A program made the position numbers and the translations under genes. The notes under the pieces are model-generated. The model was not told the DNA's origin. It did not search any database and saw only the letters and a program-made list of their open reading frames with translations. Of a stretch of DNA of 64,000 bases, positions 1-64,000 are shown piece after piece. This DNA comes from Candidatus Liminaster caballi (GTDB lineage: Bacteria; Bacteroidota; Bacteroidia; Bacteroidales; UBA3663). Every line of letters begins with the position of its first letter. Positions within the stretch are counted from its first letter, which is position 1. The stretch covers positions 62,001 to 126,000 of the forward strand of contig JAGHUA010000003.1 of NCBI GenBank assembly GCA_018065085.1, written 5' to 3'.

Positions 1-1428
1 TTTCTCGACGGTTAGAGCCACATCGCCGTTATACGGATAGAGAGTCTGCTGAGCAAGGGTCACCTTCTGACGGCCTACGGTAAGTGTGGCACGGTTGCCC
101 ATATAGAGGTTGACAAAGAGGCTGTTGTCCCTGACGGCATAGATATAACCTGGCAGGGAAGGGATGAAGCGGCAGACATTGCTCGGACAGCAGGCACAGC
201 CGAACCAAGGCTGGCGTGCATAGTTGGCATCGGAGGCAGTGGAGAGCGGGTTAGGGTAGAAGAATGCGCCGCCGTCCATCGAGATGCCGGAGATCAGCGC
301 GTTGTAGAGAGTGCGTTCGAGCACGTCATAGTATTTGCTCTCGCCATGCAGGAGGAACAGTCGGTAGTTGGTATAGACATTGGCAATCTGAGCACAGGTC
401 TCGCAATAGGCACTGGCATTCGGCAACTCATAGTTATCGCCGAAAGCCTCGCTGCCATGACGTGCGCCAACACCGCCGGTGACGTAGAACTTGCGGGTCA
501 CGATATTGTCCCAGATGCGGTCGATGGCGTTGATGTAGGCCGTATCGCCGGTCAGCGCAGCCACATCGGCCATGCCGCTGTACATATATCCGGCACGCAC
601 GGCATGACCTACGGCCTCGTCCTGTTCGATGACAGGCTTGTGCGCCTGACTGTAGGCATCCTTGCGCGAAGTCTTGCCGCGATAGTCGAGGAAATATTTT
701 GCCTGATCGAGATAGCGGCGGTCGCCAGTGACAAGATAGAGCTTGACAAGACCCATCTCGGCAATCTGATGACCAGGCACCACAAGGGTCTGACCTTCGC
801 CTGTGCCAATCTCACGGATCACGCAGTCGGCATAGCGGATGGCGATGTCGAGGAAATTGCGTTTGCCCGTGGCTGTATAGTGTGCACAGGCTGCCTCGAG
901 CATGTGTCCGAGATTATAGAACTCGTGGCTGCCAGCCTCAACGGCCTCCCATCGCTTGCTGCCTGCCCACGAATGAGGGTGGGAGGGATTCATGGTGCGT
1001 GGGGTATAGAGATAGCCGTCGGGTTCCTGAGCCTTGGCAACGATTTCGAGCACGCTGTCGATATAAGCTACGAGATGACGGTCAGGATAGGTCTGCAGGA
1101 GATATGACGCACCCTCGATGGTCTTATAGACATCGGTATCGTCGAACGGGAAACCGCCGGGGATAATCTCGTGAGTGTCCTCGCCAGCCAACTGACGGGC
1201 TGCAACCTCGAAGTTGGTATATCGGCCCGACTCCTCGCACTTGCTGAATGCGAGTGGGATGGTCACCTCCTTGCTGGCCTGCAGACGGGGACTCCAGAAG
1301 GCGTCATTGACCGTGACGGAAGTGAAGGGAACAGGTGTGATCGGATATCCGGAGGCGTTGCCGGTAACCTGGGCATCGGCTATGCCGAACATAGCGGCAA
1401 GAGACAGGGCAATGAGTGTCGGTTTCAT
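1..1428 (-). CDS. GH127 family (DUF1680) beta-L-arabinofuranosidase-like protein, 3' end truncated by window edge
   Basis: Reverse-strand translation MKPTLIALSLAAMFGIADAQVTGNASGYPITPVPFTSVTVNDAFWSPRLQASKEVTIP...; contains YVTGGVGARHGSEAFGDNYELPN, AYCETCAQIAN and WFGCACCPSNVCRF, typical of GH127. Absent from the ORF track because it has no stop inside the window. Confidence 0.9.
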   Translation of the reverse strand, partial: MKPTLIALSLAAMFGIADAQVTGNASGYPITPVPFTSVTVNDAFWSPRLQASKEVTIPLAFSKCEESGRYTNFEVAARQLAGEDTHEIIPGGFPFDDTDVYKTIEGASYLLQTYPDRHLVAYIDSVLEIVAKAQEPDGYLYTPRTMNPSHPHSWAGSKRWEAVEAGSHEFYNLGHMLEAACAHYTATGKRNFLDIAIRYADCVIREIGTGEGQTLVVPGHQIAEMGLVKLYLVTGDRRYLDQAKYFLDYRGKTSRKDAYSQAHKPVIEQDEAVGHAVRAGYMYSGMADVAALTGDTAYINAIDRIWDNIVTRKFYVTGGVGARHGSEAFGDNYELPNASAYCETCAQIANVYTNYRLFLLHGESKYYDVLERTLYNALISGISMDGGAFFYPNPLSTASDANYARQPWFGCACCPSNVCRFIPSLPGYIYAVRDNSLFVNLYMGNRATLTVGRQKVTLAQQTLYPYNGDVALTVEK

Positions 1429-1605
1429 GTGCGTGATGGTGTTTTTATTGGTTGACAGGTGACGGAAAAACCGTGCAAATATATACATATTATTTAAAAT
1501 GAGCAAAGTGGCGATGCGAAAAATGACAAAAAGCCTCGCCAATATGCAATAATGGCACGAAAATGACGTTATTTCTTTGGAATATTCAGCAAAACAGAAG
1601 GTAAT

Positions 1606-2295
1606 ATGTTGAGGAAAATACTCGTATTTCTTGCCATTGTCATGGTGTCCCTGCCGCTTGTCGCACAGCGTCAGGGTGTCAAGAATATTCCCTATATCGA
1701 CCAGCGCAGGGTGCATTACGGATTCCTGTTGGGCGTGAATCTTAGTGACGTGACGATGATGCACTCGGGCGCGAACACATGGACGGCTGAATGTCCGTCA
1801 GTCAATCCTGCGTTCTGTGTGGGACTGATGGGCGATGTGGCTTTGACCGAACACCTCAATGTGAGATGCACTCCGACACTCTATTTCATGTCGCGCGACG
1901 TGAAGTTCATCGACCAGTCAACGCTCGACACCCGTACGCAGACGCTCAAGAACAACTACCTCGAACTGCCCATAAGCCTCAAAGTGGCAACTCACCGCAT
2001 AAACAACTATCGCCCATACATGCTGATGGGCGTGCAGGCCGACTATGACCTTGCCCATGAGAAGGAACAGCCTATCGTGTTCCGCCGACTGGACCTCGGA
2101 CTGCACGTGGCCATGGGCTGCGACTTCTATCTGCCTTTCTTCAAATTCTGTCCGGAACTGAGGTTCAACCTCGGCCTTCTCGACATGCTCGATCATAAGC
2201 GTACCGACCTCAAGGACGAGACTATGCGTCCATACACCGACGCATTGAACCGCGCACGTAACAAGAGCGTATCGCTCATCTTCTTTTTTGAATAA
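1606..2295 (+). CDS. porT: Outer-membrane beta-barrel PorT-family protein (T9SS-associated)
   Basis: Signal peptide then RRVHYGFLLGVNLSDVTMMHSG, regular beta-barrel pattern, ~230 aa; similar to PorT. Confidence 0.7.
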   Translation: MLRKILVFLAIVMVSLPLVAQRQGVKNIPYIDQRRVHYGFLLGVNLSDVTMMHSGANTWTAECPSVNPAFCVGLMGDVALTEHLNVRCTPTLYFMSRDVKFIDQSTLDTRTQTLKNNYLELPISLKVATHRINNYRPYMLMGVQADYDLAHEKEQPIVFRRLDLGLHVAMGCDFYLPFFKFCPELRFNLGLLDMLDHKRTDLKDETMRPYTDALNRARNKSVSLIFFFE

Positions 2296-2304
2296 GGCAT
2301 GTGT

Positions 2305-2328
2305 ATGTTACATTTTCCGTTGTAACAT
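2305..2328. promoter_or_regulatory. Perfect 8-8-8 inverted repeat ATGTTACA-N8-TGTAACAT upstream of HTCS gene
   Basis: Direct reading of 2305-2312 and 2321-2328. Confidence 0.5.
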
Positions 2329-2382
2329 TGCGCGGAATACCGATATTTGGTACGTTTTATTGTTTGGTGTATTCTTTTTATG

Positions 2383-2390
2383 TAACTTTG
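2383..2390 (+). promoter_or_regulatory. Bacteroidetes -7 box TAACTTTG (upstream TTTG near 2363)
   Basis: Matches TAnnTTTG, 32 bp before the HTCS start codon. Confidence 0.55.
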
Positions 2391-2421
2391 CGCATGTAAT
2401 ATTACCTTAGATACTGCCGCT

Positions 2422-5400
2422 ATGTTACATCGTCTTAGCCAATTGTTTGCTATCAGAATCCTGTCGCTATGTTGCATCGTCATGTTGCATCATGCCTCTC
2501 TCTGCGCGCAGTCATGCCAGCTCTTCACCATTGCCGATGCCCTGCCAAATACGCTCATCAATGACATCATTGAGGATGCCGACAACTATATCTGGGTGGC
2601 GACGGACTACGGACTGTGTAAGTATGACGGCGCGAAGTTTACGACCTATCTGCCCGAAGAGGGCAATCCGCATTCCCTGCAGCAGCCTTATGTGCGTTCG
2701 CTTTTCATCGACAAAAGCGGACATCTGCTGGTCGGTACGCGTGCAGGTCTGCAGGTCTATCGTCCACAGACTGACGACTTCTCGCTCCTTGCCCGTTTCG
2801 CCGATAATCCGGAACACTCGTTGGGCGATGTGACGAGGATCATCGAACGAAAGAATGGCGAGATATGGATGTCAGGCAACATATCGTCGTGTGTGCGCAT
2901 CGAGAAAGACGGTACGCCCGTGCTCTATCCAAACAAATTTACCGACAAGGTGAACTACACCGAGACGCTGGTCGAGGACAATGCCGGACGCATCTGGGTG
3001 AACCGCCGCATGAAGTCGCTGTACCGCCTGGAAGTGTCAGGCGAGATAACGACCTTTGAACAGGATGGCGAGAGGCTGCCATTCAACTGTATGTTCACAG
3101 CCTCAGACGGTGTGCTCTATGCTGGCGGACAGTGGACAGGCCTCTATCGCTATGACATGGCGACAAACAGGTTTGAGAAACTCCAGACTCCCGGCCACGA
3201 GGGTTATCTGGTGACAGATATGCACAACTATGACGATCAGAACATGGTGGTGGCTACCGACAATCAGGGTCTGAAGATCTATAACTACCGCACAGGCGAG
3301 ATGCAACCATATCTGTTTGATGACGGACGCACCGACCCTTTGACCCAGAAGGTACATGCCGTCGTCATCGACCATAACAACGATCTCTGGCTCGGACTCT
3401 ATCAGAAAGGCGTGATGATGGTGAGACAGCAGACCCTGCCGTTCAAGTATTTCGGTTCGCTGTCGTCGAGCTATAACTGCGTGGGCGATAAATGTGTGAC
3501 GAGCATGTCGCAGAGCCGCAACGGATATGTCTGGGTATCGACCGACAACGGCGGACTCTATGCCGTGGACTATGAAGGACGTCAGGTGAAGCATTTCCCA
3601 TACACCGGACAGCCTCACACCATACCGGCATCTCTTGTCAGGGTGTTTGAGGATGGACGCGGACGTGTGTGGTACGGTGCGTTTGCCCAGGGATACGGCT
3701 GGGTGGATACATACACAGGCCGATGCACACCGTTGAAGGTTGACCGACAGCTTGAGAACTCGTCAAATGTCTTTGACTTTGCCGAAGACAATCTCGGACG
3801 CATCTGGGTTGCCACCATGGGAACGGGCGTCTATATGTTCGACGAACGCAGCCAGTCGCTCGACCGTCACGTGGCAAGCGACTCGTGCCGATGGGCCAGC
3901 TGTGCCTATTTCGACCAGATGAGACACCATCTGTATGTGGGTTCGTTCAACGGTCTGACCGAAATCGACACCGATACAGACTCGCTCAATCTCCGCCAGT
4001 ATCTGTCCAACTATATCATCTATCACATTGCGCCATACACGAGCGGTCGTCTCGTGCTGTGTACGTCGGAGGGTCTGATACTGTTCAATATGAATGACGG
4101 CAAGTACGTCGTCTATACTGCCGACGACGGATTGCCAAGCAACATGATATATGCAGCAGAGAGCGACGGTAACGGTCTGCTGTGGCTGACCACCAATGCG
4201 GGTCTGTCGTGCTTCAACGAGAAACGCAACTCATTTATTAACTATACGGAGAAGGACGGCCTGCAGAGCAATGAGTTCTACAAGCATGCGTCGATGCGCG
4301 ATGCCAACGGCGATCTCTGGTTCGGCGGAACAAACGGTATCTCGTATTTCAATCCGAGCGGCGTGTCGTCTGATGGCGAACAATGCGATGTGAGAATCGT
4401 GGGATTTATGGCAAGCGGCAGGAAGATGGTCCCTGTCAGCGGCATGGAACTCGAAGATAACTCGTTCTCGTTTGAGATGGCAACAGTGCCTCTCGGCAGG
4501 ACCCATCATGGCATTTACAGCTATTCGCTCGACAGCGATCCATGGACATCATTGCGCCACGGACAGAATATTGTCACTTTCAGCCATCTGTCGCCAGGCC
4601 GCCATGTGTTCCGCTATCGTGTGGCTATCGGCGAGTCATATTCTGACATTCATCAGTTTGAGTTCAGGGTGGCCTATCCTTGGTATAAGAGCTGGTGGTC
4701 GTATCTGCTAATTGCCGTGCTGGTGTGCTGCGTCATCTACCTTGGCCTGTTGCAGCTCATCAATCACTCTACCATTCGCAAACGCTTGGCCGAACATATC
4801 CAGTCGGAGGAAGTGAATGAGGCAAAGCTGCAGTTCTTCATGGAGGTGGCACATAAGATCCGCACGCCAATGACCCTGATCATGTCACCGTTGCAGGAAC
4901 TTATCGACACCGATTCTAATCCAGAGCGACAGAACACCTACCGCATGTTGCAGCACAACACCAACCGTCTGGTGGAACTCATCAACCAGCTGATGGATCA
5001 GCATCATATCGACGGAGAGAAAATCGAACCGTTGCAGGAGGACGAGTTGCTCGATATGGACGAGTTGCATCATGAGACATGTGCATCGCAGACCAGCAAA
5101 CTGGTGGTTGTGGCAGATGCCGACGATGAGATCCGTCAGTTCATCTCGCAGGAACTGACATCGACCTATCGTGTCATTGAGAGCCGCAACGGACGTGAAG
5201 CCATCGACATGATCGTACGTCTGGTTCCGGACTTAATCATATCGGATGTCAACCTGCCTGAGCTGTCGGGCATGGATCTGTGTCGCCGTGTGCGCCAGAA
5301 TGTTCGAGTCAACCATATCCCTGTGGTGATGCTGTCGGACGTTTCGACCGAAGACACCCGCATCGAATGCCTGGACCTTGGCGCAGATGCCTTCGTTGCC

Positions 5401-5877
5401 AAACCGTTTAACATGAAAGTGCTGATGCGTACGGCTCAGAACCTCATGCAAGGCCGTGACCGTCTGCGTAACAGCTATAGCGGACAGCAGTTGCCTGCCG
5501 ATCAGGTCGATACACCTGAGAGCAAGTCGCCGGATGAACGTCTTATGGAACGTATCCTCAAGGTAGTCAACCAGAACCTCAGCAATCCTGACCTGACGTC
5601 CGAGATGATTGCCAGTGAGGTGGGCATGAGCCGTGTGCATCTCTATCGCAAACTGAAGGAACTGACCAACCAGTCGGCAAGGAACTTCATCCGCAATATC
5701 CGTCTGGCTAAGGCTGCCGAACTGCTGGCTCAGAAGAAGGTGTCGGTGGCTGAGGTGGCTGACAAGGTCGGATTCGGCAATACGAGCAATTTCGCTACTT
5801 CGTTCAAGGAACTCTATGGAGTCACTCCGACAGCATATATGGAGGAACATATCAAACAGAATGGTGATAACGAATAA
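2422..5877 (+). CDS. Hybrid two-component system regulator: beta-propeller sensor, Y_Y_Y, TM, HisKA-like, receiver, AraC-type HTH; HATPase_c not apparent
   Basis: Repeated propeller motifs (IWVATDYGLCKYDG, LWLTTNAGLSCFNEK), Y_Y_Y region, TM, FFMEVAHKIRTPMTLIMSPLQELI, receiver DLIISDVNLPELSGMDL / FVAKPF, C-terminal AraC HTH. Confidence 0.92.
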   Translation: MLHRLSQLFAIRILSLCCIVMLHHASLCAQSCQLFTIADALPNTLINDIIEDADNYIWVATDYGLCKYDGAKFTTYLPEEGNPHSLQQPYVRSLFIDKSGHLLVGTRAGLQVYRPQTDDFSLLARFADNPEHSLGDVTRIIERKNGEIWMSGNISSCVRIEKDGTPVLYPNKFTDKVNYTETLVEDNAGRIWVNRRMKSLYRLEVSGEITTFEQDGERLPFNCMFTASDGVLYAGGQWTGLYRYDMATNRFEKLQTPGHEGYLVTDMHNYDDQNMVVATDNQGLKIYNYRTGEMQPYLFDDGRTDPLTQKVHAVVIDHNNDLWLGLYQKGVMMVRQQTLPFKYFGSLSSSYNCVGDKCVTSMSQSRNGYVWVSTDNGGLYAVDYEGRQVKHFPYTGQPHTIPASLVRVFEDGRGRVWYGAFAQGYGWVDTYTGRCTPLKVDRQLENSSNVFDFAEDNLGRIWVATMGTGVYMFDERSQSLDRHVASDSCRWASCAYFDQMRHHLYVGSFNGLTEIDTDTDSLNLRQYLSNYIIYHIAPYTSGRLVLCTSEGLILFNMNDGKYVVYTADDGLPSNMIYAAESDGNGLLWLTTNAGLSCFNEKRNSFINYTEKDGLQSNEFYKHASMRDANGDLWFGGTNGISYFNPSGVSSDGEQCDVRIVGFMASGRKMVPVSGMELEDNSFSFEMATVPLGRTHHGIYSYSLDSDPWTSLRHGQNIVTFSHLSPGRHVFRYRVAIGESYSDIHQFEFRVAYPWYKSWWSYLLIAVLVCCVIYLGLLQLINHSTIRKRLAEHIQSEEVNEAKLQFFMEVAHKIRTPMTLIMSPLQELIDTDSNPERQNTYRMLQHNTNRLVELINQLMDQHHIDGEKIEPLQEDELLDMDELHHETCASQTSKLVVVADADDEIRQFISQELTSTYRVIESRNGREAIDMIVRLVPDLIISDVNLPELSGMDLCRRVRQNVRVNHIPVVMLSDVSTEDTRIECLDLGADAFVAKPFNMKVLMRTAQNLMQGRDRLRNSYSGQQLPADQVDTPESKSPDERLMERILKVVNQNLSNPDLTSEMIASEVGMSRVHLYRKLKELTNQSARNFIRNIRLAKAAELLAQKKVSVAEVADKVGFGNTSNFATSFKELYGVTPTAYMEEHIKQNGDNE

Positions 5878-5899
5878 TTCCCAATCCCAAATATCCCTC

Positions 5900-6916
5900 A
5901 TGAAAAAAATCCTCTCCTCGCTTATAGTCTTTGGCCTGTCGATGCTGGTGTATTGGCTGACGGTGCCGTTGTCTGACTGCTACATCGCGCAATGGCGTAC
6001 GTTCTATTGGGATCGGCATTATTGCAACGAGATATTGGCACAGCATAGCGGTGCATGGCAACTAATCCAGGATTTCTATTATCAGGCATACGCTACGACT
6101 ACGGGTATTGCTGCCGTCCTGGCAGTCTTTACCACAGTGCTGGTGAGTGTTGCCTATGCCTTGCTCGGTAAGATAGGAGCGTTACACAAGGTGATGGATA
6201 CGACCGTGAAGCAATCGGGCGTCTATGCCTTGCTCTTTGTGTTGACCACAGTCTGCACCATGGCAGTGAGAGGCTACTTCACATCGTCGGCTGATAAGAA
6301 TGTGCGGGCTATGATGTGTCTGGCTGCCGACAACAAATGGGACACCATCATCGAGGAATATTCGAAAGTGCCATCGACCACCAAACTTGAAAATAATCTG
6401 AAGAATATGGCCTATGCCGAGCGTGGACAGTTGTCGCGCCGTTTCACTGCCAACCGTCACCCTGACGTAAACGATCTGTTTGTGTTGGAGATCAATTCTT
6501 CGCCCTACGTTGCTGCCCTGCTCAGTGATATATATTGGACTATGGGCGAGATTACGATGTCGCAGATGTATGCTTTCGAGGCCAATGAGAAGCTGGGCAA
6601 TCTGTCGCCGCGCCTGCTGAAACGTCTGGCATTGACCAACATCGTGATGGGTGAATATCGTGTGGCAGAGAAATATATCGATTGGTTGAGCAAGACCGTC
6701 CGCCATCATTCGTGGGCAGAATATTATCGCACGAAACTGAGTGACGAGGCAGTGATGGCCGATGAGTACCTAAGTCTGAAACGTCGTTGTGTGCCTGAGG
6801 AGAACGGTTTCCCGAGTTCGAGAAGTATTCCGTATGACTTGCAGCAGATTGTCAACCGCAACCCTGGACACCTGCCATCGTCGGAATATCTCAAGGCAAT
6901 AGGTATGTTGCGTTAA
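5900..6916 (+). CDS. Membrane protein, DUF6057-like
   Basis: Start MKKILSSLIVFGLSMLVYWLTVPLS; two or more TM segments and a TPR-like C-terminal part. ORF-track start (5816) overlaps the HTCS; the ATG at 5900 is more likely. Confidence 0.6.
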   Translation: MKKILSSLIVFGLSMLVYWLTVPLSDCYIAQWRTFYWDRHYCNEILAQHSGAWQLIQDFYYQAYATTTGIAAVLAVFTTVLVSVAYALLGKIGALHKVMDTTVKQSGVYALLFVLTTVCTMAVRGYFTSSADKNVRAMMCLAADNKWDTIIEEYSKVPSTTKLENNLKNMAYAERGQLSRRFTANRHPDVNDLFVLEINSSPYVAALLSDIYWTMGEITMSQMYAFEANEKLGNLSPRLLKRLALTNIVMGEYRVAEKYIDWLSKTVRHHSWAEYYRTKLSDEAVMADEYLSLKRRCVPEENGFPSSRSIPYDLQQIVNRNPGHLPSSEYLKAIGMLR

Positions 6917-6959
6917 CCACGAAACAGAATCTTTGATAATAATAGCCAAAAACAGCAAT

Positions 6960-8483
6960 ATGAATAATAAATATGCTTTCCTTCTGCTTGCAAGCTTGTC
7001 GCTGGGTTCTTGCACGTTGACCGAACAGGATGCCCGTCAGCTGCATAGTCAGGCACCAGTCTCTCCGGATGTCGATGGCATCACCGTGCCTCGTAACCTC
7101 GCTCCGCTTCGTCTGGCAATGGCTGATACATGCAGTCTGTCGTCCGTTCAGGCTGTGTTCGAGTCTTCGTCATCGAAGATTATTGTGGGCGCAGATGCCG
7201 GCGAACTGGCAATAAGCATCGAAGACTGGCAGAAGCTTGTTGCCGCGGCTGAATGTGTGTCGGTGCGCATCCAGGGCAAGGATAAGGCAGGACAATGGGT
7301 GGAATATGATCCGTTGACCATAAGTGTCTCGGCTGACGATATCGATCCTTATCTTTCGTATCGTCTTATCGAACCGGGTTACGAGGTCTGGGACAGCATG
7401 GGTCTGTATCAGCGCGAGCTTGGTACATACACTCAGAAGGCTATCGTCGAGAACAAACAGACAGAAGGCGGTTGCATGAACTGCCACTCGTTCCGCCAGA
7501 ACAATGCCGATGACATGCTTTTCCATTTCCGTGCCAAATGTGGCGGAACGTACGTCATTCGTGATGGCAGGATAGAGAAATTGAACACCAAGACTCCTGA
7601 GACTGTATCGGCTTTGGTCTATCCTTACTGGCATCCGTCAGGCCGATTTGTGGCATTCAGCACCAACATCACGAAGCAGGCTTTCCATAGCAAGGATCCG
7701 AACCGCATCGAGGTGTTCGACAACGAGTCTGATGTTGTGATCTATGACACGGAGAAGCATGAGGTGTTCTCTTGTCCGCAGTTGAAGTCTCAGGCAGCGT
7801 TCGAGACCTTCCCTTGTTTCTCTGCCGATGGTAAGACCCTTTATTTCTGCTCGGCTGACAGTCTGAATGTGCTGAAAGAATATGACAAGGTGCAGTATTC
7901 GCTGTGCAGCATTGGCTTTGATGCAGAGGCAGCAATGAGTGGCAGTCTTGCCTCGGCTTTCTCGGCCACTGTAGATACCATTTACAATGCCAAACGTCAG
8001 GGCGGCAGCATCTCTTTTCCGCGTATCTCTCCTGACGGTCGCTGGCTGATGTTCACGCGTGCAGGCTACGGCAACTTCTCAATCTGGCATCGTGATGCCG
8101 ATCTGCTCATCGCTGATATGAGCAATCTTTCTGACGCATCCAATCCTTCCGACTCTTCTCGCCCTTACATCCGCGAACTCACCGAACTCAACTCGTCGGA
8201 GGTTGACAGTTATCACTCATGGAGCAGTAATGGCCGATGGGTGGTGTTCTCTACCCGCCGTGACGATGCCCTCTATACTCGTCCGTATCTCACCCACCTC
8301 AACGATGACGGCTCGTTCACCAAGCCATTCCCACTCCCACAGTCAGATGCTCACTTCTACCATCGTTTCATGAAGTCGTTCAATATCCCTGAGTTCTCGG
8401 TCAATCCGGTCTCAATGCCATCATCGACCATCGAACAATGCGCCAAGACTCAGCCCGGCATTGATGTGAAGTACAGAAAATGA
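6960..8483 (+). CDS. TolB/PD40-like beta-propeller lipoprotein with a CxxCH (haem c-like) motif
   Basis: Lipobox SLGSC; WD40-like PD40 strands (YPYWHPSGRFVAFSTN, FPCFSADGKTLYFCSAD, FPRISPDGRWLMFTR); GGCMNCHSF. Confidence 0.75.
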   Translation: MNNKYAFLLLASLSLGSCTLTEQDARQLHSQAPVSPDVDGITVPRNLAPLRLAMADTCSLSSVQAVFESSSSKIIVGADAGELAISIEDWQKLVAAAECVSVRIQGKDKAGQWVEYDPLTISVSADDIDPYLSYRLIEPGYEVWDSMGLYQRELGTYTQKAIVENKQTEGGCMNCHSFRQNNADDMLFHFRAKCGGTYVIRDGRIEKLNTKTPETVSALVYPYWHPSGRFVAFSTNITKQAFHSKDPNRIEVFDNESDVVIYDTEKHEVFSCPQLKSQAAFETFPCFSADGKTLYFCSADSLNVLKEYDKVQYSLCSIGFDAEAAMSGSLASAFSATVDTIYNAKRQGGSISFPRISPDGRWLMFTRAGYGNFSIWHRDADLLIADMSNLSDASNPSDSSRPYIRELTELNSSEVDSYHSWSSNGRWVVFSTRRDDALYTRPYLTHLNDDGSFTKPFPLPQSDAHFYHRFMKSFNIPEFSVNPVSMPSSTIEQCAKTQPGIDVKYRK

Positions 8484-8548
8484 GATTATGGCTGTCGCCA
8501 CCATCTATACATTAAAATATATATACGCGCGCGTAATAAAAACAATAG

Positions 8549-8577
8549 CCCCCGGAAAGCAGAACAGCTTCCGGGGG
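8549..8577. terminator. Bidirectional rho-independent terminator between convergent genes
   Basis: CCCCCGGAA-N11-TTCCGGGGG perfect stem between stops at 8483 (+) and 8605 (-). Confidence 0.8.
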
Positions 8578-8604
8578 TCAGTTTAATTATATAGGAGATG
8601 AGCT

Positions 8605-10140
8605 TTAGAGCTCTACCTTCTTATACTTTGGAACGAGAGTCTTCATGATGCTCCATGCGAGGATGTATGCAACTGCACAGATGCAGAAGACGATCATGTA
8701 AGATGCAGGCTTGCCTTCGAAACCAAGGAAGGTGAAGGCGGAACCCTGACCTTCAGCGTATGTGAAGAGCTGGCCAGAACCCTTGTTGATGAGGAACGAA
8801 CCAACACCACCTGCCATACCGCCGATACCGGTGATGGTAGCAACAGCTGACTTAGGGAACATATCGCCGATGGTAGAGAACAGGTTGGCAGACCATGCCT
8901 GGTGACCTGCGCCTACGAGACCGATGATGATTGCTGGCCACCATGCTGAGTAAGCACCCATTGGCTGGGCTGCTACGCATACGAGTGGCATGAAAGCAAT
9001 GAACATCATGGCAAGCATACGGCCAGAATATGGCTCCATGCCCTTCTTCTCAACGAAGTATGTCGGAAGCTTGCAGATGTAGATTGAAAGGAAGGTTACG
9101 ATAGCATAGAGAGTCATGATCAGGAGCATGCCTGTGCCTGACGATGCCTTATAACCATATACATCCTGGAAGTAACCTGGAGCCCAGAAGAGGAAGAACC
9201 ACCAAACACCATCGGTGAAGAACTTACCTGTGATGAATGCCCAAGTCTGCTTGAAGGTGAAAGCCTTAAGAATAGAAACCTGCTTCTCCTCAGTTACAGG
9301 AGCAGCACCGGCAGCTGCCTCAGCAGCATCGTCCTGATGGATATACTCGAGCTCCTCCTTGTTGACGTGAGAGCTTTCTTCTGGTTTGTCATACCACTTT
9401 ACATAGAAGCCCATCCAGATGAAACCGAGAGCACCGATGATGATGAATGCCATCTCCCAGCCGAAATTCTTAGCCAATGGTGGGATCATCAGTGGAGCTG
9501 CAAGAGCACCAACTGAAGCGCCGGCATTGAAGATTGATGTGGCATACGAGCGGTCCTTCTTTGGGAAGTACTCAGCTGTTACCTTGATGGCAGCAGGGAA
9601 GTTGCCTGCCTCACCAAGACCAAGGATAGCACGGCAAACGAGGAAGAGCCAAACACCAACTGTTGCAACTACCATTGTAATAGTTGTTATTGACCTAAAG
9701 TCAACAATTTCAAACAGCCCAAAGAAACTAATGTGAAAATCTGTATTAATAAGCCAATTTGTGAATCCACTGGCCAGAGATGGATCAGCAATTACTTGTT
9801 CAATGGTTCCATTACCTACTATTGAAGCTGTAACTACGGCTGTGCCGGCATGGATACATGCACCGAAGCTCCATACACCGATAGCCCAGAGGTAACCCTT
9901 CTTAGTGCCCATCCAATCGACAAACTTACCTGCAAACAACATGCAGACAGCATAGAAGATTGAGAAGTATGCGGTGATGTTGCCGTAGTCTTCGTCTGTC
10001 CAGTGGAAATCTGGATAGATGAATTCCTTAGCTGTCAGAGAGAGAACCTGACGGTCGAGGTAGTTGACGGTAGTTGCCACGAAAAGCAAACCGCACATCC
10101 ACCATCGCCAGTTAGTCATGACTGATTTGTTATTAGCCAT
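8605..10140 (-). CDS. MFS transporter, hexuronate (ExuT-like) family
   Basis: YLDRQVLSLTAKEF, AILGLGEAGNFPAAIKVTAEYFPKKDRSYATSIFNAGASVGALAAP; genomic context with uxa/kdg genes. Confidence 0.88.
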   Translation of the reverse strand: MANNKSVMTNWRWWMCGLLFVATTVNYLDRQVLSLTAKEFIYPDFHWTDEDYGNITAYFSIFYAVCMLFAGKFVDWMGTKKGYLWAIGVWSFGACIHAGTAVVTASIVGNGTIEQVIADPSLASGFTNWLINTDFHISFFGLFEIVDFRSITTITMVVATVGVWLFLVCRAILGLGEAGNFPAAIKVTAEYFPKKDRSYATSIFNAGASVGALAAPLMIPPLAKNFGWEMAFIIIGALGFIWMGFYVKWYDKPEESSHVNKEELEYIHQDDAAEAAAGAAPVTEEKQVSILKAFTFKQTWAFITGKFFTDGVWWFFLFWAPGYFQDVYGYKASSGTGMLLIMTLYAIVTFLSIYICKLPTYFVEKKGMEPYSGRMLAMMFIAFMPLVCVAAQPMGAYSAWWPAIIIGLVGAGHQAWSANLFSTIGDMFPKSAVATITGIGGMAGGVGSFLINKGSGQLFTYAEGQGSAFTFLGFEGKPASYMIVFCICAVAYILAWSIMKTLVPKYKKVEL

Positions 10141-10170
10141 AATAAAATTGTGTTATTGGTTAATAAGTGA

Positions 10171-10839
10171 TTACTTCTTGAATGTTGCAATAGCGTCGAA
10201 GCACTCCTTGCACTTGTTGGTAACGTATGCCCAGTCGCCAGCAGCAACGACTTCCTTAGGGAAGAGCTTAGAGCCCATGCCTACGCAGTAAACGCCAGCG
10301 TCGAACCACTTCTTGAGGTTGTCGGCCTCAGGAGCAACGCCACCGGTAACCATGATCTTTGACCATGGCATTGGAGCCATAAGGCCCTTAACGAGGTTTG
10401 CACCTACAACGTCGCCAGGGAATACCTTGGTGAAGTCGCAGCCTACCTCCTGTGCCTTGCCGATCTCTGATGGTGTCAGACAGCCTGGGCAATATGTTAC
10501 GCAACGGCGGTTGCAGACAACAGCGATATCTGGGTTGAACAATGGGCCGACAACGAAGTTAGCGCCAAGCTGCATGTAGAGAGCAGCTGTTGGAGCGTCA
10601 ACAACCGAACCGATACCGAGAGCCAACTCAGGGCACTCTTTTGCAGCCCACTTAGAGAGCTCGCCGAATACCTCATGTGCGAAGTCGCCACGGTTAGTGA
10701 ACTCGAATGCACGAACGCCGCCCTCATAGCAGGCCTTGATTACGTTCTTGCAAACCTCAACATCCTTGTGATAGAACACAGGAACCATAGGAGCGGCCTT
10801 AATCTTGGCCATCACCTCAAATTTATCGAATTTTGCCAT
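10171..10839 (-). CDS. kdgA: Bifunctional 4-hydroxy-2-oxoglutarate aldolase / KDPG aldolase
   Basis: [99 protein letters not shown]. Confidence 0.9.
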
Positions 10840-10887
10840 TTTTTTTACTATTGGGCTAATTTAGACTAATTGGGCTAATTGGAAAAT

Positions 10888-11910
10888 TTAACGCTGAACT
10901 CGTCCGTTAGCATTGCCGCCAGCAAGTGAGAGAACCTCATCCTCGCTAACGAGATTATAGTCACCATTGATTGTGTGCTTGAGAGCAGAAGCTGCAACAG
11001 CGAACTCAAGGGCAGAAGCCTGATCCTCGCCGTACTTGAGCATACCGTGGATGAGACCGCCAGAGAATGAGTCACCACCACCTACACGGTCGATGATTGG
11101 GTTGATCTCATAGCGCTTGCTCTGATAGAACTCCTTGCCGTTGTAGATAAGAGCCTTCCAGCCGTTGTGTGTGGCAGAGAATGACTCGCGGAGAGTAGAG
11201 ACAACATACTTAAAGCCGAACTGCTCCTTCATCTGCTTGAAGATGCCCTCGTAGCCTGCAGCATTGGTCTCGCCACCTTCAACGTCAGCTTCTGGCTTGA
11301 AACCGAGGCAGAGTTCTGCATCCTCCTCGTTGCCGATGCATACGTCAACATACTGCATCAATGGACGCATGATTGAGATAGCCTTCTCTGAGGTCCAGAG
11401 CTTCTTGCGGAAGTTAAGGTCAACAGAAACGGTTACGCCGTGACGCTTTGCAGCCTCGCAAGCGAGCTTGGTGAGCTCAGCAGCCTTATCAGAGATAGCA
11501 GGGGTGATGCCTGACCAGTGGAACCAGTCTGCACCTTCCATGATTGCATCGAAATCGAAATCCTCAGGATTGGCCTCAGCGATTGCAGAGTGTGCGCGGT
11601 CATAGATAACCTTAGATGGACGCATTGAGGCACCTGTCTCGCAGTAGTAGAGACCAACGCGCTCGCCGCCACGTGCGATGTAGTCAGTCTTTACGCCATA
11701 GCGACGGAGTGAGTTAACTGCGATCTGACCGATCTCATGCTTTGGGAGCTTGGTTACGAGATAAGCATCGTGACCATAGTTTGCGCAGCTGATTGCTACG
11801 TTTGCCTCACCACCGCCAGGGATGATGCGGAAGATGTCGGTCTGTACAAAACGGTCATTGCCGTTTGGGCTGAGGCGGAGCATAATCTCGCCGAGGGTAA
11901 TAATTTTTCC
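10888..11910 (-). CDS. kdgK: 2-keto-3-deoxygluconate kinase (PfkB family)
   Basis: MGKIITLGEIMLRLSPNGNDRFVQ..., IDRVGGGDSFSGGLIHG. Start placed at MGKIITLGE rather than the ORF-track start at 11952. Confidence 0.88.
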   Translation of the reverse strand, partial: GKIITLGEIMLRLSPNGNDRFVQTDIFRIIPGGGEANVAISCANYGHDAYLVTKLPKHEIGQIAVNSLRRYGVKTDYIARGGERVGLYYCETGASMRPSKVIYDRAHSAIAEANPEDFDFDAIMEGADWFHWSGITPAISDKAAELTKLACEAAKRHGVTVSVDLNFRKKLWTSEKAISIMRPLMQYVDVCIGNEEDAELCLGFKPEADVEGGETNAAGYEGIFKQMKEQFGFKYVVSTLRESFSATHNGWKALIYNGKEFYQSKRYEINPIIDRVGGGDSFSGGLIHGMLKYGEDQASALEFAVAASALKHTINGDYNLVSEDEVLSLAGGNANGRVQR

Positions 11911-12016
11911 CATAGAAAAATATAAAATAAAGTTAGTGAATTTAATTATCAAAAAGTGGCAGACATTGCCACAGTCTCAAAGCTGGGGCAATGTCTTTAT
12001 TGGATGGGGGCTTTTT

Positions 12017-13432
12017 TTAGAACTTAAAGAATCCCTTTGCGTTGTTGTAGCAGATATCCTCGATCATCTGGTTGACGCGCTCAGCTTCATAGCCAACGTA
12101 TGGGATCTGGCCGTCCTCGATGTCGCGACCTACGAGGTTGCAGAGAGTGCGGCGGAAGTACTCATGACGTGGGTAAGAGAGGAACGAGCGAGAGTCGGTG
12201 AGCATACCTACGAAACGAGAGAGGAGACCGAGTACAGAGAGAGCATTCATCTGCTTCTCCATGCCGTCCTTCTGATCGAGGAACCACCAGCCCGAACCGA
12301 ACTGGATCTTGCCAGCCACGCTGCCGTCCTGGAAGTTGCCGAGCATAGTGGCGATAACCTCGTTGGCGCATGGGTTGAGGTTGTAGAGGATAGTCTTGGC
12401 GAGCTTGCCCTCTGCGTTGAGTTCGTCGAGGAAGTGGCTCATAGCCTTGGCTGTGGTGAACTCACCGATTGAGTCGAAACCTGTGTCAGCGCCGAGCTTG
12501 GCGAACATCTTCGAGTTGTTGTTGCGGATAGCGCCGTAGTGGTACTGCTGAGTCCAGCCAGCGTTATAGTCCATGATGCCCTGCTCATGCATGTAGGCAT
12601 GCTTATATTTGCGCTGCTCCTCGGTGGTGAGAGTCTTGCCGGCGAGAGCCTTGTCCATGATAGCGTCGATCTCAGCCTCGGTGTAAGGCTCGTCATAGAA
12701 CTCCTCGATGCCGTGGTCAGACAGGCGGCAGCCCATCTCGGCGAAGAAGTCGTGGCGCTTCTGGAGGGCGTTAACGAGATCGGCAAACTTCTTGATCTCG
12801 ACACCTGCAACAGCCGAAAGCTTCTCGATGTAAGCCTTCCATGTGGCAGCTTCGATGTTCATGCCAGCGTCAGGACGCCATGTAGGCAGCATACGTGTCT
12901 TGGCTGTTGGGTCGTCCTTAACGATCTTGTGCCATTCCAGAGAGTCGGCAGGATCATCGGTTGTGCAGACGGTCTCGACATTATAGTGCTCCATCATGCC
13001 GCGTGGGCAGAACTTAGGATCGTTGGCAATCATTTCGTTGCACTGATCGTAGATCTTGCGGGCGTTGGTAGGATTGAGAGTCTCGTTGATGCCGAAAGCA
13101 GTCTTGAGCTCAAGGTGTGTCCAGTGATAGAGAGGGTTACGGAAGGTGTAAGGCACTGTCTCAGCCCACTTCTCGAACTTCTCCCAGTCGGTAGTGTCCT
13201 TGCCGGTGCAGAAACGCTCATCGATACCGTTCGAGCGCATTGCACGCCACTTGTAATGGTCGCCCATAAGCCAGATCTGTGCGATAGACTCAAAGCGCTT
13301 GTTCTCGGCCACCATCTGTGGGATGAGGTGGCAGTGATAATCGATGATCGGCATCTTAGCCGCATGCTCATGATACAACTTCTGTGCAGTTTCGGTCTGC
13401 AACAGGAAGTTTTCGTCCATAAATGCTTTCAT
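12017..13432 (-). CDS. uxaC: Glucuronate isomerase
   Basis: MPIIDYHCHLIPQMVAENKRF, GDHYKWRAMRSNGIDERFCTG, QYHYGAIRNNNSKMF, LTDSRSFLSYPRHEYFRR. Confidence 0.95.
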   Translation of the reverse strand: MKAFMDENFLLQTETAQKLYHEHAAKMPIIDYHCHLIPQMVAENKRFESIAQIWLMGDHYKWRAMRSNGIDERFCTGKDTTDWEKFEKWAETVPYTFRNPLYHWTHLELKTAFGINETLNPTNARKIYDQCNEMIANDPKFCPRGMMEHYNVETVCTTDDPADSLEWHKIVKDDPTAKTRMLPTWRPDAGMNIEAATWKAYIEKLSAVAGVEIKKFADLVNALQKRHDFFAEMGCRLSDHGIEEFYDEPYTEAEIDAIMDKALAGKTLTTEEQRKYKHAYMHEQGIMDYNAGWTQQYHYGAIRNNNSKMFAKLGADTGFDSIGEFTTAKAMSHFLDELNAEGKLAKTILYNLNPCANEVIATMLGNFQDGSVAGKIQFGSGWWFLDQKDGMEKQMNALSVLGLLSRFVGMLTDSRSFLSYPRHEYFRRTLCNLVGRDIEDGQIPYVGYEAERVNQMIEDICYNNAKGFFKF

Positions 13433-13590
13433 TGCGTTTTTTTATTTATAGGTTGATAAGATTAAAGTTCGTTTGACAAAAAGCGTAAAAATCGGTAAGG
13501 TTTTCTATACTTTGGTGCTGCGAAGATACATTTTTTTTTCATTAGTAGCAAAAAAAAGGCGTTTTTTTTTTGAAAAGACAATATTATTCG

Positions 13591-13598
13591 TATCTTTG
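13591..13598 (+). promoter_or_regulatory. Bacteroidetes -7 promoter box TATCTTTG upstream of uxaB
   Basis: TATCTTTGCC in the divergent uxaC/uxaB intergenic region with upstream TTTTG. Confidence 0.65.
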
Positions 13599-13653
13599 CC
13601 GCACAAAACGAACTATTTTGACACTAAAAATCTAACTAAATACATTTTATAAC

Positions 13654-15135
13654 ATGAAAGCTTTGAATAAGCAGACCGCGCCAAAGAGCGTGGCACCTGA
13701 GAAAATCATTCAGTTTGGTGAGGGTAACTTCCTTCGTGCATTTGTCGATTGGATTATCTGGAACATGAACAAGAAGACCAACTTCAACGCCAGCGTTGTT
13801 GTTGTTCAGCCTATTGACCGTGGTATGGTTGAGTGGCTCAATGGTCAGGACTGTCTCTATCACGTTAACCTCCAGGGGCGTCTCAATGGCAAGCCTGTTG
13901 ACGAACTTGACCGTGTGGATGTCATCAGCCGCGCATTGAATCCATATTCTCAGAATGCAGCATTCATGGCTCTTGCCGAGCAGCCAGAGATTCGTTTTGT
14001 CATCTCGAACACCACCGAGGCTGGCATCACCTTCGATCCTAACTGCAAGTTCGCAGATGCTCCTGCATCGTCATATCCAGGCAAGCTCACACAGCTCCTC
14101 TACCGTCGTTTCAAGACCTTCAATGGCGATCCAAAGAAGGGTCTCATCATCATGCCATGTGAGTTGATCTTCCTCAATGGCCACCACCTCAAGGAGTGCA
14201 TCGAGAAGTACATCGAGCTCTGGAAGGACGATTTCGGCAAGGACTATGAGAAGTTCAAGAACTGGTTTAATAAATATAATTATGTATGCGCAACCCTCGT
14301 TGACCGCATCGTTCCAGGTTTCCCACGCAAGGATATTGCCAAGCTCCAGAAGCGTGCCGGCTATGCTGACAACCTCATGGTTCAGGCCGAGATCTTCCAC
14401 CTCTGGGTTATCGAGAAGCCAACCAACATGAGCATCGCAGCTCTCCGCAAGGAGTTCCCTGCAGATCAGGCTGGCCTCCACGTGCTTATCGCTGAGTCTG
14501 AGGCTCCTTACCACGAGCGTAAGGTTACCCTGCTCAACGGCCCTCACACCGTTCTTTCGCCTGTTGCTTACCTCAGCGGCATCAACATCGTACGTGACGC
14601 ACTCCACGATCCAATCGTAGGCAAGTATATCAAGAAGGTTCAGTTCGACGAACTCATGCAGACTCTCAACCTCCCAATGGCAGAGCTCCAGCAGTTCGGC
14701 GCTGACGTTCTCGAGCGTTTCGACAATCCATACGTTGACCATGCTGTTACCTCTATCATGCTCAACTCATTCCCTAAGTTCGAGACTCGCGATCTCCCAG
14801 GCTTGAAGGTTTATCTCGAGCGTAAGGGCGAGCTTCCTAAGGGTCTTGTGCTTGGTCTCGCTGCCATCATCACTTACTATAAGGGTGGCACACGTGCCGA
14901 CGGCGCTCCAATCCAGCCAAACGATGCTCAGGAGATCATGGATCGTCTTACCCAGCTCTGGGCCACTGGCGATACCCGCAAGGTTGCTGAGGGCGTTCTC
15001 GCTGCTACCGACGTTATCTGGAAGGAGTCTAAGCAGAACCTCAACGAGATCCCAGGTCTCACCGACATGGTTACCTGCTTCCTCAACAGCATCCAGGAGA
15101 AGGGTATGAAGGAGACTGTCAAGGCAATCCTGTAA
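13654..15135 (+). CDS. uxaB: Tagaturonate reductase (altronate oxidoreductase)
   Basis: IIQFGEGNFLRAFVDWIIWNMNKKT, VISNTTEAGITFDP, RFDNPYVDHAVTSIMLNSFPKFETRDLPGLKVYLERKG. Confidence 0.95.
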   Translation: MKALNKQTAPKSVAPEKIIQFGEGNFLRAFVDWIIWNMNKKTNFNASVVVVQPIDRGMVEWLNGQDCLYHVNLQGRLNGKPVDELDRVDVISRALNPYSQNAAFMALAEQPEIRFVISNTTEAGITFDPNCKFADAPASSYPGKLTQLLYRRFKTFNGDPKKGLIIMPCELIFLNGHHLKECIEKYIELWKDDFGKDYEKFKNWFNKYNYVCATLVDRIVPGFPRKDIAKLQKRAGYADNLMVQAEIFHLWVIEKPTNMSIAALRKEFPADQAGLHVLIAESEAPYHERKVTLLNGPHTVLSPVAYLSGINIVRDALHDPIVGKYIKKVQFDELMQTLNLPMAELQQFGADVLERFDNPYVDHAVTSIMLNSFPKFETRDLPGLKVYLERKGELPKGLVLGLAAIITYYKGGTRADGAPIQPNDAQEIMDRLTQLWATGDTRKVAEGVLAATDVIWKESKQNLNEIPGLTDMVTCFLNSIQEKGMKETVKAIL

Positions 15136-15184
15136 TCGTATCTCGACCAAAAATTGTTGCCAACGATAATATTCGAATTGCAAT

Positions 15185-15613
15185 ATGAAAAAATACTTTT
15201 TGGCTCTTATCATTGCCCTATGTAGCGTTTGTGGCTACTCGCAGGAGTTTATGATTGAGTCGGAAATAATAAATACTTCCGTGGGCTACCATTTGACCAA
15301 ATCTGTTCGAGAAAAGACCCTTGAAGATAATGGAGAATGGACAAAATGGAGCCAGCCTAAGAAGTGTTCTTACAGAGTTTTCATTTCTTACTTTTCAGAT
15401 CTTGTAATCTCAGTCGATAGCCCGGATAGAGAGATATATTATATCTACGACTGGGACCGGGAGTATGTTGACAGTGATGGCGACCGTGTTATCAACATGT
15501 ATGCAGAAGATCGGGAAGGTTACGAATGCGAGGTTCGCCTCATCCAATTCAAAGAAGGAGAATTGAAAATGTATATTGAATTCGCTGATATTATGTGGGT
15601 TTACACTCTTTAA
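15185..15613 (+). CDS. Small exported protein of unknown function inserted between uxaB and uxaA
   Basis: MKKYFLALIIALCSVCGYSQEF signal peptide; complete ORF in operon orientation. Confidence 0.6.
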   Translation: MKKYFLALIIALCSVCGYSQEFMIESEIINTSVGYHLTKSVREKTLEDNGEWTKWSQPKKCSYRVFISYFSDLVISVDSPDREIYYIYDWDREYVDSDGDRVINMYAEDREGYECEVRLIQFKEGELKMYIEFADIMWVYTL

Positions 15614-15620
15614 TTAAGCA

Positions 15621-17126
15621 ATGAAAAACTACATTAAGATAAATCCTGCCGACAACGTCTTTGTTGCTATCCAGCCATTGGCAGCCGGCACAACCCTCAA
15701 CGTCGATGGAGAAGAGGTGACTCTTCTCACCGACGTTCCAGCCGGACACAAGTGTGCCCTGAAGGACTTTGCTGAGGGCGAGAATATCATTAAGTACGGA
15801 TTCCCTATCGGTCATGCCCGTCATGCCGTCAAGAAGGGCAGCTACATGGATCATGAGGATATCAAGACCAACCTTGCCGGTACACTTGACTACTCTGACA
15901 TCAAGCTGAAGGGTCTCACAAAGTGCGAGCCAAGCGGCGAACAGCTTACCTTCGAGGGTTATGAGCGTGCCGACGGTCAGGTGGGCATCCGCAATGAGGT
16001 GTGGGTCATCCCAACCGTTGGCTGCGTCAATGGCATCATCAAGCTGATTGTCGAGCAGACCAAGAAAGAGCTTGGCGACGAGATCCCAGGCATCGACGGC
16101 ATCTTCCATTTCCCTCATAACTTCGGATGCTCGCAGCTCTCGGAGGATCATGAGAACACCAAGAAGATCCTGCGCGACATGGTGCACCATCCGAATGCAG
16201 GTGCCATCCTTGTCGTAGGTCTCGGCTGTGAGAACAACCAGCCACGTATCTTCGAGGAGTTCTGCGGAGATTATAATAAGGATCGCGTGAAGTTCATGAT
16301 CTGCCAGGAAGTTCAGGGCGATGAGGTTCCATACGGCGTTTCTGTGCTCAAGGAACTTATTGCCAAGGCTCAGCAGGACAAGCGCACCACACAGCCAGCC
16401 TCAAAGCTTCGCGTAGGCTTGAAGTGTGGTGGTTCGGACGGTTTCTCTGGCATCACTGCCAATCCGCTGCTCGGCGCATTCTCAGACTTCCTTTGCGAGA
16501 CACAGGGTGGCACAACCATCCTTACCGAGGTGCCAGAGATGTTCGGTGCTGAGACCATCCTCATGGAGCGTTGCGGTTCGAAGGAACTGCTCGATCAGAC
16601 CATCTCGCTCATCAACAATTTCAAGAACTACTTCCTCTCTCATGGCGAACCATGTGGCGAGAATCCATCGCCAGGCAACAAGGCAGGCGGTATCTCGACA
16701 CTTGAGGAGAAGGCACTTGGCTGCACTCAGAAGTCGGGCAAGAGCGTTGTCTGTGGCGTCATGGAGTATGGCGATCGTCTGCAGCACAACGGACTGAACC
16801 TTCTGTCGGCTCCGGGCAACGACCTTGTGGCTGCCACAGCCCTTGCTTCGGCAGGCTGCCAGCTCGTGCTCTTCACCACAGGTCGTGGCACACCGTTCGG
16901 CACTTTCGTTCCAACCATGAAGGTCTCTACCAACTCGGGTCTTGCCGAGCGTAAGCCAACATGGATCGACTTCAATGCCGGCGTCCTTGCCGAGGACAAG
17001 ACCATGGAGGAGACCGTCAAGGCCTTCACCCAGAAGATCCTTGCAGTGGCAAGCGGCGAGCTTACCAACAACGAGAAGGCAGGTATCCACGAGATTTCTA
17101 TCTTCAAGAACGGCGTGACACTCTGA
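15621..17126 (+). CDS. uxaA: Altronate dehydratase (UxaA family)
   Basis: HGEPCGENPSPGNKAGGISTLEEKALGCTQKSGK, GLKCGGSDGFSGITANP, FTTGRGTPFGTFVPTMKVSTN. Confidence 0.95.
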   Translation: MKNYIKINPADNVFVAIQPLAAGTTLNVDGEEVTLLTDVPAGHKCALKDFAEGENIIKYGFPIGHARHAVKKGSYMDHEDIKTNLAGTLDYSDIKLKGLTKCEPSGEQLTFEGYERADGQVGIRNEVWVIPTVGCVNGIIKLIVEQTKKELGDEIPGIDGIFHFPHNFGCSQLSEDHENTKKILRDMVHHPNAGAILVVGLGCENNQPRIFEEFCGDYNKDRVKFMICQEVQGDEVPYGVSVLKELIAKAQQDKRTTQPASKLRVGLKCGGSDGFSGITANPLLGAFSDFLCETQGGTTILTEVPEMFGAETILMERCGSKELLDQTISLINNFKNYFLSHGEPCGENPSPGNKAGGISTLEEKALGCTQKSGKSVVCGVMEYGDRLQHNGLNLLSAPGNDLVAATALASAGCQLVLFTTGRGTPFGTFVPTMKVSTNSGLAERKPTWIDFNAGVLAEDKTMEETVKAFTQKILAVASGELTNNEKAGIHEISIFKNGVTL

Positions 17127-17183
17127 TCCACCAAGAACGACTTGACACTCTGTTCATCCCGTTCAGTTTGTCATCTAAATAGC

Positions 17184-17209
17184 AAAGCGCACTCTTTTGG
17201 GTGCGCTTT
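17184..17209 (+). terminator. Rho-independent terminator after uxaA
   Basis: AAAGCGCAC-TCTTTTGG-GTGCGCTTT followed by CTTTG. Confidence 0.8.
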
Positions 17210-17286
17210 CTTTGTGTATTGTAGGTTTTGTAGTAGTGTTTTGTAGGTTTTTGTCGCATTTTCTTTGTCATTTGTTGCAAAATACA

Positions 17287-17294
17287 TATATTTG
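17287..17294 (+). promoter_or_regulatory. Bacteroidetes -7 box TATATTTG upstream of C10 peptidase gene
   Basis: Matches TAnnTTTG; ~48 bp upstream of ATG. Confidence 0.55.
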
Positions 17295-17341
17295 CCCCGA
17301 CTTTATACAAATATTAGCCACATTTCTATTGCAAACTGATT

Positions 17342-20300
17342 ATGAAGCGACTTGATCTCGTTCTCCTGTCAATGGCCCTTGGAGGCCTGTCGAGCGTTGC
17401 TGCGTCCGATGTTCATCATCTGCGAGGCGTAGCCGTTGCCCAGCGTGCTGAGGGTGGAGTGGTATTCACTTCTGCCGACGCTTCCAATCCGCGCGTGCTG
17501 GGCTATACCGATAGCGGCACTCTCGACCTTGATGACCTTCCACTTGCGCTCACAGCATGGCTCGATGAGATTACCGCCTGTGGAGCCGCTGACATCCCAC
17601 AGGCTCCGGGCAGTGTCGATCAGCTCCTTGGCGATATTGCCTGGACTCAGGATCAGCCCATGAACGACCTTTGTCCGCGCTACTCATACCTTGGCTACGA
17701 CTATCCCACCTATGCAGGTTGTGTTGCCGTGGCGCTTGGTCAAATAATGTGCTATCACGGCTATCCCGATCATGCCACGGGCAACATCTCCTACACGACC
17801 GATACCTACGACCTTCCGGTCGCTTCCAACCTTGGGTCGCACACCTACGACTGGAATCGGATCCTTCCGAACTATATCTATACGAGTGCCACTGCCGAAC
17901 AGCGAGCCGAGGTAGCCCGTCTGGTCTTTGACGTGGCTGCGGCATGCTATACCGATTTTTCGCCGGCAGGCAGCACGTCTGAGGATTACCGTGCGGCAAA
18001 GGCGTTGAAGACCAATTTCGGCTACGATCCGTCGTTGCGCCTTGTCGATCATGCCGACTACACCACAGCCGAATGGGCAGCGCTGATACGCAGCGAGATT
18101 GATGCCCGCCGACCTGTCTATGTGAGTGGCATCAACGTCCGTGGCGACGGTTCTGCCGCTGGCCATGCGTTTGTGATCGATGGCTATAATGCCGATGGCT
18201 ATTTCCATGTCAACTGGGGTTGGAACGGCACGAGCAACGGCTATTATCTGCTCACAGACCTTACTCCGCGCGACAGTCAGGGCATCGGAGGTTCTGCCGC
18301 AGGCTATGCGTTCATGCAGAACGCCATCGTTGGCATCCAGCCCGATTGCGGAGGTGTCGAGACTCCAGCCACACTAACCCTCCACTATGACCAGATCTGG
18401 ACCGAGACCGATGAGGCGGGACTTGCCATCCACTTCCAGATATGCAATCGTTCTGCTACGGATTTCAAAGGATACATAGCACTCCGCATCACCGATCCTG
18501 ACGGTCTTGTGCTCAACGATCCGATGGCAACAGCCTTGCATACGCAATGCAAGTCTGGTGCAGGCGGCGAACGTGCATGGTACGTCGATCTGGCATCTTT
18601 GGGCAATCGTCCTGACCTTCGATTCGATATTGTCTATCAACGCGAGGGCGAGGAAGAGTGGCTTGTGGCAGGTTCGCGCTTGGGCAGTCCTCACAGCCTT
18701 TTGAGCTACGTGACCGCAGGTGGCAGCATAGCCCTGCATACTGATCCAGAACAGATGTTCCAGCTCCGACTGGCCGATCTTCATGCCACGTCAGCGTTGA
18801 AGGCAGGCTCTGTCGCCACGTTCACCGCCACAGTTCGCAACCTCTCTCCGTACGAGTATTTTGCGCCTCTCTACCTCATGGTCTATAATCCTGAGGGCAC
18901 GGCTCTTGTCGGTTATACTGACTATCAGCTCAACCTCGTGCCGTCAATGGGCGAGGCCGAGGTGCAGTTCACCTACCGTCTTCCTTCCGACGAGGGTCGC
19001 TATCATTTCTGTGTTGCCTATGAGACGCTTGGCTACAACTATGACTATACGCCCATGCTACTTTCTGACCGCGAGGCCTATGACTATGTATTCCTGGTCG
19101 AGAGCAATCCTTCAGACGGAGGCGGCGATGATCCTGACACGGGTGGCGGCGACACTGGAAACCAGCCGCAGCAGGGCGTCGAACTGAGCTATGTGATGGA
19201 GTGTATCGACTACGGTTTTGATGCTGTCCGTCGCGACGTGAAAGTGCGTTTCGAGGGCAGTGATGTCTATATTCAGGGCATCAGCGCTGAGGTTCCGACA
19301 GCTTGGGCTCATGCCGTGATCAGCGATGGTGTGGCAGTGTTCGATGCTCCGCAGCTCCTTGGACAGTGGACTTACAATCTGCATAGCCAGAACCAGTACC
19401 TCACCGGCGCCGATACCAATACGGGCGATGTCAGTGGATTGGCAATGGCCTACGATCCGCAGACCCACAGCTTCATGGCATATTCCAACAACTGGATTCT
19501 GCTCACCTCTACGCCTGATATGATTGGCTACTATTATGACCATCTCTATCAGGGTGTCACCATTCTTCCGCAGAGCCAGGCGGGCGATGATCCGAGTGTC
19601 ACGCCGCCTGCCGGACTCACCACCGTTGCCTATCTCCTCAGCGGACGCAATCCATTCACCCATATCCCTTCTGACTTCACCCTTCAGGTCGGTTTTTCGG
19701 GCGATGAGGTCTATGTTCAGGGTCTTTATCCAGCCTTGCCAAAGTCTTGGGTCAAAGGCACACTCAGCGGCTCGACCGTGACCTTCCAGTCGCCTCAGTA
19801 TGTGGGCAATTACCATGGCCTTTACAATATGTTCGTGGCTGGCTGGAATCCGCTTGCCGACACTCTCACACAGCTCGTGATGCATTTCGATACATCGTCG
19901 CGCACGTTCACGTCTGTTCCTGACTGCCAGTTCTTTGTGCAGGCTGGCGAGGGCGAACCGATGGCTATGATGCATCTCGATGGCATCACCATGCGTCCAT
20001 ATACAATGCCTGTCCCTGACTATGGCGAAGTGCAGCTGCCGTCGTTCCTCGAAGAGAACATCGAACAGTATGACCTCTCGGCCATCAACGTCGATGACAA
20101 CCATGCGGTTGCTTCTCAGGTCAGTGCCGTGGTGAGTGGCTATGACGTGTGGGTACGCGGCCTGTCGGCCTATTTCCCCGACGTATGGGTCAAGGGTCAC
20201 ATTGACGAGTGGGGCATCTGTGTCTTTGACCGCAATCAGCACATGGGCATGATGGGCGACTATCACATCTGGCTTGGCGGTGGCGATGTGACTTGCGGTG

Positions 20301-20581
20301 AGATTCTCTATGGCGATTTCATCCTCATCTATGACCGTGACAGCGGAGTGTTCACCCAGCCGGAGGTCAACTATCTTGCCATCAATGCCTCCACCACTGA
20401 TGTCTATCATCTTGAGCTCTACCGTGGCGTTGCGCTCACCCCTCATCAGTCGTCTGCCATCGAACAGACACGTCCTGCAAGCCTCGCCGACAGCCAGGCC
20501 TTCGACCTCTATGGCCGTCGCATCACAGGCCGCGTCCAGGGTGTTCAGGCTGTTGACCGACGTCTCATTATTAAACGATAA
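17342..20581 (+). CDS. C10 (streptopain-like) cysteine peptidase with three C-terminal repeat domains and a short C-terminal motif
   Basis: Catalytic YAGCVAVALGQIMCYHGYP and AGHAFVIDGYNADGYFHVNWGWNGTSNGYYLL; three copies of VYVQGL..P..WVKG-type modules; end FDLYGRRITGRVQGVQAVDRRLIIKR. Confidence 0.88.
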   Translation: MKRLDLVLLSMALGGLSSVAASDVHHLRGVAVAQRAEGGVVFTSADASNPRVLGYTDSGTLDLDDLPLALTAWLDEITACGAADIPQAPGSVDQLLGDIAWTQDQPMNDLCPRYSYLGYDYPTYAGCVAVALGQIMCYHGYPDHATGNISYTTDTYDLPVASNLGSHTYDWNRILPNYIYTSATAEQRAEVARLVFDVAAACYTDFSPAGSTSEDYRAAKALKTNFGYDPSLRLVDHADYTTAEWAALIRSEIDARRPVYVSGINVRGDGSAAGHAFVIDGYNADGYFHVNWGWNGTSNGYYLLTDLTPRDSQGIGGSAAGYAFMQNAIVGIQPDCGGVETPATLTLHYDQIWTETDEAGLAIHFQICNRSATDFKGYIALRITDPDGLVLNDPMATALHTQCKSGAGGERAWYVDLASLGNRPDLRFDIVYQREGEEEWLVAGSRLGSPHSLLSYVTAGGSIALHTDPEQMFQLRLADLHATSALKAGSVATFTATVRNLSPYEYFAPLYLMVYNPEGTALVGYTDYQLNLVPSMGEAEVQFTYRLPSDEGRYHFCVAYETLGYNYDYTPMLLSDREAYDYVFLVESNPSDGGGDDPDTGGGDTGNQPQQGVELSYVMECIDYGFDAVRRDVKVRFEGSDVYIQGISAEVPTAWAHAVISDGVAVFDAPQLLGQWTYNLHSQNQYLTGADTNTGDVSGLAMAYDPQTHSFMAYSNNWILLTSTPDMIGYYYDHLYQGVTILPQSQAGDDPSVTPPAGLTTVAYLLSGRNPFTHIPSDFTLQVGFSGDEVYVQGLYPALPKSWVKGTLSGSTVTFQSPQYVGNYHGLYNMFVAGWNPLADTLTQLVMHFDTSSRTFTSVPDCQFFVQAGEGEPMAMMHLDGITMRPYTMPVPDYGEVQLPSFLEENIEQYDLSAINVDDNHAVASQVSAVVSGYDVWVRGLSAYFPDVWVKGHIDEWGICVFDRNQHMGMMGDYHIWLGGGDVTCGEILYGDFILIYDRDSGVFTQPEVNYLAINASTTDVYHLELYRGVALTPHQSSAIEQTRPASLADSQAFDLYGRRITGRVQGVQAVDRRLIIKR

Positions 20582-20586
20582 CGTCT

Positions 20587-21609
20587 ATGAAGAATATACT
20601 TTTCTCCGTTTTGCTGACACTCTTTCCTGTCGCCTGTCTCGCTCAGGTGCAGCAGTCAGAACTGGCTGGTAAATATCATCTCACAGCCACCTGCGAGTAC
20701 TGGGAGGCATCGTTTGCCGATAAGGTCTATGCCCATGATGATTTTGTGTTCTATCTTGAGGCACAGGAAGATGGAACCTTCCTGCTCTATTCGTTCTTTT
20801 ACAACGGTATGGCCGATAATTTCGCACCTCTCGGATATGGCGCCACAGCCACCTACAGTTATGCCGAACAGCTGCTCACCGTCATCTCCACGCCATGGAT
20901 GTGGGACGAATATATGGGTCAGTTCATGGATCCCTACAGCCACGATCCGATGCTCTATTTTGCCGTGAGTCGCGATGCTGACGGACGCATCCGTTTCAGT
21001 TCCACACCCAACTCGCTCGGCTTCTATTACCTGGGTGAGCAGAATGGACAGAACGCCTTCATTTATGCCATTGACTATCCCGGTGTGGTGTCTGCCTCGC
21101 GTGTCGATACCTATCCGTCTGTCACCCGTGCATCGCTTCCGGGTCAATACGTCATGCAGTATGTCGATGCCGACGGCCGGACTCAGACCACACAGTTCTC
21201 CATTGCTGAGGGACAGTATGGAGCCTTCGTGCTAAGCGGCATGTTTGGTGATGACACTCCTCACGCGCTTCACTTCGAGCATGGCAATGAGGGCGTCTAT
21301 GCCGACCTTCATCATGACATTGTTGACGGTTACTATGTCAACTATTTTGGCTCGAACGTGGGCGATTGCCGTGTGTCGTTCCATTTCGACATTGATGGCC
21401 GTCTTGTGCTCGATAATCCAATCTCCTACACTCCCGACTGGATCAACTGGACAGATGCCTTCTCCGGCGTTGCCACCAAGGTCGGTTCGTCCATCAGTTC
21501 CGTTTGCGCCAAGAACGAAAATCTGCCATCCTATGACCTCTTCGGTCGTCCATCGTCTGCCGCTTCCCGCGGCATCCATATCGTCGGCGACAGGAAGGTC
21601 TGGCGGTAG
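20587..21609 (+). CDS. Exported protein of unknown function with C-terminal DLFGRP..GIHIV..RKVWR motif
   Basis: Signal peptide MKNILFSVLLTLFPVACLAQ; C-terminus shares the pattern of the upstream peptidase. Confidence 0.6.
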   Translation: MKNILFSVLLTLFPVACLAQVQQSELAGKYHLTATCEYWEASFADKVYAHDDFVFYLEAQEDGTFLLYSFFYNGMADNFAPLGYGATATYSYAEQLLTVISTPWMWDEYMGQFMDPYSHDPMLYFAVSRDADGRIRFSSTPNSLGFYYLGEQNGQNAFIYAIDYPGVVSASRVDTYPSVTRASLPGQYVMQYVDADGRTQTTQFSIAEGQYGAFVLSGMFGDDTPHALHFEHGNEGVYADLHHDIVDGYYVNYFGSNVGDCRVSFHFDIDGRLVLDNPISYTPDWINWTDAFSGVATKVGSSISSVCAKNENLPSYDLFGRPSSAASRGIHIVGDRKVWR

Positions 21610-21625
21610 GAAAAATGAGAAAATG

Positions 21626-21757
21626 TTTGGATTTTGTCAAGTTTTCTCCAATTATTTCTTTGGATTTTGTCAAAAAACGGCAAATTATTTGTTTGGATTT
21701 TGTTAAATTTCCCCGAATTATTTGTTTGGAAAATATAAAATCTGTATCTTTGCGCCC
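21626..21757 (+). repeat. 33-bp x4 tandem repeat, the last unit containing the promoter of the AAA ATPase
   Basis: TTTGGATTTTGT(C/T)AA... starts at 21626, 21659, 21692 and 21725 (exact 33-bp spacing); last unit TTTGGAAAATATAAAATCTGTATCTTTGCGCCC carries TATCTTTG at 21745-21752. Confidence 0.8.
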
Positions 21758-21773
21758 ATAAAATCAGCATATT

Positions 21774-23159
21774 ATGTACTATAGCAGAATCGTTGATGCG
21801 CATCTTTCAGAATGGGCGCAGCGGAAGACACATAAGCCATTGCTTCTAAGAGGTGCACGACAGATAGGAAAATCAACCGCGGTGAGGCATTTGGCAGAAC
21901 AGTTTGATGTCTATATTGAAATCAACTTCGAGAAACAGCCATCGTATAAAACATTGTTCGAAAAAGACCTTGATGTTAAGCGGATTGTTCCTCTCATCTC
22001 TGCCATATCGAAGACATCGATCATAGCAGGCAGGACTCTTCTGTTTCTTGACGAGATACAGGATTGTCCTCAAGCCATTATGGCACTGCGTTATTTTCAT
22101 GAGGATATGCCCGAACTTCATGTGATAGCCGCTGGTTCGCTTCTCGAATTTGCTCTTGACGAGTTGCCTACATTCGGTGTTGGGCGCATACATTCAATGT
22201 ATATGTATCCAATGACTTTCGATGAGTTTATGATGGCAAACGGTGAGCAGCTGCTTCTTGATATTCGTAATCAGGCCGATACTGGGAATCCGCTTGACGA
22301 TGTTGTCCACAATAGGCTCATTGAACACCTCCGCACTTATATGCTTGTCGGCGGTATGCCCGAAAGTGTGTCCCGATGGGTAGAAACGCATGACTATCTG
22401 CAATGTCAGGAGGTTCAGGATGATATACTGACGGGTTATGAAGATGACTTTCCTAAATATCGCAAGAAAGTTGATCCCGTACTGCTTCGACAGACTCTGC
22501 GAAGTGTGGCTGTGCAGGTCGCTAAGAAATTTGTCTGTGCTCAGGTCCCGGGCAACTATAAAGCTGCGGAAGTGAAGAAAGCGTTGGACATGCTCACCAA
22601 GGCAGGAATCATCATTCCTGTCACACACGCCAGTGCCAATGGTCTTCCTCTTGGCGATGAGTGCGACCAGAGTATCCGTAAGATGTTACTACTTGATACG
22701 GGTTTGATGCTTCGTCTTTTGAATATGACACTTGGCGATGTTTCTGACCTCACCACCCATATCCTTACTTCGACAGCAGCAGATCTGGTCAATAAAGGCT
22801 CTATAGCCGAAATGCTTGCTGGTCTTGAATATCTCCACTATCTTTCGCCCAACCTTCGCCATGAACAATATTACTGGGTTCGTCAGGCTAAGAATTCCGT
22901 GGCAGAGATTGATTATGTATTGCCATTGCAGTCACAAGTTGTGCCGATGGAGGTGAAAGCAGGTGTACAGGGAGGAATGAAAAGCCTTTGGGAGTTTATG
23001 CGCGAAAAGAAGCTCTCTCATGCCATACGCTGTTCGCTCGAAAACTTCAGTTCCTTCGATTATATAGATGAGAAAGCAGATGGTGTTGTCCGTCATGTTA
23101 GTATTTGTCCTCTATATGCAGTCTCACAGATGCCTCGTATTTGCAGTCAAGCACTTTAA
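21774..23159 (+). CDS. AAA family ATPase with DUF4143 C-terminal domain
   Basis: KPLLLRGARQIGKSTAVRHLAEQF (Walker A), TLLFLDEIQDCPQAIMALRYFHEDMPELHVIAAGSLLEF (Walker B/sensor), C-terminal YWVRQAKNSVAEIDYVLPLQSQVVPMEVKAG. Confidence 0.92.
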   Translation: MYYSRIVDAHLSEWAQRKTHKPLLLRGARQIGKSTAVRHLAEQFDVYIEINFEKQPSYKTLFEKDLDVKRIVPLISAISKTSIIAGRTLLFLDEIQDCPQAIMALRYFHEDMPELHVIAAGSLLEFALDELPTFGVGRIHSMYMYPMTFDEFMMANGEQLLLDIRNQADTGNPLDDVVHNRLIEHLRTYMLVGGMPESVSRWVETHDYLQCQEVQDDILTGYEDDFPKYRKKVDPVLLRQTLRSVAVQVAKKFVCAQVPGNYKAAEVKKALDMLTKAGIIIPVTHASANGLPLGDECDQSIRKMLLLDTGLMLRLLNMTLGDVSDLTTHILTSTAADLVNKGSIAEMLAGLEYLHYLSPNLRHEQYYWVRQAKNSVAEIDYVLPLQSQVVPMEVKAGVQGGMKSLWEFMREKKLSHAIRCSLENFSSFDYIDEKADGVVRHVSICPLYAVSQMPRICSQAL

Positions 23160-23250
23160 TTCATGAACGATAAAATTCGCGGTAAATTCACTGGTGTTTG
23201 CATTTTATAAAAAACTTGGTTCACTATGACCGATATTTTTTTATTTTTAC

Positions 23251-23283
23251 GCGAATTACCGAGAATTGACCGCGAATTATCGT
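23251..23283. repeat. Short ~11-bp x3 GCGAATTACC-type repeat just before the 42-bp array
   Basis: GCGAATTACCG / AGAATTGACCG / CGAATTATCGT. Confidence 0.5.
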
Positions 23284-23293
23284 AAATATTATT

Positions 23294-24095
23294 GACTTCC
23301 AAGTTTCTGGAAATGCTGGCAAAACTTTCGTTTGGATTTCCAGCTTTCTGGAAATGCTCGGAACAATGTTCTGACGACTTCCAAGGTTTTCGGAAATGCT
23401 GAGAACAATGTTCTGACGACTTCCAAGGTTTTAGCAAATGCTCGGAACAATGTGCTGGCGACTTCCAGCTTTCTGGAAATGCTGAGAACAATGTTCTGAC
23501 GACTTCCAGCTTTCTGGAAATGTTGGGAACAATGTGCTGACGATTTCCAAGGTTTTCGGAAATGCTGAGAACAATGTTCTGACGACTTCCAAGGTTTTCG
23601 GAAATGCTGGGAACAATGTGCTGGCGATTTCCAGCTTTCTGGAAATGCTGGGAACAATGTGCTGGCGACTTCCAAGGTTTTCGGAAATGCTCGGAACAAT
23701 GTTCTGACGACTTCCAGCTTTCTGGAAATGTTGGGAACAATGTGCTGGCGACTTCCAAGTTTCTGGAAATGCTGGCGAAACTTTGTTTAGGATTTCCCAA
23801 GAGTTAGGAAATGCTGGCGAAACTTTCGTTTGGATTTCCCGAGAGTTGGGAAATGCTGGCGAAACTTTGTTTAGGATTTCCCGAGAGTTGGGAAATGCTG
23901 GCAAAACTTTCGTTTGGACTTCCGAAGAGTTAGGAAATGCCAGCGAAACTTTCGTTTGGATTTCCCGAGAGTTAGGAAATGCCGGCGAAACTTTGTTTTG
24001 GATTTCCCGAGAGTTAGGAAATGCTGGCGAAAGTTTCGTTAGGACTTCCCAAGAGTTCGGAAATGCTGGCGGAAGTATAAAAAATGTTTTTTTAT
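23294..24095. repeat. Tandem array of ~19 contiguous 41/42-bp imperfect-palindrome units (array 1)
   Basis: Units begin GA(C/T)TTCC...GGAAATGCTG...; units 1-18 sum to 749 bp, placing unit 19 at 24043, which matches the sequence. Two sub-types: ...GAACAATGT(T/G)CTG and ...GCGAAACTTTCGTTTG. Confidence 0.95.
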
Positions 24096-24262
24096 CGTAA
24101 TGTCTAAAATTATGGTGTAAAGTTAATAATTTTCGTGCGAAAACATGCGGAAACTAATATAAATTTTGTGTTTCCGCTGATTTATTAACGATTTCTGGCA
24201 TGTAAACCACACAATTCATTCTGTTCAATGTGACAGTTGGCGACTATTTGACGTGACATTTG

Positions 24263-24318
24263 GACTTCCCGAAAGCTGGGAAACGCCGGCGGAAGTATAA
24301 AAAATCTTTTTTTTATTT
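24263..24318. repeat. Solo copy of the 42-bp repeat with the same 3' tail as array 1's last unit
   Basis: GACTTCCCGAAAGCTGGGAAACGCCGGCGGAAGTATAAAAAATCTTTTTTTT versus last unit GACTTCCCAAGAGTTCGGAAATGCTGGCGGAAGTATAAAAAATGTTTTTTT. Confidence 0.9.
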
Positions 24319-24381
24319 ATTTTTTTTATTATCTATATCTATATCTTTATCTAGCGACGCGCAGGAAACGCGATCACACAT

Positions 24382-24441
24382 CTGCAGAGGCATCTGCACA
24401 GATACCTGCACAGGTCCCTGCAGAGGCACCTGAACAGGTGT
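24382..24441. repeat. 12-bp x5 tandem repeat CTGCAsAGGyay
   Basis: ctgcagaggcat ctgcacagatac ctgcacaggtcc ctgcagaggcac ctgaacaggtgt. Confidence 0.85.
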
Positions 24442-24569
24442 GCGTGCGTAAGATGTAAATTAGCAAAACCTGATCATCTTTTGCTATCTGACTACCCCGA
24501 AAACACATGGTTGCTGACGATAATGTCATTTTTTTATGCGAGATATTTGGTTTTTATTGAAAAAATGAT

Positions 24570-24577
24570 TATATTTG
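24570..24577 (+). promoter_or_regulatory. Bacteroidetes -7 box TATATTTG upstream of GH51
   Basis: TATATTTGCGCG with upstream TTTGG near 24546. Confidence 0.6.
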
Positions 24578-24620
24578 CGCGTTAAAATTATAATTATCAG
24601 CAATAGAATCAGCATCGCTT

Positions 24621-27197
24621 ATGAGTTTTAAGAACTATATCCTCACTGCAGTTTTCGCAGCCCTGACAAGTTCAGTTTTCGCTCAGTATGTGCCCGTGGC
24701 TAATGCCGACAGCGCATGGCTGTTCACCTACTCAACGCTCAAGAATGCAGGCCGCAACGGATTGCATTTCGCATGGAGCATGGACAAGGTGAACTGGCAG
24801 GAAATCGGTCCTGAATGGGCTCCTGTCAAGTCGGATTACGGAGCATGGGGCGCTCAGAAGCGTATGCTCGATCCTGTGGTGTGGTTCGACTCGGAGTCGG
24901 GACTTTGGAAGGCTTCGTGGCACCTCAACGAGCAGGAACCGAATAAGGTGGCAATCACCGAGAGCCGCAACCTGTCGCTGTGGAAGCCTCAGGATTACGT
25001 CGGCGCATCGGAGGTGAAGAGTGCCATGCGCAATGTGGCTCCTGCTGAGACCATCGTTCTGCCATCGAGCGGCGAGGTGAAGGGGCAGGTGCACCGTGTG
25101 GCCTGGCCTTTGGTCAATGACCTGCTCAATGCCTTGCAGTTGCAGCGTCAGAAGGATCGCGACAATGCCGAGCGTGCAGCCGATGATGTGAAAGGCCGTT
25201 TCCGCGACCTCAAACCGCAGCAGATCAGCGTCACCGTATTGCCAGAGCATAGCAAGACGATAACAGACAAGCTTATCGGCATTTTCTTTGAGGATATCAA
25301 CTATGCGGCTGATGGCGGCCTCTATGCCGAGCTTATTCAGAACCGCGATTTCGAATACACCCCAGAACACATGCATGATGCCAGCAAGTGGCAGCCTACA
25401 TCATGGTGGGTGGCAGAAGGTCTCGATCTGAAGGTTAGCACGGATGATCCGTTGCACGTCAACAATCCTCACTATGCCGTGCTCAGCATCGACAATCCGC
25501 TGCTCGATCCTGCCACCAAGCGTCTGAAGTCAAAGCAGGCAGCCATGGGCATCTCGACACTCGAATATCATCCGACTCCGCAGCTCGCAAACCGTGGCTG
25601 GGAGGGAATTGCCGTCAAGGAAGGCGCCCGATATGATTTCAGCGTCTATGGCCGTGTGCCGGAGGGCAAAAGCGTGAAGGTGAAGGTGCAGTTGCAGTGC
25701 GGACAGAACGACAAGGTGATTGCCGAGAGCACAGTCACAATTGCCGGTGGCAAGTCGTGGAAGAAGGTGCAGGCAGTGCTGAAGGCTACGGCGTCGGCCA
25801 ATGATGCACGACTCGTGCTCCTGCCTCAGTCGAACGGCACCATGCACCTCGATATGGTAAGCCTTTTCCCACAGGACACATACAAGGGCAGGAAGAACGG
25901 TATGCGTCGCGACCTTGCCGAGGCCCTCGAAGCCCTGCATCCAAAGTTCGTGCGATTCCCAGGCGGCTGTGCAAGCCATGGCGACGGCCTTGACAATATG
26001 TACAGATGGAAGAATACGATCGGTCCGCTTGAGTCACGCAAGCCGAACTGGAACATCTGGCACTATCATCAGACGGTGGGCATTGGCTACTACGAGTATT
26101 TCCAGTTCTGCGAGGATCTCGGTGCCGAACCATTGCCAGTGCTTGCTGCCGGTGTGCCATGCCAGAACTCGTCAGCCGGCGGCAACGGTCAGCAGGGTGG
26201 AATCCCGATGGATCAGATGCCAGAATATGTGCAGGAGGTGCTTGACCTCATCGAATGGGCCAACGGCGACCCTAAGACCAGCGAGTGGGCACGTATGCGA
26301 GCCGAGGCAGGTCACCCAAAGCCATTCGGCCTGAAGATGATCGGCATCGGCAACGAAGATTTGATCAGCGATGTGTTCACCGAACGATATAAGATGATCT
26401 GTGAGGCAGTGGCCAAGCAGCACCCAGAGGTGGAGATTGTGGGAACGGTAGGCCCATTCTGCGAAGGTTCTGACTACGAGCGCGGCTGGGAACTGGCCCA
26501 TGAGATGAACCTCCCATACGTCGATGAGCACTACTACAACTCGCCCGGCTGGTTTATCAATAACCAGACGTTCTATGACCGCTATGCACGCCACATCACC
26601 GACAGCGAGGGCAACGTCAAGCCTGCCACACGTGTCTATCTCGGCGAGTATGCCAGTCATATCGGCAACCGCAGCAACTGTGTGGAAACTGCGTTGAGCG
26701 AGGCCCTGTATCTCTGCTCGGTGGAGCGCAATGCCGACATCGTGGCAATGACCAGCTACGCACCGTTGCTGGCCAAGAAGGGTCACACACAGTGGAACCC
26801 AGACATGATCTACTTCACCAACACCACCGTCGAACCTACATCGGGCTATCAGGTGCAGAAGATGTTCGGCCAGAATGCCGGCACAAAGTACATCGCATCG
26901 ACCGTACGCCTCGAACACCCATCGGCAAACGTACAGAAGCGCGTGGGATGCAGTGTGGTGGTGGACGAAGCCAAAGATCAGCTGATCATTAAACTTGTGA
27001 ACTATCTTCCAGTCGAAAATACATACAGCGTAGCCCTGCCAGACGGATATACAACCGTAGTGGCAGCTCAGACGCTGACCGGCGAACTGGCCGACACCCA
27101 TGCCGTGCCTGCCGACTCGGAGGCAACAACCGCCGACGGCAAACTTCAGCTCACGATGCCTGCCTACAGCTTCACAGTAGTGAGAATCGGACGATAA
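24621..27197 (+). CDS. GH51 alpha-L-arabinofuranosidase with an N-terminal partial GH43-like segment
   Basis: LIGIFFEDINYAADGGLYAELIQNRDFEY, FPGGCASHGDGLDNMYRWKNTIGP, GIGNEDLISDVFTERY (acid/base), VYLGEYASH (nucleophile). Confidence 0.93.
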   Translation: MSFKNYILTAVFAALTSSVFAQYVPVANADSAWLFTYSTLKNAGRNGLHFAWSMDKVNWQEIGPEWAPVKSDYGAWGAQKRMLDPVVWFDSESGLWKASWHLNEQEPNKVAITESRNLSLWKPQDYVGASEVKSAMRNVAPAETIVLPSSGEVKGQVHRVAWPLVNDLLNALQLQRQKDRDNAERAADDVKGRFRDLKPQQISVTVLPEHSKTITDKLIGIFFEDINYAADGGLYAELIQNRDFEYTPEHMHDASKWQPTSWWVAEGLDLKVSTDDPLHVNNPHYAVLSIDNPLLDPATKRLKSKQAAMGISTLEYHPTPQLANRGWEGIAVKEGARYDFSVYGRVPEGKSVKVKVQLQCGQNDKVIAESTVTIAGGKSWKKVQAVLKATASANDARLVLLPQSNGTMHLDMVSLFPQDTYKGRKNGMRRDLAEALEALHPKFVRFPGGCASHGDGLDNMYRWKNTIGPLESRKPNWNIWHYHQTVGIGYYEYFQFCEDLGAEPLPVLAAGVPCQNSSAGGNGQQGGIPMDQMPEYVQEVLDLIEWANGDPKTSEWARMRAEAGHPKPFGLKMIGIGNEDLISDVFTERYKMICEAVAKQHPEVEIVGTVGPFCEGSDYERGWELAHEMNLPYVDEHYYNSPGWFINNQTFYDRYARHITDSEGNVKPATRVYLGEYASHIGNRSNCVETALSEALYLCSVERNADIVAMTSYAPLLAKKGHTQWNPDMIYFTNTTVEPTSGYQVQKMFGQNAGTKYIASTVRLEHPSANVQKRVGCSVVVDEAKDQLIIKLVNYLPVENTYSVALPDGYTTVVAAQTLTGELADTHAVPADSEATTADGKLQLTMPAYSFTVVRIGR

Positions 27198-27255
27198 CCA
27201 ACCGTAAACAACTGCAACCAACCAAGTCAATAATAAAAAGAACAATAATCAAGCA

Positions 27256-28617
27256 ATGAAAAAGTTTTTCCTGTCCATCGTGCTTATGTGCGGCATCACA
27301 GCAGCCGTAGCACAGAAGTTGCCAAAATGGACAACCACACCTACAGCCAAGGGTGAGACAGCCGCCATGGGCGAAGATCGTGAGGATGCCTACCGTAAGG
27401 CTGTGACACAACTGTTCGACTCGTTCGGCATGACCACCGACCCTGAGTCGTTCCGCCAGCAGCTGTTCGAAATTGATTCAACGCTCGTCGTTGACCAGCG
27501 CACACCATGGGTGGAGGCTGCCATGCAGAGCGGATATTTCAAGATCAAGGACACTCTCGCCACCGACACAAGCTATTGGGTGCGCTGCCAGATCAAGCCG
27601 GACGAACTGAAGCAGTATCTGCCGGAACTTCAGCAGAGCGTGATACAGAAGGGTCAGGAGTCATTGACCCGAGCCCGTTTCGTGAAGGATCAGGGCGACC
27701 TGCTCCTTGCCGCACAGCAGTACGCCAAGGGATTGAACGAAGTGATGCCATGCATACATAAGTCGCTGCCATCTGACGCCCTCGGAGGCAACGACCTGGC
27801 CAAGACCCTGTTCGACGAGTTCCTCATCGTGCTCGACGGCCTCAAGCTCGAAGCTACACGCAAGAGTTCTCCGATGGTCAAGGGCGAGGAGATTCCGCTC
27901 GACCTGCCTTTCCATCTGACCTCAGCCAAAGGCAAGGATGTGCCTTCGATCACAATGCGTGCCTGGAGCGATGACAACGGCACAAAGGTTAAGTGCAGCA
28001 CTCCGGCATCGATCACGGATCATGGCGGCATCGTCATTGCCAAGGTGACCAAGGCTCCGAACGCTGACAGCGGTAAGATCAACATGGGAGTCGATGAGAA
28101 GATGCTGTTCCTGTCCATCCCTGAGAACGTAGCCACTCCATTGTTCAAGGCTCACCTGACCGGCAAGTTCCCGACGGCATCGATCGACCTTGTAGCCTTC
28201 GACCCGACTCCGACCATCGCCGTGACGCTAGAAGAACGTGACCAGGAGTTCGCCCCTGTCATCCAGCAGATTGTCAAGCAGCATGGCCTTGTCCTTGCCG
28301 AAAACCAGGAGACAGCCGACCTTGAGCTGGTACTCGACTGCCAGAGCCAGATGCTGAGCGATGCGCCTGAAAAGCATGGCGATTACTACCTCGCCACCTT
28401 CCGCTGCAACATGAACATCGTGGTGCAGGTGCGCGACAGCAAGGCACATCTCATGGAATATAAGATCACCGACCTCGACCTCCTGCAGCCGGCCTACAAG
28501 GGCGAGGAGAAGATCCGTGCCCGTGCGCTGAAGGAGATGATGAAGCAGGTGCAGCGTGAGTTGCCCGACCGCATGTCCGAGGTGTCGTATGACAAGCGCA
28601 AGGTGGTCTTCAAATAA
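27256..28617 (+). CDS. Exported protein, LPP20-lipoprotein-like N-terminus, unknown function
   Basis: MKKFFLSIVLMCGITAAVAQKLPKWTTTPTAKGETAAMGEDREDAYRKAVTQLFDSFG. Confidence 0.55.
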   Translation: MKKFFLSIVLMCGITAAVAQKLPKWTTTPTAKGETAAMGEDREDAYRKAVTQLFDSFGMTTDPESFRQQLFEIDSTLVVDQRTPWVEAAMQSGYFKIKDTLATDTSYWVRCQIKPDELKQYLPELQQSVIQKGQESLTRARFVKDQGDLLLAAQQYAKGLNEVMPCIHKSLPSDALGGNDLAKTLFDEFLIVLDGLKLEATRKSSPMVKGEEIPLDLPFHLTSAKGKDVPSITMRAWSDDNGTKVKCSTPASITDHGGIVIAKVTKAPNADSGKINMGVDEKMLFLSIPENVATPLFKAHLTGKFPTASIDLVAFDPTPTIAVTLEERDQEFAPVIQQIVKQHGLVLAENQETADLELVLDCQSQMLSDAPEKHGDYYLATFRCNMNIVVQVRDSKAHLMEYKITDLDLLQPAYKGEEKIRARALKEMMKQVQRELPDRMSEVSYDKRKVVFK

Positions 28618-28668
28618 CCAACGGAATACTCAACACGTCGTACGCGACGAGACAAACAAACAAGCATA

Positions 28669-30783
28669 ATGAAGAAGACACTTCTCACTCTCATGGTGAT
28701 TTGCCTATGTGCCGGTGGCGCGATTGCCCAGCAGGTGACACGCGGACAGGTGCTCAAGGCGATGTATCGTTCTGAGGCTCTCCACTCACAGGGCAAGGAC
28801 TCAATGGCAATAGCCCTGCTCGACTCAATGGCTACACTCCTGCCACGCCTGTCGGTGATCTACGAACGCGAGGGCCGCATCTATGAGTCGATGTACAACA
28901 AGAGCAATGACCCGACGGCATTGAACGCAGCCGTGCTGATGTATCGCAAGTTCCTCTCGATGGAACTCAACGAGAACAAGACACGCGAGGCAAGCCAGAA
29001 GCTCCGTGCATTGGAGGACCGCCTGCAGATTGCCCACTTCGAGGATCAGGAGGAGGAAGAAGCCCGCAAGGAGGAAGCCAGCGCCTTGGTGCTGCCTACC
29101 ATCGTCGATGACTCGCAGGCCATGATGCTTGCCGAGGAGGAGATACTGCTGCCCGACTTCGACAAGAAACCGTCGCGCCGCATCGAACATAAGGACGTAG
29201 CCCTTGCTGCCAAGCAGGAAGAGGTAAAGACCGAGACCACGGCACGTGCCACGGCTGCCGACCTGCCTGCCGTTGCCGAACAGAAACTCGCTGCCGTCAA
29301 GCAGGAGGGCCCGTTCTCATATCTGACCTATTATGAACTTCAGGTGCCCACTCTGCCAGAGATTCATAAGGACAAGGAGTCGGTCAACATCACAAACGAG
29401 GATCTGGAGGGTCACTGGGTGTCGTCGCTTGCCAATTCCGACGGTCGTGAGCGTTGGATCTTCGACATCGCGCCGTTCGACAACAACAGTGCCGTGCAGC
29501 TCCATCCCGAGGCAGGCATACTCAATGATGTGGCAGAGTCGCGCAAGTTCTATGACCGTGTAGTGAACTTCATGAAGGAGAATGAAATCCTGTCGAACAC
29601 AACGCTGTCGATCCCATGCGATCAGGTGCTCGGCACAATCAGCGGCTCGCAGATGTCGTTCAACCTCGAAAGCGAGAAGACATACAAACCGAACTCGTCA
29701 ATCTACTCGTGGGGTCACACCCTGCTCGACAACGTATCGACCCTCCTGCCTTTCGGACAGATGGTCTATAAGATTGGCGATAAGATGCTGACCAAGCAGG
29801 AGGATAAGGACCTTGAGTCAGTGTTCACCACCGAGATGAAGTTCACCCTTAACAAAGTGGGAGAGGGCGTGATGCGCGTCAACTATACAGGACGTGAGAA
29901 GAAAACCAACAAGAAGGGTTCGAAGCTGATCAAGAACTCAATGGAGAGCTTCTTCCTCTTCCGCACCACCACCGACTACGTTCACTTCGAACCAATCGAG
30001 ACTGAGGAGCTTGAGGACGATCATTCAGAACTTTTCGCCCAGGTCAACAGCGACGCACAGCGTGACCCATCGAAGATCCTGGCGCTTGCCACAATGTATT
30101 TCTATGGCGCCGGTACCGAGGCCAACGAGTCGCTTGCGCTCAAGATGCTCAACCAGCAGGCACAGCGCACTGACAGCGAGGAGATCTACGCCTGGCTCGC
30201 CAAGTTCTATTATAACGAGGCTTACGAGAACCAGTCGCTCTCAAGCTCATCGCGCAAGAAGTATCTCAAGGCCAGCCGATATAACCTCAACAAACTTGCC
30301 CAGAAGCATTCGACCGAATGGTATGGCATCATGGGTGATATGTATGAGAACGAGACAGGCGCAGATGCCGATTCAGCCTTCTACTATTATCAGCAGGGAG
30401 CCATGAAGGGCGATGCATATTCGCTCTACAAACTCGGTACGTGCTATGTGAATGCCAACCATACCACACGCGATTTCACTAAGGGTCGCAACTATCTCAA
30501 CCAGTCGGCCAAGAAGGGAAATGCTGACGCATACCTGGCATTGGCCCGTATGGACAAGGCAGGAGCCGGTGGCGCCCAAAACCTTACTTCCTACCTTCAG
30601 AATCTCTCTAAGGCTATCGACCTCGGTTCGGTCGAAGCCATACACGAACTCTCTGATGCCTACATGCAGGGCGTGGCCGTGAAACGCGATTTCCATCAGG
30701 CTACGCTGATACGTGACTGCTGGTATCGGGCTCAGCAGAACGGCTGGATAGATGCCGTGCTGAAGGCGGGTTACAGTTTGTGA
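28669..30783 (+). CDS. Exported protein with C-terminal Sel1-like repeats
   Basis: Signal peptide; repeats such as ALATMYFYGAGTEANESLALKMLNQQA, LYKLGTCYVNANHTTRDFTKGRNYLNQSAKKGNADAYLALARMD. Confidence 0.65.
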   Translation: MKKTLLTLMVICLCAGGAIAQQVTRGQVLKAMYRSEALHSQGKDSMAIALLDSMATLLPRLSVIYEREGRIYESMYNKSNDPTALNAAVLMYRKFLSMELNENKTREASQKLRALEDRLQIAHFEDQEEEEARKEEASALVLPTIVDDSQAMMLAEEEILLPDFDKKPSRRIEHKDVALAAKQEEVKTETTARATAADLPAVAEQKLAAVKQEGPFSYLTYYELQVPTLPEIHKDKESVNITNEDLEGHWVSSLANSDGRERWIFDIAPFDNNSAVQLHPEAGILNDVAESRKFYDRVVNFMKENEILSNTTLSIPCDQVLGTISGSQMSFNLESEKTYKPNSSIYSWGHTLLDNVSTLLPFGQMVYKIGDKMLTKQEDKDLESVFTTEMKFTLNKVGEGVMRVNYTGREKKTNKKGSKLIKNSMESFFLFRTTTDYVHFEPIETEELEDDHSELFAQVNSDAQRDPSKILALATMYFYGAGTEANESLALKMLNQQAQRTDSEEIYAWLAKFYYNEAYENQSLSSSSRKKYLKASRYNLNKLAQKHSTEWYGIMGDMYENETGADADSAFYYYQQGAMKGDAYSLYKLGTCYVNANHTTRDFTKGRNYLNQSAKKGNADAYLALARMDKAGAGGAQNLTSYLQNLSKAIDLGSVEAIHELSDAYMQGVAVKRDFHQATLIRDCWYRAQQNGWIDAVLKAGYSL

Positions 30784-30839
30784 GAGAGCAAGGAGTAATG
30801 GGTAAAGAACAAAGACTAAAGAATAATGAGTAAAGAGTA

Positions 30840-31949
30840 ATGAGTAAAGCTTTGACCATAATACTAGCATGGATGATGCCGCTTGTGATGCTTGCCGATG
30901 TGCCGGTGCGCATTGCCCGTCTGCAGGAAAAACTTCCGTGTCAGCCGTCGGTGCGTGACACAGTGATGCAATGCCCTGCACTCGGTCGAGGCGTGAGCAT
31001 CAGCGTCATGCACGATGCCAAGGGTCAGCTGTCGCATCTCGGACTGCATCTGTTCACTCCAGAGATGAAGCGCATGGTGAGTCCTTTGCTGTGTAATTGT
31101 TCCGAACGCATCCTGCTTGAGCTCCTGCTGCAGAAAACCGAAGCTGAGCGTCTCACCCTGCTGCGTGAGGATAAGGTGCGCCTGGTGCTCAATGGATTCC
31201 CTCTCGGTTCGCCTCAGTTCAGTTCCTTCCCGAAAGTCATGCAACTGCTTACGGAGTCAAGCCGTACGTCGTTCGTCGAGTTGGATTCTGGCTACGAGCT
31301 GCGCATCACCGGCAACGATGACAATACCCTGGTACTGGCGTTCCCGAAGGATCGAGAGCTGATATTCGGTACCGACAAGAAAGAGCAGGACGAACGCATG
31401 ACCGAACTCGTGGCATTGGGCACAGAGCAGCGTCTCTCGCCTCGTGTGCCTGCGGTCAGCAAGCTTCTCCCGACTGACGAGCCATCGGTGCTGAAGTCTG
31501 CCGGTTCGCCATTTATGATCGAGCAGATGACATCGACCTGCTACTATAGGAAAGAGACCGCTGGCGGCGTGTCGGTAGTCTTCGACCGCGATCACGCACT
31601 GCAGTCGTTCACCAACCTGCTGCTTGGTCAGGTCGATAAGAAGGATTTCCTCGTCGATCTCACACACAAGCGCTACGGACTGACTCCGCCACGCTTTAAT
31701 GTCGATTGGGCGTCGCTGTTCTGCACGCTGGTCCAGCCGGATGTAGAGTGCTTTGCCGCTGCCCGATATATCGAGAATGGACAGGCGCTCTCGGGCGTAC
31801 TGATTATGTCGCATGGCAGCTATGGCTACGTGGATATGCTCACGGTCAATGTGTTCGTCGATCAGCTGTTTGACGATCCAAAGCCGCAGCTCCGTGCATA
31901 TCTCTTCACCAACGTGCCTCAGAATAACATCTATAATTTGTTCGAATAA
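30840..31949 (+). CDS. Exported protein of unknown function
   Basis: MSKALTIILAWMMPLVMLADVPVRIARLQEK; long ORF co-oriented in cluster. Confidence 0.55.
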   Translation: MSKALTIILAWMMPLVMLADVPVRIARLQEKLPCQPSVRDTVMQCPALGRGVSISVMHDAKGQLSHLGLHLFTPEMKRMVSPLLCNCSERILLELLLQKTEAERLTLLREDKVRLVLNGFPLGSPQFSSFPKVMQLLTESSRTSFVELDSGYELRITGNDDNTLVLAFPKDRELIFGTDKKEQDERMTELVALGTEQRLSPRVPAVSKLLPTDEPSVLKSAGSPFMIEQMTSTCYYRKETAGGVSVVFDRDHALQSFTNLLLGQVDKKDFLVDLTHKRYGLTPPRFNVDWASLFCTLVQPDVECFAAARYIENGQALSGVLIMSHGSYGYVDMLTVNVFVDQLFDDPKPQLRAYLFTNVPQNNIYNLFE

Positions 31950-31967
31950 AATACAAAAAAATTAGAT

Positions 31968-32963
31968 ATGAAAAAGAATTTTACAAGGTTTTGTGCCGCA
32001 CTTGTCGGTATGCTGATGATTTCGGTGTTACCACTTTCGGCACAGATGGACGTCAAGGTCACCGTCATCAAGGGTGTTGACAACCCTGCCGTTAAACAGA
32101 CCATCGAACAGCAGGCTGGCAATGTCCTCTCGGCTTTCAACGCCGCAGTTATGGAGGGCAAGAAACTCAAGGACAAGCTCAAGGAGCGTCAGGTGCCAAA
32201 GGAAATGGAGTCAACGCTGCTCAATATGTGGCAGTCGAGCGCCATCGCCTGTGCCGTGAGCGAGATCAAGGGCGAGATTCTCAAGTTGCCTACAGGCGGC
32301 TATCAGTTGCGCGACATCCCTGTGTCGATGCTTGCCAGCGATGATGACGATCAGGATCTGGTGTTCAATTTCGATGAGAACGGCATCCTCAACAACGTCT
32401 ATGTGGCCCTTGAGCTGCATAACTATAAGAACGTGATCGTAACTGGCGTTTCGGTCGAGGACTTCACCCGCCGTCAGATCATCCTTGACTTCGTCGAGAA
32501 CTTCCGTACCGCCTATAATCGTAAGGATCTTGATTATCTGCGTCAGGTCTATAGCAATGACGCTCTCATCATCACGGGTAAGGTGCTCCAGAAGAAGCCG
32601 CAGCAGAACGACTATATGAACCAGTCGCTCGGTGCCGTAAAGGTGCAGCAGACGGTGATGAACAAGGAGCAGTACATGAAGAACCTCCAGCGCGTGTTCG
32701 GCAAGAACTCATACATCAACCTTAAGTTTGAAGAGGTTTCGGTCAAGAGACATCCAAAGCACGAGCGTATCTATGGCGTCACACTCAAGCAGTATTGGAA
32801 TTCGAGCACATACAGCGACGTCGGCTACCTCTTCCTTATGATCAACTTCGAGGACGAGACCAATCCAAGCATCGAGGTACGTACATGGCAGCCGGATAAG
32901 TTTGACGACGGTACGCCAATCCCACGCGATGAGGTGTTCTCGCTCGACGATTTCAATATCTAA
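31968..32963 (+). CDS. Exported protein with NTF2/SnoaL-like domain
   Basis: Signal peptide; DFVENFRTAYNRKDLDYLRQVYSNDALIITGKVL. Confidence 0.6.
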   Translation: MKKNFTRFCAALVGMLMISVLPLSAQMDVKVTVIKGVDNPAVKQTIEQQAGNVLSAFNAAVMEGKKLKDKLKERQVPKEMESTLLNMWQSSAIACAVSEIKGEILKLPTGGYQLRDIPVSMLASDDDDQDLVFNFDENGILNNVYVALELHNYKNVIVTGVSVEDFTRRQIILDFVENFRTAYNRKDLDYLRQVYSNDALIITGKVLQKKPQQNDYMNQSLGAVKVQQTVMNKEQYMKNLQRVFGKNSYINLKFEEVSVKRHPKHERIYGVTLKQYWNSSTYSDVGYLFLMINFEDETNPSIEVRTWQPDKFDDGTPIPRDEVFSLDDFNI

Positions 32964-33035
32964 GCCGGGCTCTCAACCCTCTTAATCCTCTCTAACCTCT
33001 CAACCCACTCTATCCTTATATATATAATATAGTAT

Positions 33036-34640
33036 ATGAAAAAGATCTTTTCCATTCTGGCCGCAGCCTTAATGCTCGTGCCATCGGCATACGCCCAGAA
33101 GCTTCTTTCCGTCGAGGAAACCACCGAGGGCATCGGTATCTATCCTTGTGGCGAGCGTCATGAGGCCATGGTTCAGTTCGTAACCCACGAGAGCTTCGGT
33201 CTTGATTTCGACTCAAACTACGACTCGGAGCTCGATATCCATCTCGACTCAGTGGCAGGCACCAAGACCTACAGCATCGTGTTTGTGACCCAGGCACCTG
33301 GCGTTGACTACAGCGGACGCCGTATCACCATCAAGGCACCAGGTTTCAAGGGCTATACACTGCCTCTCAACCTCAAGGACAAGCAGAAATTCGAATATAC
33401 AGTCAGTGATCCTTATTCAGCTCTACGCAGCCCATATTTCGTATATCAGGAGAAGGGTAATGACCTTTTCTACAATGCGCAGTATCAGGGCGCCAAGGAC
33501 TGCTATGAGATGATCAAGGCCTGTCCGGAGTATCAGCTCAACAAAGAGTCGGTCGATGAGCATATCGCCATGTGCGACTCGATGGTGGAGTGGAGTGCCA
33601 AGGCTTTGGAGCTCGAGCATTTCGCTAAGTTCAGCGATGCTACGGATATGTATTATAAGATGTATCGCTACAACTCATCCAACGAGGCTTTGCGTTCGCG
33701 TATCGCTGCCACGCGTCAGATGTACCTCGATGACTGCGAGGCAGAGTTTACGCTTGCCGAACACTACATGGACATCAACAAGGTGAATGAGGCCAAGGCT
33801 TGCTACCAGCGCATCATCGACAAGAAGTGCAACAACCGCATCGTCGAGGCTACGGCTGCACTTGCCAATATCGAGCGCAAGCAGAACAAGTCGAAGGAGA
33901 GTGCGCGCTGCCTCTTCTATGATTTCGGACCTAACCAGGCCATCGGTCTCACCTTTGCCCAGTGTTACCAGAGTGCACGCCGCAGTTCAGGATACATTAC
34001 TGTGCGTACGAATGCAAGCGCATTCAGCATGATGTCTGGCAAGAGTTCAGTGAATGGTACTATTACAGGCGAATGGCCGACACTCAGCAAGATAGGTACT
34101 GGCAATGAGGAATTACTCAGAAGTGCTTTCGACCTTGAATCCGGAACGCTCAAGTGGAAATATGATGATGACTCATACAAGTCGATCTATGATGAGAGCG
34201 GAGATGAGGCTTTGGCTGCCGATCCTTCTTATTATGCTCCAAAGGATTTCGATTTTGAGGCAAGTATGTCGTTCGGTTGGACCGTGCGTATCTGGCGTTA
34301 TTTCTTCGCTCATCTCGGTGTCGGTTATCATGGCGGCGGTTTCTATACCTTTGACCGCGATGCTGCAGCTCGTAACATTGTCAAGGAGTATAAGTCAAGC
34401 AAGAATACTTTTGACTATACGAGCGACTTCAATGACTGGGATGATGAACTCCGCAACAAATGTATGAAGACCAACTGGTTCAACGGTGTTGCTCCTGAAG
34501 CCGGTCTTATCGTTAAGGTTTGGCATGTAAACGTCAAGGCCACCTATCAGTATTCATACTGGCTCAACGACAACGGCTTCAAGAAGTTCTGCGAGGACAA
34601 TACCGGCAAACTCTACTTCGGCGTGGGCTTCAACTGGTAA
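33036..34640 (+). CDS. Exported protein, TPR-like, outer-membrane-type C-terminus
   Basis: MKKIFSILAAALMLVPSAYAQ; helical repeat region; C-terminal beta strands ending KLYFGVGFNW. Confidence 0.6.
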   Translation: MKKIFSILAAALMLVPSAYAQKLLSVEETTEGIGIYPCGERHEAMVQFVTHESFGLDFDSNYDSELDIHLDSVAGTKTYSIVFVTQAPGVDYSGRRITIKAPGFKGYTLPLNLKDKQKFEYTVSDPYSALRSPYFVYQEKGNDLFYNAQYQGAKDCYEMIKACPEYQLNKESVDEHIAMCDSMVEWSAKALELEHFAKFSDATDMYYKMYRYNSSNEALRSRIAATRQMYLDDCEAEFTLAEHYMDINKVNEAKACYQRIIDKKCNNRIVEATAALANIERKQNKSKESARCLFYDFGPNQAIGLTFAQCYQSARRSSGYITVRTNASAFSMMSGKSSVNGTITGEWPTLSKIGTGNEELLRSAFDLESGTLKWKYDDDSYKSIYDESGDEALAADPSYYAPKDFDFEASMSFGWTVRIWRYFFAHLGVGYHGGGFYTFDRDAAARNIVKEYKSSKNTFDYTSDFNDWDDELRNKCMKTNWFNGVAPEAGLIVKVWHVNVKATYQYSYWLNDNGFKKFCEDNTGKLYFGVGFNW

Positions 34641-34641
34641 A

Positions 34642-34697
34642 CGAAAGTACGAAGATACGAAAATACGAAAGTACGAAGACACGAAAGTGCGAAAACA
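34642..34697. repeat. 8-bp x7 tandem repeat CGAAAGTA-type
   Basis: cgaaagta cgaagata cgaaaata cgaaagta cgaagaca cgaaagtg cgaaaaca. Confidence 0.85.
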
Positions 34698-34714
34698 CTA
34701 ATTATCGTTGAACC

Positions 34715-35365
34715 ATGGTAGGAATCCAGGATACATTAGTCAGCGAAGACCTCCTTCGGGAGGCCTTTTGCTGTGACCTCCATTCGTGCAAGGGCGCATG
34801 CTGCAATTCGGAGGGTGACAGTGGTGCTCCACTCGACGAGGACGAGCTTGAGGTGATGAAGGCCATGGCAGATATGCTGTGGGACGAACTCACACCCCGT
34901 GCACAGCAGGTGATACGCGAGCAGGGAGCGTTCTTCAGGGATGCAGCCGGCGATTGGGTTACATCGGTGGTCGATGCCCACGACTGCGTCTTCTGTACCT
35001 ATGCCGACGAGGCATACGCCAAGAAGAACGGATTGCCGGCAGGTGCTTGTCTGTGTGCCATCGAGAAGGCTTTCCGTGAGGGACGTTTCACAACCCATCC
35101 ATCCTACCGTGACGGAAAAGAACCGTTCATGAAGCCTGTCTCATGCCATCTTTATCCGGTGCGCCTGAAGAAGATTGGCGACTATCTGGCCGTCAACTAC
35201 GACGAGCAGCCACAGATGTGCGGTTGTGCACAGCGTCTCGGCCGTAAGCATCAGATAAGGCTCTATCAATGCCTCAAGGATTCGCTCGTGCGCCGCTTCG
35301 GACAAGCTTGGTACGATGAACTGTGTCTCACTGCCGACGAAATGAAAAAAGCAGGCATGTTGTGA
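34715..35365 (+). CDS. DUF3109 family protein (Cys-rich)
   Basis: EAFCCDLHSCKGACCNSEGDSGAPL, CVFCTYAD, ACLCAIEKAFREG, PVSCHLYPVRLKKIGDYLAVNYDEQPQMCGCA. Confidence 0.88.
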   Translation: MVGIQDTLVSEDLLREAFCCDLHSCKGACCNSEGDSGAPLDEDELEVMKAMADMLWDELTPRAQQVIREQGAFFRDAAGDWVTSVVDAHDCVFCTYADEAYAKKNGLPAGACLCAIEKAFREGRFTTHPSYRDGKEPFMKPVSCHLYPVRLKKIGDYLAVNYDEQPQMCGCAQRLGRKHQIRLYQCLKDSLVRRFGQAWYDELCLTADEMKKAGML

Positions 35366-35491
35366 TGTTTTTGACAGATAAAATCTGCTAAATGTGCGAA
35401 AAAATTGTGCAAAATAGCCGCTTTTAACACAAAAAACAGCGTAAAGTGTAAAAAAATGCACAAAAAGTTGCATTGAACAAAAAAATATTGT

Positions 35492-35499
35492 TACCTTTG
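35492..35499 (+). promoter_or_regulatory. Bacteroidetes -7 box TACCTTTG upstream of the coiled-coil/zapA operon
   Basis: TAnnTTTG match, ~33 bp before ATG. Confidence 0.55.
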
Positions 35500-35531
35500 T
35501 ACGGGATTTTATGTGAAATTCTGTACCTACG

Positions 35532-35843
35532 ATGAGTGTCGATATCCGAGAAACAGCTTTTGGGCAGTTGATGGAACAACTGAGAGAACAGGTGGGACTT
35601 TTGAAGGAGCGCTGTGTGGCTGCCGAGAAAAAAGTCGCATTGCTCGAACAGAAAAGTCAGTCAGACGAAGCAAAGATTGTCCAGCTTGAACAGCAGAACA
35701 AGGATATCACTGAGAAGTATCAGAATCTGATGGCAGGAGCCGCCACGGCAACCTCGCCCGAGGAAATTGAACGCCTCCGCAATAGGTACCTCGCCATGAT
35801 ACGCGAGATCGATGATTGCATTGAGAAGCTCAATGGAAGATAA
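35532..35843 (+). CDS. Small coiled-coil protein preceding ZapA (ZapB-like)
   Basis: EKKVALLEQKSQSDEAKIVQLEQQNKDITEKYQNLMAG; position immediately upstream of zapA. Confidence 0.6.
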   Translation: MSVDIRETAFGQLMEQLREQVGLLKERCVAAEKKVALLEQKSQSDEAKIVQLEQQNKDITEKYQNLMAGAATATSPEEIERLRNRYLAMIREIDDCIEKLNGR

Positions 35844-36135
35844 GGTAAAAATAAATATACAAGTAGGCGAAGTGAAGCATCCGCTCACGGTAAGGAAAGA
35901 CGACGAGCCAATCTACAGGGAGGCCGCAAGGCTTATCAACGAGCGTCTGATCACTTACCAGACAAAATACCGTGCAGCCCAGTTGCCGCAAGAGTTCATT
36001 CTGTCGTTCGCTGCTGTCGATATTGCTGCCAGATATGTGCGTCTGCAGCGTCAGACGAGTACTCAGCCGGTTGAGGACGCTCTCCGTGACCTCACAGGCC
36101 AGCTTCAGGACTTCCTCCGTGAAGGTGATGTCTGA
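35833..36135 (+). CDS. zapA: Cell division protein ZapA
   Basis: MEDKVKINIQVGEVKHPLTVRKDDEPIYREAARLINERLITYQTKY; start at internal M of the track ORF. Confidence 0.85.
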   Translation: MEDKVKINIQVGEVKHPLTVRKDDEPIYREAARLINERLITYQTKYRAAQLPQEFILSFAAVDIAARYVRLQRQTSTQPVEDALRDLTGQLQDFLREGDV

Positions 36136-36252
36136 GCATTACAGACCTTATTATACCTATATTACCACTTTCTCCGCTTTCCATCCTTCTGTTGTGTATC
36201 GACTTGGCTCCAGGCTTAGCCGACAACTTACATCTATATATATAACTCTATT

Positions 36253-37791
36253 ATGACTCTATTTATTATTTTAGCAGCACTGGTGGGCATCATAGTTGGT
36301 GCAGGTGTGGCAATCCTGATCTGGACGAAAGTCCTGGGAAAGACTTATAATAATACTGTGGCCGAGGCTGAGAAGCAGGGCGAGATGCTCCGCGACAAGA
36401 AACTTCTCGAAGCCAAGGAGAAGATCAGCCGCATGCAGAGCGACCTTGACCGTCAGGCCAATCAGCGTAACCAGAAGATGCAGCAGGCCGAGCAGCGCGT
36501 CAAGCAGATGCAACAGCAGGCTCAGCAGAAGCAGCAGGAACTGGACAACCGCATCGCTGACAACGACCGCACACGCGAGAACCTTCAGAAGCAGCTCGAA
36601 GTGGTCGATCAGAAGCGTCAGGAGGCTGATGCACGCATCCTGGAGGGCCGCAAGATGCTCGAACAGATTGCCGGTCTCAGTGCCGACGAGGCAAAGAAGA
36701 AACTCATTGACAGCTTGCAGGACGAAGCCCGTACCGAGGCTGCCAGCTACATTAACGAGATCATGGACGATGCCCGCATGACCGCCAACAAGGAGGCTAA
36801 GTCGATCGTCATCAAGACCATCCAACGTGTGGCAAGCGAGACAGCCGTCGAGAATGCCGTGACCGTATTCCATATTGATAGCGATGAGGTAAAGGGACGT
36901 ATCATCGGCCGTGAGGGACGTAACATCCGTGCCCTTGAGGCTGCCACAGGCGTCGAGATTATCGTCGATGACACGCCAGAGGCTATCGTCCTCTCATGCT
37001 TCGATCCAGTGCGTCGCGAGGTGGCTCGTCTTGCTCTCCATCAGCTTGTGCTCGATGGCCGCATCCATCCTGCCCGCATCGAGGAGGTTGTTGCCAAGGT
37101 GCGCAAGCAACTCGAGGAGGAGATTATCGAGACCGGCAAGCGCACAGCCATCGACATGGGTGTACATGGTCTCCATCCGGAGCTTATCCGCATGATTGGC
37201 AAGATGAAGTATCGTTCGTCTTACGGTCAGAACCTCCTTCAGCATGCCCGCGAGACGGCCAATCTCTGTGCCATCATGGCAGCCGAGCTCGGTCTCAACG
37301 TCAAGAAGGCACGTCGTGCCGGTTTGCTCCACGATATCGGCAAGGTGCCTGATGACGAACCAGAACTCCCACACGCAGAACTTGGTGCCAAACTGGCTGA
37401 GGAATATCACGAGAAACCGGATATCGTCAATGCCATCGCTGCTCACCATGAGGAGTGTGAGATGACTTCGGTCATTGCTCCTATCGTTCAGATCTGCGAT
37501 GCTATCTCAGGTGCACGTCCAGGTGCTCGCCGTGAGATTGTCGAGGCTTACATCAAGCGTCTCAACGACCTTGAGAATCTTGCCCAGGCTTATCCGGGCG
37601 TTGTCAAGACCTACGCTATCCAGGCAGGCCGTGAACTCCGCGTTATCGTCGGTGCCGACAAGATCAACGATGCCGAGGCAGAGCAGCTCTCTACCGATAT
37701 TGCAACCAAGATACAGAAGGAGATGACCTATCCGGGTCAGGTTAAGATTACTGTCATCCGCGAGACCCGCGCTGTCAGCTACGCCAAGTAA
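36253..37791 (+). CDS. rny: Ribonuclease Y
   Basis: TM plus coiled coil, KH domain [47 protein letters not shown] domain [14 protein letters not shown]. Confidence 0.97.
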
Positions 37792-37806
37792 ACCTTTCTT
37801 TGACTA

Positions 37807-38955
37807 ATGGCAAACAAATGTGATAACTGCAGGCAGAACAAGCCACAGATGGTCTATGACTGGCTTGAGGATGCTCCCGAACTTCTACAGGAGTTCCCTT
37901 ACGTCGAGGTGCAGTTCAAGAATACCCGCAAGGGCTATTACCTGAACAGCGAAGGCCTCGAACTGCATAAGGGTGACATGGTAGTGGTCGAGGGCAATCC
38001 AGGAGCCGACATCGGTGAGGTGACCCTTACCGGCTATCTTGTGCGTCTGCAGATGAAGAAATACAACTATCATTTCGACGATCCTGACGCCACGAAGAAA
38101 GTCTATCGCCTCGTCAAGCCTGCCGACATGGAGCGCTATTACGAGGCCAAGGCAAAGGAGCACGACACGATGATACGCAGCCGCCAGATTTCGCAGGATC
38201 TCGGTCTTGAGATGAAGATTGGCGACGTCGAGTATCAGGGCGACGGACAGAAGGCCATCTTCTATTATATTGCCGATGGACGTGTCGATTTCCGCCAGCT
38301 CATCAAGGTGCTGGCCGATGTGTTCAAGGTCCGTATCGAGATGAAGCAGATCGGTGCGCGTCAGGAAGCCGGACGTATCGGAGGCATCGGTCCTTGCGGC
38401 AGGGAACTGTGCTGCGCCAAGTGGCTGACCAAGTTCCAAAGCGTCGGCACGGCGGCTGCCCGATTCCAGGATCTCTCGCTCAATCCGCAGAAGCTGGCAG
38501 GCCAGTGTGCCAAGCTCAAATGCTGCCTCAACTATGAGGTCGATTGCTATATGGAGGCCATGCACGATATTCCCAATCGCGAGATTGTGCTCCAGACACT
38601 CGACAGCGATTACTTCTTCTTCAAGGCCGATACGCTTGCCCGCATGGTCACCTACAGCACATCGAAGGACGGTCCGTACAACACCGTCACCATCAGTGCC
38701 CAGCGTGCTTTCGAGGTCTATGGTATGAACAAACGCGGCATGAAACCCGAACGCCTGGCCTCAGGCGAAGGCGAGGTTGACCAGCGTCCAGAGTTTACCG
38801 ATGGCGTGGGCGATGAGGCTCTCAACCGTTTCGACCGTTCGCGCCGCAGGAACCATGGCAATCGCAACCGTAACCGCGATCGCAACCGAGGTGAACGCAA
38901 TGGCGAGCGTAACGAACGCCGTCAGGAACATAACAACGACAAACCGCAACAGTAA
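37807..38955 (+). CDS. ricT: PSP1-domain protein RicT-like
   Basis: FYYIADGRVDFRQLIKVLADVFKVRIEMKQIGARQEAGRIGGIGPCGRELCCAKWL, CAKLKCCLNYE. Confidence 0.92.
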   Translation: MANKCDNCRQNKPQMVYDWLEDAPELLQEFPYVEVQFKNTRKGYYLNSEGLELHKGDMVVVEGNPGADIGEVTLTGYLVRLQMKKYNYHFDDPDATKKVYRLVKPADMERYYEAKAKEHDTMIRSRQISQDLGLEMKIGDVEYQGDGQKAIFYYIADGRVDFRQLIKVLADVFKVRIEMKQIGARQEAGRIGGIGPCGRELCCAKWLTKFQSVGTAAARFQDLSLNPQKLAGQCAKLKCCLNYEVDCYMEAMHDIPNREIVLQTLDSDYFFFKADTLARMVTYSTSKDGPYNTVTISAQRAFEVYGMNKRGMKPERLASGEGEVDQRPEFTDGVGDEALNRFDRSRRRNHGNRNRNRDRNRGERNGERNERRQEHNNDKPQQ

Positions 38956-38960
38956 ATCAG

Positions 38961-39452
38961 ATGAACAGGCAAATCCTCCTCTTGATTCTGGTCGTGATGA
39001 CATCATATCTGCTCCCATCATGTGGTGGGGGCAGTGCTGCTTATGAGCAGTCGGTCAATGTCAGCCTCAGGACGTGGAGCCGCACTGACACGCTGTCGTT
39101 CGAGGTCACAGTGCCCGATGTCTTCGATCCCTACAATCCCCTGCAGGCAGGCACTCCGTATAATGTGGCTCTTGCCTTACGCTATCGGCCTGATTATCCG
39201 TGCGAGCCGCTTTCACTACACATGCGCCTGGTCAATGACAGCGTCTCGTATGTCGGTTGCAGTCGCCGTCTCTCGCTCACCGGCAGCGATGGCTTACCCG
39301 ATGGCTCAACGTGGGGTTCGCTCAGCACCAAGCAGTTCGATGATCTGCAATACACCATCACCTTTCCTGCAGCCGGATCCTACAGGCTGCTGATATGGCC
39401 GGAGCACGAAGCCTCGCGCATCGCTTCGGTAACTGTCTCATTATTTAAATAA
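38961..39452 (+). CDS. gldH: Gliding motility lipoprotein GldH-like
   Basis: Lipobox LLPSCGGG; size and position next to RicT/RNase R; ends PAAGSYRLLIWPEHEASRIASVTVSLFK. Confidence 0.65.
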   Translation: MNRQILLLILVVMTSYLLPSCGGGSAAYEQSVNVSLRTWSRTDTLSFEVTVPDVFDPYNPLQAGTPYNVALALRYRPDYPCEPLSLHMRLVNDSVSYVGCSRRLSLTGSDGLPDGSTWGSLSTKQFDDLQYTITFPAAGSYRLLIWPEHEASRIASVTVSLFK

Positions 39453-39460
39453 TCAATGCT

Positions 39461-41644
39461 ATGGGAAAATCTTCACAAGCCAAATTGCTTGAACGGATCA
39501 CAGAGTGGTTCGGCCAGCATCCTAATAATTCATACAATTACCTTCAGATCTCACAGGAACTTGGCATCTTTGGCCGCGCCAACCGTGCTGATGTCTATGA
39601 GATGCTCACACTTCTTGCTGCCCAGGGCTACCTCCGCGAGGTCTCTGTAGGCCGCTACACCTTGAGCCAACGCCAGTCGGAGGAACTTGAAGGCACGTTC
39701 GACCGTCGTCATAACGGCTTGCATCAGGTGCGTGTCGATGGTTATGAGGAGCCTTTCACCGTCTATGATGGCGATGACATGCAGGCCCTGACAGGCGACC
39801 GTGTGCGCCTCCACAAGATTGTTGGTGGCAAGGGACGCTCACGTTCGATGGGCGGTCCGAAAGCCCGTGTCGTCGAGGTCATCGAGCGTGTACAGCACCG
39901 CTATGTGGGCGTGCTCCAGAAGAACGGCAAGTATGCCTTCGTTACACCCGACAACCGTTCGCTCGACAAGGACATCTATATCCCTAATGAACTTCTCGGC
40001 AAGGCTCACCACGGCGATAAGGTGGTGGTCGATTTCGAGCGCTGGCCTGCATTCTCCAAGAATCCTGTAGGCCGCATTGTCGATGTGCTGGGAAAGAACG
40101 GCGAGAACAATGCCGAGATGCATGCCATCCTTGCCGAATACGGATTGCCTTACCGCTATCCGCAGAATGTGGTGCGTGCCGCCAATCATATAGCCGACGG
40201 TTGCACCGAGGAGGAGATTGCCCGCCGCGAGGATCTGCGCGAGGTGGTGACTTTCACCATCGACCCGGCTGATGCTAAGGACTTTGACGATGCCCTCTCA
40301 TTGCGCAAGCTCGACAACGGACACTGGGAGGCTGGCGTACACATCGCCGACGTCACCTTCTATGTCCGCCAGGATTCGGTCATCGACAAGGAAGCATACA
40401 GCCGTGCCACATCGGTCTATCTTGTCGATCGCACCATCCCGATGCTTCCCGAGAAACTCTGCAACGAGCTCTGTTCGCTGCGTCAGGACGAGGAGAAACT
40501 CTGCTTCAGCTGTCTGTTCGAGATGGACGATGATGCCAACGTGCTCAAGAGCCGCATCGTGCGTACCTGTATCCGTTCCAACCGCCGCTTCACCTACGAG
40601 GAGGCACAGCAGATCATCGAGACCGGACAGGGCGACTATGCAGCCGAGGTTCTTCAGCTCGACCGTCTAGCCAAGCAGCTCCGTGCCCGTCGTTTCGCTG
40701 AGGGAGCCATTGCCTTCGATCGTGCCGAGGTTAAGTTCATCATCGACCAGCAGGGCAAGCCTACCGACGTATTCTTCAAGGTGGCCAAGGACTCCAACAA
40801 GCTTGTCGAGGAGTTCATGCTGCTTGCCAACCGTTGTGTGGCTGAGGCCATCGGCAAGGTGGCAAAGAAGGGCGAAAAGGGAAAGAAGACTGCCAAGGCC
40901 AAGACATTTGTCTATCGTGTGCATGACCAGCCGTCGTCCGACAAGCTTGAGAACCTTGCCAGCCTTGCATCGCGCTTCGGACATAAGCTCAAGGCTCAGG
41001 GCAATAACCGTGAGATCTCGCAGAGCATCAATGCGCTGATGAAGGATATCCACGACCGTCCGGAGGAGAACATGCTCTCGCAGCTTGCCATCCGCTCGAT
41101 GGCGAAGGCTGTCTATACCACTGAGAACATCGGTCACTACGGTCTGGCGTTCCAGTATTACACCCACTTCACATCGCCTATCCGCCGCTATCCTGACTGT
41201 ATGGTTCATCGCCTGCTCGACCGTTATCTCAACGAAGGTGGACGATCGGTTCCAGCATCTCAGTATGAGGAATATTGCAAGCATTGCTCGGATATGGAAC
41301 AGCTCGCAGCTTCGGCCGAACGAGCTTCCATCAAGTACAAGCAGGCCGAGTATCTCAACGACCGTCTCGGCATGGTGTTCGATGGCGTCATCAGCGGCGT
41401 GAGCGAGTGGGGCTTCTATGTCGAGATCAAGGAGAACATGTGTGAGGGTTTGGTTCCTGCCCGCGATCTCAAGGACGATCATTACGTCTATGACGAGCGC
41501 AACTTCTGCCTTATCGGCCGTCGCACACACCGCCGCTTCACCCTTGGCGATAACGTCCGCATCCAGGTGGCTTCTGTCAACATGGAGCGTCGAACCGTCG
41601 ATTTTACACTGTGTAAATTTTTAATCAGCGTTCAAAAGTCATGA
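39461..41644 (+). CDS. rnr: Ribonuclease R
   Basis: FTIDPADAKDFDDALSLR, HYTHFTSPIRRYPDCMVHRLL equivalent (YYTHFTSPIRRYPDCMVHRLLDRYL), C-terminal S1 domain. Confidence 0.97.
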   Translation: MGKSSQAKLLERITEWFGQHPNNSYNYLQISQELGIFGRANRADVYEMLTLLAAQGYLREVSVGRYTLSQRQSEELEGTFDRRHNGLHQVRVDGYEEPFTVYDGDDMQALTGDRVRLHKIVGGKGRSRSMGGPKARVVEVIERVQHRYVGVLQKNGKYAFVTPDNRSLDKDIYIPNELLGKAHHGDKVVVDFERWPAFSKNPVGRIVDVLGKNGENNAEMHAILAEYGLPYRYPQNVVRAANHIADGCTEEEIARREDLREVVTFTIDPADAKDFDDALSLRKLDNGHWEAGVHIADVTFYVRQDSVIDKEAYSRATSVYLVDRTIPMLPEKLCNELCSLRQDEEKLCFSCLFEMDDDANVLKSRIVRTCIRSNRRFTYEEAQQIIETGQGDYAAEVLQLDRLAKQLRARRFAEGAIAFDRAEVKFIIDQQGKPTDVFFKVAKDSNKLVEEFMLLANRCVAEAIGKVAKKGEKGKKTAKAKTFVYRVHDQPSSDKLENLASLASRFGHKLKAQGNNREISQSINALMKDIHDRPEENMLSQLAIRSMAKAVYTTENIGHYGLAFQYYTHFTSPIRRYPDCMVHRLLDRYLNEGGRSVPASQYEEYCKHCSDMEQLAASAERASIKYKQAEYLNDRLGMVFDGVISGVSEWGFYVEIKENMCEGLVPARDLKDDHYVYDERNFCLIGRRTHRRFTLGDNVRIQVASVNMERRTVDFTLCKFLISVQKS

Positions 41645-42348
41645 AAAATATCTGTTTCGTAGTCGCAATGCAGGCTGAGGCTCAGCCGTTCATTGACCGT
41701 TATGGTGTCACCGAAGTGCCAGATTTCTTTGCACCTCTGCCATGCAAGCTCTATCAGGTGCAGTTAGTACATACCACACTCAACGTCGTGCTCAACGGAC
41801 AGCAGCATGGCTCCGATCTCGTCGGATGTGAAGCTGCCTCCGTGGCCACTATGGCAGCCATTCAGCGTCTTCATCCTGACATCATCATCAATTCCGGCAC
41901 GTGCGGTGCCTTCAAGTCTAATGGTGCCGCTATCGGCGATGTCTTCATAGGCAATGCCGTGATGTTCCATGACCGCCGTGTGCCAGGCGACGATGCGTGG
42001 GGTACTCAGGCATTGGGCAACTATCCTGTCTATGCCGGTGCCGTTAAGATTGCCAACGATCTCGGATTCAAGCTTGGCAAGGTCACTACCGGTTCGTCGC
42101 TCGACATGCAGCCATGCGACCTCCAGATCATTCAGGAGAATCATGGCGAACTCAAGGATATGGAAGGCGCAGCTGTGGCTTTCGTCTGCTCGCTGTTCAG
42201 CGTTCCTGTGCTCTTCATCAAGTCTGTTACTGATCTTTGCGACAGCGGTGCCGAGACGTTCGAGGAGTTCTCCCGCAATCTTGCAATGGCAAGTCAGGCC
42301 GTTTCTGACGCCAACGCAAAGGTCATCGACTATCTGGCAGAAGGATAA
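41641..42348 (+). CDS. Nucleoside phosphorylase / MTA-SAH nucleosidase-like
   Basis: MKNICFVVAMQAEAQPFIDR, IINSGTCGAFKS, LKDMEGAAVAFVCSLFSVPVLFIKSVTDL. Confidence 0.85.
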   Translation: MKNICFVVAMQAEAQPFIDRYGVTEVPDFFAPLPCKLYQVQLVHTTLNVVLNGQQHGSDLVGCEAASVATMAAIQRLHPDIIINSGTCGAFKSNGAAIGDVFIGNAVMFHDRRVPGDDAWGTQALGNYPVYAGAVKIANDLGFKLGKVTTGSSLDMQPCDLQIIQENHGELKDMEGAAVAFVCSLFSVPVLFIKSVTDLCDSGAETFEEFSRNLAMASQAVSDANAKVIDYLAEG

Positions 42349-42382
42349 TAGGAATTGTGATAATTTGTAGTTGTCCAAAAAT

Positions 42383-42675
42383 TTTTCGTTAGGACTTCCC
42401 AATAGTTCGGAAATGCCGGAGAAAGTTTCGTTTGGACTTCCCAAGTCTTCGGAAGTGCTGGCGAAAGTTTCATTTGGACTTCCCAATAGTTCGGAAATGC
42501 TGGCGAAAGTTCTGTTTGGATTTCCCAATTTTTCGGAAGTGCTGGCGGAAGTTTTGTTTGGACTCACAACTCTTCGGAAATGCTGGCGAAAGTTTCATTT
42601 AGACTTCCCAATAGTTCGGAAACGCCAGAAAAACTTTCGTTGGCATTTCCCAAAACTTGGCAAATGCTTTTTGTT
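42383..42675. repeat. Array 2 of the 42-bp repeat (~6 full plus partial units)
   Basis: Units starting at 42393, 42435, 42477, 42519, 42561, 42603, 42645(partial); consensus GACTTCCCAATAGTTCGGAAATGCTGGCGAAAGTTTCGTTTG. Confidence 0.93.
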
Positions 42676-42770
42676 GAAATGTTTATTTTTCAATTATTCT
42701 TTTTTAAGCCGTAAATATGTTAAAGATAGCGCAAAACATGATTTAAATGATTGTTTTTGAATAAAAATCG

Positions 42771-42778
42771 TATCTTTG
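42771..42778 (+). promoter_or_regulatory. Bacteroidetes -7 box TATCTTTG upstream of the putative endonuclease
   Basis: TATCTTTGCC, ~50 bp before ATG. Confidence 0.6.
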
Positions 42779-42828
42779 CCGAAAATGTTGTCTAAAAGGA
42801 CTTTGAGAACCACAAAAAGCAGATAAAA

Positions 42829-43896
42829 ATGAGCGAATCAAAAACTCCGTTATATATGACAATTGAAGTAGTTACAAATCAGATGGCAATTAATAACGAG
42901 ATTGCAGTTTTAGGCGGACTTAAAGAATACCTGTCATATAAAGAGGCAGACAAAGAAAATCGTTTCTTTGTTGCTGGTGATAATATGTTCACTCGTAAGG
43001 CAAGACTTTTGCAGTCTATAAGAAGATGGCAGACTGGAGCAAAAGAAGGTTTTAGAGAATACAAAGGTGAGAAAACCTACCATGGTAATCTTGCAGAGAA
43101 TGCACATGAGACAGGGGTAAATTTCCTTCATCACGAAATCTTTGATTATGTTAAAAAACGTATTTCTGAAAAGAAACCTTATGAGACAATAGAAGAAAAT
43201 CGTATGATGAACAATTTTCTTTCAAGTCAACCTATGGCTTTCAATTTGTTCTATCCTTTGATGCAAATTGTTGAATGTGAGGATGGACAATCTAAACTGG
43301 CAAATGTTGTCAATACGTTATTGCACGATTCTGTTAAAATAGAAAAAGTAATAAAAGTCGGACTTGAATTTATTCCATCATATTATAAGCAATGTCTTAA
43401 CGATAAGACCGCAATGGATGCTTTCTTCCGTTTCGTTACCAAAGATGGCAAAACAGGCATTATAGCCATTGAAACAAAATACACCGATGTCCTTGGGCAA
43501 AATGAAGCGAGAAATCCTCTTCATGCAAGAGAAGCAACGCAGCGAGAAGGGATCAAACAACTATTTCATGAAGATGCACTTGAAGAAATCAAATTGGGCA
43601 AAACCCAATTAAATCAGGTATATCGCAACTTTCTTTTGACTGAGTGTGTTCGTATTCAAGAGAATCTGGATTATTCGCTTTCTATTGTCCTCGCACCTCA
43701 AGATAATGTCAGCAATAAGGAAGACGAGACGAAACTGATTAATATTTTGAAGGATGAATATAAATACAAATTTCAAGTATTTACTCTTGAAAATTTTGTC
43801 GAAGTTCTTATTGCAGAATTTCCGGAAGAAAGTATCTTCAAACGTTTTCGTCATCGCTATCTCGATTTCCGTACAGCTGAATACTTATTGCGCTGA
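42829..43896 (+). CDS. PGN_0703-family putative restriction endonuclease (PD-(D/E)XK-like)
   Basis: AENAHETGVNFLHHEIFDYVKKRI, KDGKTGIIAIETKYTDVLGQNEARNP (ExK), AT-rich orphan gene. Confidence 0.7.
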   Translation: MSESKTPLYMTIEVVTNQMAINNEIAVLGGLKEYLSYKEADKENRFFVAGDNMFTRKARLLQSIRRWQTGAKEGFREYKGEKTYHGNLAENAHETGVNFLHHEIFDYVKKRISEKKPYETIEENRMMNNFLSSQPMAFNLFYPLMQIVECEDGQSKLANVVNTLLHDSVKIEKVIKVGLEFIPSYYKQCLNDKTAMDAFFRFVTKDGKTGIIAIETKYTDVLGQNEARNPLHAREATQREGIKQLFHEDALEEIKLGKTQLNQVYRNFLLTECVRIQENLDYSLSIVLAPQDNVSNKEDETKLINILKDEYKYKFQVFTLENFVEVLIAEFPEESIFKRFRHRYLDFRTAEYLLR

Positions 43897-43934
43897 ATAA
43901 TTCATCCATCAAAATGATTTATTGTCACATCAGC

Positions 43935-44729
43935 TCAGAACTCGACGTATCGGGCGAGTTTGGCTGACTGGGTTGAATCGATGTCGGCAATCTGTGCAAG
44001 TTCGTCGATATTGTTTATTTGTCCATGGCGGTCCTTCCAGTTGAAAATGGCTTTGACCTGATCGTAGTTGAGATAAGGATGATGCACCAGTTCCTTGAAA
44101 GAAGCTTCGTTTATGTGCAGCCGTCGAATCTTCTTTTCGTCAGTCCAGAACCAGTTTTCATTCCAGTCTTTGAGCCTTTCTGCCGAGCCCTCCCATGTGA
44201 TTTTCTCTGCAAGCTGCTGCGCCGAATAATAGCCTCCAAGCTGCTGCCGATAGGAGATAATCATGTGGGCAGTAGCCGCACCTATTCCTGGAATGCGTAT
44301 GAGCGTGACGCTGTCAATGGAGTTCAGTTCGAACTTCGTTGGCTGGCGGAACTTACGGCCGTACGTCAGAGTGTCGTTGGTTTTAGTGTCAGAGAAGGCA
44401 AGTCTGCTAGTCGTGCGTGTTTCCGTTTGGTTGGCAGGTGCCTTTAAGTTGGTCTTTGTGTCTGCCTTTGGCGTATTATTGCGCACAGGCATATGTGCCA
44501 GGTTTGGCATCCGGTCATCCTTTGACGCGGTGTTGCCGTCGCTTGGCACATTGCTGTCGCTTTCTGCCGAATCGTTGTAGTAGTTCTCAAGGGCAGAGAT
44601 GCGAGCCTCCAGATTGGCAATATATGCATCGACCAATACCTCGCGCCTATATATTATAATAATGAGTGTCAGGGCGAGGACAATGATGGCGGCGTTAAGC
44701 CATCGGTTGGTGTGACGGTTACTTCTCAT
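43935..44729 (-). CDS. ComEA-family helix-hairpin-helix protein
   Basis: FELNSIDSVTLIRIPGIGAATAHMIISYRQQLGGYYSAQQLAE ... HPYLNYDQVKAIFNWKDRHGQINNIDELAQ. Confidence 0.88.
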   Translation of the reverse strand: MRSNRHTNRWLNAAIIVLALTLIIIIYRREVLVDAYIANLEARISALENYYNDSAESDSNVPSDGNTASKDDRMPNLAHMPVRNNTPKADTKTNLKAPANQTETRTTSRLAFSDTKTNDTLTYGRKFRQPTKFELNSIDSVTLIRIPGIGAATAHMIISYRQQLGGYYSAQQLAEKITWEGSAERLKDWNENWFWTDEKKIRRLHINEASFKELVHHPYLNYDQVKAIFNWKDRHGQINNIDELAQIADIDSTQSAKLARYVEF

Positions 44730-45024
44730 CCTTTATGTCAACGACCTCCTTGACCTCAGCGGTATATTTGATCTTGGCGAGAGACTTGAGCATTGCGTCG
44801 GTCGTGGTCTTGTCGGCATCATAGACGATAGTGATGGTCTGCGATGGGGCATCGGCCTTGATGGACTTGATGCCGGTGACGTAGCGAAGGTTCTCGGTCA
44901 CTTTTTTCTCGCACTTCTGGCAGTGCATCTGTGTGCCGGTGTACAGTGTGACTTTCTTGAGTGTCTTGGCTGGAAGAGTGGCAGCGAGGAACATTAAGGC
45001 AGAAAGAAACAGAATTTTTTTCAT
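44719..45024 (-). CDS. Exported heavy-metal-associated (HMA) domain protein
   Basis: KVTLYTGTQMHCQKCEKKVTENLRYVTGIKSIKADAPSQTITIVYD. Confidence 0.85.
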   Translation of the reverse strand: MKKILFLSALMFLAATLPAKTLKKVTLYTGTQMHCQKCEKKVTENLRYVTGIKSIKADAPSQTITIVYDADKTTTDAMLKSLAKIKYTAEVKEVVDIKDEK

Positions 45025-45101
45025 ATCAGTAGGATTGCGTTTTACTTTTTTTACGAATGTTCGATTATTGAGATATCGAATTGCCGATGATTTAGAGAGG
45101 A

Positions 45102-47063
45102 TCAGATCTTGATCCTAAGCTGGACATAGCCCATAGCTCCCTCGATGGGGCCATAGATCAGTGTGGGTTCGAAACTAGGAGACCATGGATGGGCAGCATC
45201 GATGATTGGCATGTGCTGACGATAGCCGGTAAGGTTCTCGCCGCCAACAGAAATGTCAATGTAGCGGAAGCGGCGTGTGAGCTGAGCCGACAGCTGGGGG
45301 TAGGAGTGGAATGAACCCATGCCGCCTGGCAGACGTCCGCCGCCGTTGAGTTGGAGCGTCACATCGGCCTGCCAGAGTTCTAGAGGAGTCTTGTATCCGA
45401 CACAGAACAGCGCCTTATAGCGGTTGGTGAGTGGCTTGGAGAGAAGAGATTCGCCGTAGGTGCATCGCACGTCATTGCGACGATATGCAGCCGTGAGTTC
45501 AAGGCCATCGACCACCTCGCATGTGGCATCGACCTGCCAGACATGACTGAATGAACGTCCGTGGAGGTTGTGGATGGAGATGGCGGTAGGGTCTGAGTCG
45601 TAGTCGATGACCGCCTGTTGGATAAAATGGGTGTAATAGTAGTCGGTGTTGAGTTTCAGACTACGTTCGCCCAACGGGATGATGAATGCCAGCGAACCTC
45701 CATAGTTCCAAGCCTCCTCCTGACTGAGCTTCCCGACCTCAAACGTGCGTCCCGAAGCCAGCAGGTTGTTGTTTTCGGCAAGAGCATGGACTGTACGATA
45801 GCCTTTGCCTGCCGACAAGCGTATGCTGAGCCATTGGGCTGGAGATAACTTGACGTGGGCACGCGGAGTGACGAATGTGCCATGCATGTCGCTGTGATCG
45901 CCACGGATTCCAGCCATCAGCGTCAGCTTTGTGCCAAGGGTGTAGGTGTATTGTGCATAGGCTCCAAAGACATTCTCAGACTCGTCGAGTTCTTGGCGAG
46001 GCGAGAGAGGCTTGATTCGGACATGCTGCGAGAGATAGTCGTGAGAGAAACTGACGCCCGTGCTGATGGAATGGCGGTCGGTGAGATCGCTCTCGTACAT
46101 CAACTGCGCATAGACGTTCTTCTGATTGACATCGTATGAGCGCCAGTCGCTGCGTCCATAGACATTGTCAGACAGATGCATGGCGGCATTGGCCATAAGG
46201 GCGATGTTGGAGTTGTGCGACGGATCGATGATGAAGGCATGCTTCATATAGCCCTCATAGTGATGGGCGGAGATACCCGTGCGATAAGGGTCGGTTATGT
46301 TGCTGCCATACTGACCGCTGCGGCGGCTATCGACGATGGCCGATGCTCCGGCATGCATGATGTAGCGTGGCAGGCGCAGCTTCCAACGGCTTGAGATGTT
46401 ATACTGACGCTGCTTCGGGCTGTCGATGAATCCGTCGCCATTGTGATCCGAGTCTTCCTGCCCCATGCCATAATGGACGAGCAGTGCAGTGGAAAGCGAG
46501 GACGTGAGCTGACGGTTGATGTCGGCATCGACCTGTATGCGCTGCATCTGATCGGCAAAGATGTTGACGTGAGCCGAAGGTTCGTCGTCTGTCTTGAGAT
46601 AGTCAATGTCGATCTGACCTGTGAGCGACTCATATCCATTCTTGACCGACGCTGCGCCCTTGGACACATTGATGGCCTTCATCCATGTGCCCGGAACGTA
46701 ACCAAGGGCAAAAGGCTGGGCGGCGCCTCTGAATACAGGCAGAGTCTCGGCCAGCATTTGGACGTATGTGCCCGACAGTCCAAGCAGACGGATCTGCTTG
46801 GCTCCGGTGGCAGCATCTGAGTAACTGACATCAACCGACGGATTGGTGGTGAAGCTCTCGCCAAGATTGCAGCATGCAGCACGGAACAGTTCTTCCTGTC
46901 CGATGCGCAGTCCGTTGACTGCACCTGCCATGCGTCGCGTCTTGACTCCTCCTGTCACACTTACCTCCTCGATGATCTCTGTGCGAACAGATGCTGTGTC
47001 GGTCTGTGCGATGGCAGCCGACGATATGAAAAGGAGGGATAGGAAGGAAAACGGTCTAAGCAT
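45102..47063 (-). CDS. TonB-dependent receptor
   Basis: Signal peptide; plug region EEVSVTGGVKTRRMAGAVNGLRIGQEELFRAACCNLGESFTTNPSVDVSYSDAATGAKQIRLLGLSGTYVQMLAE; C-terminal barrel strand. Confidence 0.92.
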   Translation of the reverse strand: MLRPFSFLSLLFISSAAIAQTDTASVRTEIIEEVSVTGGVKTRRMAGAVNGLRIGQEELFRAACCNLGESFTTNPSVDVSYSDAATGAKQIRLLGLSGTYVQMLAETLPVFRGAAQPFALGYVPGTWMKAINVSKGAASVKNGYESLTGQIDIDYLKTDDEPSAHVNIFADQMQRIQVDADINRQLTSSLSTALLVHYGMGQEDSDHNGDGFIDSPKQRQYNISSRWKLRLPRYIMHAGASAIVDSRRSGQYGSNITDPYRTGISAHHYEGYMKHAFIIDPSHNSNIALMANAAMHLSDNVYGRSDWRSYDVNQKNVYAQLMYESDLTDRHSISTGVSFSHDYLSQHVRIKPLSPRQELDESENVFGAYAQYTYTLGTKLTLMAGIRGDHSDMHGTFVTPRAHVKLSPAQWLSIRLSAGKGYRTVHALAENNNLLASGRTFEVGKLSQEEAWNYGGSLAFIIPLGERSLKLNTDYYYTHFIQQAVIDYDSDPTAISIHNLHGRSFSHVWQVDATCEVVDGLELTAAYRRNDVRCTYGESLLSKPLTNRYKALFCVGYKTPLELWQADVTLQLNGGGRLPGGMGSFHSYPQLSAQLTRRFRYIDISVGGENLTGYRQHMPIIDAAHPWSPSFEPTLIYGPIEGAMGYVQLRIKI

Positions 47064-47072
47064 GTGGGCAGA

Positions 47073-47948
47073 TTAGAGGTCGCGCCAGAACTTTGAGAGG
47101 GCATTATTGGTGTCGCGTGTCTGGATTGGCAACTGATTGCCTGCCTCAATGTGCTTGAGGATATCCTCGCCACCGGCCTTGACCTCACAGAGGGTGCGTG
47201 TAGCGCTCATGACTTCAACGGCCTTGAGCGAACCGATAGATTTCTCGGCCTTCTCACCGGCAATGTCGATGATAGCCTTGACATCAAACAGCTGACCCTT
47301 CTCAATGCCGAACTCGCTGCCCAGATTGATATAGACGGTCTTGGCTGCCTTGCCCTTCTTATCCTTGTCAGCCACGGTCAGAACCATGCCCTTGACAGGG
47401 AAGCATTCCTCGATCAGGGCCTTCATGTTGCGGCTTGAACCAGAGACAGCGTTCTTGCGGGCAACGTCGGCAGTGTTCTCTGTGCTCGAACTGCTGTATG
47501 TGCGAGAAGAGACAATGGAACCGGTGCTTGGGTCGAAGATCTTGATGCTATAGGTCATTGTGGCTTTCTTGGCGGTGTACATACGTCCAGTCTTATAGTC
47601 CTTCAGTTCGACGTTCTCGACAGTGATGGCATCAAGGTTGCCGGTGACTGCATAGTTCGACATAAGAGTGGTGATCTCATTGACCATGCGCATGTCGTTC
47701 ATGGCGCTTTCCTGCATACGGCGCTCGGCTTCCTGTTCGATGAACACAGTGTTGCTGAGGTCAACGATCTCAAGACGGTGAGTCTTCTGGAGGCTTGATA
47801 CGATGTTGTTGCGTACAATAGTAACCTCGTCGTGAGAGAACTCGCGGGAACCGGAGAACTGGTAGATGGTACATACAGGTTTCTTGATTTCCTGTGCAAA
47901 GGCCGCAACCATAAATGTCGCGAAAATAAGGGTGAGGAGCTTTCTCAT
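47073..47948 (-). CDS. CsgG/LpoB-like exported protein
   Basis: EIKKPVCTIYQFSGSREFSHDEVTIVRNNIVSSLQKTHRLEIVDLS ... YAVTGNLDAITVENVE. Confidence 0.6.
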   Translation of the reverse strand: MRKLLTLIFATFMVAAFAQEIKKPVCTIYQFSGSREFSHDEVTIVRNNIVSSLQKTHRLEIVDLSNTVFIEQEAERRMQESAMNDMRMVNEITTLMSNYAVTGNLDAITVENVELKDYKTGRMYTAKKATMTYSIKIFDPSTGSIVSSRTYSSSSTENTADVARKNAVSGSSRNMKALIEECFPVKGMVLTVADKDKKGKAAKTVYINLGSEFGIEKGQLFDVKAIIDIAGEKAEKSIGSLKAVEVMSATRTLCEVKAGGEDILKHIEAGNQLPIQTRDTNNALSKFWRDL

Positions 47949-47978
47949 AATATATTGGTGTATTATATAGTTATTTCA

Positions 47979-49835
47979 TTATTTCATTCTGATCACGCGG
48001 ATGCCAGTGGCGCTGCGATAGGCTTGCGTGTAGTCTGCCAGAGGGATGTGAGTGACTGTGACCTGTCCCTCCGCACTTGAGGCATGGAGTAACTGCGGTT
48101 CGAGATAGTCGCGTTCAGGCCACCAGACGAAGCCACAGTGGAGCACATCGAGTCCGTCCTTGCCGCTGACGAAGGCAATGATGTCGCCCTCTTGCAGATA
48201 TTTGTAGATCTTATGGACCTGGGTGCGTGGGATGTACCATGTGGTCTGTTCTGACAGACGGCGCTCAATGCCAGCCATCTCAAGGGTGAGCGAATCGCTT
48301 GCAGCCAGAGCCGGATAGAGATGGCGGTTGGCGCTCATGAAGTTGAGGGTGCGGCGCTGGCTCTTGGCACCGGGGATGGTCGATGTGATCTCCTCGACGA
48401 AACCCTGAGCCTCATTGTCGGCAATCCACTCGCTGAAATAATGCTTGCGCGAAGCGTAGTTGCCACGTTTGCCCTGACGATAGCGCAGAGCCTGGACGAA
48501 ACGCTGGAAGATGGAGTCGTTGGCATTAGGATTGGCCACACGGCCGATCATGCCGGCGCACATATATTCGACGAATGTGGTGCAGTCGAGGGCATCGAGA
48601 CGGATGACAAGCGGTTCGCGCTCGGACACAAGATCATGCGAAGGCTTGTCCTTTGTCTGACGGTATGGAGCATCGAGCACACCGCCCTCATATTTCGTGC
48701 CCTTGTGTGTGAACTGGTCGTAGAAGGCGAAAACCATATCGTGGAAAGACACAGGCGCATAGTTGGACTGCCAAGGAGTGGAGTGACCGGCATTGAGCAC
48801 ACGATGGGCACGCTGCTGGTTCCATTCCTGACGGGGCAGGTGGCTCATCCAACCTACGCGCTGGGTTGTGTCGGCTCCAGGTCCGGTACACATATATTCA
48901 TAATAGCGGGCAGTCTTTTCGCGGGCTGGATCGCTCCAGTTGTTCCATCCCTGTGGATTGATTACGGCAGGAAATTCGCACTCGCGGAAGATAACCGACG
49001 CATAGTTGCGCCACGGACGGCCAAGCCACTCGTTGGTTACGGCAGGATCGGCTGTGACGTTGCAGCGATAGAAGAAATATCCATAATGATGATGTGCCGG
49101 TGTGGATGCAGCTGTGATATAGCCGTTGCTGATGGCATGCAGCTGGCATGATTCAAACCAGCAGGTGGCAGGACCGAAGATGAAATCGACCGTGCCCTCA
49201 ATATAGCACTGATAGAAAATCTGACGACTGTCTTCATTGCCTGTGAACACGGTGTCCTGAAAACCCTTCAGCCTGCAGCAGCGGAATACGGTGCGATCGC
49301 CCTCGATGTGTACGGCCACGGCCTGCGACACGCGAGCTGTGTTCTTCCTGTCGGCGGTCCATGATGGGTTCCAGTAGGTCATGGCATCATTGGCAATGGT
49401 CATGTTCTCACACTCGAAACCAGGACCATCGACCCTAAGAGTATAGGTCTGGAACGTGCCTATCTTACGGCCCTCATTGGTGTAGGCCCGCTGCTGTGCC
49501 TGACGCTCTCCTTCGAGCGAGAATTCCGGCCAGCCTGACGGGGTGCGCAGATCGGCATAGTCGTGCCACACGAGAATGGTGCTGTCCACACTCTCGCCGA
49601 TGAGCGAGATGTTGCTTTTGTATGAAGGCACGATTACCTTCTCTTCGTATATGCCGTTGCGTACAAGGATTCGCTGTCGTCCCTCGGGTTTGTAGTCGCG
49701 TATGGCATTGATGGCCTCCTGGATGCATGTGTAGTCGCCTGACCCATCCTTAGCCACAACGAGGTCATAACATTGGGCCCACGCGCCGTGAGCGAGGACA
49801 AGGAACAGAGTCAGGAGAGAAATGCGTAGGTTCAT
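47979..49835 (-). CDS. Pectinesterase (CE8) fused to C-terminal DUF1460 / NlpC-P60-like amidase domain
   Basis: CE8 motifs GFQDTVFTG, GTVDFIFGPATCWFESC, LGRPWRNYASV; C-terminal RLDALDCTTFVEYM, FMSANRHLYPAL, GDIIAFVSGKDGLDVLHCGFVWWPERD, LLHASS. Start set to MNLRISLLTLFLVLAHGAWAQ. Confidence 0.85.
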   Translation of the reverse strand: MNLRISLLTLFLVLAHGAWAQCYDLVVAKDGSGDYTCIQEAINAIRDYKPEGRQRILVRNGIYEEKVIVPSYKSNISLIGESVDSTILVWHDYADLRTPSGWPEFSLEGERQAQQRAYTNEGRKIGTFQTYTLRVDGPGFECENMTIANDAMTYWNPSWTADRKNTARVSQAVAVHIEGDRTVFRCCRLKGFQDTVFTGNEDSRQIFYQCYIEGTVDFIFGPATCWFESCQLHAISNGYITAASTPAHHHYGYFFYRCNVTADPAVTNEWLGRPWRNYASVIFRECEFPAVINPQGWNNWSDPAREKTARYYEYMCTGPGADTTQRVGWMSHLPRQEWNQQRAHRVLNAGHSTPWQSNYAPVSFHDMVFAFYDQFTHKGTKYEGGVLDAPYRQTKDKPSHDLVSEREPLVIRLDALDCTTFVEYMCAGMIGRVANPNANDSIFQRFVQALRYRQGKRGNYASRKHYFSEWIADNEAQGFVEEITSTIPGAKSQRRTLNFMSANRHLYPALAASDSLTLEMAGIERRLSEQTTWYIPRTQVHKIYKYLQEGDIIAFVSGKDGLDVLHCGFVWWPERDYLEPQLLHASSAEGQVTVTHIPLADYTQAYRSATGIRVIRMK

Positions 49836-49837
49836 AA

Positions 49838-51163
49838 TCATCGGATTTTTATTACCAGACCCTGTGTGCTTTCGCCAATCGAGCCATCGAGCGTAAGGGT
49901 CTGACAGGTGTTGAAGAGCGCTGGGTTGCACTCTGTCTCAATGCGTATATAGTTTTCGGTAAAGCCGTGCATCGGCTGCTGACGACCTTTCCTGCCAGCA
50001 GTAACCTCCTCCCAGATAACGCGGCGCGATGAACCAAGCTGGGAAGCGTAGAAATCGCGTAACTTGCGTTCGGACAACTCCACGAGACGGGCTGTGCGCT
50101 CATGTCGTTCGGGCATGGGCACGATAGGCTTGATCTCAAGGGCACGGGTGCCGGTTCGCTCGGAATAGGTGAACGGATGAAGCTGTGACACGGGCAGCGA
50201 GTCGAGGAAAGAGTATGACTGTTCGAACAGTTCCGGTGTCTCGCCTCTCATGCCAGCCATCACATCGACACCGATGAACGCATCTGGAAGGAGCTGACGT
50301 ACGAGTTCGATCTTGCGACGGAAAAGAGCCGTGTCGTAGCGTCGGCGCATGAGGCGGAGCACCTCATCGCTGCCAGCCTGAAGCGGAATGTGGAAATGAG
50401 GCGCAAAACGCTTGGATTCATTAGCTATCCAATGGAGGAGTTCGTCGGTCAGGAGATTAGGCTCAATGCTGCCTATGCGATAGCGCTCGATGCCTTCAAC
50501 GTCGTCCAGCGCGCGGCAAAGCGAGAAGAAATCCTCGCCTGTGGAACGTCCGAAATCGCCGATGTTCACTCCTGTCAGCACGATCTCCTTGCCGCCATGC
50601 TGAGCCACGTTGCCAGCTGATGCCACAAGGTCAGCGATGTGAGGATTGCGACTGCGACCGCGAGCCATCGGAATGGTGCAGTAGGTGCAGAAGTAATCAC
50701 AGCCGTCCTGTACCTTCAGGAAATGACGTGTGCGGTCGTCGGCCGAACAGCTGGCATGAAATGTGTGGATCTCCTGAAAGCGCGTACTGATGACCTTCGG
50801 CTCGGAGTTCTTGCTGAGATCTCCCAGATAGGAAGTGATGTCCTCGCCCTTATATTCTGTGCCCACGATAAGGTCGATGCCTTCGACCTGAGAGATTAGA
50901 GCCTGAGGGTCGATCTGTGCATAGCATCCGGTGACCATGACGAACGCTCCGGGATTCTCACGGATGAGCTTGCGAATCTGCTGACGGCATTTGGCTGTGG
51001 CCTGCTCGGTCACCGCACATGTGTTGACCACCACCAGGTCGCTTCCACCTGTCTTGACACGGGTGAAGCCCATCTGCTGGAGACGGTAAGCGAGGGTGGA
51101 GCTTTCGGCAAAGTTCAGTCGGCAGCCAAGAGTGTAGTATGCAACAGTCTTGTCGGTGTACAC
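49838..51163 (-). CDS. mtaB: tRNA (N(6)-L-threonylcarbamoyladenosine(37)-C(2))-methylthiotransferase MtaB
   Basis: YYTLGCRLNFAESSTLAYRLQQMGF, radical SAM QDGCDYFCTYCTIPMARGRSRNPHI, GVDVMAGMRGETPELFEQ. Confidence 0.93.
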   Translation of the reverse strand: MYTDKTVAYYTLGCRLNFAESSTLAYRLQQMGFTRVKTGGSDLVVVNTCAVTEQATAKCRQQIRKLIRENPGAFVMVTGCYAQIDPQALISQVEGIDLIVGTEYKGEDITSYLGDLSKNSEPKVISTRFQEIHTFHASCSADDRTRHFLKVQDGCDYFCTYCTIPMARGRSRNPHIADLVASAGNVAQHGGKEIVLTGVNIGDFGRSTGEDFFSLCRALDDVEGIERYRIGSIEPNLLTDELLHWIANESKRFAPHFHIPLQAGSDEVLRLMRRRYDTALFRRKIELVRQLLPDAFIGVDVMAGMRGETPELFEQSYSFLDSLPVSQLHPFTYSERTGTRALEIKPIVPMPERHERTARLVELSERKLRDFYASQLGSSRRVIWEEVTAGRKGRQQPMHGFTENYIRIETECNPALFNTCQTLTLDGSIGESTQGLVIKIR

Positions 51164-51203
51164 AGCGTTCGATTTTGTTTGTTATAATACAGATAATTGC
51201 GCG

Positions 51204-51211
51204 CAAAGATA
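51204..51211 (-). promoter_or_regulatory. Bacteroidetes -7 box (TATCTTTG on minus strand) upstream of mtaB
   Basis: Forward CAAAGATA. Confidence 0.6.
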
Positions 51212-51337
51212 ACAATTTTCGTGCAAAAATGTGGCTTGTTTTGCCTATTTATTTAAAAATATGTATCAATTTAAGGCAAAATATGCGAGAATGTCGACTT
51301 TTTTATTTATTTTTGCGCTGTTTTTAAGGCTATAACT

Positions 51338-52153
51338 ATGAACATCCGACGCAAATTCAGCAACAGTGAGAATGAAAGCGACATTCGCCGCCGAATACTT
51401 CAGCATGCCATAGAATGGGCTATGGAGGCTGGCAAACTGCAACGTGAGAAATTCCGTAGCGGTCACATCAAGATGGACACAAAGAGCAGTATCCATGACG
51501 TAGTGACCGAGGTCGATAAGGCATGTGAAGACCTTATCATCGGACATATCTCGTCACACTATCCATCGCACAGTGTGCTGGGCGAGGAGACCGGTGAGCA
51601 CCAGAGTACGGGCGATTGGGAATGGGTGGTGGATCCGCTTGACGGTACGAACAACTACAGCCAGGGACTGCCTCTGTTCTGTGTCAGCATCGGCGTAAGA
51701 TATAAGGGCGAGACTCAGGTCGGTGTAGTCTATGTGCCATACCTCGACGAGCTATATACCGCCACATTGGGAGAAGGTGCAAGCCTTAACGGACGATTCA
51801 TTCGTGTGTCGCGCAAGACCGTATTAGATGAATGTGTCCTTGCCACCGGTTTCCCGTATGACAAGGGCACAAATCCTATCAATAATCTGGATAATTTCTC
51901 GGCAATCGTTCCTAATCTGCGTGGCATTCGCCGTTCGGGCAGCGCTGCCTACGATCTGTGTTGCGTGGCCTCCGGTTGGCTCGACGGCTATTGGGAACTC
52001 AACCTCAAGCCGTGGGATGTGTGTGCAGGCGAACTGATTGTAGCCGAAGCCGGCGGTTGCATCCAGTCGTTCCGTGACGACAGAAATATCTCGATCGTGG
52101 CTGGCAACAAGGCTGTGGTCTCGGCCGTGATGGATAAGCTTGTCAAGCCTTAA
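51338..52153 (+). CDS. Inositol monophosphatase family protein
   Basis: GEETGEH, WVVDPLDGTNNYSQGLPLFCVSIGV, NLKPWDVCAGELIVAEAGG. Confidence 0.92.
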   Translation: MNIRRKFSNSENESDIRRRILQHAIEWAMEAGKLQREKFRSGHIKMDTKSSIHDVVTEVDKACEDLIIGHISSHYPSHSVLGEETGEHQSTGDWEWVVDPLDGTNNYSQGLPLFCVSIGVRYKGETQVGVVYVPYLDELYTATLGEGASLNGRFIRVSRKTVLDECVLATGFPYDKGTNPINNLDNFSAIVPNLRGIRRSGSAAYDLCCVASGWLDGYWELNLKPWDVCAGELIVAEAGGCIQSFRDDRNISIVAGNKAVVSAVMDKLVKP

Positions 52154-52177
52154 ACGTATCAGTCGCCGGGCGGTAAA

Positions 52178-53110
52178 TCACTTGTTGAGATAGCGCTCGG
52201 CATCCATGGCAGCATGGCATCCCGAACCGGCAGCAGAGATTGCCTGACGGTAGAGCGGATCAGCCACATCGCCAGCGGCAAAGACTCCTGGGATGTTGGT
52301 GGCTGTGGTTGGGTGCTGCACGCGGATATAACCCTGTTCGTCAACGTCGATCGCAGGACGGAATACCTCTGTGTTCGGGTGGTGGCCGATGGCAAGGAAG
52401 AACCCGTCGATGTCGATGTCGAACAGTTCCTCATGATCTGTTCCCTTGCCACGTACGAGATGTGCGCCCTCGACGCCGTCCTCGCCAAAGAGACCCAGCG
52501 TCTGTGTCTCCCAGAGAATCTCGATATTTTCCATTTCCTTGACCTTCTTCTGCATGGCTTCACTGGCACGCAGCACGTTGCGGCGCACAATCAGATAGAC
52601 CTTCTTGGCAAGATGGGCAAGATACTGGGCTTCCTCGCATGCCGTGTCGCCGCCGCCTACGACGGCAACCGTACGCTTACGATAGAAGAATCCGTCGCAT
52701 GTGGCACATGCCGACACTCCCATGCCTGCATATTTCTTTTCGTCGTCGAGACCAAGATATTTGGCCGACGCGCCTGTGGCAATGATGATGGTGAGCGCAT
52801 CGAGTTCGGTGCCATCGTCAATGTGGACGTGATGAGGCTTGCTGCCGTCGGTTGAGAAATCCACATGATCGACAATGCCGAAACGGATATCGGCTCCGAG
52901 GCGTTCGGCCTGCTGGCGCAGATCGGCCATGAGCTGCTGACCGCTCACGCCTTCCGGATAGCCCGGGAAATTCTCAATCTCGGAGGTCTGAGTGAGCTGA
53001 CCGCCGGTAAGCGGACCCTCATAGACCACAGGATTCAAACCCGAACGTGAGGCATATATGGCGGCAGTGTAACCGGCAGGTCCACTGCCTATGATAAGGC
53101 ATTTTTCCAT
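52178..53110 (-). CDS. trxB: Thioredoxin-disulfide reductase
   Basis: IGSGPAGYTAAIYASRSGLNPVVYEG, ACATCDGFFYRKRTVAVVGGGDTACEEA, GVFAAGDVADPLYRQAISAAGSGCHAAMDAERYL. Confidence 0.96.
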   Translation of the reverse strand: MEKCLIIGSGPAGYTAAIYASRSGLNPVVYEGPLTGGQLTQTSEIENFPGYPEGVSGQQLMADLRQQAERLGADIRFGIVDHVDFSTDGSKPHHVHIDDGTELDALTIIIATGASAKYLGLDDEKKYAGMGVSACATCDGFFYRKRTVAVVGGGDTACEEAQYLAHLAKKVYLIVRRNVLRASEAMQKKVKEMENIEILWETQTLGLFGEDGVEGAHLVRGKGTDHEELFDIDIDGFFLAIGHHPNTEVFRPAIDVDEQGYIRVQHPTTATNIPGVFAAGDVADPLYRQAISAAGSGCHAAMDAERYLNK

Positions 53111-53111
53111 T

Positions 53112-55061
53112 TTACTTGAAATTCTTTAGACCGTTGTTGAGGAACTCTACGTAGGCAGGGATGTCCTCGTTGTATGAATATGAGCCGGTGAGCGGATTGC
53201 CCTGATGATCGAGCAGAACGTAGAACGGCTGGGCATTTGCACCGAACTTCGAACGCTGGAGGTATGACCAACGGTCGCCTACGGTGCGAAGTTTCACGTC
53301 CTTGCCATTCTCGTTGACCACCTGAACCTCTGCCAGCGAAGTCTTGTCATCGACCATGAGCTCAATGAGGATGTATTCATCGTCGATGATACGCTTAACC
53401 TCTGGGTCGGTCCATACGGCAGCCTCCATCTTACGGCAGTTGACACAGCCGAAGCCTGAGAAATCGACAAGCACAGGCTTGCCCTGACGTGCGGCTGCAG
53501 CCATGCCTTCCTCATAGTCGTGGTAGGTCTGAATGCGTGAGTCTGGGTCGAGGTTGAAGTCCTGTGTGGTCATCGGAGGCGCAAAGGCAGAGATAGCCTT
53601 GCATGGAGCACCCCAAAGACCCGGTACCATGTAAACGGCAAAGCTGATCGACACAAGTGCCAGCATCAGACGGCTTACGGATACGCGGTCGGATGGCTGA
53701 GGGTCATCGTCGTGTGGCAGACGGATGAATCCGAGCAGATAGAGACCCATGAAGAGGAAGATGACAATCCAGAGGGCGAGGAATGTCTCGCGGTCAAGAA
53801 TGCCCCAACCGTAGGCAAGGTCAGCCACGGAGAGGAACTTGAGCGAGAGGGCAAGCTCGCAGAAACCGAGCACAACCTTCACCATATTGAGCCAGCCGCC
53901 AGACTTTGGCATCGACTTGAGCATCGATGGGAACATTGCGAACAATGTGAATGGCAATGAGAGAGCCACAGCAAAGCCGAACATGCCAATGGCAGGATAG
54001 AGAACCGAACCTGATGTGGCGGCCTCAACAAGGAGGGTGCCGATGATAGGGCCTGTGCATGAGAATGAAACAAGACACAGGGTGAAGGCCATGAAGAAGA
54101 TGCTCAGCAGACCTGTGGTGGCGTCGGCCTTCTCATCGAGCTTGGTGGTCCATGATGCAGGAAGGGCAATCTCGAAGGCTCCGAAGAACGAGAATGCAAA
54201 CACCACGAGCAGGAGGAAGAAGATGATGTTGAACACAGCGTTGGTGGCAAGGCTGTTGAGCGCAGAAGCACCAAAGATCAGCGTCACGGCAAGTCCCAGG
54301 ACTACGTAGATGACGACGATCGAAATGCCGTATGTATAGGCATCGCGGATTGACTTCTTGCGGTCTTTGGTGCGTTTCAGGAAGAAACTTACGGTCATAG
54401 GGATCATTGGCCAGACACAAGGCGTAACCAAGGCAATGAGGCCTGCAATGAAACCGGCGATGAGGATGTACCACCAAGAGTGGGTCTGACCCGAAACGTC
54501 GGATGTGATGTCGCCCTCGCCGTTGAATGCCTGAAGCTGGTCAATGACAGGAGTCCAGAGTCCGCCATTGGCCGAAGAAGATGCCGAACTGCCAGAGTCA
54601 GAGGCAACGGCAACACCGTCAGGGAGAGCAAACTCAAAGCGGGTAGGAGGAGTGCACATGCCATCGTTGCATGACATGAAGAATACATATCCCGACAGAG
54701 TCCACTCCGAACCTGTCACCTTGAACGTCTGAGAGAATGTTGCTGAGCCTTCATAATAGGTCAGTTCCATGCCAAACGCATCGTCCATGTGGGTGATAGG
54801 AGTGCCGGCAGTGAGTGTAGCCTCGCCAAGAGGCTCCAGACCGGTCATGGTCTCATAGTGAAACTCTGTGCGCTGAGGTCCGTCTTCCGGGCTGTCAGTT
54901 GAATACAGATGCCAAGTGTCATCAATGGCGGCAACAAACGAAACAGTCATCTCATCGCCTGATGTGGCAATGGCGGTCTTCCACTTCACGGGATCGACCA
55001 TCTGTGCCATAGCGTATGCTGCAATCATTACGAGCAGCATGGTTGAAGCAAGTCTTCTCAT
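53112..55061 (-). CDS. dsbD: Protein-disulfide reductase DsbD family (N-terminal DsbD, CcdA-like membrane, thioredoxin-like C-terminus)
   Basis: MSCNDGMCTPPTRFEF, LVTPCVWPMIPMTVSFFLKR, KPVLVDFSGFGCVNCRKMEAAVWTDPEVKRI. Confidence 0.92.
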   Translation of the reverse strand: MRRLASTMLLVMIAAYAMAQMVDPVKWKTAIATSGDEMTVSFVAAIDDTWHLYSTDSPEDGPQRTEFHYETMTGLEPLGEATLTAGTPITHMDDAFGMELTYYEGSATFSQTFKVTGSEWTLSGYVFFMSCNDGMCTPPTRFEFALPDGVAVASDSGSSASSSANGGLWTPVIDQLQAFNGEGDITSDVSGQTHSWWYILIAGFIAGLIALVTPCVWPMIPMTVSFFLKRTKDRKKSIRDAYTYGISIVVIYVVLGLAVTLIFGASALNSLATNAVFNIIFFLLLVVFAFSFFGAFEIALPASWTTKLDEKADATTGLLSIFFMAFTLCLVSFSCTGPIIGTLLVEAATSGSVLYPAIGMFGFAVALSLPFTLFAMFPSMLKSMPKSGGWLNMVKVVLGFCELALSLKFLSVADLAYGWGILDRETFLALWIVIFLFMGLYLLGFIRLPHDDDPQPSDRVSVSRLMLALVSISFAVYMVPGLWGAPCKAISAFAPPMTTQDFNLDPDSRIQTYHDYEEGMAAAARQGKPVLVDFSGFGCVNCRKMEAAVWTDPEVKRIIDDEYILIELMVDDKTSLAEVQVVNENGKDVKLRTVGDRWSYLQRSKFGANAQPFYVLLDHQGNPLTGSYSYNEDIPAYVEFLNNGLKNFK

Positions 55062-55085
55062 TATATATTTTTATTAATTTGGGCG

Positions 55086-55093
55086 CAAAGATA
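55086..55093 (-). promoter_or_regulatory. Bacteroidetes -7 box (TATCTTTG on minus strand) upstream of dsbD
   Basis: Forward CAAAGATA. Confidence 0.6.
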
Positions 55094-55252
55094 GTAAAAA
55101 AAAGGAAAAACGTTACATTATTATTGATAAAAGTGTAAAACTATTGTTTATTTTATGACTTTTTTGTATATTTGCACCGTATTTGCACAATGTTTTAAAC
55201 CAAACAAACCCTCAAGGTGTCTTATTGACAAAACCAAAACAAAAGAAAAGTT

Positions 55253-55882
55253 ATGAAAAAGTTCTTCCGCAACATGGCATTCGTTGGCGCAATGGCGCTG
55301 AGTGGAGCATTCTTCGCATCATGCGATGAGGACACAACTACCTCAATGGTATTGTCGGGCGACTGGACAGGCAATTTCGGCATGTGCTACGACTATGAGT
55401 GGCGTGGCCATTACTATACATACGACAGCTACCACACTGATATCTCGTTCGTTCCGTCATACGATTATTCTACTTCCGGCTACGGCTATCAGGTCGATCA
55501 TTATAACGATGGCCCTTATGAGGTAATCTATCATTACTTCACATGGAAGGTTGAGCACAAAACCATCTATCTGACCTATCTCGGCGAGCGTGATCTGAAT
55601 ACCTGCATCTATGAATATAAGATGACCAACAATTCTCTGACCGGCTATTTCGACAATGCTTCGCAGCGTTTCTCTCTGCGCAAGGTGGCCGATTATTATG
55701 ACTGGACTCCTTATATCAATGAGTTCGACGGTAAGTACTACGGATCTCGTCGTCGTGACAGCTGGTACAACAGCCACACTCCTCGCACAAGGGCAGAGGC
55801 TGCGGATATCGCAGACGAAGCTATGACAGAAGAAGGTACCATCGTAAGAATAGGCAACCGCTTCAGCGAGGGTCGCGAGTGA
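55253..55882 (+). CDS. Lipoprotein of unknown function
   Basis: MKKFFRNMAFVGAMALSGAFFASCDEDTT lipobox; aromatic/Tyr-rich. Confidence 0.65.
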   Translation: MKKFFRNMAFVGAMALSGAFFASCDEDTTTSMVLSGDWTGNFGMCYDYEWRGHYYTYDSYHTDISFVPSYDYSTSGYGYQVDHYNDGPYEVIYHYFTWKVEHKTIYLTYLGERDLNTCIYEYKMTNNSLTGYFDNASQRFSLRKVADYYDWTPYINEFDGKYYGSRRRDSWYNSHTPRTRAEAADIADEAMTEEGTIVRIGNRFSEGRE

Positions 55883-56070
55883 GCACCGGTAACAAATCAC
55901 ATCAACATAAATCCAAATCACCATGAGCGAGGCTAAGCGCCTTGAAGATTACTACAGCCAGAAGCAGTAAGTGGGGGCAAAATGCTAATGGGAGTTGATG
56001 TTTTGCGTCTTTTGCAGGTCATCGGTCAACAAATTAGCGGCCTTTTCTTGCAAAAATGGTAAAAGCGCAG

Positions 56071-56078
56071 TATATTTG
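56071..56078 (+). promoter_or_regulatory. Bacteroidetes -7 box TATATTTG upstream of trpS
   Basis: TATATTTGCGCCC ~20 bp before ATG. Confidence 0.6.
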
Positions 56079-56097
56079 CGCCCAAAAATATCTGTAT

Positions 56098-57096
56098 ATG
56101 GAAAAGAAACCTATCGTGCTGAGCGGCATCCGCAGTACCGGACACCTCCATCTCGGCAATTACTATGGCGCCTTGCGCAACTTCGTGGAAATGCAGAACG
56201 ACTATGACTGTCGTTACTTTATAGCAGACTATCATTCATTGACTACCCAGCCTGACCCATCGGTGCTCAACCCTAACGTGCGCAGCATCCTGGCCGAATA
56301 TCTGGCTGCCGGCATGGATCCGGACAAGTGTACGGTCTATGTTCAGAGCGATGTGCCTGAGACATGCGAGTATTACACATTGCTCAACATGCATGCCTAC
56401 CTCGGTGAGCTTGAGAAGACCGTGTCGTTCAAGGACAAGGCCCGCAAGCAGCCTAACAATGTGAATGCAGGCCTCCTGACCTATCCTGTGCTGATGGCTG
56501 CCGACATCCTCCAGCACAAGGCCAACTTCGTGCCGGTCGGCAAGGATCAGCTCCAGCACCTTGAGATGGCCCGTAACTTCGCCCAGCGCATCAACCATTT
56601 CTATAAGGCCGACTTCATGGTTCTGCCACGTCCGTACGAGGCAAAGGGTGAACCGATTAAGATCCCGGGACTTGACGGCAGCGGCAAGATGGGCAAGAGC
56701 GAGGGCAACTGTATCTACATCAACGACGATGATCAGACCGTAATCAAGAAGTTCAAGAAGGCTGTGACCGATATGACCCCGACCGAGCCTAATTCAGAGA
56801 TGAACGAGCCGATCAAGAACCTCTTCTATTTCCTCAAGCTCGTGAGCGCACCGGAGGTCTATGACCAGTTCCTCGCAGCATGGAACGACTGCTCAATCCG
56901 TTATGGCGACCTCAAGATGCAGATTGCCACCGACGTCCTTAAGGTTACCGCTCCAATCCGCGAGCGTTACAACGAGATCTATGCCGATGCCGATTATCTC
57001 AACAAGGTACGTGAGCAGGGTGCAGAGAAGGCTCGCGTAGAGGTGCGCAAGAATCTCGACGAGCTTCGCCAGTACATGGGCTTCCGCAAGTTCTGA
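56098..57096 (+). CDS. trpS: Tryptophan--tRNA ligase
   Basis: SGIRSTGHLHLGNYYGALRNFVEMQNDYDCRYFIADYHSLTT, GKMGKSEGNCIYI (KMSKS-like). Start at MEKKPIVLSG. Confidence 0.96.
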   Translation: MEKKPIVLSGIRSTGHLHLGNYYGALRNFVEMQNDYDCRYFIADYHSLTTQPDPSVLNPNVRSILAEYLAAGMDPDKCTVYVQSDVPETCEYYTLLNMHAYLGELEKTVSFKDKARKQPNNVNAGLLTYPVLMAADILQHKANFVPVGKDQLQHLEMARNFAQRINHFYKADFMVLPRPYEAKGEPIKIPGLDGSGKMGKSEGNCIYINDDDQTVIKKFKKAVTDMTPTEPNSEMNEPIKNLFYFLKLVSAPEVYDQFLAAWNDCSIRYGDLKMQIATDVLKVTAPIRERYNEIYADADYLNKVREQGAEKARVEVRKNLDELRQYMGFRKF

Positions 57097-57121
57097 TCGC
57101 AGGGCTGGAACCAAAATATTG

Positions 57122-57156
57122 TTGCCGTTAACCTCAGGACCTAAGGTTGACGGCAA
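57122..57156 (+). terminator. Hairpin downstream of trpS (terminator or mRNA 3' end structure)
   Basis: TTGCCGTTAACCT-N9-AGGTTGACGGCAA, 13-bp stem with one G-U; weak T tract. Confidence 0.6.
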
Positions 57157-57179
57157 TACTTGTTTAAGAATCTACTATT

Positions 57180-58661
57180 ATGCGCCGTTATTTGTCATTT
57201 CTTTTGGTTGCTCTCGTCTCTCTGCTTTCATGTTCGCATCGTGAAGCAGGGGAGGTTCTCGATACAAAGTCGGAAGCCAGACAAGCGTTGCTCCGTACGC
57301 AAGAGCAGTATAGAAACTATATCATTCCTTCCAGTGATTCTCTGATCTCGCTTGCAGCCGATTATTATGAGGAGGAGGGCGATGAAGAAGAAAAGTTTTA
57401 TGCCTATCTGTACCAAGGACTGACCAGATACGAATTGAGAGACTACGAAGGCTCCTCCCAATCATTTATGCGAGCATTGTCAAATTCCTCCGCTATTGAC
57501 GATGGTTATGCCATGGGACAGATGTATGACCATATTGCTCTTATCAATCTGATATTTCATTGTTCCGATGCTTATGGTTATGCGCAAAAGGCCTATACTG
57601 CCTTTTCGTCACATAATCTCACAGATTACGCTGCCAATGCCTTGATTGTAATAGCTTCATATTATCTCCATTCCCAGCAGTTCGACTCATGCCGCATAGT
57701 TCTTGACGAGGCTGTCATGGAGGCAAAGCTCCTGTCGGATACATTTCTTTTGAACGAAGCAGAATCTGTGAAGGCACAGTATGCAATCTGTGTCGATTCC
57801 GTGTCATTGGCCGAAGAACTGTTGTGTAATCTGATGGAACATAGTGACTATGTGTTACAGCCCCGAGACATTGCAACCCTGGCAACAATATCGGCTTATA
57901 ATGGAGACACAGCATCAGCACGAAAGTATCTGCATGAGATTCGGCAAAGCTGTGTCGATTTCAATGATTCGATTTTTTATTATACCAGTTCCTATTGGGT
58001 AAATCGTATCTCAGGCAGTCTGCGAGAGATGTCCTTATGTCAGGATACTCTTCTCAAAATAGAAGAACGTGTGATAAGTGAGAAATTCCGGCATACCTCC
58101 ATAGCTTCGCAGAAAGAATATGCCGAGATGAACTTAAAACGGGCAGAACACCGTGGTCGGACAATGACCATTCTGATAATCGGTCTGCTACTGTTGCTAA
58201 TGCTGATCATCTGTCTGTCTGTCCTGCTTCTGCAAAAGAAGAGAATTGAGATATTGCTGTTGCATAAGACCATTCAGAAGATGGAGATGGACAAAGAGCT
58301 GCATGCCGTGGACTATGAAAAAGCTCTTTTCTCTTTGAAGTCCGATGCATTCATCCAAAGTATTCAGGCTGTTGCACGCAGCAACCGCGGTCTGTCAGCC
58401 TCCGAGTTGTATCGCTTGAATTCATTGTTCTGTGAGAAACTGCCACACTTCGAAAGTTCATTGCGCGAATTGATTTCTTTGAGCGAAACAGAATGGCAGA
58501 TTTGTATGCTGCTGAAAATCTCTTGCTCACCGGGCGATATAGCAGTCCTTCTGAACAAGTCGGCAGGTGCAATTTCCTCCGCTCGCATCAGAATGTATCA
58601 GAAAGTTTTCCATAAAAAGGGACATACAAACGATTGGGATGCCTTCATCAATGGGATTTAG
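57180..58661 (+). CDS. Membrane-bound TPR regulator with C-terminal HTH-like domain
   Basis: Lipobox-like/signal N-terminus, helical repeats, TM TMTILIIGLLLLLMLIICLSVLLL, coiled coil, SLSETEWQICMLLKISCSPGDIAVLLNKSAGAISSARIRMYQKVF. Confidence 0.75.
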   Translation: MRRYLSFLLVALVSLLSCSHREAGEVLDTKSEARQALLRTQEQYRNYIIPSSDSLISLAADYYEEEGDEEEKFYAYLYQGLTRYELRDYEGSSQSFMRALSNSSAIDDGYAMGQMYDHIALINLIFHCSDAYGYAQKAYTAFSSHNLTDYAANALIVIASYYLHSQQFDSCRIVLDEAVMEAKLLSDTFLLNEAESVKAQYAICVDSVSLAEELLCNLMEHSDYVLQPRDIATLATISAYNGDTASARKYLHEIRQSCVDFNDSIFYYTSSYWVNRISGSLREMSLCQDTLLKIEERVISEKFRHTSIASQKEYAEMNLKRAEHRGRTMTILIIGLLLLLMLIICLSVLLLQKKRIEILLLHKTIQKMEMDKELHAVDYEKALFSLKSDAFIQSIQAVARSNRGLSASELYRLNSLFCEKLPHFESSLRELISLSETEWQICMLLKISCSPGDIAVLLNKSAGAISSARIRMYQKVFHKKGHTNDWDAFINGI

Positions 58662-58857
58662 TCAAAGATGCGCAATTTTGCGCAATCATTTTTTTGCCCC
58701 ATTCCCGGGAAAACTGTAACTTTGCGCCCAGTTTTTAATTTTGTAACATAGATTTTGTTGCAGATTGTAACAATAACGAATTACAATGCTCCGCACACTA
58801 AACTGCCGACGTCTTCGTTATTAAATATGAGGCAAAAAACACATTATTATTTATATT

Positions 58858-60192
58858 ATGAAGAAAATAATTCTTTTGCTTTGTGCTTTATGCGGCACTG
58901 CTATTGCCAGCGCCAGTGATGTTGAAGTAGATGGAATCTGGTATGACTTTAACACTTCCGCCCGAATTGCTTCTGTCACCTATCGCGGCAGTGGTTATGA
59001 CAGTTATTCTGATGAGTATTCTGGAAATGTGATCATTCCTTCTTCCGTTACCTATGACGGAGAAATCTATTCCGTGACCAGCATCGGAGAATGTGCATTT
59101 GCTTATTGTAGCAGCTTGACCTCTGTCACGATTGGCAGCTCTGTTACTGACATCGAAGGTTCTGCGTTCCATGGCTGCAGCGGCTTGATATCTGTCACAA
59201 TTGGCAGCTCGGTTACAAGCATCGGATTTGGTGCATTCTATGACTGTAGCGGCCTGACTTATGTTTCTATTGGCAACTCTGTGACCCACATCGGAACTCT
59301 CGCGTTCTATGGCTGCAGCAGCCTGACTTCAATCTCTATTCCAAACTCGGTGACAAGCATCGGTGCCCAAGCGTTTTTCGCCTGTAGCGGTCTGACTTCT
59401 GTTTCTATTGGCAACTCAGTGACCTGCATCGACTTCTGGGCGTTCTATGATTGTAGCAGCCTGACTTCTGTCACAATTGGCAGCTCTGTTACTAGCATTG
59501 GATACTGTGCGTTCTTCAATTGTAGTAGCCTTACTTCTGTCAACATCCCAAACTCTGTTACTAGCATTGGTAGCTCTGCGTTCTATAATTGTAGCAGCCT
59601 GACTTCTGTCACTATTCCAAACTCGGTGGCAAGCATCGGAACTGAGGCATTCCGATATTGCAGTAGTCTGACTTCTGTCACTGTTCCAAACTCAGTGACA
59701 AGCATTGAATCGTCAGTGTTCTCCGACTGTAGCAGCCTGACTTCTATAAGTATTCCAAATTCGGTTACAAGCATCGGAGCCTTTGCTTTTTATGGCTGCA
59801 ACAGCCTGACTTCTGTCATTATCCCAGACTCGGTGATTAGCATCGGATATTATGCGTTCTTTGGCTGCAAAAATATAAACAAAGTGGTCTCAATGAACTC
59901 GACACCTCCAGATATTGATGATTCTGTGTTTTGGGGTATTGATTATGCAAACTGCGAACTCATTGTTCCTGCTGATGCTGTCGCTGAATATAGCCATCAT
60001 GCTTATTGGGGAATGTTCAAGAACCTTAAGGGCGAAGACGATATGAGTCAGAATGAAACAGATGGTATCGACCTGCAGAAATTTTTAGAGGATGAGAAGA
60101 ACGTAATGTTCGATATGACAGGACGTCGCATCAACCAGATTCCGCAGAATGGATTCTACATTCGCGGCGGAAAGAAGAAAACAAGGTTGTAA
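58858..60192 (+). CDS. BspA-like leucine-rich repeat (LRR_5) exported protein
   Basis: Signal peptide; >=11 tandem copies of ~23-aa IPNSVTSIGxxAFYxCSSLTSVT; C-terminus MFDMTGRRINQIPQNGFYIRGGKKKTRL. Confidence 0.93.
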   Translation: MKKIILLLCALCGTAIASASDVEVDGIWYDFNTSARIASVTYRGSGYDSYSDEYSGNVIIPSSVTYDGEIYSVTSIGECAFAYCSSLTSVTIGSSVTDIEGSAFHGCSGLISVTIGSSVTSIGFGAFYDCSGLTYVSIGNSVTHIGTLAFYGCSSLTSISIPNSVTSIGAQAFFACSGLTSVSIGNSVTCIDFWAFYDCSSLTSVTIGSSVTSIGYCAFFNCSSLTSVNIPNSVTSIGSSAFYNCSSLTSVTIPNSVASIGTEAFRYCSSLTSVTVPNSVTSIESSVFSDCSSLTSISIPNSVTSIGAFAFYGCNSLTSVIIPDSVISIGYYAFFGCKNINKVVSMNSTPPDIDDSVFWGIDYANCELIVPADAVAEYSHHAYWGMFKNLKGEDDMSQNETDGIDLQKFLEDEKNVMFDMTGRRINQIPQNGFYIRGGKKKTRL

Positions 60193-60228
60193 GCTTGTAA
60201 TTATTTAATCAAAGCAGAATAGCGTCTC

Positions 60229-60495
60229 CTAATGACGCAAAAAAACAAGCAAAAACACGATCAAGAGTCCCGTCTGCTTGTCAAGCTGCATCTTCAGGTC
60301 GATGTCCTCCTGTTCCTTCGCAGCACGCAGCGTAGCGAACTGACTGCCGGCTTTACTTGCAACTTTCGTGTCGGCCTCGACTCGAGCCAGCACGTTGCTG
60401 ATGATGAGATAGTGTGCGCCATTGTTCAGACGCTCAAGGCTAATTGCTTGAATCTCGCCCCAGAAACACTGTTTCCTGCCCGATTCCATTCTTCG
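60229..60495 (-). pseudogene. Probable truncated DUF6261-like gene remnant
   Basis: Reverse reading AISLERLNNGAHYLIISNVLARVEADTKVASKAGSQFATLRAAKEQEDIDLKMQLDKQTG resembles a DUF6261 N-terminus, then diverges into LLIVFLLVFLRH and stops. Confidence 0.4.
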
Positions 60496-60793
60496 CGGAC
60501 AAAATGTCACACGTTTCTCGTTCGTTTCCGTCACGAATGGAAGAAATGACTGTGTTTCTTGCGCCATTCCGAGCCGCGCGGCGTTAGTGACAGCGTTTCT
60601 TGTTATCCGCATTTCTTCGCGATGGTTTGGCACGGTGTTCCCAATCCGTCTCTGTCCCAATCTTATCGAAAAACAGCCCAGTCATTACCGACTGAGCTGC
60701 CATTTGAGACTGCGATAAAGGAATGATCACCCTTATTGACTCGCCTTGCAAATCTGGAAAATTTCAATTATTGATTGACTTAGGGAAAAGTCG

Positions 60794-62701
60794 TTATTTG
60801 ATTAGTTTTTCTATTTCTGCTGCACGTTCCTCTGAAATACCAAGCATCTTGCGAACCTTGTCAAGGAGGCGGCGTTCTTTATCAGAGACAATGCCATCTA
60901 TCGCACATTCTTTGTATTCTTTCAGATACTCTTGCTCGTCTTCTGTGAGTTTGGGTGTTGACAAAGATGCTTCAAGTTCAGATGCTCTAGCAGCAGAGAT
61001 TCCTAATTTTGAACGAATCTTATCGAGAAGTCTGCGCTCACGAGGACCTATCTCTCCATCGGCCAGACATTCCTTGACTTCTTCGAGGTATTCCTTCTCG
61101 TCTGTTGTAAATGAGGCTTTTGGTGAGGGGGGCAAAACTTGATTGTTATTCTGAGGGAATCCATTCAACTGAGAAAGAGGCGCGAACTTTACATTGATAG
61201 AAAGAACTGCATTCTCCTGAGTCGAGAATTTTTGTTCTTCAGTAGTATCGAAGTTAACGCTCATGTCAAGGAATAGAGATTTAACCTCAGCTTTTATCTC
61301 AGTCATTTCTCTTCCTTCTATCATTTGGCTCTTTTTAGTCTCAATACGTTCTTGATGAGATGTCAGCCCTCCATTTATTCTTTGCGAAACAAGTCTTTGC
61401 CATGATGGTTCATTGTCATACCACACCAATCCATCAGGAACGGTGGGCTTATTATGAGGCTCAAAGGTTTGATGGAGGCTAATAGAACGACTCAATTCCT
61501 CTATCATGTGACGGTTATAATCTCTATTTCGAGATCCTGAGCCGTTTGCAGCCCAATGGTCAATATTAACAGAAACTTCTTTTTTGCCAGTAACATCTCC
61601 ATCGCTTGAAGAAGAATTTATGCAATCAATGGAGATCTCTGTTGCGCCCAAGCACTGTGCAAGTTGGCAGAACTCACGAACTTTATCCTCAACAAATTCT
61701 AATTGATATGATTCAAATGGGATGTATTTGTTTGGAATTAGTGGATGGCCGACATATATCTCATTTTTAATTGGATGCCCAAAGGGGAAGGATAAACTTT
61801 TTGACTCAGAATATTCTAATTGATTAATCTTATTGAAAAGATTATAAGAATAATGATCAACGATAATTATAACCTTGCGATCTTGATAAGGAATGTTCTC
61901 TAAATTATCTAAGAAATTTTGATTTGCGTTGAGGAACATTTCATAACAGAAGTTCTTCGTACTTGTTCCTTCTTTTGTAACAGCATTTGACGGGATACGA
62001 TCATAGGCAGCAAGAGTATATCTTCGAACAGATGTCCAATCATTAACAGCCTGAGCTGCTTTAGACAGCTGAAAACATAGCATAGCATAGGATTGGTTTG
62101 TTTGGAGTTCCTCCTGAAGGCCTCTCAAACATGTTTCAATTGTCCTCTGATATTGACTGTTCTGAAAATAGTATTTACCAACCAATCCATAATAGATGGC
62201 TGCATTTTTAGGAAACATATCGATACAAGAGAAGCATAGATTTACGGCATCTTGATCATTGTTTGCAACTTTTTCGTTACATTCAACCAATGACATTGCT
62301 TCATCCTTAAGAACCTTTATTAAAATGGATACACATTCTTCGGCAGCTTGAATGTTATTAATTCCCAATAAAAAATACGGAATAGAGAAACGGCAACTAG
62401 CAGTGTCATCATTATTAATGGGCAGAATATAATTACCTTGTATTTTAAAATAGGCAAGGTTATTCCATTCCACAGAATAACGATCTTTTACAATACGCTG
62501 ATCAGTAATTAGCAAACCTTCAGTATTGCCGTCAACAAATGCAAATAATATTTGCTCCTCACTTGTTGCTTTATGCAATATATGAAGATTCCAATATGTT
62601 CCAGAGTCTGGACAAACATGGAAGACTCCTTGCGATTCAGGTTTCCAATATGTTGCGTTTTTCATTAGAAAACGAAAAACATCGTATTTCCTATTATTCA
62701 T
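60794..62701 (-). CDS. 635-aa protein of unknown function: N-terminal PH-like region, TPR region, central domain, two tandem C-terminal TerB-like motifs
   Basis: C-terminal duplicated EKEYLEEVKECLADGEIGPRERRLLDKIRSKLGISAARASELE and EQEYLKEYKECAIDGIVSDKERRLLDKVRKMLGISEERAAEIE; long AT-rich ORF. Confidence 0.7.
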   Translation of the reverse strand: MNNRKYDVFRFLMKNATYWKPESQGVFHVCPDSGTYWNLHILHKATSEEQILFAFVDGNTEGLLITDQRIVKDRYSVEWNNLAYFKIQGNYILPINNDDTASCRFSIPYFLLGINNIQAAEECVSILIKVLKDEAMSLVECNEKVANNDQDAVNLCFSCIDMFPKNAAIYYGLVGKYYFQNSQYQRTIETCLRGLQEELQTNQSYAMLCFQLSKAAQAVNDWTSVRRYTLAAYDRIPSNAVTKEGTSTKNFCYEMFLNANQNFLDNLENIPYQDRKVIIIVDHYSYNLFNKINQLEYSESKSLSFPFGHPIKNEIYVGHPLIPNKYIPFESYQLEFVEDKVREFCQLAQCLGATEISIDCINSSSSDGDVTGKKEVSVNIDHWAANGSGSRNRDYNRHMIEELSRSISLHQTFEPHNKPTVPDGLVWYDNEPSWQRLVSQRINGGLTSHQERIETKKSQMIEGREMTEIKAEVKSLFLDMSVNFDTTEEQKFSTQENAVLSINVKFAPLSQLNGFPQNNNQVLPPSPKASFTTDEKEYLEEVKECLADGEIGPRERRLLDKIRSKLGISAARASELEASLSTPKLTEDEQEYLKEYKECAIDGIVSDKERRLLDKVRKMLGISEERAAEIEKLIK

Positions 62702-62757
62702 GGTTCATTAATACTTTTGTAGTACCATAGATGTCTGTTTATTATTTCTAGTAACTA

Positions 62758-62937
62758 CTATTTATTACTAGCTAATACCATCTCCTTAATTGCCATAATG
62801 GTCGTATAACCAATTCCAGCAACTAAAAGGAGACCCAAAAACAAAGCTACCTGATCTTCGGGGACTTTTTTTGCAAGACTCTCTAATGTGCCATTTTCGG
62901 CGGCACGTTTTACTTTTTCTAAAGAAACATCTTCCAT
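62758..62937 (-). CDS. 59-aa small single-TM protein (below ORF-track cutoff)
   Basis: Reverse reading MEDVSLEKVKRAAENGTLESLAKKVPEDQVALFLGLLLVAGIGYTTIMAIKEMVLASNK*. Confidence 0.65.
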   Translation of the reverse strand: MEDVSLEKVKRAAENGTLESLAKKVPEDQVALFLGLLLVAGIGYTTIMAIKEMVLASNK

Positions 62938-62949
62938 GTTACATTATTT

Positions 62950-63171
62950 TTACCCATTTCTTTCACAACTCAGATACACCGAATTCAAGCATCCTGCCTT
63001 CTTGATGTCAATACCATACATACGCATAAAGGCATCGATGACTAATTGGCCACCGTTAGTATGGATTGGGTCACTGAAACTGTTGCTTACTATCTGGACT
63101 GACATTCCAGGCTCGATACGGATTCCATTGCAATTGGAACGCTGCTTGGTGGTAATTCTAAACAGTGGCAT
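62950..63171 (-). CDS. Small DUF6140-like protein
   Basis: MPLFRITTKQRSNCNGIRIEPGMSVQIVSNSFSDPIHTNGGQLVIDAFMRMYGIDIKKAGCLNSVYLSCERNG. Confidence 0.65.
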   Translation of the reverse strand: MPLFRITTKQRSNCNGIRIEPGMSVQIVSNSFSDPIHTNGGQLVIDAFMRMYGIDIKKAGCLNSVYLSCERNG

Positions 63172-63183
63172 AGTTATGATTGA

Positions 63184-63543
63184 TTAAGACAAAAAAAACA
63201 TTTCAATCTCTTGAAGTAGATATCCACTAGCTTTATTACAATATAATAGACCTAATCCACCTAAGATAAAGGATATAATTGATGTGATAATAAAATAAGA
63301 ATTGTCTTTTGCAAAAAAAGCTGCAATAAGTCGTACAACTCCGTTGATAAGCAAGATATTTGAGATAATGTAAATAGATACGTTATTATGTTGACTAATA
63401 TTCAAGAAAACTATTGCCATTATAAAACTTACTATAGTTCCCCAAACGGTTCGGCCTCGATAATCATCTTCTGGAAATAAATCTGCCAATAGCAATATCA
63501 CAAAAATTGCCATAAAAGTCCATCCAATATAAGTTATTATCAT
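63184..63543 (-). CDS. Small multi-TM membrane protein of unknown function
   Basis: Four hydrophobic segments in 119 aa; same strand and tight spacing with downstream genes. Confidence 0.6.
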   Translation of the reverse strand: MIITYIGWTFMAIFVILLLADLFPEDDYRGRTVWGTIVSFIMAIVFLNISQHNNVSIYIISNILLINGVVRLIAAFFAKDNSYFIITSIISFILGGLGLLYCNKASGYLLQEIEMFFLS

Positions 63544-63593
63544 TGTAATACATAATTGCTTTTAAGATTCCCGAATTAGGCATTATATAAAAC

Positions 63594-63622
63594 AAAAAAG
63601 ACGTGGAATCTTGTCTCACGTC
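63594..63622 (-). terminator. Rho-independent terminator on minus strand
   Basis: Minus strand GACGTG-AGACAAGATTC... CACGTC-TTTTTTG. Confidence 0.75.
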
Positions 63623-63874
63623 CGTCTGGCTGGGCTTCTGGAATTGCCTTGAAGAAAAGATGATGAAACAATACTCCACGCCCAGCCATATATAAAATTG
63701 AACTCATTCTCCCCAAAAGAAGAATGTAGTCCGACTTATATAACAAGCCGAACGAGAAGTGTTAGTTCACTAATCCATCTTCAAATTTTTCCAGAATTTA
63801 GCCAGTGGACAGCGAAAAACGCCTTCTAGTTAATGCTAAGGATAAGTCCTCTCTTTCGAGAATTCCGCCCTTAG
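63594..63874 (-). ncRNA. Putative ~280-nt structured RNA with its own promoter and terminator
   Basis: Minus-strand -7 box TATCTTTG (forward CAAAGATA 63881-63888), several hairpins (63627-63635/63680-63688; 63705-63710/63721-63726; 63732-63737/63745-63750; TCTC-GAAA-GAGA near 63850), terminator at 63594-63622, no convincing ORF. Confidence 0.5.
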
Positions 63875-63880
63875 ACGTTG

Positions 63881-63888
63881 CAAAGATA
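63881..63888 (-). promoter_or_regulatory. Bacteroidetes -7 box (TATCTTTG on minus strand) for the putative RNA/operon
   Basis: Forward CAAAGATA. Confidence 0.6.
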
Positions 63889-64000
63889 AGGAGAAATCTA
63901 TTACAATGTACAAATCATAGTCATAAAAATGCAATTATGAGTAAATATTTGTTTGTTTAACCGATTGTTTTGATAAAATTTGTCAATTATTTGACACTGG

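Follow-up and report, generated by a model that had tools for sequence, protein, structure and literature searches.

The BOX elements of Streptococcus pneumoniae, which have the module order boxA-boxB(n)-boxC, are thought to be non-autonomous and parasitic (PMC3049150). They are dispersed, intergenic and modular: a tandem array of variable length, built of ~45-bp modules, sits between fixed ends. They are enriched between convergent genes (PMC3049150). Porphyromonas gingivalis contains BrickBuilt and MITE464/PgRS, in which a spacer-free minisatellite (period 23 nt in BrickBuilt, 41 nt in PgRS) sits in a dispersed intergenic element with a leader and a tail (PMC4596501). BrickBuilt/MITE464 have terminal inverted repeats matching IS5-family elements, and target-site duplications (TSDs) accompany some copies; the BrickBuilt/PgRS unit sequences are reported to be unique to P. 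gingivalis, and no two-block A/B order has been reported for them (PMC4596501). The nearest known kind to the repeat family described here is this one, MITE-like and modular with a minisatellite inside; the family would work like BOX or BrickBuilt without necessarily being a member of either.

The window, a stretch of 64,000 nucleotides from the uncultured gut bacterium Candidatus Liminaster caballi, contains two arrays of this family. Array 1 (23294-24084, + strand) lies between an AAA_14/DUF4143 ATPase gene on its 5' flank (21774-23159, +) and a BT_3657-like alpha-L-arabinofuranosidase gene on its 3' flank (24621-27197, +). As stated in the original prediction, it is intergenic and has ~19 contiguous 41/42-bp units from 23294 without spacers; direct reading and TRF agree on 19 units, seven of 41 bp, eleven of 42 bp and a diverged, truncated 19th, which places the end at ~24084 instead of 24095. 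The two predicted dyads per unit, both subtypes and the example units are all present: TTCC..GGAA, plus either GAAAsTTTC or GAACAATGTTC. TRF found zero arrays in shuffled sequence. The window has no tRNA and 0 matches to Rfam 15 at gathering score, in keeping with the earlier view that no described family fits. A CRISPR array was rejected since the units are contiguous and spacer-free, and a coding repeat since the mixture of 41- and 42-bp units breaks the reading frame.

Array 1 ends in a locus-specific motif, GGCGGAAGTATAAAAAAT (24068-24085, +), that recurs only at 24288-24305. There it closes a lone A-type unit (24263-24305, +; the unit itself spans 24263-24298), which is a partial duplicate of the array 1 end. 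Array 2 (42384-42668, +) consists of A units only, six full ones plus partial ends, and is flanked by a PNP_UDP_1 gene and a PDDEXK_13 nuclease gene. The latter, of the PDDEXK_13/REase-ARP type, follows the array immediately (42829-43896). Elsewhere in the window a 69-bp tandem repeat (59107-59847) lies within the ORF at 58858-60192, probably a leucine-rich-repeat surface protein, and the protein encoded at 17342-20581 (1079 aa) combines a Peptidase_C10 domain with a Spi protease inhibitor prodomain.

Array 1 is real, but the repeat is not confined to one locus: array 1 is one of ~60 dispersed arrays in the genome, which together comprise 482 units of two main types and cover 19.6 kb or more of the 2.94 Mb (0.67%). 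Many of the arrays are located at contig ends of the source assembly, so the repeats have probably broken the assembly and the actual total could be higher. Type A, GGACTTCCCAAGTCTTAGGAAATGCTGGCGAAAGTTTCATTT, is exactly 42 bp in 239 of 246 units. Type B, with the dyad GAACAATGTTC, comes in two lengths (87 units of 41 bp, 80 of 42 bp). Arrays range from 1 to 19 units. Where both types occur, the order A+B+ is strict in 35 of 36 arrays, which under random order has a chance of ~1e-66; the sole exception is array 1. In most arrays the B block is followed by a conserved tail, ..CTCAGAACCGATTTTTTGGTCTTCCGAAGTCTTAGGAAGAGGTTTTGCTT, whose terminus is GGTTTTGCTT, and matches to the full-length tail pattern occur only at arrays. 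The array ends are CTTTCRTTTG on the left and GGTTTTGCTT on the right. The first B unit nearly always has the 41-bp TTCCAGSTTTCTGGAA form, and first B units are position-specific, with 0.878 identity between arrays as against 0.824 for random B units. Each unit is near its own reverse complement, with a dyad every ~20.5-21 bp, or two turns of B-DNA.

Further repeats adjoin some of these arrays. A third unit type, a CTAACC/GGTTAG dyad around a TTCCCAACTCTTAGG stem, is joined after A units at two loci (L004:2320-2530 and L048:20-330). After the tail, the right flanks of six arrays (L007, L016, L017, L019, L030 and L037) share an extra module with another tandem repeat (~80 bp, CTCGTGAAGT...ACTTCACGAG), often cut by a contig end. 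On the left, four arrays (L001, L024, L034 and L056) adjoin another repeat with the dyad CGACCTGTACGG/CCGTACAGGTCG.

Array 1 departs from the family plan in having the unit order A B10 A8 and no usual tail. Its first unit (23294-23334, +) is a B-like stem 1 fused to an A-type second half. The B block (23335-23749, +) comprises 10 units with the GAACAATGTKC dyad, 41 and 42 bp mixed, and the A block (23750-24084, +) 8 units with the GAAAsTTT dyad, the last truncated. The first unit of the A block, which is the twelfth of the array, is again a B/A hybrid, marking a recombination junction. Because the hybrid units at 23294 and 23750 are 37/41 identical to each other, array 1 is best read, from its sequence, as a recombinant composite of two elements.

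Could the arrays be plain minisatellites, produced by neutral slippage duplication at palindromes and scattered by chance recombination, with neither element nor function behind them? The variable copy number, the absence of TSDs and the greater likeness of A units within arrays (0.860 identity) than between them (0.803) are what such a process would leave. Ordered A+B+ blocks with a common tail at unlinked loci are, however, impossible by local slippage, and the clustering of periods across unrelated families, described below, is a second difficulty. This account, already disfavoured, is very unlikely. The identity pattern of the A and B units is that of an ancestral order plus local amplification. 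Among the outcomes named beforehand as counting against the original prediction was a repeat found only here, with random substitution and without covariation. The family is indeed confined to this genome and shows no net covariation, but the A-then-B-then-tail order in ~60 dispersed copies shows it to be a real modular element rather than random repeats. The family is a real, new and species-restricted one.

With BOX the family shares dispersed intergenic loci, fixed end modules and variable tandem internal modules. It differs in having two ordered tandem blocks where BOX has one, in lacking a clear terminal inverted repeat or an evident matching IS, and in belonging to another phylum; no boxA, boxB or boxC sequence is known in it, the likeness being one of architecture. 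BrickBuilt and PgRS come from the same order as the host, are likewise species-restricted, and PgRS has the same 41-nt period. In contrast to them, the array ends do not match the IS5-like ends of BrickBuilt / MITE464-PgRS (GAGACC.../GAGACTGTTGCA) and there is no TSD signal: in 34 arrays the longest shared flank word averaged 5.29, against 5.13 +/- 0.16 for shuffled pairing. Transposition with TSDs was accordingly rejected; TTATCGTAA, which stands on both sides of array 1, and the 11-bp word at L027 are isolated cases. The tail end GGTTTTGCTT recurs in inverse form, AAGCAAAACC, at a few left ends (L025, L009 and L043) but not at most of them, and no consistent terminal inverted repeat was found across array ends. 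The two-block build, A then B, is new among BOX/BrickBuilt-like elements.

REP/BIME repeats with RAYT are also palindromic, extragenic, clustered and found between convergent genes. The family here differs in its long regular tandem arrays with blocks and a tail. No Y1 (TnpA-REP) transposase was found over cut-off in the source genome, which is 89% complete (one sub-threshold match, 20.4 bits vs 23), and REP/RAYT was rejected, as the original prediction had already concluded. Some insertion sequences insert into REP/BIME palindromes, and the arrays recall this pattern. The assembly contains 3 copies of an IS3-family element, composed of OrfA and a 265-aa integrase-like protein, and each copy sits either at an array or within one (L002:2521-4150, and the array ends L011, L042, L013 and L047); with a target of 0.67% of the genome, three of three has a chance of ~3e-7. 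The arrays look like preferred targets of this element, and the element is therefore a user of the arrays and not an evident mobiliser. Dispersal itself is shown by the shared ordered structure at ~60 loci. Mobility, through a putative enzyme, we infer, because no autonomous parent was found and the intergenic DNA of congeners is unalignable and offers no empty site.

The arrays occupy a definite genomic niche. With flanking-gene orientation called by a simple codon-based gene caller, 19 of 34 scorable arrays lie between convergent genes and 1 between divergent genes; among 45 intergenic regions without arrays the corresponding counts are 4 (p=9e-6 for the convergent class) and 12. In tandem-gene contexts the array orientation is 8:6, without strand preference. 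The arrays thus shun promoters and are indifferent to strand. A strand- or gene-oriented role was rejected, since an apparent same-strand bias of the upstream gene is a by-product of convergent contexts.

Changes between unit subtypes had been said often to keep the pairing, which suggested selection on a hairpin. This failed on the larger set. Among 230 distinct A units there was no net Watson-Crick excess and no enrichment of compensatory changes; the sole strongly variable stem-1 pair (columns 9-17) was Watson-Crick in 47 units where 68 were expected, and the other stem positions had isolated double changes only, near-invariant pairs being uninformative. On both strands the arrays fold far better than shuffles (z of -5.2, -5.6, -5.7 and -6.8). 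Such extreme two-strand folding arises because tandem quasi-palindromes fold so automatically, and selection on a hairpin or RNA, as judged by covariation, was rejected. These data bear on the proposal that the arrays are 3'-UTR RNA elements, transcribed from the flanking genes, whose hairpin chains stop transcription or protect mRNA ends. The folding scores, and array starts that are often 15-150 bp from a stop codon, are compatible with it, but the scores are those that any tandem quasi-palindrome would give, pair 9-17 anti-covaries, the tandem contexts show no strand preference, and some arrays come only after what looks like a terminator hairpin (in the left flanks of L008, L020 and L050). 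We regard an RNA element as quite unlikely. In 239 A units the dyad-core positions have 2.1 variants per site, compared with 47.9 elsewhere. Because the cores are nearly invariant without compensatory changes, the dyads would be DNA-level sites rather than an RNA fold. Gene conversion among copies could be a partial contributor to the invariance.

On balance we consider it probable that the family is a non-autonomous, BOX-like modular intergenic element whose dyads are DNA-level protein sites. The element would run from a left end within an A unit through the A block and the B block to a usually fixed tail ending in GGTTTTGCTT, and would have spread through the lineage by the putative enzyme. 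Arrays then grow or shrink locally by unequal exchange or slippage, as is shown by the closer likeness of A units belonging to one array and by array 1's hybrid junctions. The dyads are best taken as sites, on one face of the helix, that a dimeric protein would recognise; it could be a transposase working in trans or a DNA-binding protein of the chromosome. Convergent gene ends would tolerate insertions, and such tolerance would explain the location of the arrays without a host function.

The family sequence is restricted to one species. A sequence-only unit model had 275 matches at E<=0.001 in the source genome, whereas 14 further genomes of the genus had none; a degenerate unit pattern matched 0 of 85,488 GTDB species (the source genome excluded from the set) and no IMG/VR contig, and the array 1 sequence matched no plasmid or phage record. 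Spread by phage or plasmid was therefore rejected. The closest RNase R matches of the source genome, at 80-81% identity, are from uncultured rumen Bacteroidales MAGs. Distribution through related Prevotella/Bacteroidales, which the original prediction had raised, thus does not hold for the sequence, but arrays of the same architecture and other sequence are present there. The congeners, which lack the family sequence, yet have other 41/42-bp arrays. Of two such families, L177 (41 bp) is present in 5 and L193 (42 bp) in 6 of the 15 genomes of the genus, mostly with several loci in each genome; neither occurs in the source genome. They resemble the family here in period, quasi-palindromic units, multiple loci and 3'/convergent location: of 15 scorable arrays, 7 lie in convergent, 8 in tandem and none in divergent contexts. 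Some of their arrays alternate two 42-bp unit types; they differ in that no sequence similarity to the window's family was detected. Unrelated 41/42-bp quasi-palindromic arrays in congeners and Parabacteroides distasonis are at L177:8187-8626, L193:121-571, L179:3011-3231, L180:11421-11538, L254:12344-12636 and L100:5552-5852.

The periods of non-coding tandem repeats cluster as well, at 22-23 and 41-42 bp. In ~2.6 Mb of Bacteroidales samples, 33 of the 41 tandem repeats with a period not divisible by three (TRF) have a period of 22, 23 or 41 bp, for which a uniform null gives p 4e-26, a crude value since the families are not independent; the outside control was 50 kb of E. coli only, with no arrays there. 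Published Bacteroidales periods include 41 nt for PgRS and 23 nt for BrickBuilt (PMC4596501), and 23 bp for a non-coding VNTR of B. fragilis (PMC7585543). Of 14 independent ~41-bp consensus units, seven show quasi-palindromy along their entire length at p<0.05, where 0.7 are expected; such whole-unit quasi-palindromy places two dyads half a period apart. Spacing rather than sequence seems to be conserved across sister species. A selfish element alone leaves the common period, the quasi-palindromy and the niche of unrelated congener families unexplained.

These regularities would be accounted for by a host-maintained DNA lattice, in which the arrays bind a nucleoid-associated or topology protein; selection would preserve dyads and spacing, and the sequence would drift along with the protein. 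Such a lattice would work as gyrase-binding BIMEs do in convergent intergenic regions. The shared period of unrelated families, the quasi-palindromic units, the 3'/convergent niche of the congener arrays, the two-turn spacing and the invariant dyad cores all point this way. Against it, no binding protein was identified, a host function would not usually have its sequence replaced completely between close species, and simple tolerance would also lead to the convergent location, an argument made for BOX (PMC3049150). We hold a lattice to be unlikely. Similarly doubtful is a wider Bacteroidales system resembling satellite DNA, in which sequence would be fully replaced between sister species, but a period of 22-23 or 41-42 bp, a dyad roughly every second helical turn and the convergent/3' location would be kept through a rapidly co-evolving DNA-binding or transposition protein that polymerises on one face of the DNA.

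With this large two-block modular family, the short list formed by BOX and BrickBuilt/PgRS gains a member. The arrays disrupt short-read assemblies, and many contigs of the source genome terminate in them. When sequence is replaced and a property nonetheless persists, this points to some physical constraint, which may be a protein lattice or an amplification enzyme.
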